From contig CAKZPT010000049.1 in the NCBI GenBank assembly GCA_937139365.1, forward strand, positions 1 through 44,241: a stretch of 44,241 bases of DNA, given 5' to 3'. Each line of letters begins with the position of its first letter. Position 1 is the stretch's first letter. Source of the DNA: an uncultured bacterium (GTDB lineage Bacteria; Verrucomicrobiota; Kiritimatiellia; PWTM01). Positions 1-44,241 of this stretch are shown here, in pieces. The position numbers were made by a program, and so were the translations under genes. The notes beneath the pieces were generated by a model. It searched no databases. It was not told the DNA's origin and worked only from the letters and a program-made list of their open reading frames with translations.

Positions 1-1
1 C

Positions 2-25
2 GGACAAAGTGCCTGTCCCCTTTTT
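2..25 (+). other. Hairpin followed by a T-run at the left edge
   Basis: GGACA (2-6) and TGTCC (14-18) can pair around a 7-nt loop, followed by CC and five Ts (21-25). This has the shape of a weak rho-independent terminator for a gene to the left of the window. It could also be the end of a dispersed palindromic repeat. The rest of 26-238 shows no supported gene; a second hairpin (CCGGGC 207-212 with GCCCGG 218-223) lies just before the ribosome binding site of the first gene. Confidence 0.35.
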
Positions 26-238
26 GTGGCCGGATGGGGTCTGGGTGGCCGCCTTTCTTCCCGCCATGGCCGGCGGGCGTGAAGAGGCTTGACGCTGGGG
101 GGTTGCCGGGCGGAAAACGTGGGCACGCAGAAGGCGGCGTGGGGAACGGGAAAGCGCGGGTGCCTCAATGTGGCAGGACCCGGGCCATTCCGTTAACGTG
201 GGGCGCCCGGGCGCTTTGCCCGGCGAGGAGCCGTGACC

Positions 239-781
239 ATGCGCGAGATCACCACCGCCGCCCGAACGATCTACGCCGGCCGCGTCGTGCGGCTCGAGGT
301 CCACGACGTCTGCCTCGAGGATGGACGAACCTCGACCCGGGAGATCGTGCGCCATGCCCCGGCGGTCGCGGTGCTGCCGCGTCTGCCGGACGGCCGTTTT
401 CTGCTGGTCCGGCAGTTCCGGAAAGCAGTGGACGCGGAGGTGGTCGAACTGTGCGCGGGGCTTCGCGAGCCCGGCGAGCCGGCGGAGGAGGCGGCGCGCC
501 GGGAACTGGCGGAGGAGACCGGCTGCACGGCTCGGCGGCTGCAACCGCTGGGCCGCGTGTGCGTCTCGCCGGGCTACACGGACGAGTGGATCGACCTGTT
601 TTACGCCGAGTGTGACCCGCCCTCCGGCGACAACGACCTGGACGCGGACGAACACGTCGAGGTCGTGGCCCTGGGCCGGGCGGACCTGGAGACGGCGTTG
701 CGCGAAAACCGCATCCGCGACGCCAAGACGTTCGCGGCCTGGGCCCTCGCGCACCTGCGGGGATGTCTGGATGCCGATTGA
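239..781 (+). CDS. Nudix hydrolase, ADP-ribose pyrophosphatase-like
   Basis: A 180-residue Nudix protein that probably hydrolyses a nucleoside diphosphate derivative such as ADP-ribose. The Nudix box GX5EX7REUXEEXGU is complete; counted from the GTG at 233, G76, E82, R90-E91-L92, E94-E95 and G97 are all present, so the Mg-binding helix is intact. The sequence before the box (VRQFRKAVDAEVVELCAG) resembles the QyR...E-pAG segment of the ADP-ribose pyrophosphatase subfamily. I chose ATG 239 over GTG 233 because the GGCGAGGAG ribosome binding site (222-230) is then 8 nt away instead of 2. The 3' end overlaps the helicase start by 11 bp, so the two are probably cotranscribed. The exact substrate cannot be told from sequence. 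Confidence 0.88.
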   Translation: MREITTAARTIYAGRVVRLEVHDVCLEDGRTSTREIVRHAPAVAVLPRLPDGRFLLVRQFRKAVDAEVVELCAGLREPGEPAEEAARRELAEETGCTARRLQPLGRVCVSPGYTDEWIDLFYAECDPPSGDNDLDADEHVEVVALGRADLETALRENRIRDAKTFAAWALAHLRGCLDAD

Positions 782-2699
782 CTACGACCGCGAGCTGAAC
801 GCGGAGCAGCGCGCGGCGGCGCTGGCCCCGGACGGCCCCGTGCTGGTCATCGCCGCTGCCGGGACGGGAAAGACGCGGACGCTGACCTACCGCGTCGCCC
901 ATCTGGTGGAGCGCGGCGTGCCGCCCGACCGCATCCTGCTGCTGACCTTCACCAACCGCGCGGCGCAGGAGATGCTCGAACGCGCGCGCGTTCTCGTCGG
1001 CGAACGGGTCGGTAGCGTCTGGGGCGGCACGTTCCACCACTTCGCCCACCGGGTCCTGCGCCGCTGCGTGGAGGCCGCCGGGCTCGATCCCGGCTTCGCG
1101 ATCCTCGATGAGGACGACGCCGTGGCGGCGATGCGCCGTTGCACCGCCGACCTCCGCAAGCGGCACGCACATTTTCCCAAGCCCGAGGCCTTGATGGACG
1201 CCCTGAGCCTGGCGCGCAACCGGCGCGCGGATCCCCTGGCCGACCTCGCCGACCGCTTCGCCGACCTCGCCCTGCCGGAGTCGGTGTGGGAGGAGACCGT
1301 CCGCGCCTACGCCGCCGCGAAGCGGGAGCTTCGGGCGGTGGACTTCGACGACCTGTTGGAGAGGACGCTGGAGGTGTTCGAACGCCATCCCGCCGCGCTC
1401 GACTACTACCAGCGCAAGTTCCTGCACGTGCTGGTGGACGAGTACCAGGACACCAACCCGCTTCAGGCACGGCTGGTGGACCTGGTCGCGGGTCTGCACC
1501 GCAACCTGCTGGTGGTCGGCGACGACTTCCAGAGCATCTACGCCTGGCGCGGCGCGGATTACCGCAACTTCCTGTCGTTCCCTCAACGCTATTCCGACGC
1601 GCGCGTGTTTTTCCTCGAGACCAACTACCGCAGCGTGCCGGGCATCCTCGCCGTGGCCAACGCCTCGATCGCCGGCAACCCGGACCAGTTCCAGAAGACC
1701 CTGCGGGCCGTGCGGACTGGTGGGGAGCCGCCGGTGCGGGTGCGGCTGCGCGACGGCCAGCATCAGGCGCGCTGGGTCGTCGGCCGGGTGGCCAACCTCC
1801 TCGGCGAGGGGATCCCGCTGCGCGAGATGGCCGTCCTCTACCGTTCGCACTTCCACGCGCTCGAATTGCAGATGGAGCTGGCTCGCGCCGCGGTGCCGTA
1901 CTCGATCACCTCCGGCGTCCGTTTCTTCGAGCAGGCGCACATCAAGGACGCCCTCGCCCCCCTGCGGCTGGCGTGGCAGCCGTCGGACACGCTGGCATTT
2001 GCGCGCCTGGCGGGCCTGCTTCCGCGGGTTGGCGAGCGGACCGCCCGCTCCCTCTGGGCGACGCTGGGCGGGAGGTGGAGCCCCCTGGTCTCGGAAGACC
2101 TCGACCGCCTTGCGGCCGTCCTGCCCGAGGCGGCGCGGACCGACTGGGCCGCCATCGCCGACGCCTTCCGGCGCGTGGATCCCCGGCGGCCGGCGGACTT
2201 GCTGGGCGCCTTCCGCGCCGCCTTTTACGACCGCCACCTGTCGGAGGCGTTCGAGGACCCCGCACGGCGCCAGGAGGACCTGGAGGAGCTGGAACGGTTC
2301 GTCGCCGGCTACCCGACGCTCGGCGATTTCCTCCACGAGGTCGCCCTGTTGACCAACGTCGACACTCACCGGCCGCGTCCCGGCACGCCGGCGCCGGACC
2401 GCCTGCTGCTGTCCACCGTCCACCAGGCCAAGGGGCTGGAGTGGCGTGCGGTCTTTCTGCTGTGGATGGACGAAGGGATGTTCCCCGCCGGCCGCGCGCT
2501 GGAGGCGGGCGCGGACGGCGCCGCGGAGGAGCGCCGCCTCTTCTACGTCGCCGTCACCCGCGCCCGCGACCTCCTCTGCCTCTGCGTGCCAAAGATGCGC
2601 AGGGGCCGCGATGGGCGGATCCAATACTTCGCGCCCTCCCGCTTCCTCGAGGAGCTCCCCGCCGGGCTGGCGCGCGTCGAAACGCCGCCGCTCTGGTAG
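771..2699 (+). CDS. UvrD/PcrA/Rep-type superfamily 1 ATP-dependent DNA helicase
   Basis: A 642-residue SF1A 3'-5' DNA helicase. Visible motifs in order: Walker A AAAGTGKT (28-35), motif Ia LTFTNRAAQEM (58-68), Walker B DEYQDTN (223-229), motif III GDDFQSIYAWRGAD (250-263), motif IV NYRS (285-288), motif V TVHQAKGLEW (about 550) and motif VI FYVAVTRAR (about 590). At 642 residues it is a little shorter than typical UvrD/PcrA (about 720) and lacks their extended C-terminal tail, so whether it is UvrD, PcrA or Rep is open. ATG 771 is chosen because homologous proteins start just before the Q-motif (LNAEQRAA). An upstream in-frame extension to 321 overlaps the Nudix gene and is not expected to be translated. 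Likely roles are DNA repair or replication restart. Confidence 0.93.
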   Translation: MPIDYDRELNAEQRAAALAPDGPVLVIAAAGTGKTRTLTYRVAHLVERGVPPDRILLLTFTNRAAQEMLERARVLVGERVGSVWGGTFHHFAHRVLRRCVEAAGLDPGFAILDEDDAVAAMRRCTADLRKRHAHFPKPEALMDALSLARNRRADPLADLADRFADLALPESVWEETVRAYAAAKRELRAVDFDDLLERTLEVFERHPAALDYYQRKFLHVLVDEYQDTNPLQARLVDLVAGLHRNLLVVGDDFQSIYAWRGADYRNFLSFPQRYSDARVFFLETNYRSVPGILAVANASIAGNPDQFQKTLRAVRTGGEPPVRVRLRDGQHQARWVVGRVANLLGEGIPLREMAVLYRSHFHALELQMELARAAVPYSITSGVRFFEQAHIKDALAPLRLAWQPSDTLAFARLAGLLPRVGERTARSLWATLGGRWSPLVSEDLDRLAAVLPEAARTDWAAIADAFRRVDPRRPADLLGAFRAAFYDRHLSEAFEDPARRQEDLEELERFVAGYPTLGDFLHEVALLTNVDTHRPRPGTPAPDRLLLSTVHQAKGLEWRAVFLLWMDEGMFPAGRALEAGADGAAEERRLFYVAVTRARDLLCLCVPKMRRGRDGRIQYFAPSRFLEELPAGLARVETPPLW

Positions 2700-2783
2700 C
2701 CGCGGCGCCCGGCTTGCCATCCGGCCGGTTTTCGGACATCCTGTAGGCCCTTTTTTCCCGAATTCGGAGACCGGAGTGGCGTC

Positions 2784-4877
2784 ATGAACCGAACCGTCGA
2801 ACTGTCGAAGGTGCGCAACATCGGCATCATGGCGCACATCGATGCCGGCAAGACCACGTGCAGCGAACGCATCCTGTTCTACGCCGGCAAGACCCACAAG
2901 GTCGGCGAGGTCCACGACGGCACCGCCGTGATGGACTGGATGCCGCAGGAGCAGGAGCGCGGGATCACGATCACCTCGGCCGCGACCACGTTCGAGTGGA
3001 AGGGGCACCGGATCACGCTGATCGACACCCCGGGCCACGTCGATTTCACAATGGAGGTCGAGCGTTCGCTGCGGGTCCTCGACGGCGTGATCGCCCTCTT
3101 CTGCGCCGTCGGCGGGGTCCAGCCCCAGTCCGAGAAGGTCTGGCGCCAGAGCGAGAAGTACAGCGTCCCGAAGGTCGCGTTCGTCAACAAGATGGACCGC
3201 GTCGGGGCGGACTTTTTCCGCGTCGTCGGGGAGATCCAAGAGGAGCTGGGCGCCAACGCCGTGCCGGTGGTGATCCCGATCGGATCCGCCGAGACGTTCC
3301 GCGGCCTGATCGACCTGATCGCGATGCGGGCGATCTTCTACGACGAGGCCTCCCTGGGCCGCGAGTTTCGCGAATCGGAGATCCCCGCCGACCACCTCGA
3401 GGCGGCGCGGCATTGGCGCGCCAACCTCGTCGAGAAGTGCGCCGAGCAGGATGACGCGCTGCTCGAAAAGTTCCTGGCCGGTCACGACCTGACGGAGGCG
3501 GAGATCCTCGGCATCCTTCGCCGTGCGACGATCGCCCGGCGCGTCGTGCCGATCTACTGCGGCTCCGCGTTCCGCAACAAGGGCGTCCAGCCGCTGCTCG
3601 ACGGCGTTGTCCACTGCCTGCCCGCGCCGAACGAAATCCCCCCGATCATCTGCGCCCGCGAGCCGGAGGAGAACCGGCGCAACCCGACCGACGACGACCC
3701 CTTCTCCGCGCTCGCGTTCAAGATCGTCAGCGACCGCCACATGGGCAAGCTGACCTACCTGCGCATCTACTCGGGCACGCTGCGGTCCGGCGAAACGGTC
3801 TTCAATAGCACGCGGGAACGGCCCCAGCGGATCGCCCGGCTGTTCCGGATGCACGCCAACCGGCAGGAGGCCATCGAGGCGGCCCACTGCGGCGACATCG
3901 TCGCGGCCGTCGGCCTCGCGGACACGCGCACCGGCGACACGCTCTGCCACGAGGACCACCCGATCCACCTCGAGGCGATCGAGTTCCCCTCGCCGGTCAT
4001 CTCCATCAGCATCGCCCCCGAGTCGCAGGCCGATGCCGACCGCCTCGGCGAGGCGCTGCATCGGCTGGCGGACGAGGACCCGACGTTCATCGTCGGCTAC
4101 AATGCGGAAACGAAGGAGACGATCATTTCGGGGATGGGCGAACTCCACCTGGAGATCATCGTGGACCGCCTGCGCCGGGAGTTCAACGTCGCCGCGCGCG
4201 TCGGGCCGCCCGAGGTCGCCTACCGCGAGACCGCCACCGCGACGGTCGAGGGGGCCTACAAGCACGTCAAGCAGACCGGCGGCCGTGGCCAGTACGCCCA
4301 CGTCGTGTTGCGGCTGGAACCCACGGCGCCGGGCGAGGGCTTCGAGTTCGTCAACGAAATCGTCGGCGGCCGGATTCCCGCGCAGTTCATCCCGGCCGTC
4401 GAAACGGGCGTCGTCGCCGCGATGGCCGCCGGTCCCTACGCGGGCTACCCCGTCGTGGATGTGCGCGTGACGCTGCTCGACGGCTCGCACCACGAGGTGG
4501 ACTCCAGCGACCACGCCTTCCAGGAGGCGGGCCGCGCCGGGTTCGTCGAGCTGTTCAGCCGGGCCAGCCCGGAGCTGCTCGAACCGGTGATGTCGCTGGA
4601 GGTCGAAACGCCAGAGGAGTTCATGGGCGCGGTGACCGGTTCGATCTGCTCGCGGCGCGGGCGGATCGAGGCGATGGACATCCGCGGCGACCTGCGTGTC
4701 ATCCGGGGCATGGTGCCCCTGGCCGAGATGTTCGGCTACGCAAGCGTCCTGCGGACGCTGACCCAGGGGCGCGCCTCGTTCACGATGCATTTCGAACACT
4801 ACGAGGCCGTGCCCGATCACATCGCCGACGAGGTGGTGCGCAAGGCCCGCGAGCGGCGCAACCGCCGCAGCGGTTGA
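2784..4877 (+). CDS. fusA: Translation elongation factor G
   Basis: A 697-residue translational GTPase that drives ribosomal translocation in the cytoplasm. G1 AHIDAGKT (17-24), G2 RGITI (59-63), G3 DTPGH (81-85) and G4 NKMD (135-138) are intact. The remaining domains are full length (family about 690-700), with a domain IV segment beginning VAYRETAT near residue 474. The start is ATG 2784, preceded by a GGAG-rich sequence at about 2768-2776. It is not flanked by rpsL/rpsG/tuf as in the classical str operon; neighbours are a helicase and a sigma/anti-sigma pair, so this may be a second EF-G paralogue rather than the housekeeping copy. An 83-bp gap separates it from the helicase. Its 3' end faces the anti-sigma gene 16 bp away. 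Confidence 0.95.
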
Positions 4878-4893
4878 GGCTGCACGGCCTGGG

Positions 4894-6012
4894 TCAGTCG
4901 AGGATTTCGATTCGCCGCGCCCGGGCCGGCGCGGCATCCTTGTCGCGGTCCGCCCCTTCCCTGAGCCAAACGTGCACCCGTGTGCGGATGCCCAGGTCCG
5001 GATAATCGCGGGCAGGCGGCAGGGTCACTCCGCCACGCACCACCTCCGTGTCCGGCTCCACCAGCACCGACCGCCGCGCGCCCTCAGCCGTCTCGACCAT
5101 CAGGATCGGCCGCATCAGGTAGGCGTTGAGTTCCCGCTCCCGGATGACGCCCTCCACGTCGGCCGGCGGAAGCGAGCCGGCGGATAATCCCGCCCGCCCC
5201 TCGAAATCCATGGTGTGCGCCTTTCGCCGGGCGGACCTCTCCACGGCCTCGGGCGCCGCGATGGCCGCCGGAGCGGGGCCCGGTGCGCCCGCCGCCGGTG
5301 CCGCGCCCGCGAAGCGCCTCACTTCCGCCCGCGCGCGTGCGCGATCCTCCCCGTCTTGCCTCCGACGTTCCGCCTCCGACAGTGCAACCGGGGCGGACTT
5401 CCCATTGGCGCGCCCCGGCCCCGATGCGGCGGGCCGCCCCGGCGGCACGGATGCTGCGGGAGCGGGCGGCCCCCCGGAAAAGCCCCCCCGTCGAACTGCG
5501 ACGGCGTCCCTCGAATGGGCAGCCGCCCCGGCGGCCCCCTGCGGCCGCTCCGCCGGCGCCACCGCACCGAGTTCGCGCTCTACAATATCAGCGGTTTCGA
5601 TATCCCGAACTTGGGCGATTTCGGTCGCGGCCGGCCCTTCACGGGCCGCCTGTCGCGCCGGCCAGGTGTCCACGTGGTGCCGCAGCAACGCTACGCCTCC
5701 GAGCGCCAGCGCCAGGCCCGCCGCCCATGCCAGCTCCGCCCAACGGCGGCCCCCCACGGAGCCGGCGGCCCGCAGGCGCGGCCGGCTCAACGCCTCCCGC
5801 CGTTCGGGCGAGAGGCCCGCCGGTTCCTCAGAGCCGGCCAGAACCGCGGACACGATGTCCACCGCCCTGCGAAGATCGTCGGCGGCGGCACGGCAGGCGG
5901 CGCACAACTCGAGGTGTTGGCGGACCTCCTCTGCCCGGCGTGGCGGCAGTTCACCGAGGAGCCACGCGGTCAGGCGGGGCTCGATGCGACGGCACGGAGG
6001 CACGGGGCTCAC
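4894..6012 (-). CDS. Membrane anti-sigma factor with N-terminal zinc-finger (zf-HC2) domain
   Basis: A 372-residue protein that probably sequesters the ECF sigma factor encoded just upstream. Residues 1-50 carry a zf-HC2-like anti-sigma domain with C7, H33, C37 and C40 (pattern H-X3-C-X2-C). A hydrophobic stretch at about 91-110 is the single membrane span. A long Ala/Pro/Arg-rich linker follows, then a folded-looking C-terminal region (about 290-372) in the periplasm that may be the signal-sensing part; I do not recognise it. The start is GTG at 6012, overlapping the sigma stop codon by 4 bp (GTGA) behind a GAGGGAGGG site. The open frame extends upstream, but only within the sigma gene. The operon arrangement and overlap support a sigma/anti-sigma pair. 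Confidence 0.82.
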   Translation of the reverse strand: MSPVPPCRRIEPRLTAWLLGELPPRRAEEVRQHLELCAACRAAADDLRRAVDIVSAVLAGSEEPAGLSPERREALSRPRLRAAGSVGGRRWAELAWAAGLALALGGVALLRHHVDTWPARQAAREGPAATEIAQVRDIETADIVERELGAVAPAERPQGAAGAAAHSRDAVAVRRGGFSGGPPAPAASVPPGRPAASGPGRANGKSAPVALSEAERRRQDGEDRARARAEVRRFAGAAPAAGAPGPAPAAIAAPEAVERSARRKAHTMDFEGRAGLSAGSLPPADVEGVIRERELNAYLMRPILMVETAEGARRSVLVEPDTEVVRGGVTLPPARDYPDLGIRTRVHVWLREGADRDKDAAPARARRIEILD

Positions 6013-6626
6013 AGCGCGCCGCCCTCCCTCAGCGCGGCGGCGAGTTTGCGCACGGCGTTGTGCAACAGGCAGCCGACGTTGCCGGTGGTGCGGCCAGTGA
6101 CGCGCGCGATGTCCCGGTAGGGCATGCCGTGTTCCAGCCGCAGCGCCAGCACTTCGCGTTCCCCGGGCGAGAGACGGGCCAGCTCGCGTTCGACCAGCCG
6201 GCGACGGGCCTCGTCGGCCGAATCCGCCCCGGCGGCTGCCAAAGTCAGCGCGGGATCGCGGGCCGATTCCTCGTGCGCCCTTCGCCGCCGCTCCTCGCGC
6301 CGGATGTGGTCCACGGCGGCGTTGTGAACCGTGCGGTAGAGCCAAGGGACGATGCGGGCCGGCTCGGCAGACAGCCGCTCCCAGTGCTCGTGCAACCGCA
6401 AGAAGGCGGTCTGCACGACGTCTTGGGCGGCGTCGGCATCGTTCAGAATCCTGGCGGCATACCTCACCAGCGCGCGCTCCCGTTCCCGCACCACGGCGTC
6501 GAACGTCGGGGCGGAGGACGGCCCGGCGGCGATCCCGCCGCCCTCGGGCCGGCCAACGACGATACGCCGCGGGGCCGGGGTTTCTTCATCCCCGGCAGCG
6601 GCAGCGGCGGAAGGAACGTGGTCCAT
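6009..6626 (-). CDS. ECF-family RNA polymerase sigma factor
   Basis: A 205-residue sigma-70 family extracytoplasmic-function regulator. Region 2 is visible at about 42-110 (FDAVVRERERALVRYAARIL, then DAAQDVVQTAFLRLHEHW and PWLYRTVHNAAVDHIR). Region 4 is at about 150-200 (LSPGEREVLALRLEHGMPYRDIA followed by a helix-turn-helix). It has an N-terminal extension of about 40 residues rich in Ala, Gly and Pro that is not typical of the family, so the true start could be further in. Its 3' end overlaps the anti-sigma gene by 4 bp. It is divergent from the type II secretion operon, whose promoter region lies in the 143-bp gap, which makes that operon a natural candidate target. That link is inference. 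Confidence 0.9.
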   Translation of the reverse strand: MDHVPSAAAAAGDEETPAPRRIVVGRPEGGGIAAGPSSAPTFDAVVRERERALVRYAARILNDADAAQDVVQTAFLRLHEHWERLSAEPARIVPWLYRTVHNAAVDHIRREERRRRAHEESARDPALTLAAAGADSADEARRRLVERELARLSPGEREVLALRLEHGMPYRDIARVTGRTTGNVGCLLHNAVRKLAAALREGGAL

Positions 6627-6711
6627 GCGCAGGGCATCCGGAGGACGCCGGAGCGAAAACTACCTCATCGTCCGCACGACGTCCAAGCCGGTCGCGGCGG
6701 AGGCCGTCCCC

Positions 6712-6741
6712 CTGTTGTTCGATCTCGAAACAAGGTACACT
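6712..6741 (+). promoter_or_regulatory. Candidate promoter of the type II secretion operon
   Basis: A TACACT -10-like hexamer lies at 6736-6741, with CTGTTG (6712-6717, 18-bp spacer) or TTGTTC (6715-6720, 15-bp spacer) as possible -35 elements. Transcription would start near 6748, leaving a short leader that contains the GGAGGA ribosome binding site at 6758-6763. The same TACACTGGC string appears just before proB. Assignment is by pattern only. Confidence 0.4.
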
Positions 6742-6769
6742 GGCGGCGATGAAGTCCGGAGGACGTGCG

Positions 6770-7210
6770 ATGAAGACACCCCGGTGGTCTCCGCGGCGGC
6801 GGCGGCGGAGCGGCTTCACACTGATCGAGATCCTGCTGGTCGTCGTGATCATCGGCATCCTGGCCGGCATCGCCCTGCCGAAGCTTAGCGGCCACACGCG
6901 GCGGGCGGAGATCACCCGCGCGCGCGCGGAGATCGAAAGCATCGGCACGGCGCTGGCGCAGTACGAGATGGACATGGGGGAGTTTCCCAGAAGTCTCCAG
7001 GAGCTGGTGACCTCTCCCGGCAACGAGCGGTGGAACGGCCCCTACCTGCCCAAGGGCGTGCCAGTGGACCCGTGGAAGCGCCCCTACGTCTACGCGTACC
7101 CAGGACAGCGCAACCCCCGATCCTACGACCTGTCCTCCCTCGGCCCGGACGGGGTGGAGAGCGCCGATGACATCGGCAATTGGGCGGCCGAAGCCACGGT
7201 CGCGCCCTAG
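6770..7210 (+). CDS. gspG: Type II secretion major pseudopilin GspG
   Basis: A 146-residue class III prepilin that forms the body of the type II secretion pseudopilus. A basic leader (residues 1-14) is followed by the prepilin peptidase site G15|F16-TLIE with the conserved Glu at mature position 5, then the hydrophobic N-helix (about 16-38). The C-terminal part (WNGPYLPKG...DPWKRPY...YDLSSLGPDG) carries the conserved GspG calcium-loop and beta-sheet motifs. ATG 6770 is chosen over ATG 6749 because GGAGGA (6758-6763) is then 6 nt upstream; 6749 has no such site. It is the first gene of an operon running through gspD and overlaps gspH by 44 bp. Processing would require the prepilin peptidase encoded at 29.0 kb. 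Confidence 0.93.
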   Translation: MKTPRWSPRRRRRSGFTLIEILLVVVIIGILAGIALPKLSGHTRRAEITRARAEIESIGTALAQYEMDMGEFPRSLQELVTSPGNERWNGPYLPKGVPVDPWKRPYVYAYPGQRNPRSYDLSSLGPDGVESADDIGNWAAEATVAP

Positions 7211-7817
7211 ACGCGGGCGCGGCGGCGCGGCCGGCTTCACCCTGATCGAACTGCTGATGGTGGTCGTGCTCGCCTTGTTCACGCTGGCCGTCGCGGTGCC
7301 CGCCTTCGGCCATGCCTCCCGGTCCAACCGCCTGCGCGCCGCCGCTCGGACGCTGGTGGCCGCCCACCGCTATGCGCGAGGCATGGCGGTGCTGCGGCAG
7401 GCCGACATGGTGCTCTTGATCGACGAACGCGCCGGCCGCGTCCATGTGGTCCGCGTTGATGCGTTGACGGGCGCGGACACCAATGCCGTGGGGGCCGGCG
7501 GCCACGTCGGCGCCGCCCCCAGCCCCTACGCTGCCAGCGAGGAAGGATTCCACCTCGGCGTGCGCGAGGATGCGTCGCTCGTGCCGACCAACGTGGTGTC
7601 CGCCGAGCTCGACCGCCAGCTTCCTGACGGCGTCCGGATCGAACGCGTGGACGTGGACGAGTTCCAGCGGCACGAATCCACGTACTGGGTGGACTACCTG
7701 TCCAATGGAATGTGCGATCCCTTCGAGGTCGAAATGAGCGACGGCCGTGGACGGTGGATGGCGGTGCGCGTGTCCGGCGTCACCGGACGGGCCGAGGTGC
7801 TGGAGGGGCGCCGGTGA
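7167..7817 (+). CDS. gspH: Type II secretion minor pseudopilin, GspH-like
   Basis: A 216-residue minor pseudopilin. The basic leader ends at the peptidase site G23|F24-TLIE (Glu28 is mature position 5), followed by a hydrophobic helix to about residue 45. The rest is a GspH/FimT-like globular domain with an 'RTLVAAHRYARGMAVLRQADMVL' style core at about 60-85 and a glycine-rich insertion around residues 105-125. It starts inside the 3' end of gspG at ATG 7167 with GGAGAG shortly upstream, and its stop overlaps the next gene by 4 bp. Assignment to H rather than another minor pseudopilin rests on gene order and size, since these paralogues diverge rapidly. Confidence 0.82.
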   Translation: MTSAIGRPKPRSRPRRGRGGAAGFTLIELLMVVVLALFTLAVAVPAFGHASRSNRLRAAARTLVAAHRYARGMAVLRQADMVLLIDERAGRVHVVRVDALTGADTNAVGAGGHVGAAPSPYAASEEGFHLGVREDASLVPTNVVSAELDRQLPDGVRIERVDVDEFQRHESTYWVDYLSNGMCDPFEVEMSDGRGRWMAVRVSGVTGRAEVLEGRR

Positions 7818-8671
7818 GGGCGGGGCGCCGCCGTCGGGCCGGCATGACCTTGATCGAGGTCCTGCTGGCGGTGACGATTCTCGGCATCGCGCTGACGGTG
7901 CTGGTGGCGGCGGCCGGCCAGGCCCTTGGCGTGGCCCGCCGTTCGCGCCACTTCAGCACGGCGCGGCACCTGATGGACATCGTCGAGCTGGAAAACCCCA
8001 TTCCCGATCTCGCCGCGGCAGCCGGCTCCGTCGAGGGCGGCGGCTTCGACTCGCCCCACGATGCGTATGCGTGGGAGCGATCGGTCGAGCCGGTCCTCGA
8101 CAGCCTGGGCGAGGAGACCGGCTATTACGTCATCCGGACGCGGATTCGATGGAGCGACCGTGGCGCCGGGTCGTACGAGGAGTTTGTGACGGGGGCGTAC
8201 GCGCCGACGGAGCAGGAGGGGGTGGCGCCGACGGCCGGGGCGGTGGAGGAGGAGACGGGGGGAGGCGGAGGCCCGGCCGCCGGCAGCGGGTTGCGCGCCC
8301 CGGCGCCGGTCGGTGGACGCGGCGGCGATCCCCGCCAGGGCGGCGAAGGCGGGCTTCCGCCGGACATGGAAGGGCTCGACGGAAGACGCCGCGGCGGCGG
8401 GGACGGCGGCCCTCGGCCGCCGGCGGGCTTGCGTGATCTTCGCGACATGATGGGTCGGATGGACGCACGTGGCGGGCTCCCGCGCGATTCGGCATCGCCG
8501 CGGATCCCGCCCCGCGGCCGCGCCGGCGCCGGCCGCGCGTTCACGACCTCCGGCGGCGTCGGAGCGCCGGGCAGTGCCTTTGCTCCGGCCGCCCCTCCCG
8601 CGGTGCCTGCCCGCGGTCCCTCTCTTGGAGGAGAAGGCTTTGCCCCCCCACCCCCGCCACCGGGCCGCTGA
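7814..8671 (+). CDS. gspI: Type II secretion minor pseudopilin, GspI-like, with a long Gly/Pro/Arg-rich tail
   Basis: A 285-residue protein with a very short basic leader and a peptidase site G10|M11-TLIE (Glu15 is mature position 5). The N-helix and a GspI-like globular domain run to about residue 140. From about residue 150 to the C-terminus it becomes low-complexity Gly/Pro/Arg/Ala sequence, whereas GspI is normally only about 120-140 residues long. GTG 7814 overlaps the gspH stop (GTGA), with GGAGGGG at 7802-7808. The tail overlaps the start of the next gene by 32 bp. The tail could be a real extension at the pseudopilus tip, or the result of loss of an earlier stop codon. Confidence 0.78.
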   Translation: MRAGRRRRAGMTLIEVLLAVTILGIALTVLVAAAGQALGVARRSRHFSTARHLMDIVELENPIPDLAAAAGSVEGGGFDSPHDAYAWERSVEPVLDSLGEETGYYVIRTRIRWSDRGAGSYEEFVTGAYAPTEQEGVAPTAGAVEEETGGGGGPAAGSGLRAPAPVGGRGGDPRQGGEGGLPPDMEGLDGRRRGGGDGGPRPPAGLRDLRDMMGRMDARGGLPRDSASPRIPPRGRAGAGRAFTTSGGVGAPGSAFAPAAPPAVPARGPSLGGEGFAPPPPPPGR

Positions 8672-9338
8672 TCGGGCGGGGTTCACCCTGCTCGAGGTTT
8701 TGATCGCATTGGCGATCTTCGGGGCCGCCTTCGCGATCGTCGGGGCCGCGTTTTTCGCCACGACGCGCTCCTGGAGCCGCGGCTCCGCCGCGCTGGAAAG
8801 CCTCCACGAGGGCGATTTTCTGATGGACCAGATCGTCGCCGCGCTTCGCTCTGCCGCGTGGTTTCGCACCGGCCGAGGCCAGTACGGATTCACGCTCGTG
8901 AACGAGGAACGGCGCCATCCAGCCGATCGCATCTCGTGGGTCGCCTCCGGCTCGGCGCTGATGCCTCCGGACTCGCCCTACCGCCGGGGGCTTCACCGAA
9001 TCACCCTTTCGATCGAGGACAACGCCGAGGGGGAGCCAACCCTCGCGGCGCGCGCCAGTCCGCCCTTCCTTGACGACGACGGACTGGAGGAACCCGAGCC
9101 GTGGTTCCTCGGCGCGGGCGTCCGGGGGCTCGACTGCCGGATCTGGGACGGCGAAGCAGAGGACTGGATCGACGAATGGGAGCACACCAACCGGCTCCCG
9201 ACGCGGGTCGAGGTGTCGCTGTATTTCGACCCGCCGCCGGGGGAGCGTGAACCCGTGGTGCTCCGCCGTCTGGTGGACATCCCGGTGGCCGGCTACGCGA
9301 CGACGGCCGTGTCGCGCACGGAGATGCGTCGCCGATGA
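8640..9338 (+). CDS. gspJ: Type II secretion minor pseudopilin, GspJ-like
   Basis: A 232-residue minor pseudopilin with peptidase site G14|F15-TLLE (Glu19 is mature position 5) and a hydrophobic helix to about residue 40. The globular part contains an RISWVASGSALMPPD-like strand region and ends with VVLRRLVDIPVAG, as in GspJ proteins. I place the start at TTG 8640: GGAGGAG (8627-8633) sits 6 nt upstream and a start here gives a normal-length prepilin leader. The open frame continues upstream to 8469 only inside gspI. It overlaps gspK by 4 bp. In the family, GspJ forms the tip complex with GspI and GspK. Confidence 0.83.
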   Translation: MPPHPRHRAADRAGFTLLEVLIALAIFGAAFAIVGAAFFATTRSWSRGSAALESLHEGDFLMDQIVAALRSAAWFRTGRGQYGFTLVNEERRHPADRISWVASGSALMPPDSPYRRGLHRITLSIEDNAEGEPTLAARASPPFLDDDGLEEPEPWFLGAGVRGLDCRIWDGEAEDWIDEWEHTNRLPTRVEVSLYFDPPPGEREPVVLRRLVDIPVAGYATTAVSRTEMRRR

Positions 9339-10372
9339 ACCGCCCCGGCCGTGCCTGGCGCTACCTCCACCGCCGCGCCCGCTGCGGCGGCGCGTTGATC
9401 GTCGCGCTGTGGATCATCGTCACCCTGTCGCTGCTCGTCGGCACCCTCGCCTTCGAGATGCGCATCGAAGCGGGCATCACCTCCCACTACCGCAAGCGCG
9501 CCCGAGCCACATGGCTCGCGCGCGCCGGCGTCGAACACGCCCGAATGCTCATCCTCCGCTCCCGTCGTGTGGACCCCACCGCCCCCGACTCGCTGGACGA
9601 GGACCCCCTGTACCTGCACGCGATGCTCCTCTCCCGCGGCATGGGCGTCTACGGGGCGGTATTTCCGCTCGGCGACGGCGTCTTCCGCCTCGACATCGTC
9701 CCGGAGGGCAGCCGCCGCAACGTTAACCGCCTTCAGCCCATCGAGTGGCGCGAGCTGCTTCGGCAGGCCCAAGTACCGGAGGACCAGTGGGAGGAGCTGA
9801 TCGACTGCATCGGCGACTGGATTGACCTCGACGACAACGTGAAGCTCAACGGGGCCGAGAGCGACGACCCCTTCTACCGCGCGCGCGGCTACCGCGTGAA
9901 AAACGGCCCCATCGACACCATCGACGAAATGCTGTTGATCAAGGGCGTGACGGAGGAGATCCTGTTCGGCGGGCCCGGCCCCGACCCAGACAGCCCGCCG
10001 ATCCTGGGCATCGCCCGGTCGCTCACCACCTGGGGCGACGGCCGCATCAACGCCAACAACGCCCCGCTCGAGGTCCTCCTGACCATCCCCGGCATTGCGG
10101 AATGGGAGGCCAATGCTATCATCGAAGGCCGGGTCGGCCTGGACGGCGTCGAGGGCACCCGGGACGACGGGTACGGATCCGTCGACGAACTGCTGTCGCG
10201 TACGGGCGTGAATCCGGGGCTGCGAGGATACTTCACCGTGCGGGACAATCGTTTTGTGCGCGCCATCTCCATCGGTGAAGTCCAGGGCGTGCGCAGCGGA
10301 ATCTGGGCCGTCTTCCAGGTGGACGGCGGGCGGGTTCATACCGTCTTCTGGCGGGAGGAGCCGATGCCCTGA
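9335..10372 (+). CDS. gspK: Type II secretion minor pseudopilin GspK
   Basis: A 345-residue large minor pseudopilin. A basic leader is followed by a peptidase site near G19|A20 and the hydrophobic helix LIVALWIIVTLSLLVGTLAF (21-40). As is typical for GspK, it lacks the Glu at mature position 5. The alpha-helical domain has the GspK features: tandem helix-hairpin-helix-like segments such as DCIGDWIDLDDN near residue 155, and ARSLTTWGDGRINANNAP followed by a LLTIPGI segment near residues 225-250. The ATG overlaps the gspJ stop (ATGA). It caps the pseudopilus with GspI and GspJ. Confidence 0.9.
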   Translation: MNRPGRAWRYLHRRARCGGALIVALWIIVTLSLLVGTLAFEMRIEAGITSHYRKRARATWLARAGVEHARMLILRSRRVDPTAPDSLDEDPLYLHAMLLSRGMGVYGAVFPLGDGVFRLDIVPEGSRRNVNRLQPIEWRELLRQAQVPEDQWEELIDCIGDWIDLDDNVKLNGAESDDPFYRARGYRVKNGPIDTIDEMLLIKGVTEEILFGGPGPDPDSPPILGIARSLTTWGDGRINANNAPLEVLLTIPGIAEWEANAIIEGRVGLDGVEGTRDDGYGSVDELLSRTGVNPGLRGYFTVRDNRFVRAISIGEVQGVRSGIWAVFQVDGGRVHTVFWREEPMP

Positions 10373-10385
10373 AACGGAACGTCAC

Positions 10386-11813
10386 ATGACGGCGGAGTGG
10401 GCCCGGAGGATTCGAACGGCCGCGGTCTCCGAATTCGGGGGACGGACGCTGGTCGCCCTGCGCCGTCAGGGCGACCGGGCGATGTGGACCCAGCTCCGGA
10501 TCCGCCGCGATGGCCGTCCCTTCGAGGCGGCCGAAACCCGCACCGTCGACCTGCCCATCCCCGACCCTGCAGCCCCGCCGGAGGTCGCCGGGGCCATGCT
10601 CAGGCCCGCCCTGTCAACCGTTCGAGGCGAGGTCACCCTCGTGTGGCCGGCGGATACAGCCCTGCTGCGGGTACTCGAGCTGCCCACCACCGATCCGGCC
10701 GAGTTGCCGGACATGGTGCGCCTCCAACTCGACCGCTTCTCCCCCTTCCCCACCGAACACCTCGTCGCCGCCTACGAGGTGATCGCCACCGCCGCCGGCC
10801 GGACCCGGGTGTTGGTCGCGGCGGTTCAGCAGGCGGCCCTCGACCAGGAGGCCGCGGTCTTGCGGGCGGCCGGCCTTGACCTGCGGCGGGTGGATCTCGA
10901 CGTCCTCGGCTGGTGGCGGAACCTGGCCGCCTCCGGCGAAGCGGAGCGCGTGGGCGTGCGGATCCACCTGCGCATGGAGGGCGGCTCGGCGACCGTCCTG
11001 GCCACGCACGACGGCGTACCGGTGCTTCTCCGCTCGCTCGGCGCGGGGCTCGGCCCCGACACGCCCGAGGAATTGCGTGACGAAATCCACGTGACGCTGG
11101 CCGCCCTCGAGATTGAGTGGGGTCGGGTGGGCGGCGCCCTGGTCGTGTGGTTTGAAGACGAGCCGAATGCGCGCTGGGCCGCAAACCTCGGCGAAGCCTG
11201 CGGACTTCCGGCCGAGGCGGCGTCGTTGGCCGATCTGCCGCCGCCGACCGAGGGGGCGGTCCGCCGCGCGTTGGACGACCCGACGCGCGTGATGAACCTG
11301 GCGCCGCCCGAATGGGAGATTCAGCGCCGCGCACGGATGCTCACCCGGAGGTTTGTCGTGGCCGCGCTGGCGTGCTTCGGCCTATGGCTGGCGCTCGTCG
11401 GAGGTTTTCTCGCCGCGCTGGCGGTCCGCGAGACCGGCCTCCGCCGTCTGGCGCGGCAGGTCGAAATCCTTGACAAACCCGCCAACGAGGTCCGCGCCAT
11501 CCAGGCTCGCATCCGGTCGCTGGAGGAGTACGCCGACCGCAGCCGGTCAGCGCTGGAGATTTTGCGCCAGGTCAGCCAGGACCTGCCGTCCGGCCTGACC
11601 CTCACCGCGTTCACCGTCCGCAAGGGCAAGACACTCAACCTCCGCGGCGAGGCGGACGCGGTGAACGCGGTCTACGACTTTTTCGCGGCCCTCGAGAGGT
11701 CGGGGATGTTCAAGGAGGTCAAGCCGGAGGGCATCACCTCGAAGTCCACGGGCGGGCGGGCGCGGTCGGAGTTCCGTGTCTCGGCGACGCTGCCGGGAGA
11801 GGATCCAGCGTGA
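10386..11813 (+). CDS. gspL: Type II secretion inner-membrane protein, GspL/PilM-PilN-like
   Basis: A 475-residue protein. Residues 1-310 form an actin-like cytoplasmic domain of the GspL/PilM type (for example LLRVLELPTTDPAELPDMV, then LDRFSPFPTEHLV). A membrane span follows at about 319-344, then a coiled coil and a periplasmic ferredoxin-like domain (about 345-475) of PilN/GspL type. In the family it couples the GspE ATPase to the membrane platform, yet no GspE is encoded in this window. ATG 10386 lies 13 bp after gspK and lacks a clear ribosome binding site, so translation is probably coupled. The 3' end overlaps the next gene. Whether it is better called GspL or a PilM-PilN fusion cannot be settled by reading. 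Confidence 0.8.
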   Translation: MTAEWARRIRTAAVSEFGGRTLVALRRQGDRAMWTQLRIRRDGRPFEAAETRTVDLPIPDPAAPPEVAGAMLRPALSTVRGEVTLVWPADTALLRVLELPTTDPAELPDMVRLQLDRFSPFPTEHLVAAYEVIATAAGRTRVLVAAVQQAALDQEAAVLRAAGLDLRRVDLDVLGWWRNLAASGEAERVGVRIHLRMEGGSATVLATHDGVPVLLRSLGAGLGPDTPEELRDEIHVTLAALEIEWGRVGGALVVWFEDEPNARWAANLGEACGLPAEAASLADLPPPTEGAVRRALDDPTRVMNLAPPEWEIQRRARMLTRRFVVAALACFGLWLALVGGFLAALAVRETGLRRLARQVEILDKPANEVRAIQARIRSLEEYADRSRSALEILRQVSQDLPSGLTLTAFTVRKGKTLNLRGEADAVNAVYDFFAALERSGMFKEVKPEGITSKSTGGRARSEFRVSATLPGEDPA

Positions 11814-12415
11814 TGCGGCTGTCCATGCGCGAGTCGGTCCTCGCGATCGGGACGCTGGCGATCGGGCTGGGCGCGCTGACGTGGTGGATGGGCGGATCCC
11901 GGATGGCCCGGTGGGGCGAGATCAGCCGTCAGATGGAAAATCTCCGGCAGCGGCGGCAGGTCTCCGAGCGTCTGGTGCGCCGGCGAGCCGAGGTCGAAAC
12001 CCGGCTCGACGAGCAGTTGCGCGCACTGCCGCGTTATCCCGCCGACCGCGACGTCACCGCCGACCTCCTGAAGCTGGTCGAAACCACCGCGGCGGACAAT
12101 GGTCTTGTCCTCACGCGGCGCGAGCCGGAGCGGGAACGCGCGGCGGGCGAGCTCTACGAGGTTGCGATCAACTGCAACTGGGAGGGTTCCCTGGAGGCCC
12201 TCACCCGGTTCCTCTATGCGATTCAAAGCAAGGGGGCCGTGCTCGACGTGCGCCAGATGATGGTGACCTCCCCCAAGGGAAACAGTTCGTTCCTGTCCGG
12301 GTCGTTTACGATCGCCTGCGCCTACACGCGGGCCGGCCGGCCGCAGGCCACCGCCAGCCCCCCGGCCCGGCCGGCGGCGACGCCCGCGCCCCGACCCCCC
12401 GGAGCCTCCCCGTGA
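11810..12415 (+). CDS. Type II secretion assembly protein, GspM/PilO-like
   Basis: A 201-residue bitopic membrane protein: short cytoplasmic N-terminus, a membrane span at about 9-28, a coiled coil (about 35-70) and a ferredoxin-like periplasmic domain (about 80-175) of the GspM/PilO type, then an Ala/Pro-rich tail. It partners the preceding GspL-like protein. Translation starts at GTG 11810 or ATG 11813, both overlapping the upstream stop; GGGAGAGGA at 11795-11803 is a suitable ribosome binding site for either. No GspC homologue is seen next to it, so the contact with the secretin may be made by this protein or by an unlinked gene. Confidence 0.75.
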   Translation: MMRLSMRESVLAIGTLAIGLGALTWWMGGSRMARWGEISRQMENLRQRRQVSERLVRRRAEVETRLDEQLRALPRYPADRDVTADLLKLVETTAADNGLVLTRREPERERAAGELYEVAINCNWEGSLEALTRFLYAIQSKGAVLDVRQMMVTSPKGNSSFLSGSFTIACAYTRAGRPQATASPPARPAATPAPRPPGASP

Positions 12416-12446
12416 CCCACACCGGCGAAACCATGGACGCCTCACC

Positions 12447-15212
12447 ATGAACGGCATGCTCCAGCGATCCTTGCTCGTCGGCGCGTTGTTGACCCTGGCC
12501 GCCCTTCTGGCGGCGCACCTCCGCGCGCAAACCGATGCCCCGGCACCCGACCCGGCCCCCTCCCCGCCCGCGCCGCCATCCTCCCTGCTGGCGGTGCCTG
12601 AACCGTTCCGCAGCTTCCGACCGCCGGACACGGCGACCAACGAGCCGGCCGCGCCTTCGCCAGTCGAGCCATCCGCCGTCAAGGAAGTCCCCGTGATGCC
12701 AGCCAACGAAGCCGGTCCTGCCGGCGACCGGCCCGCCGCGCCTTCGCCCGCGCCGGGAACCGCCTCCCCGCCGCAAGCAGCGGCTGGACCCGACCGACCG
12801 GCCGACCTGCCGCAACCCCCGCCGCCCGCCCGGCCGGCCGAAGCCCCACCGGCCTCGACCCAGCGATTGTTGTCGCTCAACTTCCAAGACGCGCCCGTGG
12901 ACCAGATCCTCGCCCTCTACTCGGAGCTCAAAGGCCGGTCCATGATCCGCGCCCCCGGCATCAACGCCACGATCACCCTGCGCTCCGCCTTCAAGCTCAC
13001 CGAGGACGAGGTCTGCCAGGCCATCGAGAGCGTCCTGGCCTTGAACAACATCACGCTGGTGCCGTTCGGGGACAAATTCTTCAAGGTCATCCAGCCTCCG
13101 TCCGCGCGGCAGGAAGGGCTGCCGATCGAGTTCCAGAGCCGCCCCCACCGCGAAGCCGACGCGCTCGTCAGCCAAGTCGTGCAGCTCAGGCACGTCGAGC
13201 TGGCCGAAATCCTCACGATCCTCCAGGGCATGATCCACGCGAACTACGGCAAGCTGCAGCCGCTGGAGCGCGCCAATGCGATCTTGATCACCGACACCGA
13301 GGTCAACGTGCGCCGAATGATGGAACTGATCGAGTTCATCGACCGGCCCGCCGAGACCAAGGTCGAGACCCGCATCTACGAGCTACGCGAGGCCGCCGCC
13401 GCCGACGTCGCACAGCGACTGAACGAACTGATCACCGATCCCTCCCAGCAGCAGCGGCGCCAGACCGTGACCATCGTCCAGCCGACCCAACCTACCCCCC
13501 CGGGCGTCATCCGCCCCCCCGCCACGCCCACCATTCGCACCGACCTGAGCCTGGCCGAGCGCGGCGTCGTCGTCGGCCAGGTGAAAATCGTCCCCGACGA
13601 GCGGACCAACATCCTGATCATCATCTCCGACCCCGCGAATTTTCCATTCTTCGACAACATGATCGCGGTCCTCGACCGCGCCGTGGAGCCGGAGACATTG
13701 GTCAAGGTCTATTCCCTCGAATATGCGGCCGCCGACGAGGTCGCCGACCTGCTCAACGCGCTGATCGGCGCCTCGACGACCGCCCGGCGCACGACGCGCA
13801 CAGGCACGACCTCCACGCGCGGCGCATCCACAGGGCCCACATCCGCCCGCCCTGGCGCCACGACAACCTCGGCCGGCGAGACGCGCAGCCAGACCATCCG
13901 CGAGTTCATCGCCAGTCAGGTCTCCCGCGCCTCACCCGCTACTGGCGCCGCCGGCGGCCCGGAGGGGGAAAGCATCAACGAATTGTCCTCCGAAACGCGG
14001 ATCCTGCCCGACCTGCGCAGCAACTCGCTGCTGCTGATGGGCCGGCGCACGGACCTGACTGTGCTGGAGGAGGTCATCAAGGAACTGGACGTGATGCTGG
14101 CCCAGGTCGTCATCGAGGCGGTGATCATCGAGGTGTCGCTCAGCGACGAGAACAGCACCGGAATCGACTGGCTGCAACGCTCGTTCCAGGCCTACGAGGC
14201 CTCGCGGCTCGGTCCCGGCGGCGGCCTGACCCTCCGCGAACCGGTCATGTCTTGGGGCGGCGGCTTCCTCGGCAGCGCGACCGCGGCCTTCCGCGACGCC
14301 GCCGGCATCGGTCGCGACGTGCCGCTGTCCTCCGGCGCGTTGACCTACTACCTGACCGTCGAGGGGCTCAACCTCGACGCGGTCATCCGCCTCGCCGCCC
14401 GCGATTCGCGCGCGCGGATCCTCTCCACCCCGATCATCCTGACCACCGACAACACCGAGGCCCGGATCGTCGCCGGAGAGGAGCGCCCCATCGTCACCGC
14501 CACGACGGTCACCGTTGGCGGCAACCAGACCTCCGCGTACGAATACAAGAACATCGGCATTGAACTCACCGTCAAGCCCCGCATCAATCCCCAGCGCGTC
14601 GTCGTGATGGAGGTCACCCAGACCGCCGACAACGTCGGCGACATCGTCGTGATCGACGGCAACGAGGTGCCCGTCGTGACCAAGCGCGAGTTGCAGGCCA
14701 GCGTCGCCGTCGAGAACCGCTCCACGATCGTCATGGGCGGGCTGGTCAGCCACGCCGACCGGGGCGGTGGCTCGAAGGTTCCCGTCCTGGGCGACATCCC
14801 CCTCGTCGGCCGGCTGTTCCGCACCGACACCCGCACCAAGCAGCGCACCGAGCTGCTCGTGCTGCTGACCCCTTATGTTATCACGACCCCCCAGGAGGCG
14901 CGGGCCGAGACCCGCCGCATCCATGACGCCAGCAGCGCCGACACCAGCCGCTGGTTTGAGAAGGGGTTCAGCGACAGCGACCTCGCCCGTCAGCGCCGCA
15001 CCGAGATCCCACCCGAGCGGTCGGACGCCAAGCTGCCCCCGCGCATCGAACGTTACCTGAGCGAGGGCATCACCAACCCGCCGTCGCGCAGCGGGGCGCG
15101 CACGATCGTGGTTCCGCAGACGATCCAGCCCTCCCGCACCGGCAGCCGGCCGGGTGTCCCGCCGCCGGCCGCCCAGCCGCCGACGGCCGTCCCTCAGCCT
15201 CGTTCGCCATGA
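12447..15212 (+). CDS. gspD: Type II secretion outer-membrane secretin GspD
   Basis: A 921-residue secretin forming the outer-membrane channel. Order: signal peptide (1-27); Pro/Ala-rich linker (about 28-143); N0 domain (about 144-215, starting LLSLNFQDAPVDQILALYSEL); N1 (about 235-305); N2 (about 310-415); N3 (about 420-550) with a Thr/Ser/Arg-rich insertion; and the secretin domain (about 550-820) with the hallmark VPVLGDIPLVGRLFRT near its end. The C-terminal tail (about 830-921) is Arg/Pro-rich and may be an S-domain for pilotin binding. It is longer than typical GspD (about 650-700) because of the linker and tail. It is the last gene of the operon; a short gap separates it from the lipoprotein gene downstream. 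Confidence 0.94.
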   Translation: MNGMLQRSLLVGALLTLAALLAAHLRAQTDAPAPDPAPSPPAPPSSLLAVPEPFRSFRPPDTATNEPAAPSPVEPSAVKEVPVMPANEAGPAGDRPAAPSPAPGTASPPQAAAGPDRPADLPQPPPPARPAEAPPASTQRLLSLNFQDAPVDQILALYSELKGRSMIRAPGINATITLRSAFKLTEDEVCQAIESVLALNNITLVPFGDKFFKVIQPPSARQEGLPIEFQSRPHREADALVSQVVQLRHVELAEILTILQGMIHANYGKLQPLERANAILITDTEVNVRRMMELIEFIDRPAETKVETRIYELREAAAADVAQRLNELITDPSQQQRRQTVTIVQPTQPTPPGVIRPPATPTIRTDLSLAERGVVVGQVKIVPDERTNILIIISDPANFPFFDNMIAVLDRAVEPETLVKVYSLEYAAADEVADLLNALIGASTTARRTTRTGTTSTRGASTGPTSARPGATTTSAGETRSQTIREFIASQVSRASPATGAAGGPEGESINELSSETRILPDLRSNSLLLMGRRTDLTVLEEVIKELDVMLAQVVIEAVIIEVSLSDENSTGIDWLQRSFQAYEASRLGPGGGLTLREPVMSWGGGFLGSATAAFRDAAGIGRDVPLSSGALTYYLTVEGLNLDAVIRLAARDSRARILSTPIILTTDNTEARIVAGEERPIVTATTVTVGGNQTSAYEYKNIGIELTVKPRINPQRVVVMEVTQTADNVGDIVVIDGNEVPVVTKRELQASVAVENRSTIVMGGLVSHADRGGGSKVPVLGDIPLVGRLFRTDTRTKQRTELLVLLTPYVITTPQEARAETRRIHDASSADTSRWFEKGFSDSDLARQRRTEIPPERSDAKLPPRIERYLSEGITNPPSRSGARTIVVPQTIQPSRTGSRPGVPPPAAQPPTAVPQPRSP

Positions 15213-15249
15213 ATCCCCAATCCATCTCGATCAGGAGAGGAGGAACTCC

Positions 15250-16437
15250 ATGACCCGTCGACCTGTCGCCCTCGCCGCGATGGCCATCGCCGCAGCCGGC
15301 TGCCGAATGCCGTCGGCCCCCACCCCTGGCGCAGCCAGTTCCAAACAGGAGACCGTCATGACCGCCACCATTGCCAGCGAACCTTGGGGCAGCGTGAACG
15401 GCCGCGCCGTCACGCTGTTTACCCTCGACAACGGCCGAGGACTCCGGATGAAGGCCACCAACTACGGGGGCATCATCGTTAGCCTCGAGGTTCCGGACCG
15501 CGAGGGCCGCACGGCCGACATTGTGCTCGGGCACGACCGTCTGGAGCAGTACCTGGCTGGCCACCCCTATTTTGGAGCGCTGATCGGCCGGTATAGCAAC
15601 CGGATCGCCCGTGGGCGGTTCCTCCTCGACGGGGTCGAGTACAAGTTGGCGACCAACAACGACCCCGGCGGGCTGCCCTGCGCGCTGCACGGCGGGCTGA
15701 AGGGGGTCGACAAGGTGGTTTGGGACGCCGAGCCCGTCCGCCAGAATGGCCGTGTCGGCCTGAAGTTGTCCTACCTCAGCCCCGACGGCGAAGAGGGCTA
15801 TCCCGGCAATCTGAAGATCACTGTCCATTACTGGCTGACCGAGGACAACGCTTTGTGGATCACCTACGAGGCCTCCACCGACAAGGCCACGCCGATCAAC
15901 CTGACCCAGCACAGCTACTTCAACCTCGCGGGCCACGACGCCGGTCCCATCCTTGACCACGTCCTCACCCTCCACGCGGAGCGTTTCACCCCCGTGGACA
16001 AGGGACTCATCCCCACGGGGGAACTGCGGCCGGTCGAGGGGACGCCCTTTGACTTCCGGCGGCCGACCCCCATCGGTGCCCGGATTCAGCAGGATGACGA
16101 GCAGCTTAAATTCGGCGGCGGCTACGACCACAACTGGGTGGTCAACGGTCCCCTTGGCACACTCCGCCCCGCCGCCGAGGTGTACGAGCCCGGGACTGGG
16201 CGCGTTATGGAGGTGCTCACCACCGAGCCGGGCATCCAGTTCTACTGCGGCAATTTTCTCGACGGCTCCAACATCGGCAAGGGGGGCAAGCCCTATGCCC
16301 ACCGGACCGGTTTCTGCCTCGAGACCCAGCATTTCCCCGACTCGCCGAACAAACCGCAGTTTCCCTCCACCATTCTCCGCCCCGGCCAGACGTACCGGAG
16401 CCAGACCGTGTATCGCTTCTCGGTCCGCACGCCCTGA
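15250..16437 (+). CDS. galM: Aldose 1-epimerase (galactose mutarotase), lipoprotein form
   Basis: A 395-residue mutarotase that interconverts the alpha and beta anomers of aldoses. It has a lipoprotein signal with lipobox AAAGC (Cys18), so it should be anchored in the periplasm, whereas classical GalM is cytoplasmic. Family motifs: NYGGIIVSLEVPDR near residue 75, GRYSNRIARGRF near 118, the catalytic-His segment HSYFNLAG near 218, and GFCLETQHFPDSPN near 360 carrying the catalytic Glu. ATG 15250 follows a GGAGAGGAGGAA site. It lies 37 bp after gspD on the same strand. The periplasmic location suggests use on sugars released outside the cytoplasm; that is inference. Confidence 0.92.
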   Translation: MTRRPVALAAMAIAAAGCRMPSAPTPGAASSKQETVMTATIASEPWGSVNGRAVTLFTLDNGRGLRMKATNYGGIIVSLEVPDREGRTADIVLGHDRLEQYLAGHPYFGALIGRYSNRIARGRFLLDGVEYKLATNNDPGGLPCALHGGLKGVDKVVWDAEPVRQNGRVGLKLSYLSPDGEEGYPGNLKITVHYWLTEDNALWITYEASTDKATPINLTQHSYFNLAGHDAGPILDHVLTLHAERFTPVDKGLIPTGELRPVEGTPFDFRRPTPIGARIQQDDEQLKFGGGYDHNWVVNGPLGTLRPAAEVYEPGTGRVMEVLTTEPGIQFYCGNFLDGSNIGKGGKPYAHRTGFCLETQHFPDSPNKPQFPSTILRPGQTYRSQTVYRFSVRTP

Positions 16438-16461
16438 CCCAGGGTCGATGGCGGGAGCGCA

Positions 16462-16607
16462 GTCGGCCGCGGTGCCACGACGGCCGACGGTGCGAGCGTG
16501 GATTGCAGGACTTCGGTCTGGGGGGGCTCGATTGCGATCTCATTGGGCCACACTTTATTAACTGTGGCCCCGTCTGCGGGATCCCGGTTTCGGGGGGCGA
16601 TCGCAAT
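16462..16607 (+). ncRNA. Candidate structured RNA or regulatory element between galM and proB
   Basis: The 319-bp gap 16438-16756 holds no gene but is rich in perfect inverted repeats. Element 1: GTCGGCCG (16462-16469) with CGGCCGAC (16481-16488). Element 2: a UUCG tetraloop hairpin GGAC-TTCG-GTCT (16508-16519). Element 3: an outer 9-bp stem ATTGCGATC (16531-16539) with GATCGCAAT (16599-16607), enclosing an 8-bp hairpin GGGCCACA (16545-16552)/TGTGGCCC (16563-16570) and a small hairpin CCCG (16583-16586)/CGGG (16591-16594). The arrangement looks like a multibranch RNA fold. The strand is unproven because inverted repeats are symmetric. It lacks a T-run, so it is not a simple terminator for galM. 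No known RNA family is recognised. Confidence 0.35.
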
Positions 16608-16720
16608 ACGGGGGGCTCCAGCAAGCTCGACTCAACGGCGGTCATGAACGCGATCCGACGACTGCATCGGTGCGTCCGTCGGCTCATCCGGTCGTCGCCT
16701 CCATCCCCTTGATAACTCGC

Positions 16721-16749
16721 TTTCCGGGGAGGTGGGGCGTTGCTACACT
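16721..16749 (+). promoter_or_regulatory. Candidate leaderless promoter of proBA
   Basis: TACACT at 16744-16749 is a good -10 hexamer, with a weak -35 (TTTCCG, 16721-16726) at a 17-bp spacer. Only 7 nt separate it from the proB ATG at 16757, so transcription would start at or next to the start codon. The nearest GGAGG sequence (about 16728-16733) lies more than 20 nt upstream of the ATG, too far to serve as a ribosome binding site. Confidence 0.45.
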
Positions 16750-16756
16750 GGCAAAG

Positions 16757-17920
16757 ATGGATAAAGCCGCTCCAGACCGATCCGAACTGGCGCAGGCGCG
16801 CAGGATCGTCGTCAAGGTCGGCAGCCGAGTCCTCGTCGGCCATTCGGGACGCCCGAACCCTCGGCGGATCGCCGCCCTCGCCGACGCGGCGGCCTCCATC
16901 CGCGCCGGCGGACGCGAGCTGGTGCTGGTCTCCTCCGGGGCCATCGCCGCCGGCATGGAAGAGCTCGGCTGGCGGCGCCGCCCCAAACGGCTGCCCGATC
17001 TCCAGATGGCCGCCGCCGTGGGCCAGCTCCGGCTGATGGCCCTCTACGCCCGTCATTTCCGCCACCACGGATGCCAAATCGCCCAGGTTCTCCTCACCCA
17101 CGACGCCTTGAACGTCCGTGAGCGCCACCTGAACGCCCGCACCACCCTGATCAACCTTCTCCGCCATCGAATCGTGCCCATCATCAACGAGAACGACGCG
17201 GTCTCGGTCGAGGAGATCCGCTTCGGCGACAACGACCTCCTCGCCGCGCTGGTGGCCATGCTGGTCGATGCGGACCTGCTCATCCTGCTGACCACTGTCG
17301 ATGGCTTGCGCGCCCCCGCGGGGGACGGCCGCACCCGGCGCGTCCCGTGGTTGCCGTCCGTCACCCCCCGCGAGCTGACGCTGGTTTTCGGATGCCGCAA
17401 CGAGCTGTCGACCGGTGGAATGGCCTCCAAGCTGCAGTCCGCTCACAACGTCGCGCGCGCCGGCATTCCTGTGGTCATCGCCGACGGCCGACGGCCGGAT
17501 GTGCTGGTCCGGGTCCTGGCCGGCGAGGATGTGGGCACCCTCATCGGCCGCCCGCGCCGCGATCGTTGGGCGGCGCGGGACCGGTGGATCGGCTTCTTCC
17601 ACAAGCCGTCGGGCACGCTGGTCGTCGACGAGGGCGCCCGCCGCGCATTGGTCGAACACGGCCGCAGCCTTCTGCCCATCGGCGTGCGCGCCGTCGAGGG
17701 ACATTTCACCGCCGGCGCCGCCGTCGACATCCGAACCGCCGACGGGGAGTTGGTGGCCCGCGGCCTGGCCTCCTACGGTTCCGACGACCTTCGCCGCATT
17801 CTGGGCCGCCGCACGGCGGACATCTCCGCCCTCCTCGGCGCCTGCCCTTACGAAGAGGCGGTCCACCGGGATCACATGGTCCTGCTCGCCGCCTCCGACG
17901 CCCGGAGATCCCCCCGATGA
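16757..17920 (+). CDS. proB: Glutamate 5-kinase
   Basis: A 387-residue kinase that phosphorylates glutamate for proline synthesis. The amino-acid kinase domain (about 15-265) shows RRIVVKVGSRVLV near the N-terminus, LVLVSSGAIAAGM at about 55, LLTHDALN, PIINENDAVS with the substrate-binding Asn-Glu-Asn-Asp, and STGGMASKLQ near 220. A C-terminal PUA domain (about 280-370) is present. ATG 16757 is chosen because it begins just before the conserved RIVVKVGS strand and fits the leaderless promoter; an upstream open extension to 16670 has no support. The 3' end overlaps proA by 4 bp (ATGA), so the two pathway enzymes are translationally coupled. Confidence 0.95.
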   Translation: MDKAAPDRSELAQARRIVVKVGSRVLVGHSGRPNPRRIAALADAAASIRAGGRELVLVSSGAIAAGMEELGWRRRPKRLPDLQMAAAVGQLRLMALYARHFRHHGCQIAQVLLTHDALNVRERHLNARTTLINLLRHRIVPIINENDAVSVEEIRFGDNDLLAALVAMLVDADLLILLTTVDGLRAPAGDGRTRRVPWLPSVTPRELTLVFGCRNELSTGGMASKLQSAHNVARAGIPVVIADGRRPDVLVRVLAGEDVGTLIGRPRRDRWAARDRWIGFFHKPSGTLVVDEGARRALVEHGRSLLPIGVRAVEGHFTAGAAVDIRTADGELVARGLASYGSDDLRRILGRRTADISALLGACPYEEAVHRDHMVLLAASDARRSPR

Positions 17921-19173
17921 GCCTGCACGAGGACGTCCTCCGCGTCGGCGACCAGGCCGTCGCCGCCGCCCGCCAGCTCGCCCATCTCTCGACGCGCCGA
18001 AAGAATGCCATCCTCGCGGCCATGGCCGACGAGCTGGAGGCCCGCCGCGCCGCGATCGCCGAGGCCAACCAGCTCGACGTCGAGGCCGCCCGGGCCGCGG
18101 GCCTTCCCGGCCCCATGTGCGACCGCCTGACGCTGACGCCCAAACGAATGGACGCGATGATCCGCGGCATCCGAACGGTCGTCGGCCTCAAAGACCCCAT
18201 CGGCGCCAGGCTCAGCCGCTGGATCCGTCCCAACGGCCTCATCATCCACAAGGTCCGGGTCCCCATCGGCGTCATCGCGGTCATCTACGAGGCCCGCCCC
18301 AACGTCACCGCCGACACCGCGGCCCTCTGTTTCAAAACCTCCAACGCCGTCATCCTCCGCGGCGGCAAGGAGGCCCTCCGCTCCAACCGGGCCATCGCCG
18401 AAGCCCTGATCGAGGGCGGCGCGCGCCGCGGCCTGCCGCTCCACGCCATCCAGCTCATCGACACACCCGACCGCGACGCGATCCGCGAGATCGTCCAACT
18501 CGAGGGCCGGGTGGACCTCGTCATCCCCCGCGGCGGCGAGGGCCTGATCCGCGCCGTCACCGAGCACGCCCGCGTGCCCGTCATCAAGCACTACAAGGGC
18601 GTCTGCCACGTCTACGTCCACGAGAAGGCCGACCTCGAGATGGCCCATCGCATCGTCCTCAACGCCAAATGCCAAATGCCCTCCGTCTGTAACGCGATGG
18701 AGACGCTGCTGGTCGACGCCGCCGTCGCCCCCGGCTACCTGCCCGAATGCGCCCGCCGGCTGCGCGAACGCGGGGTCGAACTCCGGGGCTGCGAGCGCAG
18801 CCGTGCCCTCGTCCCCGACATGGCCCCCGCCACCGAGGAGGATTGGGTCACGGAGTACAACGACCTCATCCTCTCCATCCGCGTCGTGGACGGGCTCGAA
18901 GAGGCGGTCCATCACATCCAAACCTACGGTTCGCACCACTCCGACGCGATCGTCACCGCCGACGAGGGCGCCGCGCGCAAGTTCACCGAGCAGGTGGACT
19001 CGGCCGCCGTCTACGTCAACGCCTCCACCCGCTTCACCGACGGTGGCGAGTTCGGGATGGGCGCGGAGATCGGCATCAGCACCGACAAGATCCACGCCCG
19101 CGGCCCGATGGGGCTGGAGGAGCTCACCAGCTACAAGTACGTCGTCATCGGCACGGGCCAGATTCGGGAGTAG
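17917..19173 (+). CDS. proA: Glutamate-5-semialdehyde dehydrogenase (gamma-glutamyl phosphate reductase)
   Basis: A 418-residue NADPH-dependent enzyme that reduces glutamyl 5-phosphate, the ProB product, to glutamate semialdehyde. It is an aldehyde-dehydrogenase-superfamily protein of normal ProA length. Family motifs: PIGVIAVIYEARPNVT (117-132), ILRGGKEA (146-153), VIPRGGEGLI (202-211), VIKHYKGVCHVYV (222-234) and the catalytic segment CQMPSVCNAMETLL with Cys258. The C-terminus VNASTRFTDGGEFGMGAEIGIST is typical. It overlaps proB by 4 bp. ProC is not found in this window. Confidence 0.96.
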   Translation: MSLHEDVLRVGDQAVAAARQLAHLSTRRKNAILAAMADELEARRAAIAEANQLDVEAARAAGLPGPMCDRLTLTPKRMDAMIRGIRTVVGLKDPIGARLSRWIRPNGLIIHKVRVPIGVIAVIYEARPNVTADTAALCFKTSNAVILRGGKEALRSNRAIAEALIEGGARRGLPLHAIQLIDTPDRDAIREIVQLEGRVDLVIPRGGEGLIRAVTEHARVPVIKHYKGVCHVYVHEKADLEMAHRIVLNAKCQMPSVCNAMETLLVDAAVAPGYLPECARRLRERGVELRGCERSRALVPDMAPATEEDWVTEYNDLILSIRVVDGLEEAVHHIQTYGSHHSDAIVTADEGAARKFTEQVDSAAVYVNASTRFTDGGEFGMGAEIGISTDKIHARGPMGLEELTSYKYVVIGTGQIRE

Positions 19174-19194
19174 GCGGTCGGCAGATCGGAGGCA

Positions 19195-19239
19195 TCCAAA
19201 CCTTGGAACCATGGGACGCCGGACGTTCCAAACGTTGGA
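19195..19239 (+). repeat. Pair of TCCAA-N3-TTGGA near-palindromes around a start codon
   Basis: TCCAAACCTTGGA (19195-19207) and TCCAAACGTTGGA (19227-19239) are 13-bp inverted repeats with 5-bp arms, spaced 32 bp apart (three helical turns). The first ends 3 bp before ATG 19211; the second lies within the first codons. They could be a tandem operator or a dispersed repeat. If they are an operator, the true start of the gene may be the in-frame GTG 19244 or ATG 19262. Confidence 0.4.
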
Positions 19240-20035
19240 CGCCGTGTTCGCTGCGGGGGCGATGGCGGTGACCGCCGCCTCGGCGGGGCATTTCCCCTGC
19301 TCTCCGCTCGTCCGCGAGGGGCCGGGTGGTCCGCCGTCCGCCGCCCCCGTCGCCGCCACGGCGCTGCCGGTGGGTGAGGAGTACCTGTTCGCCGTCCGTT
19401 GGGGCCCCGTCAAGCTTGGCGAGGTGCGGTTGTGGTCCGAGTGGGCGCCGGACCCCGCCGGCGACCGCCTTGCCCTCCGCGCGCGCATCCGCTCAAACCG
19501 CGCGCTGGCCGCGGTTTTCGCCCTCGACAGCTACGCCGAGACGCTGGCCGATCCCGTCAATTTGCGCCCCGTGGTCAGTACGCTCCACTCCGTCGAGAAG
19601 GGCCGGGTGCGGGAGGAGTGTCTGCAGTTCGACGCTCCCGACGGCCGCCTTCGCCGGTGGTTGTCCTGGCGCGACCCGCCGCCCGACGAGCCCCCGGCGG
19701 CCGACTGGCGCGACGTCCTGACGGCCGTCTGGCGGTTCCGGGCGGATATGGCGGCGGGCCGCCGGCCGGGACGTCTGGCCATCGCCGCAGGACCGGATCT
19801 GGTGCTGGTCGACCCTGGCGAGGCGGCGTCCGAGTCCGTCCGCGTGCCGGCCCTCGGCGAGGTGGCCTGCCACCGCTTCAAGCCCGCTGTGTTCCGCGAC
19901 GGCCGCCCGCTGAGGCGTAACCTCTACACCATCTGGCTGGCCGAGGCTCCGCCCCACGGCCCGATGCGAATCGCGGTGGAAACGCCGTCCGTCACACTCC
20001 ACGCCCACCTGCTCGCCCACCGGCGCGCGCCTTGA
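19211..20035 (+). CDS. DUF3108-like exported protein
   Basis: A 274-residue protein with an N-terminal signal-like segment (about residues 8-24) followed by an extracytoplasmic beta-rich domain. The opening LPVGEEYLFAVRWGPVKLGEVRL resembles the start of DUF3108 proteins, and the later SNRALAAVFALDSYAETLADP matches their second conserved block. The function of this family is not established; its fold is related to lipid-binding outer-membrane proteins, which is only suggestive. It starts 37 bp after proA but has no clear ribosome binding site, and two inverted repeats surround the ATG. Starts at GTG 19244 or ATG 19262 would remove part of the signal-like segment, so the N-terminus is uncertain. 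Confidence 0.65.
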   Translation: MGRRTFQTLDAVFAAGAMAVTAASAGHFPCSPLVREGPGGPPSAAPVAATALPVGEEYLFAVRWGPVKLGEVRLWSEWAPDPAGDRLALRARIRSNRALAAVFALDSYAETLADPVNLRPVVSTLHSVEKGRVREECLQFDAPDGRLRRWLSWRDPPPDEPPAADWRDVLTAVWRFRADMAAGRRPGRLAIAAGPDLVLVDPGEAASESVRVPALGEVACHRFKPAVFRDGRPLRRNLYTIWLAEAPPHGPMRIAVETPSVTLHAHLLAHRRAP

Positions 20036-20089
20036 TCCACCGGCCGTCGGCACCGTGCGGTCGGCGCGGCCCCCTCCCGCCGCCCGCGC

Positions 20090-20356
20090 TCAGTCCGGAA
20101 AACTGAAGCCGCACTCCGGGCGAGTGATGTGCTCAGCCGCCGTCCGGGGGTACTTGCGACAGTTCAGCGGACGCCAACGGTAAATGGCACAGAACGATCG
20201 GCCGTCCGGCCGGAACCGCAGGAAAGGACACGCGTTCGGCAGTTCGCAGCACAACCCGCACGACCGACAGGCTCCCCGCCGCGACCGCGATACCGGCAGC
20301 CCGCAGGTCAGCGTCCGCCGCAGCTTCGCCCCCCAGGTGTTCCTCGCCCGGTCCAT
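20090..20356 (-). CDS. Small Cys-rich protein, YkgJ-like metal-chelating family
   Basis: An 88-residue protein with a cysteine cluster C-X2-C-X2-CC (CRSCGLCC, about 30-37) followed by further Cys at about 43, 56, 66 and 82. The pattern and the FCAIYRWRPLNCRKYPR segment resemble YkgJ-type zinc- or iron-chelating proteins, which coordinate metal through a CxxCxxCC motif. Its role is unknown. It lies directly downstream of the small exported protein and two-component genes on the same strand (12-bp gap), so it is probably the last gene of that operon. The N-terminal 25 residues are basic and not conserved-looking, so translation may begin later. Confidence 0.6.
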   Translation of the reverse strand: MDRARNTWGAKLRRTLTCGLPVSRSRRGACRSCGLCCELPNACPFLRFRPDGRSFCAIYRWRPLNCRKYPRTAAEHITRPECGFSFPD

Positions 20357-20368
20357 CGGCGGCCGCCC

Positions 20369-20749
20369 TCAACGGGCGAGCTTCTGAACCTCTTCCACCC
20401 GCAGGCTTTCGGTCTTCGTCTTCGCGTCGGCTTTCAGATCGGCGTAGATGATTTTGACCTTCTGGCCGTCCAGCTCCTCGACGCTGCCGGGGTTGATGAT
20501 CGCGTAGCTCTGGCCGTCCTCGGCCTCGAGCTTCGCCTTCACGAAGCCCTTCGCGTCGCGGCTGACATGGACTACGCCGACCATCGACGGCCGCTGCGCC
20601 TTTTGAATCAGCTCTTTCGCCTGGTTGCGCGGCGCCGTTACCTTCGGCTTCTCGCTCGATTTCTTCTTGTCGGCCGGCTTCTTTTCGGCCGCCGTCGCCG
20701 CCATGACCGCGGCGAGCGCCGCCGCGACCGCGATCTGCGTCAGGTTCAT
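20369..20749 (-). CDS. Small exported protein of unknown function in the two-component operon
   Basis: A 126-residue protein with a clear signal peptide (about 1-21, ending ATAA), then a Lys-rich linker (22-45) and a compact domain (about 50-120) containing MVGVVHVSRDAKGFVKAKLE and QKVKIIYADLKAD, probably a small beta-barrel. I do not recognise the family. Its start overlaps the stop of the histidine kinase gene by 4 bp. It is therefore translationally coupled to a sensor kinase and could be a periplasmic accessory or ligand-binding partner of it. That role is inferred only from position. Confidence 0.65.
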   Translation of the reverse strand: MNLTQIAVAAALAAVMAATAAEKKPADKKKSSEKPKVTAPRNQAKELIQKAQRPSMVGVVHVSRDAKGFVKAKLEAEDGQSYAIINPGSVEELDGQKVKIIYADLKADAKTKTESLRVEEVQKLAR

Positions 20750-22323
20750 CGATTCGTCTTCTCGATCCTAGTATCGTTCCCGGCGTCGTCGGGCGCAAGC
20801 GGCTCCGGATGCGACGGCAGCCGGACCGTGAACCTGCTGCCCTCCCCTTCGCGCGACTCGACCTCAACCTGGCCGCCGTGGGCCTCGACGATCGTCCGCG
20901 TGATCGCCAGGCCGAGCCCAGCCCTGCCGTCGGCCGCCCCGCGCGCCGGATCGGCCCGGAAAAATCGCTCGAAGATATGCGGGAGATCCTCGGAGCGGAT
21001 CCCGATGCCGTTGTCGCGGACCTCCAGCCGGGCATCTCCGTCAGTCCACGTCCGCACCTCGACCCGCCCCCGGGGGCGGTTGTAGTGGATCGCGTTGGAC
21101 ACCAGGTTCACCGCCATCTGCAGCAGTTGGTCGCGGCGGCCGACGCAGGCGGTCGGCGCCAGATCGGCCACAAGCTCCAGCCGCCGTTCTGACGCCAGCG
21201 GTCGCAACAGGGCCAGCGCCTCGGCCGCCACCCCGTCCAGTTCCACCCGCTCCCGCTCGCCGGCTGGTGCCCCGGAGTCGAACCGGGCCAGCGTCAGCAA
21301 CGACTCCACCAGATGCCGCAGCCGCCGGGCCGCCCGCATGCACGCCTCGAGCGCCTCGCGGTACTCCTCCGCCGGACGCGGCCGGGCCAGCACGGACTCG
21401 ACCTGCGACAGGATCACGGAAACCGGCGTGCGCAGTTCGTGCGAGGCATCCGCGGTGAACCTGGTCTGCCGCGCCAACGCCTCGCAAAGGCGGTCGAACG
21501 TTGCGTTCAGCACCTCCGCCAGGCGGCCCAGTTCGGTGTCGGTCTCCGCCACCGGTATTCGGCGTGACAAGTCGCCAGCCGCGATCCGCTGGGCCGTATG
21601 GCCGATCGTTTCCACTGGCCGGATGGCCCTCGCCGCGATCCAGGCCCCGCCCACCACCCCCAGTGCCCAGATGCCCGCCGCCGCTGCCGAGAGGATCCAA
21701 CTGAGGCGCCGCAGCTCCGCCAGGTCCGGGCCGATGTACTTCCCGACGGTCAGCGTTAGCGTACCGCCCCGAAGGCGGCGCACGTGTTCCCTCACCTCCG
21801 CCGTCTGCCGGACAACGAAGTCCATCGGCGGTGGCGCGGGCCGTGGAACATCCGGCGGTGCGCCGGCTGAGCGCCGCTCACCAAAGCGATCGTGCCCCAG
21901 AATGCGGTAATAGAAGCGGTCCGGGCCGTCCTGAGAAAACAGAGATGCCTCGAGGGCCTCCATGGCCCCTGCCGGCGGCGCAAAGAACGGAGGTTCGCCG
22001 GGCCGTCGTCCCCCCGCCGGTCCGCCGCCGGACACCGCGCCGGCCTCTTCCGGCGACCGCCCCTCCGCCGCGGGCCGCCGTTCTCCCGGACGAAACCAAG
22101 GCCTCCCCTCTGGACCCGGCGGCCTCAAGGCGTCCCGCAGCGGAGGGCGAAAGACCGCCCCCAGCGCCACCATCCGCCGCTCGATCTCCGCGTCGATCCT
22201 CCGGAGACGGCTGTCCCGCACCAGTGCGAACGCCGACGCCGTGAACGCCGTCAGCACCGCCGCCAGCCATGCGCCATACCATAGCTGCAGCCGCCAGCGG
22301 AGCGAACGGGGCACGATCTTCAT
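20746..22323 (-). CDS. Two-component sensor histidine kinase with Gly/Pro-rich periplasmic region
   Basis: A 525-residue membrane sensor kinase. TM1 is at about 12-36, a periplasmic region at about 37-207, TM2 at about 208-230, HAMP at about 230-283, the phosphoacceptor H295 in ASHELRTPVSVI, and the ATPase domain with N box NLVSNAIHYN, G1 DNGIGI and a GLGLAIT segment near residue 485. The periplasmic part holds an unusual Gly/Pro/Arg-rich stretch (about 68-120) instead of a known sensor fold. ATG 22323 overlaps the response regulator stop (ATGA). The domain order resembles CusS/QseC-type kinases, but the ligand cannot be named. Confidence 0.92.
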   Translation of the reverse strand: MKIVPRSLRWRLQLWYGAWLAAVLTAFTASAFALVRDSRLRRIDAEIERRMVALGAVFRPPLRDALRPPGPEGRPWFRPGERRPAAEGRSPEEAGAVSGGGPAGGRRPGEPPFFAPPAGAMEALEASLFSQDGPDRFYYRILGHDRFGERRSAGAPPDVPRPAPPPMDFVVRQTAEVREHVRRLRGGTLTLTVGKYIGPDLAELRRLSWILSAAAAGIWALGVVGGAWIAARAIRPVETIGHTAQRIAAGDLSRRIPVAETDTELGRLAEVLNATFDRLCEALARQTRFTADASHELRTPVSVILSQVESVLARPRPAEEYREALEACMRAARRLRHLVESLLTLARFDSGAPAGERERVELDGVAAEALALLRPLASERRLELVADLAPTACVGRRDQLLQMAVNLVSNAIHYNRPRGRVEVRTWTDGDARLEVRDNGIGIRSEDLPHIFERFFRADPARGAADGRAGLGLAITRTIVEAHGGQVEVESREGEGSRFTVRLPSHPEPLAPDDAGNDTRIEKTNR

Positions 22324-22970
22324 TCGATGCAATACCCGTGGCCCCGGCGCGTCTGGATGAAGTCGTGCCCGAGCTTCTTGCGGATGTTCGACACGTGCAC
22401 GTCGAGGAGGTTGGACATGGTGTCCTCGTCATCGCCGAACAAATGATCGTAGAGCTCCGTCCGGCTGACGACCTTGCCCCGGTGCAGCGCCAGGTACTCG
22501 ACCAGCGCGTACTCGCGGGGTGTCAGGGGAATGCGCTCTCCCTGCCGCGTCACCGACCGCGCGTTCAGGTCGATGACCGCCCCGCCAGCCTCGATCACCG
22601 GCGAGGGCCGGCCGGCTCCCCGTCGGATCAGCGCCCGCACGCGGGCCAGCAGTTCCTCAAGTGAAAAGGGCTTGGTCAGGTAATCGTCCGCCCCGCCGTC
22701 CAGCCCCCGCACGCGGTCGGGCACCGTGTCGCGCGCCGTCAGCATCAGCACCGGCGTCGTTCCGCGCCGCCGGATGCGGCGCAAGAGCTCCCACCCGTCC
22801 ACGCGCGGCAGCATGATGTCCAGCAGGATCACGTCGTACGTCCAGTTTTCCGCCTTGAACAGCCCCTCCTCGCCGTCGGCGGCCATGTCCACCGCGTAGC
22901 CCTCGTCGCGAAGCGACCGGGCAATCCCCGACCGTAGGTCGGGTTCGTCCTCAATCACCAGCAATCGCAT
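22320..22970 (-). CDS. OmpR/PhoB-family response regulator
   Basis: A 216-residue DNA-binding response regulator. The receiver domain (1-115) carries the acidic pair in IEDEPD, phosphoacceptor D51 (LLDIMLP), T81 in LTARD and the KPF lysine near 102. The winged helix (about 125-216) has the conserved PLTPREYALVEYLALHRGKVVSR and VDVHVSNIRKKLG-type recognition helix regions (here LDVHVSNIRKKLG). ATG 22970 begins exactly at MRLLVIEDEP, with AAGGAGG 11 nt upstream. It is the first gene of an operon with the kinase and is divergent from the EF-hand gene at 23141, so the shared 170-bp region is a likely autoregulatory site and could also control the EF-hand gene. Confidence 0.95.
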   Translation of the reverse strand: MRLLVIEDEPDLRSGIARSLRDEGYAVDMAADGEEGLFKAENWTYDVILLDIMLPRVDGWELLRRIRRRGTTPVLMLTARDTVPDRVRGLDGGADDYLTKPFSLEELLARVRALIRRGAGRPSPVIEAGGAVIDLNARSVTRQGERIPLTPREYALVEYLALHRGKVVSRTELYDHLFGDDEDTMSNLLDVHVSNIRKKLGHDFIQTRRGHGYCIE

Positions 22971-23097
22971 CGGCGACCGCGCCTCCTTCCCCGCACACCA
23001 TCGTATGACGGTCGTCTGAAGATAGCATGAAGGGCCCCAGGCTGCGTCTTCACGATACCTTAAGGTGGACTGTACAAAGGATATCGCGCGCGAGAGC

Positions 23098-23116
23098 CGC
23101 CCGGACAAGCCGGGCG
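23098..23116 (+). other. GC-rich hairpin in the 5' leader of the first EF-hand gene
   Basis: CGCCCGG (23098-23104) pairs perfectly with CCGGGCG (23110-23116) around a 5-nt loop, about 12 nt before the AAGGAG ribosome binding site (23128-23133). It could influence translation or mRNA stability. The second EF-hand gene also has a GC-rich hairpin in its leader (about 24069-24091). Confidence 0.4.
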
Positions 23117-23140
23117 CCTGCAAGAAAAAGGAGACACGAT

Positions 23141-23935
23141 ATGCACGCGCGTCACCAGATCGCCGCCGCGTTGGCCGCCCTGACCGTGGCCGCCGGCGCG
23201 CAGCGGCCGCCCGAAGGCCATCGGCACGGCGGCCCCCCCGTCGGAGACAACCCCCGGGTCGGCCTTCCGCCCTCCGCCCGGCGTCCTGGTCTGCCCCAAG
23301 GCATGCTCGCCCCAATGCGTGGTTGGCGGGGCCCCGTTGCGCCTGGACCGATGGCGCAAATGCACCCCCAATTACGCGGACCTATGAGCGGACCTCCCAT
23401 GTGGCGGCGCCGCGGATTTGGCGGCGCGGCTCCATGGAGGCAGTCCAACCGGATGGCTTTCCGTGGCCCCGGATCTATGCAGCCCGATGGCCCCATGCGG
23501 CCCCGCCCATGGCTCCGCGGCCCCGCGGAGCGACCCGCCGGCGGCCCGCCCGCCGATCCGGTCCTGCTCTTTCGGATGCTCGACCTGAACGACGACGGCG
23601 TCGTCGAACGCGACGAGCTCGAACAGCTCGTCCGCAGGCTGCGCGAACAGGACCGCAACCGCGACGGACGACTGGTGCTGGAGGAATGGGCCGGTCCTGT
23701 GCCGCACGCCGGGCCTCCGCGCGAGCCGCGCCGGCGTCCACAGGCGGAACCACCCCCCCATGGCGGCCCTCCGCCCGGGGATGAGGCCGCACATCCCGCC
23801 CGACGCCCCGACCCATGCCGGGAATGCGACCGGTGCGAAGGGCCTCGCCCGCCCCGCCGCGATCCCCACGGCAAGGCACGCGACCGGTCGGAGAGGAAAG
23901 GGGTACGGCCACCTCGCCGGGGCCGGCCAGCCTGA
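23141..23935 (+). CDS. Secreted EF-hand protein, Met/Pro/Gly-rich
   Basis: A 264-residue protein with a short signal peptide (1-20) and a long Pro/Gly/Met/Arg-rich region (21-140). Two consecutive EF-hand loops follow: D148-L-N150-D-D152-G...E159 and D171-R-N173-R-D175-G...E182, both with good calcium ligands. The C-terminus is again Pro/Arg-rich and holds a Cys cluster (CRECDRC). ATG 23141 has AAGGAG 7 nt upstream. The gene is divergent from the response regulator and is followed by a terminator-like hairpin. It probably binds calcium outside the cytoplasm. Low-complexity flanks make homologues hard to trace. A similar protein is encoded next door. Confidence 0.75.
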   Translation: MHARHQIAAALAALTVAAGAQRPPEGHRHGGPPVGDNPRVGLPPSARRPGLPQGMLAPMRGWRGPVAPGPMAQMHPQLRGPMSGPPMWRRRGFGGAAPWRQSNRMAFRGPGSMQPDGPMRPRPWLRGPAERPAGGPPADPVLLFRMLDLNDDGVVERDELEQLVRRLREQDRNRDGRLVLEEWAGPVPHAGPPREPRRRPQAEPPPHGGPPPGDEAAHPARRPDPCRECDRCEGPRPPRRDPHGKARDRSERKGVRPPRRGRPA

Positions 23936-23955
23936 CCGGCGGCCGCGCGATCCAA

Positions 23956-23983
23956 CCGGGAGGGCGGTTCGCCATCCTCCCGG
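23956..23983 (+). terminator. Terminator-like hairpin after the first EF-hand gene
   Basis: CCGGGAGG (23956-23963) pairs perfectly with CCTCCCGG (23976-23983), with an additional inner GCG/CGC pairing. Only a short CTTTC follows, so termination may be weak. Confidence 0.5.
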
Positions 23984-24116
23984 CTTTCGATCCGCCGGCT
24001 CTTCATGATGGCTTTAGGTCCGCTGTGCGATTCTCCACGCGCGCAAAGAAACGCGCAACGGCCGATCGGGACCCGCCGACGACGGCGGGGTCGGCCGCCA
24101 ACGAAAGGAGCCACGA

Positions 24117-24620
24117 ATGAATACGACGATCCGCAATCTCGGGCTCCTCGCGGTCTGCAGCGTCGCCGCCGCCTGGGCAACGGCGCAGCAACCCGAGGAA
24201 GGCCCCGGTCCCCGTCGCCCGCGCGGCGGCTTCGGCCCCCCCGGGGAAGGCCGAGGTGGCCATGGTCTTTTCCAGCCCGGCGGCGAGGGCCGCGAACGGC
24301 CGGCGCCTCCCGGCATGGGCCCCCGCCGACCGTTCCTGTTCGAGCTGCTCGACCGCAACAACGACCACATCTTGGACGAGCAGGAAATCGAAGACGCCTC
24401 GAAGGCGCTGAAAAAGCTTGACAAGAACGGCGACGGCAAGATCGAGCCGCGCGAGATCTTCCCCGACGCCCCGCCGCCCCGCGGCGAGGTCGAGGAGGGC
24501 GGCCGCCGCGGACCGCCCGAGGGCGGCGAGCGGCGTGGCCCCCGCGGCCCCGAAGGGGAACGCCCCCGGCGACGCGGCGGCGATGCCCCGTTTCCGCCGA
24601 ACGAGGGTCGGCAGAACTGA
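24117..24620 (+). CDS. Secreted EF-hand protein
   Basis: A 167-residue protein with a signal peptide (1-23, ending ATAQ), a Gly/Pro/Arg-rich region (24-72) and two EF-hand loops. Loop 1 is D79-R-N81-N-D83-H...E90, with His replacing the usual Gly at position 6. Loop 2 is D102-K-N104-G-D106-G...E113 and is canonical. The C-terminal tail is Gly/Arg/Pro-rich. ATG 24117 follows an AAGGAG site. It shares architecture with the gene at 23141 and is probably a tandem paralogue. A strong terminator follows, so it forms its own unit. Confidence 0.78.
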   Translation: MNTTIRNLGLLAVCSVAAAWATAQQPEEGPGPRRPRGGFGPPGEGRGGHGLFQPGGEGRERPAPPGMGPRRPFLFELLDRNNDHILDEQEIEDASKALKKLDKNGDGKIEPREIFPDAPPPRGEVEEGGRRGPPEGGERRGPRGPEGERPRRRGGDAPFPPNEGRQN

Positions 24621-24644
24621 GATCCTGTCCAGGCCGACGCGAAC

Positions 24645-24670
24645 GGGGAGGGTGCTTCGGCGCCCTCCCC
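24645..24670 (+). terminator. Rho-independent terminator after the second EF-hand gene
   Basis: An 11-bp stem (24645-24655 with 24660-24670, one G-T wobble) closed by a TTCG tetraloop, starting 25 nt after the stop codon and followed by CTTTCGCTTT. Confidence 0.75.
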
Positions 24671-24736
24671 CTTTCGCTTTGGGGGCTCCGCCGCCGTATC
24701 CCCCCGCCCCTTCTGTCGCCCTAGCGCGTTTGCACA

Positions 24737-25174
24737 ATGCCCCGTGGGATGGAATGTTGTGGCGTGAAGCCGCCTGGCCGCGCAACGCTGGTGTTCTACG
24801 ACGGCGAATGCCCTTTGTGCCGCGTCGAGGTCCGCCGGCTGCTGCGGCGCGCTCCGCCGGGCCGGCTGGATCCCGTGGACATCTCGGCGCCCGGTTTCGA
24901 TGCCCGCCAATTCGGCCTCGACGCCGGGGAATGCCGTCGCCAACTCCATGTCCTCCGGCCGGATGGCGTCGTCCTCCGCGGAATGGAGGCGGTGCGCGCC
25001 GCGTGGCGCGCCGCCGGCCTCGGCTGGCTGGCGGCCCCGACCGCATGGGCGCCGCTGCGCGGTCTGTTCGATCGCCTGTACGCTGTGTTCGCCCGCCACC
25101 GGCTCCGTTGGGGCGCGGCGGTGCTGCGCCTCACCCGAGGCCGTGCCACCGCCTGCGCCCGCTGCGGCTCCTGA
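24737..25174 (+). CDS. DCC-family thiol-disulfide oxidoreductase-like protein (DUF393)
   Basis: A 145-residue protein of the DCC family, named after the conserved D-G-x-C-x-x-C motif; here it is FYDGECPLC with Cys25 and Cys28, in a thioredoxin-like position after the first strand. The following segments (DPVDISAPGF, then LHVLRPDGVVLRGMEAVRAAW) match the family. The C-terminal half is helical and hydrophobic and ends with a second cysteine pair (CARC). It probably exchanges thiols and disulfides, with unknown partners. The first 15 residues are not typical, so translation may begin at ATG 24749 or at the GTG near 24764. Confidence 0.8.
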   Translation: MPRGMECCGVKPPGRATLVFYDGECPLCRVEVRRLLRRAPPGRLDPVDISAPGFDARQFGLDAGECRRQLHVLRPDGVVLRGMEAVRAAWRAAGLGWLAAPTAWAPLRGLFDRLYAVFARHRLRWGAAVLRLTRGRATACARCGS

Positions 25175-25320
25175 ATCAACCCGCTGACCCCGCCGCGGAT
25201 TCGCCTTCGTGAACCCCCAAACCGGTGCGGCGAAATATTGGGCGACATGACCGGGTCCGTCGTCCACCCCCTTGGCGAACGCCTTTGCCGGCCCCTTCGC
25301 GGCAAGCTACGACCGGCCGT

Positions 25321-25348
25321 TTGCGATTTTCTCCCGCGCGTGTAAGTT
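25321..25348 (+). promoter_or_regulatory. Candidate leaderless promoter of the SOUL gene
   Basis: TTGCGA (25321-25326), a 16-bp spacer and TAAGTT (25343-25348) end 8 nt before ATG 25357. There is no Shine-Dalgarno sequence between them, so the transcript would be leaderless. Confidence 0.4.
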
Positions 25349-25356
25349 GCCGCCCC

Positions 25357-25920
25357 ATGAGGTTCATACCGGTGCGCGTGTGGACGCTGTCGATCGTGGC
25401 GATAACGGTCGTCGAGACGGCGCCGGCCTACCAGTCGGCCTACCGTCCCACGCCGGCGGGCGTGTTCGAGGTCAAGGTCCTGCCGACATGCCGCGCCTAT
25501 TCTGCGACGGAAGCGGGCTCGTATTCCGAACGCGAAAACCTGCTGTTTATGCGACTGTTTCGATTCCTCCGCGCCAACCGCCTGAGGATGACGGTCCCTG
25601 TCGAGGTGGAGACGCAGACGGCCGCGATGCGTTTTTTTGTCGACTCCGGCGCCCCGGACCGGCTCGAGCCGCATGGCGAGGTCAGGGTCGAGATGCTGGG
25701 GGAGCGCCGGGTCGCGAGCGCTGGCGCCCGCGGTTCGTACACGGAGGACAATGTCCGAAAGACCACTGAGGCGTTGCGGCGGTGGCTGGCCGGCCAGGCC
25801 GAATGGATCGAGGACGGGCCGCCACGGGTCGCCTACTGGAACAGCCCCTTCCTGCCGGGGTTCCTGAAACGTCACGAAGTGCACATCCCCGTGCGCCCCA
25901 CCGCGATGTCCGGCTCTTGA
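25357..25920 (+). CDS. SOUL-family heme-binding protein
   Basis: A 187-residue protein of the SOUL/HEBP family. An N-terminal hydrophobic segment (about 7-23) acts as a signal peptide or anchor. The domain then begins FEVKVLPTCRAYSATEAGSY, as in bacterial SOUL proteins, continues with LFRFLRANRLRMTVPVEVE, and ends YWNSPFLPGFLKRHEVHIPV, which corresponds to the family's Y-x-P-P-x-x-R-x-N-E ending with the family residues partly replaced. Family members bind heme in eukaryotes; bacterial functions are not established. It has no ribosome binding site and probably forms its own transcription unit. Confidence 0.82.
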   Translation: MRFIPVRVWTLSIVAITVVETAPAYQSAYRPTPAGVFEVKVLPTCRAYSATEAGSYSERENLLFMRLFRFLRANRLRMTVPVEVETQTAAMRFFVDSGAPDRLEPHGEVRVEMLGERRVASAGARGSYTEDNVRKTTEALRRWLAGQAEWIEDGPPRVAYWNSPFLPGFLKRHEVHIPVRPTAMSGS

Positions 25921-26329
25921 GACAACGGCCGAACATTGGTCCGCCCGCACCGGGTCGCCAGCGCGATCAAGCTCGAGCCCGGCGATCCCGAATCGCGTTG
26001 GGGATGGTCTGAACTGCGATGCGACTGCCCCCTGTGGCCTCACCTGGGGGAGGCCAGCTGTGGCTCGACCAAGGGCGATCTCTTCGGGATGCGTCACAAT
26101 CATCCGCCGTCGGTCCGCGCGTACCATCGCCAGATACCCATGGGGCCGCCACCTCCCCGATCGAAACCCATTGGGCGCTCCGCACCGCTCTGGAAGACGA
26201 AGCCCTCCAGTGGGCCGGCCGTCGGCCCGTCGCACCGCCTGCACAACACGGTCCCGCTGACGGCGCGCGGAGCCGCGTGGAACAACCCGCTGACGACCGC
26301 CGCTCCGACTCGAACCCGCGACACGGGAC
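25921..26329. other. Gene-free stretch before the leu leader
   Basis: No convincing gene is seen here. Two overlapping + frames (25936-26340 and 26019-26333) lack family features and ribosome binding sites. A - frame of 74 codons (26100-26324) has high third-position GC and reads TVLCRRCDGPTAGPLEGFV in its middle; it could be a small antisense gene but nothing else supports it. The codon bias is weaker than in neighbouring genes. Confidence 0.4.
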
Positions 26330-26358
26330 TTGACCGGTAGGGTCATGGAGCATATGGT
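26330..26358 (+). promoter_or_regulatory. Promoter of the leu leader and leuA operon
   Basis: TTGACC (26330-26335) and TATGGT (26353-26358) are separated by exactly 17 bp. Transcription would start at about 26365, 3 nt before the first leader ATG (26368), so the leader mRNA would be essentially leaderless. Confidence 0.6.
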
Positions 26359-26367
26359 TTGAATCGA

Positions 26368-26469
26368 ATGAACTCCGGCAGCCCCATGTTTGGCGCGCGG
26401 CGGTTCGGGCGGGGCCTCCTCCTGCTCGGCCTGCGTTCGCCGGCGGTGGGGCCGGCGCGCGTGCGGTAA
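26368..26469 (+). CDS. leuL: Leucine-rich leader peptide of the leuA attenuator
   Basis: A 33-codon open frame from ATG 26368 (or 27 codons from the in-frame ATG 26386) to TAA 26469. It contains four consecutive leucine codons (CTC-CTC-CTG-CTC, 26416-26427) followed by Gly and a fifth leucine (CTG, 26431-26433). It lies downstream of a good promoter and upstream of mutually exclusive RNA hairpins and leuA, which is the classical arrangement for attenuation by ribosome stalling at low charged tRNA-Leu. There is no Shine-Dalgarno sequence; the predicted transcription start sits about 3 nt before the ATG, which suits leaderless initiation. The peptide itself probably has no function. Confidence 0.7.
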   Translation: MNSGSPMFGARRFGRGLLLLGLRSPAVGPARVR

Positions 26470-26506
26470 GCCCGCCGCCGATCGCCGGAGCGATCCACCC
26501 ACCGCC
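26438..26506 (+). promoter_or_regulatory. Antiterminator and pause structures of the leuA attenuator
   Basis: GGCGGTGGG (26442-26450) is perfectly complementary to CCCACCGCC (26498-26506), the 5' arm of the terminator, giving a 9-bp antiterminator. The same segment can instead fold into a local hairpin, CGCCGGC (26438-26444) with GCCGGCG (26451-26457), whose loop contains GGTGGG. A ribosome stalled on the Leu codons (26416-26433) would disrupt the local hairpin and free 26442-26450. A ribosome running on to the TAA (26467-26469) would cover it and allow termination. Confidence 0.65.
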
Positions 26507-26529
26507 ATCCGCGGTGGGTGTTTTGTTGT
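26496..26529 (+). terminator. Rho-independent attenuator terminator upstream of leuA
   Basis: A perfect 10-bp stem, CACCCACCGC (26496-26505) with GCGGTGGGTG (26511-26520), a 5-nt loop and the run TTTTGTTGT (26521-26529). It ends 30 nt before the leuA start codon and would stop transcription before leuA unless the antiterminator forms. Confidence 0.85.
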
Positions 26530-26558
26530 CCGGCGGACCGGGGGGAGGAACGGCAGCC

Positions 26559-28159
<1,601 letters not shown>

Positions 28160-28163
<4 letters not shown>

Positions 28164-29038
28164 CCTCGAACCCGATCGACTGGCGTCCGGATTCCCGCAC
28201 CGCCCTGTACGCAGTGCTGGGGCATCCGATCGCCCACTCGCTGTCGCCCGCGATGCACAACGCAGCGTTCCGCGCGCTCGGGATGAACGCCGTGTACCTA
28301 GCGTTCGACGTCCGTCCCCAGGACCTGCCGACGGTGCTCGAGGCCCTTCCGCAGATGGGCTGCGGAGGCGTGAACATCACGGTCCCGCTCAAGGAGATCG
28401 CCGCGCGCCTCGTCCCGCGCCTGGACGACAACGCCCGCCGCGCGGGCGCGGTGAACACCGTGCGATTCGGGGAGGATGGACCGGTCGGGTTCAGCACGGA
28501 CGCCGAGGGATTCCGGCGGGGGCTGCGGGAGGCGTTTGGGGCGGACGTCGAGGGCCGGTCGGTCTTCGTTCTCGGGGCCGGGGGCGCGGGCAGGACGGTC
28601 GCGCTCGAGTGCGCCCGGGCGGGGGCCGTGTCGGTCACGGTGTGCGACGTCGAGTCGGAGCGGGTCGGGCGACTGGTCGCCGAGCTGGGCGTGGTTGCGC
28701 CGGGGGTGGCCGTCGCCGGCTGCGATCCCCTCGGCGCGGTGGCCGCAGCACGCGCAGCTACGCTGGTGGTGCAGGCCACTCCGGTCGGCATGAAGCCGGG
28801 CGCCCCCCCGCCGCTCCCCTCCGGGGCATTCCACGACGGAACGCTAGCCTACGACCTGGTGTACCACCGTCCCGAAACGGAATTCATGCGGGCGGCGCGC
28901 TCGGCCGGCGCCCGGGCGGCCAACGGGCTGGGGATGTTGCTCTGGCAGGGCGCGCTGGCGTTCGAGATCTGGACAGGTCGCGCGCCGCCGGTCGAGGTGA
29001 TGCGGACGACGCTGGAACGGGCCGTGTACGGCGAATGA
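28160..29038 (+). CDS. aroE: Shikimate dehydrogenase (NADP+)
   Basis: A 292-residue enzyme that reduces 3-dehydroshikimate to shikimate. The N-terminal substrate domain has [15 protein letters not shown] (20-34) and NITVPLKE (72-79) with catalytic Lys78, then RAGAVNTV near 95. The Rossmann domain starts with [12 protein letters not shown] near 135. The C-terminal [19 protein letters not shown] is typical. GTG 28160 overlaps the leuA stop (GTGA), so it is translationally coupled to leuA and would share its leucine control. Its stop overlaps pilD by 4 bp. Confidence 0.94.
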
Positions 29039-29862
29039 CTGGACCCTGGCCCAGGGAGTTCGTTGCGCTGGTGGCGGGGGTGTTTGGCGCCTGCGCCGGT
29101 AGCTTTTTGAACGTGTGCATCTACCGCATTCCCCGGGAGTTGTCGGTGGTGCGGCCGCGATCGCGGTGCCCCTCCTGCGGAACGCCGATTGCGTGGTACG
29201 ACAACCTCCCGCTGCTCAGCTGGCTCGCCCTGCGGGCCCGGTGCCGTGCCTGCGGCGTGCCGATTTCACCCCGCTATGTCCTGGTCGAGGCACTGATGGC
29301 CGCCCTCTGGGCGGCGGTGGGCTGGAAACACGGATGGGACCCGCGCACCCTCCTTTACGCTCTGGCCATGTTCGGCCTCGCGCTGGCGGCGTTCGTGGAC
29401 CTCGACGAAATGTACATCCCCGATCGGGTCTCGATCGGCGGCATCCTCGTCGGCTTCGCCGCCGGATGGTTGTGGCCCGAGCTGCACGACGTCGCTGGCC
29501 GCTGGGCGGGCCTGCGCCACGCCGCGGTCGGTGCGCTCGCCGGCGCTGGCTCGCTGGCGCTGCTCGGCTGGGCCGGCGAACGCATCTTCGGCCAGGAGGC
29601 GATGGGCATGGGCGACGTGAAACTGATGGCGGCCATCGGCGCGCTGCTGGGCTGGCCGGCGGTCGTCTTCACGTTTTTCGTCGCCTCGCTGACCGGTGCC
29701 ACGGCCGGCCTCCTGCTGGTCGCGCTGCGCCGGCGCGAAATGCGCAGCGCCATTCCGTTCGGGCCGTTCCTCGCCCTTGGCGCCGCCGCGTGGATGCTGG
29801 GCGGGGCCGACCTGTGGGAGGTCTACGTCCTCACCGCCGCCCGCTGGTGGAGGGAAGGGTGA
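29035..29862 (+). CDS. pilD: Prepilin peptidase / N-methyltransferase (type IV prepilin leader peptidase)
   Basis: A 275-residue polytopic inner-membrane aspartyl protease that cleaves prepilin leaders at G|F and methylates the new N-terminus. The N-terminal methyltransferase region has [12 protein letters not shown] (22-33) and the zinc-binding Cys45, Cys48, Cys70 and Cys73 (CPSC and CRAC). The catalytic aspartates lie in [11 protein letters not shown] (D122/D124 region) and GMGDVKLMA (D197). About seven or eight membrane spans are visible. It is the peptidase required by the pseudopilins GspG-K encoded 20 kb to the left, although it is embedded between aroE and aroK with 4-bp overlaps on both sides. 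It could also be called gspO. Confidence 0.94.
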
Positions 29863-29864
29863 GC

Positions 29865-30392
29865 GTGGACCCGGACGCTAACCTCGTGCTCGTCGGCTTC
29901 ATGGGCACCGGCAAAACGGAGGTCGGCCGTCAGCTCGCCGACCGGTTGGGGCGGGAATTCGTGGACATGGACCGCGTCATCGAGGAACGCGAGGAACGCG
30001 ACATCCCCGCCATCTTCCGAGATTCCGGCGAGCCGTACTTCCGATCGCTTGAGCGCGCCTTGGTCCGCGAGCTGGCTGCCCGCCGGTCGCTGGTGATCGC
30101 CACCGGCGGCGGGGTCGTGCTGGACCCGGCCAACATCGAGGACCTCGGCCGGACCGGCGTCGTCGTCTGCCTCGTCGCGACGCCCGAGGCCATCCTCCAG
30201 CGCGTGGCCGGCGACACGCACCGGCCGCTCCTTCAGGCCCCCGACCGCGCCGAGCGGATCCGTTCGCTGCTGGAATGCCGCCGGCCGCTCTACGAGGCGA
30301 TCCCGGCCCGCGTCGACACCACAGCCCGAACGTCGGCCGAGGTGGCCGAGGAGGTGCTCCGCCTGTTTCGCGCGCGCGTGCGGACCGGCTGA
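29865..30392 (+). CDS. aroK: Shikimate kinase
   Basis: A 175-residue kinase that phosphorylates shikimate, the step after AroE. Walker A is GFMGTGKTEVG (10-20), the shikimate-binding Asp-Met-Asp is in FVDMDRVIEER, the Arg of PYFRSLERALVREL follows, then IATGGGVV, and the lid region has THRPLL. I prefer GTG 29865, 6 nt after AGGGAAGGG; the in-frame GTG 29859 overlapping the pilD stop is an alternative adding two residues. It is the last gene of the leuA-aroE-pilD-aroK unit; an 81-bp gap follows. Confidence 0.93.
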   Translation: MDPDANLVLVGFMGTGKTEVGRQLADRLGREFVDMDRVIEEREERDIPAIFRDSGEPYFRSLERALVRELAARRSLVIATGGGVVLDPANIEDLGRTGVVVCLVATPEAILQRVAGDTHRPLLQAPDRAERIRSLLECRRPLYEAIPARVDTTARTSAEVAEEVLRLFRARVRTG

Positions 30393-30473
30393 AGCCCCCT
30401 CGTTGCTCCGTCCGCCTTGTCTGAAGCGCGACCTCGGAGGTAGTGTCAACGCGTCCGATACGGCACCCGGCCC

Positions 30474-31265
30474 ATGCGCGGTTACCTGATCCGAACCGGC
30501 GAGCGCTGGATCGCTCGCTGGCGATTTTTGCGGCACGTGCTGGCCACGACAGCCGCGGCAGTGGGATACGGCCTGCGGCCCTCGACCTGGCGCCGGCCGG
30601 TCCACACCGTGCTGGCCCGTCAGATCCTGTTCACCGGCGTCGAGGCGGTCCCGTTCACGTTCATGGTCGCGGCCGTGCTCGGCTTGGCGGTGGTGCTCCA
30701 AACCCAGGTGATGTTGGCGAAGGTCGGCCAGACGGCCCTCGTCGGGCCGATCCTGGTGGCCGTCATCATCCGCGAGGCCGGGCCACTGTTGGTCAACCTG
30801 GTCGTCATCATGCGCAGCGGCACCGCGATCGCGTCGGAGCTGGCCACGATGAAGCTGACGGGGCAGGTGCGCGTGCTCGACGCGCAGGGCGTGGACCCCT
30901 TCCTCTACCTGGCCGTGCCTCGCGCGCTGGGCGTCGCGACCTCGGTGACGGTGCTGGCCATTCTCTTTATCGCGGCGGCGTTCTCCGTCGGCTACGTCGC
31001 GGGGCTGCTGATCGGCGCGCCCTTGGAGCCCGTGGACATCTTTCTCGATGGGATCGCCGGGGCGGTGATGCCTGCGGACCTGCTGAACGTGCTAGCCAAG
31101 ACGTTCCTGCCCGGGCTGCTGACGGGCGTCATCTGCACACTCGAGGGCCTTGCCGTCCGTGAGGCGTTGACGGAGATCCCGCAGGCCGCAACCCGGGGCG
31201 TCGTGCGGTCCGTCGCTGCCCTGTTCGCAACGGTCGTCGTCGTGTCGCTTCTGACCTACCTGTGA
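30474..31265 (+). CDS. mlaE: MlaE/YrbE-family ABC transporter permease
   Basis: A 263-residue inner-membrane permease of the MCE (mammalian cell entry) lipid transport family. The conserved permease core is clear: VEAVPFTFMVAAVLGLAVVLQTQ near 55-78, GPILVAVIIREAGPLLVNLVVIMRSGTAIASELATMK near 90-125 (the MlaE domain's EAGP and SGxAxxAELxTM motifs), and about five membrane spans. It would move lipids between the inner membrane and the MCE protein encoded by mlaD. A possible promoter lies in the 81-bp gap before it, but no ribosome binding site is evident. The stop overlaps the next gene by 4 bp (GTGA). Confidence 0.93.
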   Translation: MRGYLIRTGERWIARWRFLRHVLATTAAAVGYGLRPSTWRRPVHTVLARQILFTGVEAVPFTFMVAAVLGLAVVLQTQVMLAKVGQTALVGPILVAVIIREAGPLLVNLVVIMRSGTAIASELATMKLTGQVRVLDAQGVDPFLYLAVPRALGVATSVTVLAILFIAAAFSVGYVAGLLIGAPLEPVDIFLDGIAGAVMPADLLNVLAKTFLPGLLTGVICTLEGLAVREALTEIPQAATRGVVRSVAALFATVVVVSLLTYL

Positions 31266-31924
31266 ACGAAATCGCTCCCATTCTCGACGTCCGCGGAGTG
31301 CCGGGCGGCACAGCGGAACGGGTCTCCTTCGCCCTGGCGCCGGGCCAGTGGGCCTGGTGGCCCGCCGCGGACGCCGACGCCATGACGCGCATCGCCGACG
31401 GCCTTTGCGGCCTGGCCGCGTCCCCCGTCGGCGAGGTCCGATTCAACGGACGCTCCTGGGCCGACGCCGGTCCCGCCGAGCAGGCCCTGATGCGTTCGAA
31501 AATCGGGCGTGTGTTTGCCGCCACGGCATGGGTCGCCAACCTCGACGTGGACGAGAACATCGTTCTCGCGGGCCTGTACCACGGGGATCGCTCCCTCGAG
31601 GAATTGCTGGCCGAGGCCACCTGTTGGGCGCGTCGATTCGGCCTGTCGGAGTTGCCGGCCGGGCGGCCGGCGAGGGTCTCCACAAGGGACCTGCAACGGT
31701 GCCAATGGATTCGCGCCCTGCTCAACCGTCCGCGCCTGTTGCTCCTTGAGGCGCCGGAACAAGCGGCCGGCGACGCGGCGTCGGCATTTCGGGAGGCGGT
31801 GGCCGAGACGCTGACCGGCGGCGCGGCGGCCGTGTGGCTGACGTCGGGCGGCGGTCCGCCGCCGCCCGGCCTGCCGTCGCCCACATGGGCCGGCCCGACC
31901 CCGGGCATGGAGGTGAACCCATGA
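31262..31924 (+). CDS. Degenerate ABC ATPase-like subunit in the mlaF position
   Basis: A 220-residue protein between mlaE and mlaD, where the ATPase MlaF is normally encoded. The scaffold of an ABC ATPase is recognisable: PVGEVRFNGRSW, IGRVFAATAWVANLDVDENI, a family-like ALLNRPRLLLLEAP strand, and AAAVWLTSG. Every catalytic motif is altered. Walker A (G-x4-GK-S/T) is replaced by WPAADADAMT (about 33-42). The Q-loop Gln is Ala86. The signature LSGGQ is VSTRDLQ (139-145). Walker B LLLDEP is LLLLEAP (160-166) with the catalytic Glu changed to Ala, and the H-loop His is Ser195. The frame is intact and coupled by 4-bp overlaps to both neighbours, so it is a maintained gene rather than a pseudogene. 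GTG start. Confidence 0.72.
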   Translation: MNEIAPILDVRGVPGGTAERVSFALAPGQWAWWPAADADAMTRIADGLCGLAASPVGEVRFNGRSWADAGPAEQALMRSKIGRVFAATAWVANLDVDENIVLAGLYHGDRSLEELLAEATCWARRFGLSELPAGRPARVSTRDLQRCQWIRALLNRPRLLLLEAPEQAAGDAASAFREAVAETLTGGAAAVWLTSGGGPPPPGLPSPTWAGPTPGMEVNP

Positions 31925-32889
31925 ACGCGGCCGTTCCGTTCAAATTCCGCTACGTCCGCGAGATCGTCGGCACGTTCGTGCTGCTGGCCGTCGCGGCCGT
32001 CGTCGCGGGGCTGATCCTGCTGGCCAGGGCCCAGCGATGGTTCGAGCCGCAACTGGAACTGCGCCTCGCGTTTCCGCCGGAAGGTACGTTCGGCGTCCAG
32101 CGCGGCACCCGCGTCGAAATCCTCGGCGCACCGGCCGGACGAGTGGAAAGCGTCCATGTGCGGCCGGACCGGACCATCGAGGGGCGCCTGGTTCTCCGGC
32201 GCGACTTCGCGGCGTTTCTGCGCGCGGACTCGGAGGCGGTCGTGAAAAAGGAGTACGGCGTGGCCGGGGCGGCCTTCATCTCCATCGCCCTTGGGCAGGG
32301 GCCGCCCCTGTCGGCGGAGAACGCCACGCTGCCCGTGCGCAAGGACACCGAGCTGCTCGAGATCGTGCAGATCGTCGTCGAACAGATTCAAGAGGCCGTG
32401 CTGCCGGTGCTGCGGGAGGTCGAAGCGACGCTGAAGGAGTACCGGGGGTTGGCCGCCGATCTCCGCGACCCCGACCATTCGCTGCAGCAACTGCTCGGCC
32501 AGCTCAACGCGATCGCCGACGGATTGCGCAAGGGCGAGGGCACCGCCGGCCGACTGCTGCGCGATCCCGCGCTGGCGGACGAGGCGCAGAAGGCCGTTGC
32601 CCAGTTGCGTTCGCTGATTGGCAAAGTCGAAGAGGCCGTCACCGAAACGCGGGGCATCCTGCACAACGTTCGGATGGCATCCGAAGGGCTGCCCGGGGCG
32701 ATGGCGACGGTGCAGGGCGAATTGCGAGACGTGCCTGGCCTCGTATTGCAAACGCGGGCGACCTTGCAAGAAACCGAGAGGCTGCTAGCCGGTCTGCAGC
32801 GCCATTGGTTGCTGCGCGGGGCGATGGAACCGGCCGCCGACCTGCCAACGGTGCCGGCCGCCGCGCCCGCATCTGGAGAGGCGCCATGA
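31921..32889 (+). CDS. mlaD: MCE-domain lipid transport protein, MlaD-like
   Basis: A 322-residue membrane-anchored periplasmic protein. The N-terminal membrane span is at about 14-37, the MCE domain at about 42-120 (EGTFGVQRGTRVEILGAPAG, then VRPDRTIEGRLVLRRDFAAFL), and a long helical, probably coiled-coil region at about 140-295 that would form the hexameric lipid tunnel. The GTAGRLLRDPALADEAQ segment recurs in MCE proteins with tethered helices. It is twice the length of E. coli MlaD because of the helical extension. ATG 31921 overlaps the previous stop, and its own stop overlaps the TPR lipoprotein gene. Confidence 0.9.
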   Translation: MNAAVPFKFRYVREIVGTFVLLAVAAVVAGLILLARAQRWFEPQLELRLAFPPEGTFGVQRGTRVEILGAPAGRVESVHVRPDRTIEGRLVLRRDFAAFLRADSEAVVKKEYGVAGAAFISIALGQGPPLSAENATLPVRKDTELLEIVQIVVEQIQEAVLPVLREVEATLKEYRGLAADLRDPDHSLQQLLGQLNAIADGLRKGEGTAGRLLRDPALADEAQKAVAQLRSLIGKVEEAVTETRGILHNVRMASEGLPGAMATVQGELRDVPGLVLQTRATLQETERLLAGLQRHWLLRGAMEPAADLPTVPAAAPASGEAP

Positions 32890-33800
32890 ATTGCGCACAC
32901 GCCATCGTCACCGGGCTCGTCGCAGCGGCCGCGTTGTGGGGCGCCGGTTGTCGGACCCCGGCACCGGAGGCCGGCCCCGCACCCCATCCCGAAGTCCGGC
33001 GCCTCTGCGCGGCAGGCCGACGGGTGTGGGACCTCGGCGAGGCCGAACGGGCGGCGGAGCTCTATCGGCAGGCCCTCCTGGCCGCGCGCGCCTCCGGCCA
33101 CATGGAGTCGGTCGCCGCGGCGGCCGGCAGCCTCGCCGCCTGCCGTTTCGAGACCGGCGACCTGCCGGGCGCGCTGGACGCGATCCGCGAAGGCCGCGCG
33201 GCGCTCGCGCGGGTCGGAAGGCGGAACGCGGATCTCGCCGTGCTGGAAGGTCGGATCCTGCTGGCCTTGGAACGCACGGCCCCGGCCCGCGCCGCCGCCG
33301 CGGAGGCCCTCGCCGCCGGCGGTGGCGTAGCGGCGCGACTCTTGCTGGCGGAATGTGCACTGCGGGAAGGGCAAACGGCCGCCGCGGCGGGGCATGCGGC
33401 CGACGCCGCCAGCTCGATCGCCCGGAATGCCCCGGCCGCGTTGCGGGGATGGCTTGCGGAAACGCTTGCCCGAGTGCGTATGGCGGAGGGACAGACCGGC
33501 GAAGCCGCGTCGGCCTTCGAGTCGGCCGCCGCCTGGCGCGGTTCCGCCGGCCAGCGGCGCCAGGTGGTCCGTAACCTCGCCGCGGCCGCCACGGCGTATG
33601 CGGCCGCCGGCCATCCGTTGAAGGCGGCCGACTGCGCCTACCGCGCCGCCGCCGCGGAGCTGGACCCCTCCGCCGCCGAGTCGTGGTTGACGCGGGCCGA
33701 GGGCTGGCTGGACGATTCCGCCGACGCGCGACGACTCCGCGACCTGATCGCCGCGCTGCGCGCGGAGCGCTCAAGGGCGACCGCCACGGGATCGCCGTGA
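32886..33800 (+). CDS. TPR-type lipoprotein of the Mla operon
   Basis: A 304-residue lipoprotein: signal ending in lipobox LWGAGC (Cys22), followed by Ala/Arg-rich helical repeats (about 35-280) with TPR-like spacing, such as AERAAELYRQALLAARASG and GALDAIREGRAAL. It is probably anchored to the outer or inner membrane facing the periplasm. It sits where Mla operons often carry MlaA or another lipoprotein, but it does not resemble MlaA. By position it may be the outer-membrane partner of the MlaD tunnel; this is inference. Translation is coupled to mlaD and to the hydrolase by 4-bp overlaps on each side. Confidence 0.75.
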   Translation: MNCAHAIVTGLVAAAALWGAGCRTPAPEAGPAPHPEVRRLCAAGRRVWDLGEAERAAELYRQALLAARASGHMESVAAAAGSLAACRFETGDLPGALDAIREGRAALARVGRRNADLAVLEGRILLALERTAPARAAAAEALAAGGGVAARLLLAECALREGQTAAAAGHAADAASSIARNAPAALRGWLAETLARVRMAEGQTGEAASAFESAAAWRGSAGQRRQVVRNLAAAATAYAAAGHPLKAADCAYRAAAAELDPSAAESWLTRAEGWLDDSADARRLRDLIAALRAERSRATATGSP

Positions 33801-34705
33801 CCCCCGCCACCTGGCCCGTGCGGCTGGCTCGTTCCTGCTTGCGCATCGCGCTCGGCACCGTCGCGGCGCTGGCGCTGTGGATCGGAGGACTCGGTGTGAC
33901 CGGCGGCGTCGAGGCGAAGTTTTATTATCCGGACCGGTTCGTCTACGCCACCCCCGCCGCCGCCGGCCTGCGATTCGAGGAGGTCTGGTTCGACAGCGCC
34001 GACGGCGCCCGCCTCCACGGCTGGTTTGTTCCGGCGGTCGGAACGGCGAGGGGGACGGTCGTGCACTTCCACGGCAACGCGCAGAACATGACCGCCCACT
34101 TCGCCTTCGTCGACTGGCTGCCGCACCGTGGCTTCAATGTGTTCGCGTTCGACTACCGCGGCTACGGGGCCTCCGAAGGACGGCCCGGCCGGCGGGGCCT
34201 GATCGAAGACGGCCGGGCGGCGATCGAGACGGTCCGTCGCCGTCTCGACGTGGACCCGGACCGCGTCGTGGTCTTCGGGCAAAGCCTGGGCGGGGCCTGC
34301 GCGCTGGCACTGCTCGGGCGGGAACCGGCCCTGGGGGTGCGGGCGGTGGCCGCCGACTCCGCCTTTTTCTCCTACCGGTCAATCGTAGAGGACAAGCTCG
34401 GCGAGCTGCCGGTGCTGGGCTGGTTCCGGCGTCCGCTGGCGCGATGGCTGATCGACGACGAATGGAGCCCGGGCTCGGTCGTGGGGCGCATCGCGCCGAC
34501 CCCATTGCTGCTCCTGCACGGCTCACGCGACCGCGTGATCCCGGCTTCGCATTCGCGACGCCTCTTCGAAGCGGCTGGCGAGCCGAAGACCCTGTGGTTG
34601 ATCCCCGGCCTCGACCACACCGAGGCCATCGTCGACGAGCGCGGGCCATGGCGCGACCGGCTCGTGGACTTCTTCCTGTCGGCCTTGGATGCGCCGCGCA
34701 AATGA
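33797..34705 (+). CDS. Alpha/beta hydrolase with N-terminal membrane anchor
   Basis: A 302-residue serine hydrolase. A hydrophobic segment (about 11-37) anchors it or acts as a signal. The fold is clear: oxyanion region VVHFHGNAQNM (88-98), FAFDYRGYGASEG (116-128), nucleophile elbow GQSLGG with Ser163, acid Asp245 in HGSRDRVIP and His274 in GLDHTE. It resembles the BEM46/Wis2-type and YfhR-like hydrolase family. The start is GTG 33797, overlapping the upstream stop. It ends the Mla operon, so a lipid or acyl ester substrate is plausible but not shown. Confidence 0.88.
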   Translation: MTPATWPVRLARSCLRIALGTVAALALWIGGLGVTGGVEAKFYYPDRFVYATPAAAGLRFEEVWFDSADGARLHGWFVPAVGTARGTVVHFHGNAQNMTAHFAFVDWLPHRGFNVFAFDYRGYGASEGRPGRRGLIEDGRAAIETVRRRLDVDPDRVVVFGQSLGGACALALLGREPALGVRAVAADSAFFSYRSIVEDKLGELPVLGWFRRPLARWLIDDEWSPGSVVGRIAPTPLLLLHGSRDRVIPASHSRRLFEAAGEPKTLWLIPGLDHTEAIVDERGPWRDRLVDFFLSALDAPRK

Positions 34706-34759
34706 TGTTCCGTCGCGCCCGCCCGCCCTTTCTTGAGCGGCGGCCGACAGGACCGTAGC

Positions 34760-35698
34760 GCGGACCTCGCCCGGATTCCACCCCGCCTGTACACGTCCCC
34801 TTTGCCGGACTACGATTACGACCGGCTCGATTATGGGATGACCATCGGGATCGAACGCACCCCCGGCGGCACGATCTGGGCCTGCTGGGTGGCCGGCGGG
34901 GACGATCCGAAGGCGTTTTTCGCGCTGCCCACGAGCGACGACCAAGGCGAAACCTGGTCGAAACCGCATGCACCAATCCCGACGACGACCGGCCGTACTG
35001 GTCGGCCCCACGCCGGATCTGGCGCGGAGGGATGTTGAACAAGCCGATCGTCCTGTCCGGCGACGAATGCGTGCTGCCGGTGTACCTCAACCAGGTTCCG
35101 GCCTTCGGCCTCTTTCGCGATGTGTTCCGGGAATTGGACCCGTTGCGCGGCGCCCACATGTTCGTCTCGACCGACGCCGGCCAGACGTGACAACGGCGCG
35201 GCGGCCCGGTGAAGTTTTCCAACCCCGACTGGATCGAGCACATGTTCGTCGAGCGCCGCGACGGCAGTATCTGGATGCTGGCGCGCACGAAAACCGGCAT
35301 CCTGCAATCCTTCTCGACCGATCGAGAGCGGACCTGGTCGGAGCCGACTCCGCTGGAGGGCGTTGGGCACCCCAACGCGCGCTTTTTCATCCGCCGGCTT
35401 CGTCGGCGCGCATCCTGCTGGTCAAGCACGGCGACGCGATGGCGTCGCATCGGGGCCGCATGAAGCTCAGCGCGTGGCTCTCCGAGGACAACGACCGGAG
35501 CCGGCGGGGCGGCTTGGTACTGGACAACCGCCCCGGCGTCTCCTATCCCGACGGCTTCCAGGCGTCGGACGGGACCATCTTCATCTCCCACGACCGCAAC
35601 CGGGCGACCGACGGCGAGATTCTGATGGCGCGGTTCGTCGAACAGGACGTGCTGGCCGGCCGGCCTGCGAGCGCCATCACGGTCCCCCGCTGCGGCGT
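34760..35698 (+). pseudogene. BNR/Asp-box sialidase-family pseudogene
   Basis: Remnant of a secreted sialidase-like six-bladed propeller, split over three frames. Segment A (about 34784-34975) reads [19 protein letters not shown] and ends with Asp-box SDDQGETW. Segment B (about 34975-35395) reads [37 protein letters not shown], a second Asp-box STDAGQT whose conserved Trp codon is now TGA (35188-35190), then VKFSNPDWIEHMFVERRDG and a third Asp-box STDRERTW. Segment C (about 35395-35698) reads ILLVKHGDAMASHRG and continues NRPGVSYPDGFQASDGTIF. There are thus at least two frameshifts and one nonsense mutation, and the N-terminus with its signal peptide is missing. The spacing between segments A and B suggests a deletion there. 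Confidence 0.8.
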
Positions 35699-35759
35699 TA
35701 GCCAGCCTTTGGGCCCGAGCCGTGCGCCAGGTTTGATCCGCGGCTTCTGCGGGCCCGCG

Positions 35760-37613
35760 CTACGCGGCCGCCTGTGCCAACGGCGGCATCGGGCAGTCGA
35801 GCGCTTCGGAAATCGCGCGGATCAGTTCGTACTCGCCGGACGTCAGCTCGCCGTCCACCGCCGCCGCATCGCCGCAGGCGAGCAGAATGCGGCGGCGGAT
35901 TTCGTGCGCCGCCTCTGCCAGCTGTTCGAGCGCCGCGTCGATTTCCTCCACCGCCGGATCCGCCGGCGGCCCTTTGGCCTGCCAGCCGAGCCGCGCCAGC
36001 CCCGTCTCGAACGCGCGCCGGATCTCTTCCTCCTCCGTCCGGCCGCGCCGCGCTACGCCCGCAATCAACGTTTCGATCTCCGCCCGCACCGCCGACGCCG
36101 TCCGATGCCGCACCGCCGCCGCCGGGCGCGCGGCGGCTACCAGTTGCCGCCGGACCACCATCGCTAGGGCGTATTCGAACAAATCGAGCCGGCGGTCCGC
36201 ACGGAGAATCCCGTCGAGGCGGCGAACAAACGCCTCCTGCTCGGACGGCGGCAGCGTCCGCAACGCCGGCGCAGCCAGCTCGACCAGCGGCAACCGTTGA
36301 AGAGGTTCGATCGCGTTCAGATGCCGCCCCAGCGCTTGCATGGCTGCTGAGGCCGCTGAGTCGGCCGCCACCATTTCGAACTGGCGGCGTCGCGTGTCGG
36401 GGTCGCCCCCGCCCGCGGTCAATGCGAGGGCGTAGATGAGTCCCCGCGCGCCGGCCGGAGAACGCGCCGCAGCCGGCAGTTCCGGCGGCAGGCCGGCCAG
36501 CATCGCTTGCACCAGCTCGAGTTGGGCGGGGGTTACGGTCCCCGCCAAACCGATCGCGGTCTCCGGAGCCAGGCCCGCCATGGTGGGCGGTCTGGCCGGA
36601 AGCGGCGACGGGGCGACGGCGGTCGTCGGCCCGCCAGGCTCCAGCCGCCGAATGCGCTCCTGCAACGGTGGATGGGTCGCGAACCATGCGACCCAGGACC
36701 GCCCCAGCGCGTTGCAGAAAAACAGGTGGCTGGCCTCTGCCGCGTGGTCGTCCTGCACCAGCGCGCCCGCCGCCGCAACCTTCCGTAGCGCGGAGGCCAG
36801 TCCCGCCGGATTCCGCGTGAACTGCGCCGCCGCCGCGTCGGCCAGAAACTCCCGCTGGCGCGAGACCGCCGCCTTGATCAGCGCGGCGACGAAAACGCCG
36901 ATGGAACCGATGACCCACAGGCCGGCGCCCGCCAACAGGAGCGGCAGGGGGTTGTTTCGATCGGACCGCCTTCGGACCCGCCCCCCCCGCAACGCGGCTC
37001 GCACGAGCGTCCGCCCGATGAGCGCCAGCAGTAGGATGCCGTGCAGCACGCCCATCAGCCGCAGGTTCAGCCGCATGTCGCCGTAGAGGATGTGGCTGAA
37101 CTCGTGGGCGACAACGCCCTGCAATTCGTCGCGCGACAGGCGCTCCAGCGCGCCACGCGTGAGTCCGATCACGGCGTCGCGCGGTCCGAACCCCGCTGCG
37201 AACGCGTTGATGCCCTCCTCTGCGTCGAGAACATACACGTGGGGCACCGGCAGCCCGGCGGCCAGCGCCATTTCCTCCACCACATTCAGGGCGCGACGTT
37301 CGGCCGGATCCGACGTCGCCGGATCCAGACGGCGGCCGCCCAGCATCCGCGCCACGACCTCGCCGCCGCGCAGGAGCTGGACGGTCTTCCACGCCGTGCC
37401 GAGTCCGACGACGCCGGCCACAGCGCCGGCCACGGAAAGCAACAGGTTGGGCTGCCACAGCGTCGCGCGAGACTTCGCCGGGTCAGGGGCGCCAAAAAGC
37501 AGCAGGACGAAGAGGTAGATCGCCGCGACGATGCCGGCGACGGCCAGCGCATACAGGACCACCAGCCACACCGTGTTTCGCTGGGCCCGGTCCTGCAGGC
37601 CGAAGAAATCCAT
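35760..37613 (-). CDS. M48-family membrane metalloprotease (HtpX-like) with C-terminal extension
   Basis: A 617-residue zinc protease of the inner membrane. Two membrane spans lie at about 15-40 and 55-72, the zinc motif HEFSH at 170-174, further spans at about 185-260, and the third zinc ligand Glu in REFLADAAAAQFTRNP near 265. THPPLQERIRRLEP near 320 is typical of the M48 family. The C-terminal half (about 330-617) is helical and ends with a TerB-like segment (ILLACGDAAAVDGELTSGEY). I chose ATG 37613 because MDFF-x2-QD-x-AQRNT is how these proteins usually begin; ATG 37631 adds six residues. It follows lemA by 42 bp, and LemA/M48 pairs are common. It is convergent with the sialidase remnant. 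Confidence 0.92.
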   Translation of the reverse strand: MDFFGLQDRAQRNTVWLVVLYALAVAGIVAAIYLFVLLLFGAPDPAKSRATLWQPNLLLSVAGAVAGVVGLGTAWKTVQLLRGGEVVARMLGGRRLDPATSDPAERRALNVVEEMALAAGLPVPHVYVLDAEEGINAFAAGFGPRDAVIGLTRGALERLSRDELQGVVAHEFSHILYGDMRLNLRLMGVLHGILLLALIGRTLVRAALRGGRVRRRSDRNNPLPLLLAGAGLWVIGSIGVFVAALIKAAVSRQREFLADAAAAQFTRNPAGLASALRKVAAAGALVQDDHAAEASHLFFCNALGRSWVAWFATHPPLQERIRRLEPGGPTTAVAPSPLPARPPTMAGLAPETAIGLAGTVTPAQLELVQAMLAGLPPELPAAARSPAGARGLIYALALTAGGGDPDTRRRQFEMVAADSAASAAMQALGRHLNAIEPLQRLPLVELAAPALRTLPPSEQEAFVRRLDGILRADRRLDLFEYALAMVVRRQLVAAARPAAAVRHRTASAVRAEIETLIAGVARRGRTEEEEIRRAFETGLARLGWQAKGPPADPAVEEIDAALEQLAEAAHEIRRRILLACGDAAAVDGELTSGEYELIRAISEALDCPMPPLAQAAA

Positions 37614-37655
37614 CGCGCGCGCGGCGGACATGGCGGGGCGGGCGCGGCAGCCCGC

Positions 37656-38243
37656 TCAGAAGCGGACCTGGGGCGCCTCGCGCTCGGCCGTCTGGGTGAT
37701 TTCGAACAGCTCCGCCGGGCGAAAGCCAAGCGCACCGGCGACCAGGACGGCCGGGAAGACCTCCCGAGCGGTGTTGTATTGCATCACGGCATCGTTGTAG
37801 GCCTGGCGCGCGAAGGCGACCTTGTTCTCGGTCGAAGAGAGCTCCTCCATCAGCCGGGCCATTTGCTGGTCTGCCTTGAGGTTGGGGTACTGCTCGACGA
37901 CGACGAGCAGCCGCCCGAGCGCGCCCGTCAGGGCCGATTCGGCGCCGGAGAGGTCGCGCATCGCGCCGGCCTCGCCGGGCCGGGCGGCGGCCGCTTGTTC
38001 GGCGGTCACGGCGCGGGCGCGCGCAGCGATGACGGCCTCGAGGGTCTGGCGTTCGTGGGCGAGGTAGCCCTTGGCCGTCTCGACGAGGTTCGGGATCAGA
38101 TCGTGGCGGCGCTTGAGCTGGACGTCGATCTGGGAGAAGGCGTTCTTGTAGCGGTTGCGGAGCGTGACGAGCCGGTTGTAGACGCCGACGACGAAGAACA
38201 CCACGACGGCGACGATGGCCAGCAGCACAACCCATCCGGGCAT
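37656..38243 (-). CDS. lemA: LemA family protein
   Basis: A 195-residue membrane-anchored helical protein. The N-terminal span is at about 5-20. The family core follows: YNRLVTLRNRYKNAFSQIDV then LKRRHDLIPNLVETAKGY (about 22-60), and LVVVEQYPNLKADQQMARLMEELSSTENKVAFARQAYN (about 112-150). It ends FPAVLVAGALGFRPAELFEI. ATG 38243 has GGAGGAGAGG 7 nt upstream. It is the first gene of the lemA-M48 unit. The biochemical role of LemA proteins is not known. Confidence 0.95.
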   Translation of the reverse strand: MPGWVVLLAIVAVVVFFVVGVYNRLVTLRNRYKNAFSQIDVQLKRRHDLIPNLVETAKGYLAHERQTLEAVIAARARAVTAEQAAAARPGEAGAMRDLSGAESALTGALGRLLVVVEQYPNLKADQQMARLMEELSSTENKVAFARQAYNDAVMQYNTAREVFPAVLVAGALGFRPAELFEITQTAEREAPQVRF

Positions 38244-38615
38244 GTCAGACCTCTCCTCCGGTTCACGCGGGGAGCGTTCGTGCGTTCGGTCAAATGATGG
38301 AACGCCGTCCGGCGGCGGTCAAGCCGCCACTCCACCGCCGCGCCGTTCCTCCACTCGAGGCCCCGCGGCACAACGAGGCCCCAAAACCCAGCACCAGCGC
38401 TCTGCGACAGCGCGCTCGATGCGCGCTACAAGGGCGCCAACGGCAGCAACTCTTCCCTTCACGCCTCGCGCGGCAGGCCGCGCTCGGAAAGCAGACAGCT
38501 TCGTTCGCATACGGCGTTTCATCCCGCCCGCTCCTGAGGAAGTGGCATTCGGCCGGCCAAACTGTGCGCATACCACAGCCCGGCCATCCTCCTACCTCAC
38601 GCCCGCATCCTCGCC
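38244..38615. other. Gene-free stretch between lemA and the third EF-hand gene
   Basis: No supported gene in 372 bp. An 85-codon frame on - (38319-38576) lacks a ribosome binding site and family features. Two GC-rich inverted repeats occur (GGCGG-TCAAG-CCGCC near 38317 and GCGCGG-CAGG-CCGCGC near 38467), without T-runs. The lemA promoter presumably lies at its left end but cannot be placed. Confidence 0.4.
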
Positions 38616-38990
38616 TCACTTTCTCGGATAGTCGTCCCATTCCTTGCGGAGCAGGATGCCGCTGCCATCGTTGTCGGCCTCGCGGAAAATCCGCTGCAGA
38701 CGTTTTAGGTCCTTCGCTGGCATCACCGCGGCATGGGGATCGGCGGCGTTGCGGCCCGCGGCCGCCACGTGCGCCTTTAGGAACTCGTCCCACGTCACGC
38801 CCCCGTCCTTGTCGAGGTCCAGTTGGTCAAACGTCAGGGCGGCGGATTTTTTCCCTGATTCGGGCGGCGACTCCGCCGGCGGCGGCTCAGGAGGAGGGGT
38901 GGCGTCTGGCTTGGGCGCCTTGCGGCCCTGGGCAACTGCACTTCCGATCGCAAGGAGGAGGCTCGCCGCTACGACAATCCCGGTCTTCAT
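38616..38990 (-). CDS. Secreted EF-hand protein
   Basis: A 124-residue protein: signal peptide (1-20, ending AVA), a Pro/Glu-rich linker (21-48) and a pair of EF-hands. Loop 1 is D58-L-D60-K-D62-G...E69; loop 2 is D106-N-D108-G-S110-G...E117; both are canonical 12-residue calcium loops. ATG 38990 follows TAGGAG about 10 nt upstream. It is the third secreted EF-hand protein of the window, the shortest and the least low-complexity. It is divergent from the CsgG-like gene. Confidence 0.82.
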   Translation of the reverse strand: MKTGIVVAASLLLAIGSAVAQGRKAPKPDATPPPEPPPAESPPESGKKSAALTFDQLDLDKDGGVTWDEFLKAHVAAAGRNAADPHAAVMPAKDLKRLQRIFREADNDGSGILLRKEWDDYPRK

Positions 38991-39057
38991 GGCATCGCAC
39001 TCCTAACCATTGGATGATGCTGTTTTCCGGCATCCGAGTCAACTCCCGAATCGGCGT

Positions 39058-39089
39058 TTGACAACGCGGCGATTGCGGAGATGTTGTCA
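39058..39089 (+). promoter_or_regulatory. Promoter/operator region of the CsgG-like gene
   Basis: A consensus -35 box TTGACA (39058-39063) is present, but the -10 is weak (TGTTGT at 39082-39087, 18-bp spacer). The -35 overlaps an inverted repeat TGACAAC (39059-39065)/GTTGTCA (39083-39089), 7 bp perfect, which may be a repressor or activator site. Confidence 0.35.
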
Positions 39090-39130
39090 GGACTATGGGC
39101 GCGGAGGGAGCACGCGGAGGGTTGATCCGT

Positions 39131-40096
39131 ATGACGAGCGTCGTGCGATTTGCGGCGTCGGTGTTGATCGCCGCGGCAGCCGCCCGGGCGCAGGGGCCGG
39201 CGGTGGCGCCGCCCAAGGGCGAACGGCCGGCTGCCCGGTTGGGCGAATACAGGGGCCTGAAGCACGCCATCGGCTGCAAGGGCTTTGTCAACGAGTCGGG
39301 CTGGCGCGGCCACTGGGAGCTGGGCGAAAACCTGACGATCATGCTGGAGTCCGCGCTGCAGGACACCGGCCGGTTCGTCCTGGTGGAACGGGAGCGGCTG
39401 CGGGACGTGCTGACCGAACAGGACTTGGCCGCCAGCGGCCGGGCAGCGGGGGCGTCAAAGGTCGCGCAGACGGGGCTGGTTCGCCCCGCCCGATACCTCG
39501 CCACCGGAGCGGTGACCGATGTCACGGAGGGCCAGCAAGGGCTTGGCGGCGGCGTCAACATCCGCGGGATCCGCCTCGGCGGCACCCGTTCGGAGGCCAG
39601 CCTGACCGTGATCGTTAAGTTGATCGACACCACGACCGGCGAGATCGTCGCCAAGGAGAAGGTCACTGGGAAGGCGGGCCGCACGGGCCTGACGGGGGGC
39701 CTGACCGTTCGGGGGGTCTCGGCCGACCTCGGCGGCTTCGTGAAAACGCCGTTGGGGGAGGCCGCGCAGGACTGCATCAACCAGGCGGCGGCCATCATCG
39801 CTCGGAAGATGGAGGAGTTCCCCTTCGAGGGCAGCGTGATCAAGACCGGCGACGACGGGCTGGTCATCGTCAACCGCGGCGCGCAATACGGGCTTCAGCC
39901 CGGCCAGGAACTCCAACTAGTCCGGCCGGGCCAAGTGCTGCTGGATCCGGACACCGGCGAGGTGCTGGAGCGGGAACAGGGCCGGCCGATCGGGCGCCTG
40001 CGGGTGGCGCGGGTGACGGAGAAGGTCGCCTACTGCGAGCCGGTCGAAGGCGAGGCGCGCCCCGGACCTGGCACGACGGTCATCCTGCCGCGGTAG
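39131..40096 (+). CDS. CsgG/curli-assembly-like exported protein
   Basis: A 321-residue protein with a signal peptide (1-21, ending ARA). The CsgG-like domain (about 40-240) has NLTIMLESALQDTGRFVLVERERLRDVLTEQDL, the stretch typical of CsgG-family proteins that begins the domain after the first strand. RYLATGAVTDV and VIVKLIDTTTGEIVAKEKV follow. The C-terminal region (about 240-321) reads VIKTGDDGLVIVNRG and PGTTVILPR, resembling the small beta-domain often appended in these proteins. CsgG forms an outer-membrane channel, but this family also includes non-channel periplasmic proteins, and there are no curli genes nearby. ATG 39131 has GGAGGG 9 nt upstream. Confidence 0.8.
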   Translation: MTSVVRFAASVLIAAAAARAQGPAVAPPKGERPAARLGEYRGLKHAIGCKGFVNESGWRGHWELGENLTIMLESALQDTGRFVLVERERLRDVLTEQDLAASGRAAGASKVAQTGLVRPARYLATGAVTDVTEGQQGLGGGVNIRGIRLGGTRSEASLTVIVKLIDTTTGEIVAKEKVTGKAGRTGLTGGLTVRGVSADLGGFVKTPLGEAAQDCINQAAAIIARKMEEFPFEGSVIKTGDDGLVIVNRGAQYGLQPGQELQLVRPGQVLLDPDTGEVLEREQGRPIGRLRVARVTEKVAYCEPVEGEARPGPGTTVILPR

Positions 40097-40201
40097 ACCC
40101 TCACCCCGCCGCCGTCACGCCGTTCCTGTCCGGCTAGCAGTACGGTTGGCCGAGCGATTTCCTCCTCCGCCGTGAGGGCGTCGCCTGCCACGTCGGCGCA
40201 C

Positions 40202-40230
40202 TTAACATGTCAAGAGATACCGCTTAAGAA
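40202..40230 (+). promoter_or_regulatory. Candidate leaderless promoter of nrfHA
   Basis: TTAACA (40202-40207), a 17-bp spacer and TAAGAA (40225-40230), ending 9 nt before ATG 40240, with no Shine-Dalgarno sequence in between. The -35 lies in a near-palindrome TTAACATGTCAA (40202-40213). Confidence 0.45.
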
Positions 40231-40239
40231 GACGGCCTG

Positions 40240-40725
40240 ATGCAAGCCAGAGGCGAGGCGGCATGGGCAGTTGGAGCGGGGCGGGCGTCGTGGGCCGCCG
40301 TGGGCCTCGGCGTGATCGTCGGGCTCGGTGGCTTTACGGTCCACTATGCGGAGGGGCTTTCCTACCTGGGCAACGACCCGCGCGCCTGCGCAAACTGCCA
40401 CGTCATGCGCGACCACTACGATTCCTGGGTGAAGGGCAGCCACCACCACGTCGCCACCTGCAACGACTGCCATCTGCCGCGCGGGTTTCTGGAGAAGTAC
40501 GCGGCCAAGGTCCGCAACGGCTGGAACCATTCCCGCGCGTTCACGCTGCAGAACTTTCCGGAGCCGATTCGGATCACGCCGGCCAACCTGGTCGAACTGC
40601 AGCACAACTGCATCCGGTGCCATCGCGACATGGCCGGCCTGATCGCGGGGCACGTGGACGCCGAGTTGGGGTCGGCCCGCTGCACGGACTGCCACCGCTC
40701 GGCCGGCCATTTCGAGCTGCGATGA
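40240..40725 (+). CDS. nrfH: Cytochrome c nitrite reductase small subunit (tetraheme quinol dehydrogenase)
   Basis: A 161-residue membrane-anchored tetraheme cytochrome c of the NapC/NrfH family that passes electrons from menaquinol to NrfA. The N-terminal anchor is at about 17-35. Four CxxCH motifs are at Cys50, Cys74, Cys124 and Cys148. The first is followed by V-M (CANCHVM), matching the NrfH heme-1 pattern in which a nearby Met serves as axial ligand. It is followed 13 bp later by nrfA, so the two form the membrane-bound NrfHA complex. ATG 40240 has no clear ribosome binding site but fits a leaderless promoter. Confidence 0.95.
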   Translation: MQARGEAAWAVGAGRASWAAVGLGVIVGLGGFTVHYAEGLSYLGNDPRACANCHVMRDHYDSWVKGSHHHVATCNDCHLPRGFLEKYAAKVRNGWNHSRAFTLQNFPEPIRITPANLVELQHNCIRCHRDMAGLIAGHVDAELGSARCTDCHRSAGHFELR

Positions 40726-40738
40726 GGAGGCGCCCGAC

Positions 40739-42127
40739 ATGATCCGAAGGACCGCGCTCAACCTTGCCATTTTCGCGGGTACCGCGGCCGCGACCGCCGC
40801 GGTGACCGCGTTGCTGTTGAACATCCATCAGCGGAAGCTGGAGGCGCGCGACACGGTGTTTCGCGTGGTGGAGATCGGCGAGGACACGCTCGACGCGGCG
40901 GTCTGGGGCCGCAACTTCCCCCGCCAGTACGACGGCTGGCTGCGCACCGGCGACACGAACCGGACACGCTATGGCGGCAGCGAGGCGTTCTCCCACCTCG
41001 ACACGCAACCGGCGCTGCGGACGATCTTCGCCGGCCATGCGTTCGCCGCCGACTACCGCGAGGAACGCGGCCACATGTACTCGCTGTCCGACCAGAAGCT
41101 GACCGAGCGCGCGCAGAAGTTCAAACAGTCGGGCGCCTGTCTCCACTGCCACGCCGGCGGGATGGGCCACGTCTACCGCTCACAGGGTGGCGGTGATCTG
41201 CTGGTCGGTTTCACCAACGTCTGCCGCATGCCGCTGGCCGAGGCATGGAACCTTGTCGAGCATCCGGTGACCTGCGTCGACTGCCACGACCCGGCGACGA
41301 TGGCTCTCCGCATCTCGCGGCCGGCGTTGCTCAACGGGTTGGCCGTGCTGGCCGCCACCGAGGCGCCGGTGCCGTCGGTGCCCAGCATCGAGCGTTGGCG
41401 CCGGGAGGGCCGGCGGGGAACCTACGACCCCAACCGCGAGGCGTCCCGGCAGGAGATGCGGTCGCTGGTCTGCGCGCAATGCCACGTCGAGTACTACTTC
41501 AAAGGCGAAGGCAGACTGCTGACCTATCCCTGGCACAAGGGACTGCGCGCGGGGGAAATCCTGGAGTATTATGACGCGATGGACTTTGCCGATTGGACCC
41601 ATGCCACCAGCGGCGCTCGGGTGGTCAAGGCCCAGCACCCCGAGTTCGAGCTGTGGAATCAGGGGGTCCACGCCCGGGCTGGAGTTGCCTGCGCCGACTG
41701 TCACATGCCCTACAAACGCGAAGGGGCGATGAAGGTCTCCGACCATCACGTGCGCAGTCCGCTGCTCAACGTCGCGCGCGCCTGCCTGCCCTGCCATCAT
41801 GCGACCGAGACGGAAATGCTCGAACGCGCGGAGTCCGTCCAGCGGCGCACCCGCGCGATGATGGACCGGGCGATGGCCGCGGTGGCCGAGCTGATCGGGG
41901 ACATTGCGGCGGCACGGGCGGCCGGCGCGACGGACGAGCAGTTGGCCACCGCCCGCGACCTGCAGCGCAAGGCCCAGTGGCGGCTGGACTTCATCAACGC
42001 CGAGAACTCGATGGGGTTTCACGCGCCCGCGGAGGCGGTGCTCGTTCTGGGCGAGGCGGTCGACTTCGCCCGCCAGGGCCAACTGACGTTGCGCGGGCGC
42101 GCCTCCGCGGAAAAGGCCACGCCTTGA
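40739..42127 (+). CDS. nrfA: Cytochrome c nitrite reductase catalytic subunit (ammonia-forming)
   Basis: A 462-residue periplasmic pentaheme enzyme that reduces nitrite to ammonium. An N-terminal hydrophobic segment (about 8-28) acts as signal or anchor. Five heme motifs: CLHCH (134-138), CVDCH (179-183), CAQCH (245-249), CADCH (318-322) and CLPCH (349-353). The diagnostic K-x-Q-H is at 297-300 (KAQHPEFELW). Many NrfA enzymes have CxxCK at the catalytic first heme; here it is CxxCH, so the proximal ligand would be His as in the CxxCH NrfA group. It is slightly shorter than E. coli NrfA (478). Cotranscribed with nrfH; its stop overlaps the next small lipoprotein gene. Confidence 0.95.
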   Translation: MIRRTALNLAIFAGTAAATAAVTALLLNIHQRKLEARDTVFRVVEIGEDTLDAAVWGRNFPRQYDGWLRTGDTNRTRYGGSEAFSHLDTQPALRTIFAGHAFAADYREERGHMYSLSDQKLTERAQKFKQSGACLHCHAGGMGHVYRSQGGGDLLVGFTNVCRMPLAEAWNLVEHPVTCVDCHDPATMALRISRPALLNGLAVLAATEAPVPSVPSIERWRREGRRGTYDPNREASRQEMRSLVCAQCHVEYYFKGEGRLLTYPWHKGLRAGEILEYYDAMDFADWTHATSGARVVKAQHPEFELWNQGVHARAGVACADCHMPYKREGAMKVSDHHVRSPLLNVARACLPCHHATETEMLERAESVQRRTRAMMDRAMAAVAELIGDIAAARAAGATDEQLATARDLQRKAQWRLDFINAENSMGFHAPAEAVLVLGEAVDFARQGQLTLRGRASAEKATP

Positions 42128-42504
42128 CGCGGCGGGGTCCACCACCGGCCCGTTGCTGGGCGGTCACACTGGCCGGGCTGGCGGTGACGGGGTGTGAGCT
42201 GGACAGCTCGTCGGACGGGGGCCCCGAGCTCGTCTCGCGCGAGATGCTGGCGGACGGAAGCGTCCGGACTATATACGCCGAAGACATCGTCACGGACGCC
42301 GGCGAGCGGGCCGTCCGGCAGACCACGATCACTCGACCGGTCGTGGGCGACGTGACCACCAACGTTGTTGTGGCGGTCGTTTCCGGCGCGATGACCGGCG
42401 GCACGAACGCCGTGCCGGCCGGCGGCGAAACCAACCTGCACTCCCCGATGCCAGCGCTGCCGGGGCTGCCCCCCGGCGCCGTGCCGTTGCCGCCGCCGCC
42501 ATGA
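42124..42504 (+). CDS. Small lipoprotein downstream of nrfA
   Basis: A 126-residue protein with a lipoprotein signal whose lipobox is LAVTGC (Cys24), then a Ser/Asp-rich linker and a short domain (about 38-85) with VSREMLADGSVRTIYAEDIV, ending in a Pro/Gly-rich tail. The family is not recognised. The start is taken as TTG 42124, overlapping the nrfA stop (TTGA) with a GAAAAGG site upstream; this is the only start that retains the signal sequence. The stop overlaps the next gene by 4 bp. Its position suggests an accessory role around NrfA, but the sequence gives no direct support. Confidence 0.6.
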   Translation: MTRRGPPPARCWAVTLAGLAVTGCELDSSSDGGPELVSREMLADGSVRTIYAEDIVTDAGERAVRQTTITRPVVGDVTTNVVVAVVSGAMTGGTNAVPAGGETNLHSPMPALPGLPPGAVPLPPPP

Positions 42505-43475
42505 GCCACGGGTTAGGGGCGCTTGCGCCAACGCTAGCCGCGGTGGCCGTCGTCGCCGGGGCGGCCGATGTTCCCGACGCCACTGCGCCGGGATGGAGGA
42601 TCGCCGGCCACCTTACCAATACGGCGATACGGGAGGCCTCGGGGCTGGCGCCCTCACGCCGATGCGCCGACCGGCTCTGGATCGTCAACGACAGCGGTAA
42701 CCCCGCGCGGCTGTGGGCGGTGGACAGCCGCGGGCGCGATATCGCATCCCTAGACATCGAGGGCGCCGCGAACGAGGACTGGGAGGATTTGGCGTCCGTT
42801 GTTCTCGATGGCCGGCCGTGGCTGGCGATCGCAGATTGCGGGGACAACCTTGGGATACGTGACGGGATCTTCGTTCATTTCGTGGAGGAGCCGGAGACCG
42901 AACGAGTTGCGCCCCTGGCGGTCCGACCGGCCCTGTCGCTGAGCATTCGTTTCGAAGATGGGGCCCGCGACTGCGAGGCGGCGGCGGTGGACCCGACGGA
43001 GCGGACGGTCCTGTTGCTCAGCAAACGCGATCCGCGCCCCGCTCTGTACCTGGTTCGCCTGCCGCCCGCTCCGACGTGGACCAGCGCCGTGCATTCGGCC
43101 GTCGCGCATCGGGCCGCCGTGTTCGCCTCCTGGCCGCCCCCTCAAGGTGGATCGAACCGCGGGGTCCTCGGGAACATCGGCAACCAGCCGACCGCGATGG
43201 ACCTGTCGCCCGACGGCCGTCGGCTCCTGATCTTGACCTACGAGGACGCGTGGATCGTAGAGCGGCGGGCGGGGGAGGATTGGGCCATCGCAGCGGCGCG
43301 TCCCATGCTCAGGGCCGAGATGCCCGACCCGGCGGAGGGGGTGCTCCGCCGGCGAGAGGCGGCCTGCTGGTCGGCGGATGGCGCGTGCTTTTTTGTCACA
43401 GGCGAGGGAAACGAGCCGCCGCTGCTGCGAGCCGTTCCCCCGCCGCCTACGCTCCGCTCCCCGACGGATCGTTAG
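42501..43475 (+). CDS. Secreted beta-propeller-like protein of unknown function
   Basis: A 324-residue protein with a signal peptide (about 1-22, ending AGA). The segment LWIVNDSGNPARLWAVDSRGR (split here as residues about 59-79) followed by ANEDWEDLASVVLDG and LAIADCGDNLGIRDG is a recurring pattern in secreted propeller proteins described as hypothetical or phytase/esterase-like. FEDGARDCEAAAVDPTERTV and QPTAMDLSPDGRRLLILTY continue the repeats. No catalytic residues can be named. The ATG overlaps the upstream stop, so it is the last gene of the nrf transcription unit. Confidence 0.7.
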   Translation: MSHGLGALAPTLAAVAVVAGAADVPDATAPGWRIAGHLTNTAIREASGLAPSRRCADRLWIVNDSGNPARLWAVDSRGRDIASLDIEGAANEDWEDLASVVLDGRPWLAIADCGDNLGIRDGIFVHFVEEPETERVAPLAVRPALSLSIRFEDGARDCEAAAVDPTERTVLLLSKRDPRPALYLVRLPPAPTWTSAVHSAVAHRAAVFASWPPPQGGSNRGVLGNIGNQPTAMDLSPDGRRLLILTYEDAWIVERRAGEDWAIAAARPMLRAEMPDPAEGVLRRREAACWSADGACFFVTGEGNEPPLLRAVPPPPTLRSPTDR

Positions 43476-43680
43476 TCTGCGGCCGGATACCTAGATCCTC
43501 GCGCCGGAACTGCCGGCGCCGTGACATCGCAGTCAGCGCGCCGCGCTCGGGAACCACGGTCAGCCGGATCTCCGTCGGGTTGTAGTCAATCCGAAGGTCG
43601 GTGCAGCCAACGGCGAAAATTGTCCCGTCTGACTGGCCCTCGAAGGATCCTTCAAGCGCAGGGTCAAAGCTGGCCAACAC
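43447..43680 (-). CDS. Small hypothetical open frame
   Basis: A 77-codon frame from GTG 43680 to TAG 43447, overlapping the 3' end of the convergent gene by 29 bp. It reads GTIFAVGCTDLRIDYNPTEI in the middle, which looks protein-like, but the codon use is less GC3-biased than in neighbours and there is no ribosome binding site. An in-frame stop lies just upstream of the GTG. A 7-bp hairpin (GCGCCGG 43501-43507 with CCGGCGC 43513-43519) lies inside it. It could be a fragment of a horizontally acquired gene. Confidence 0.3.
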   Translation of the reverse strand: MLASFDPALEGSFEGQSDGTIFAVGCTDLRIDYNPTEIRLTVVPERGALTAMSRRRQFRREDLGIRPQTNDPSGSGA

Positions 43681-44025
43681 GGGGTGATCTATGGATGCCT
43701 ACCACCGCGACAATCTCGACGAGGAAATCTGCTCCCTCGAAGCCAATCCCTCACGGGTTCATGGCTTCGACGGGCTGTTTTCGGCTTGAGGATCGCAGAA
43801 ACGCTCAACCACGTAGAGGTGCCTCTCGAGAATTACACCACTTCGGGCACCTGCCGTGGGTCAGGAGCACGAAAACCGGTTCCTGGGGATGCGGCCCCGG
43901 AAGTCTGTTCCTTCCGATGTCCGAACGGTGCGGCCGGCGTCTTGCAAGACTTTTTCGGTTGTGCTAGATGAGGGGAAAGTGATAGCATCTGTTTTGTGGG
44001 AGAGGCTTCGATGCGGGCGGAGGGG
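43681..44025. other. Gene-poor stretch next to the integrase
   Basis: No complete gene is supported. A 32-residue frame (43691-43789) starting MDAYHRDNLDEE may be a gene remnant. Base composition is visibly less GC-rich than the rest of the window, and frames are interrupted by stops. I looked for integron attC core sites (RYYYAAC and GTTRRRY); GCTCAAC at 43803-43809 matches one core alone, without a partner. Confidence 0.4.
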
Positions 44026-44241
44026 TCAGAGCGCGTCGAGCGGGCTGCGGGGAGCCGTGCGCAGATCCTTGACGACGTGCGTGTAGATCATCGTCGTCTC
44101 GACGCTTCTGTGACCGAGCAGTTCCTGAATCTGCCGGATATCGACCCCCTGCAACAGAAGATGGGTCGCGAAGCTGTGCCGCAGCGTGTGCACCGTGACC
44201 GGCTTGGGAATGCCCGCCTTCGCCGCCGCCTCGCGCACCGC
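44026..44241 (-). CDS. Tyrosine recombinase, integron-integrase-like, C-terminal part (cut by window edge)
   Basis: About 70 C-terminal residues of a tyrosine recombinase whose 5' part lies beyond the right edge. Box II reads [16 protein letters not shown] with the catalytic H-x-x-R; a further catalytic His is in [11 protein letters not shown]; the nucleophile Tyr is in MIYTHV. The ending [19 protein letters not shown] resembles integron integrases (IntI), whose C-terminus typically runs YTHV...SPLD, rather than XerC/XerD. The additional IntI-specific motif lies upstream and cannot be checked. It reads toward the gene-poor stretch. Since the frame is open to the window edge, integrity is unknown. 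Confidence 0.8.

Follow-up and report, generated by a model that had tools for sequence, protein, structure and literature searches.

Whether lipid transport by an MCE system needs ATP is the question raised by an Mla-type operon found in the window, that is, the whole stretch of 44,241 nucleotides from an uncultured Kiritimatiellia bacterium that was analyzed. ABC transporters are defined by their ATP-driven nucleotide-binding domains (NBDs), and the gene at the ATPase position of this operon, here called F2, encodes an ABC protein lacking the motifs for ATP binding and hydrolysis. The operon (mlaE2-F2-mlaD2) lies downstream of a shikimate kinase gene. F2 runs without interruption from a GTG start at 31262 to a TGA end at 31924, encodes 220 residues, and shares 4 bp with each neighbor (Table 1); the intact frame and the two overlaps described in an earlier note on this DNA were thus confirmed from the coordinates.

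The ancestry of F2 was recognizable at the levels of both sequence and predicted structure. F2 matched the Pfam ABC_tran family with an E-value of 3.4e-5, slightly under the cut-off, and phmmer matched it to LolD (2.1e-8) and to FtsE NBDs, while a profile built from 21 F2 orthologues matched LolD at 2.2e-21. An AlphaFold (AF2) model, computed from an alignment of 21 sequences, reached a pLDDT of 85 and a pTM of 0.86. Foldseek searches with this model returned the NBDs of MacB, LolD, and FtsE at 4e-11 to 1e-9 (TM ~0.65-0.73), the nearest solved folds being the NBDs of MacB, LolD, FtsE, and YbbA. As modeled, F2 is an ABC NBD fold, consisting of a RecA-like core and a helical subdomain. The ABC ATPase scaffold that the earlier note had proposed is therefore borne out by family match, LolD searches, AF2, and Foldseek, and structure prediction gave an ABC NBD rather than an unrelated fold. 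A chance likeness of a GC-rich open reading frame to an ABC NBD was considered and rejected, since profile, AF2, and Foldseek agree. In the tree, F2 sits on a long stem, apart from MlaF1, the intact MlaF that this genome also encodes; origins from MlaF and from a LolD/MacB-type NBD were left unseparated. The tail following the H-loop averages 29 residues in F2, versus 58 in the intact MlaF of the class.

The extent of motif loss was established by aligning F2 to MlaF1, and by scoring 13 catalytic positions in 42 F2 orthologues and in 27 intact MlaF copies from the same genomes. All 13 positions were canonical in 27/27 MlaF sequences, whereas F2 kept none of them in 12 of the 42 orthologues, one in 16, and four at most. 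The first Gly of Walker A, the Q-loop Gln, and the H-loop His were each retained in 0/42. The Walker B Asp is replaced by Glu in 38/42, and the hydrophobic Walker B strand is retained. None of the motifs of a functional ABC ATPase (Walker A, Q-loop Gln, LSGGQ, Walker B Asp-Glu, H-loop His) is complete in the window's F2, and at each of these sites few or none of the 42 orthologues have the canonical residue; the protein is encoded, as MlaF is, together with MlaE and an MCE protein, but it is not an intact catalytic ABC ATPase. The losses listed previously (Walker A, Q-loop Gln, LSGGQ, the catalytic Glu, and H-loop His) all hold, with the refinement that the Walker B strand, with Glu for Asp, and a patch after the Q-loop are kept. 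Because all 42 F2 sequences are dead at the same positions, with no change at any of the 13 in the 27 intact MlaF copies, the loss is not a matter of chance or local decay. The best reading of these alignments is that F2 would be unable to bind or hydrolyze ATP.

Table 1. Features of the mlaE2-F2-mlaD2 locus, in positions of the window.
Feature	Position	Strand	Basis
mlaE2, MlaE-fold permease of a divergent lineage co-occurring with F2	30474..31265	+	Pfam MlaE, E 1.5e-42; AF2; Foldseek; bit scores
MlaE2 coupling-helix region (MKLTGQVRVLDAQGVDP)	30849..30899	+	AF2 model; alignments; PMC7790496
F2, mlaF-like pseudo-ATPase: an ABC NBD scaffold whose motifs for binding and hydrolyzing ATP are missing	31262..31924	+	Frame, homology, fold, motif alignment
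Lost Walker A: AADADAMT replaces GxxGxGKS (MlaF GASGSGKS)	31364..31387	+	Alignment with intact MlaF; residue placement approximate, no motif remaining
Q-loop Gln position, Ala in the window's F2	31517..31519	+	Gln in 27/27 MlaF, 0/42 F2
F2-specific post-Q-loop motif W-V-A-N-L-D-V-D-E-N-I-V-L, presumed dock of the MlaE2 coupling helix	31529..31567	+	N, L, E, N in 42/42 F2; docking suggested by ABC architecture
Lost ABC signature: VSTRDLQR replaces LSGGMQKR	31676..31699	+	Alignment with intact MlaF
Degenerate Walker B LLLLEAP (MlaF ..LYDEP); Asp to Glu, catalytic Glu to Ala	31736..31756	+	Alignment with intact MlaF
H-loop His position, Ser in the window's F2	31844..31846	+	His in 27/27 MlaF, 0/42 F2
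mlaD2: TM helix, MCE domain, long helical C-terminal part	31921..32889	+	Pfam MlaD, E 5.6e-6; TIGR00996 MCE, 1.6e-10; after F2 at nearly all loci
Presumed fourth subunit, a TPR-like lipoprotein with a Cys near residue 22	32886..33800	+	phmmer homologues; weak TPR_16

The dead state is not recent, and it is widely shared. F2 was present in 93/240 sampled genomes of the class Kiritimatiellia, and in a phylum-wide sample of 241 genomes every strong match fell within this class, ordinary NBDs beginning near an E-value of 1e-26; none was found outside Kiritimatiellia among the sampled genomes of the phylum. Within the family to which the window belongs, 8/9 genomes, its own counted, carry a strong match at 40-100% identity (the exception is G007), and a genome-contig scan gave 21 F2 loci, mostly labeled Kiritimatiellae, Lentisphaerae, or Verrucomicrobia. 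The F2 sequences form one clade with a support of 100/100. The ATP-dead state was seen in all 42 orthologues examined; transitional forms with partly intact motifs were sought among them and none was found, the most diverged group (family f10) being equally dead. Comparison of orthologous operons thus places the motif loss in the whole lineage, with no orthologue found to retain intact motifs. The dN/dS of F2, computed only for pairs with usable dS since the saturated values of distant pairs were left out, was ~0.2-0.4, well below 1 and indicative of selective maintenance, and exceeded that of MlaE2 and MlaD2 in most pairs, F2 evolving faster than both. The suggestion in the earlier note that the gene appears maintained is strongly supported by class-wide conservation, monophyly, dN/dS, and the keeping of operon and partner permease. 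Recent decay was rejected, given conservation across many families, the single clade, and the dN/dS values. These findings strongly support the view that F2 is an ABC subunit of an Mla/MCE operon that is ATPase-dead, class-wide, and maintained by selection.

What F2 has kept lies away from the ATP site. The invariant residues are concentrated right after the Q-loop, where a near-invariant consensus, W-x-S-N-L-D-V-D-E-N-I, has the core N-L-x-x-x-E-N, and in the helix following the lost signature, which carries W-x-R-A. Two Trp residues are invariant as well: W66, which falls between the Walker A and Q-loop regions, and one in the H-loop strand. In ABC proteins, the region following the Q-loop forms part of the cleft that holds the coupling helix of the permease. 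In MlaE this helix sits between TM2 and TM3 (PMC7790496). By analogy, the post-Q-loop motif of F2 is presumed to dock on the coupling helix of MlaE2.

The permease itself is predicted to keep its fold. The AF2 model of MlaE2 (pLDDT 89) aligned by Foldseek with E. coli MlaE (6xbd) at a TM of 0.83-0.86, indicating a full MlaE fold, and a short helix was predicted at residues 131-137, between TM2 and TM3, at the place expected of a coupling helix; MlaE2 thus shows both marks of an MlaE permease, the fold and the TM2/TM3 coupling helix. Most of the E2 family shows a near-invariant DAQG-x-DP motif in this region. The family is well delimited, E2-type matches scoring 274-450 bits versus at most 127 bits for other MlaE proteins, and in one genome MlaE2 is present as two fragments. 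All 90 of the genomes with MlaE2 also have F2 (90/90), and three genomes have F2 without MlaE2, two of the three being <75% complete. The gene order E2-F2-D2 is kept at nearly all loci; no intact ATPase was seen beside MlaE2 among the loci examined, and no MlaB/STAS gene was seen in the operon. In one genus (G093/G107) and in G262 (C3; L107, L108), mlaE2 stands apart from F2-mlaD2, with all parts still present. At one further locus (L051 2101-2974), ~0.8 kb between mlaE2 and F2 encode a secreted protein whose tail is PEP-CTERM-like, and the gap in G313 is similar. Downstream, the lipoprotein gene overlaps mlaD2 as mlaD2 overlaps F2. Homologues of the lipoprotein, detected by phmmer, follow mlaD2 in ~34 loci, about half of them matching a simple pattern for a signal peptide plus lipobox Cys, and the protein appears to be a fourth subunit of the MlaE2-F2-MlaD2 system.

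How such a system might work was considered in light of these data. An ATP-independent MCE transporter, in which the pseudo-NBD F2 serves as a structural clamp on MlaE2, is fairly probable, and is the best-supported model because the docking region is kept, the pairing with MlaE2 is strict, and one genome (G093, see below) seemingly does without MlaF. F2 would bind the cytoplasmic coupling helices of its dedicated permease, as MlaF does; most likely two copies would clamp the MlaE2 dimer, which would then assemble with an MCE hexamer of MlaD2 and the TPR lipoprotein of the envelope. Lipid may move ATP-free, either down its own gradient or by another source of energy, as has been proposed for PqiABC. 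A fuller proposal could equally well prove right or wrong: lipids would pass between the membranes through an MlaE permease held by two pseudo-NBD clamps, driven by a gradient or by some other source of energy, and at least one lineage would have no other MCE system remaining. In E. coli, catalytically dead MlaF fails to support Mla function (PMC7367683), and single-site mutants suffice to abolish it; the E2 system must therefore move lipid differently, and an ATP-free Mla permease is not trivial.

A search for an intact MlaF elsewhere in the window's genome (97% complete) was successful: a second, canonical mlaE1-mlaF1-mlaD1 operon lies on another contig (C77, L001/L104), with a fully intact MlaF1. 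Intact MlaF was found in 30/31 F2 genomes tested, nearly always adjoining mlaE1. MlaE1 belongs to a lineage of its own, sharing 26% identity with MlaE2, and its coupling-helix residues differ, for example in having E where MlaE2 has G130. Extra sets also occur: G107 carries on C317 a third MlaE/MlaF/MCE set, whose MlaF is ~41% identical to MlaF1, and comparable sets are present in several genomes of the class.

The genome without intact MlaF is G093, a metagenome-assembled genome (MAG) of 110 contigs that is ~100% complete (L058, L105, L113). It retains F2 together with a single MlaE (MlaE2) and a single MCE protein (MlaD2); MlaF was not detected in it, the canonical mlaE1-mlaF1-mlaD1 operon seems to be absent, and a PF02470 search matched MlaD2 only. 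The region syntenic with the canonical operon of its sister, G107, continues into other genes past a breakpoint at which G107 has a multicopy gene. This breakpoint gene (L103 7658-8680, ~1 kb) has dozens of copies at ~70-78% identity in both genomes, and no Pfam match. The loss of MlaF in G093 is likely real, rather than an assembly gap, and as a single MAG it is suggestive evidence for an MlaF-free system.

Each ATP site of an ABC dimer requires the Walker A and B motifs from one NBD together with the signature from its partner. Because both Walker A and the signature are gone from F2, neither an F2:F2 nor an F2:MlaF1 dimer is expected to contain a complete site. This bears on the possibility that MlaE2 holds one F2 alongside one intact MlaF supplied by the canonical mla operon, which would make it an ATP-driven transporter with one working NBD. 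The presence of MlaF in nearly all F2 genomes would permit a shared ATPase, and PMC9947336 describes mycobacterial Mce1 and Mce4 as sharing one, MceG. Such a heterodimer is nonetheless unlikely: known degenerate transporters bind ATP and complete one consensus site, whereas a pair of F2 with its intact partner is predicted to complete neither; the intact MlaF comes from an operon with its own permease, whose coupling helix differs; and G093 retains E2, F2, and D2 without MlaF. Of the two mechanisms offered in the earlier note, pairing with a separate ATPase is therefore disfavored on these three grounds, and the passive clamp appears the better candidate.

It is quite unlikely that F2 is a regulator or assembly factor, holding a place on MlaE2 until an unlinked ATPase other than MlaF1 replaces or joins it to drive transport. 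The genomes do carry many other ABC ATPases, and for E. coli it has been suggested that MlaFB binds MlaE reversibly as a means of regulation (PMC7790496), but the operon has no candidate ATPase linked to it, and the strict pairing of E2 with F2 suggests an obligate subunit. An unrelated function of F2 away from MlaE2, with the NBD fold as a mere scaffold, might be read from the loci at which mlaE2 stands apart; it is very improbable, since MlaE2 and F2 still co-occur in those genomes and the TMD-docking region is the most conserved part of F2. The notion of a decaying pseudogene of a formerly normal mlaF, to which the fast evolution and poor family scores of F2 might point, can be practically dismissed, as the frame is intact in dozens of genomes over many families, with no frameshifts or stops seen in close relatives, residues are invariant in 42/42, dN/dS is well under 1, and the 4-bp coupling is retained at many loci.

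If the clamp model is true, a family of ABC-type transporters has abandoned ATP entirely. A natural MlaE transporter that keeps its NBD for shape, across the divergence of a class, would separate the structural from the motor role of the NBD, and the G093 lineage, seemingly with the F2 system only, makes the ATP question directly testable. Searches of open-access papers turned up no description of an MCE system with an ATPase-dead NBD, and an Mla-type MCE transporter with a pseudo-ATPase subunit is apparently undescribed in the literature searched.

Among known systems, E. coli MlaFEDB (PDB 6xbd/6xgy) shares the permease fold, the E, F, and D gene set, and an NBD-fold gene between the permease and MCE genes; it differs in that F2 is without any ATP motif and is shorter after the H-loop, a TPR lipoprotein gene is added, and MlaB/STAS is missing from the operon as seen here. 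The canonical mlaE1-mlaF1-mlaD1 operon of the same genome has the same three-gene order, but its MlaF1 is intact and its MlaE1 is of a separate lineage. E. coli PqiABC and LetAB are likewise MCE systems without a known ATPase, and Pqi has an outer-membrane lipoprotein (PMC10897342); for PqiA, that paper considers passive transport, PMF, or an ATPase not yet identified. Their inner-membrane part, however, is PqiA/LetA, whereas the window's system uses an MlaE-fold ABC permease, and PqiC carries an ABC auxiliary lipoprotein domain, whereas the lipoprotein here is TPR-like. Degenerate ABC transporters have also lost catalytic residues from NBDs that selection keeps (PMC7756269), but these still bind ATP and have one complete site, whereas in F2 a single subunit is missing both Walker A and the signature. 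The Veillonella parvula MlaEFD system is, similarly, a minimal three-gene Mla with an extended MlaD and no MlaABC (PMC10665443), although its MlaF is like those of model diderms.
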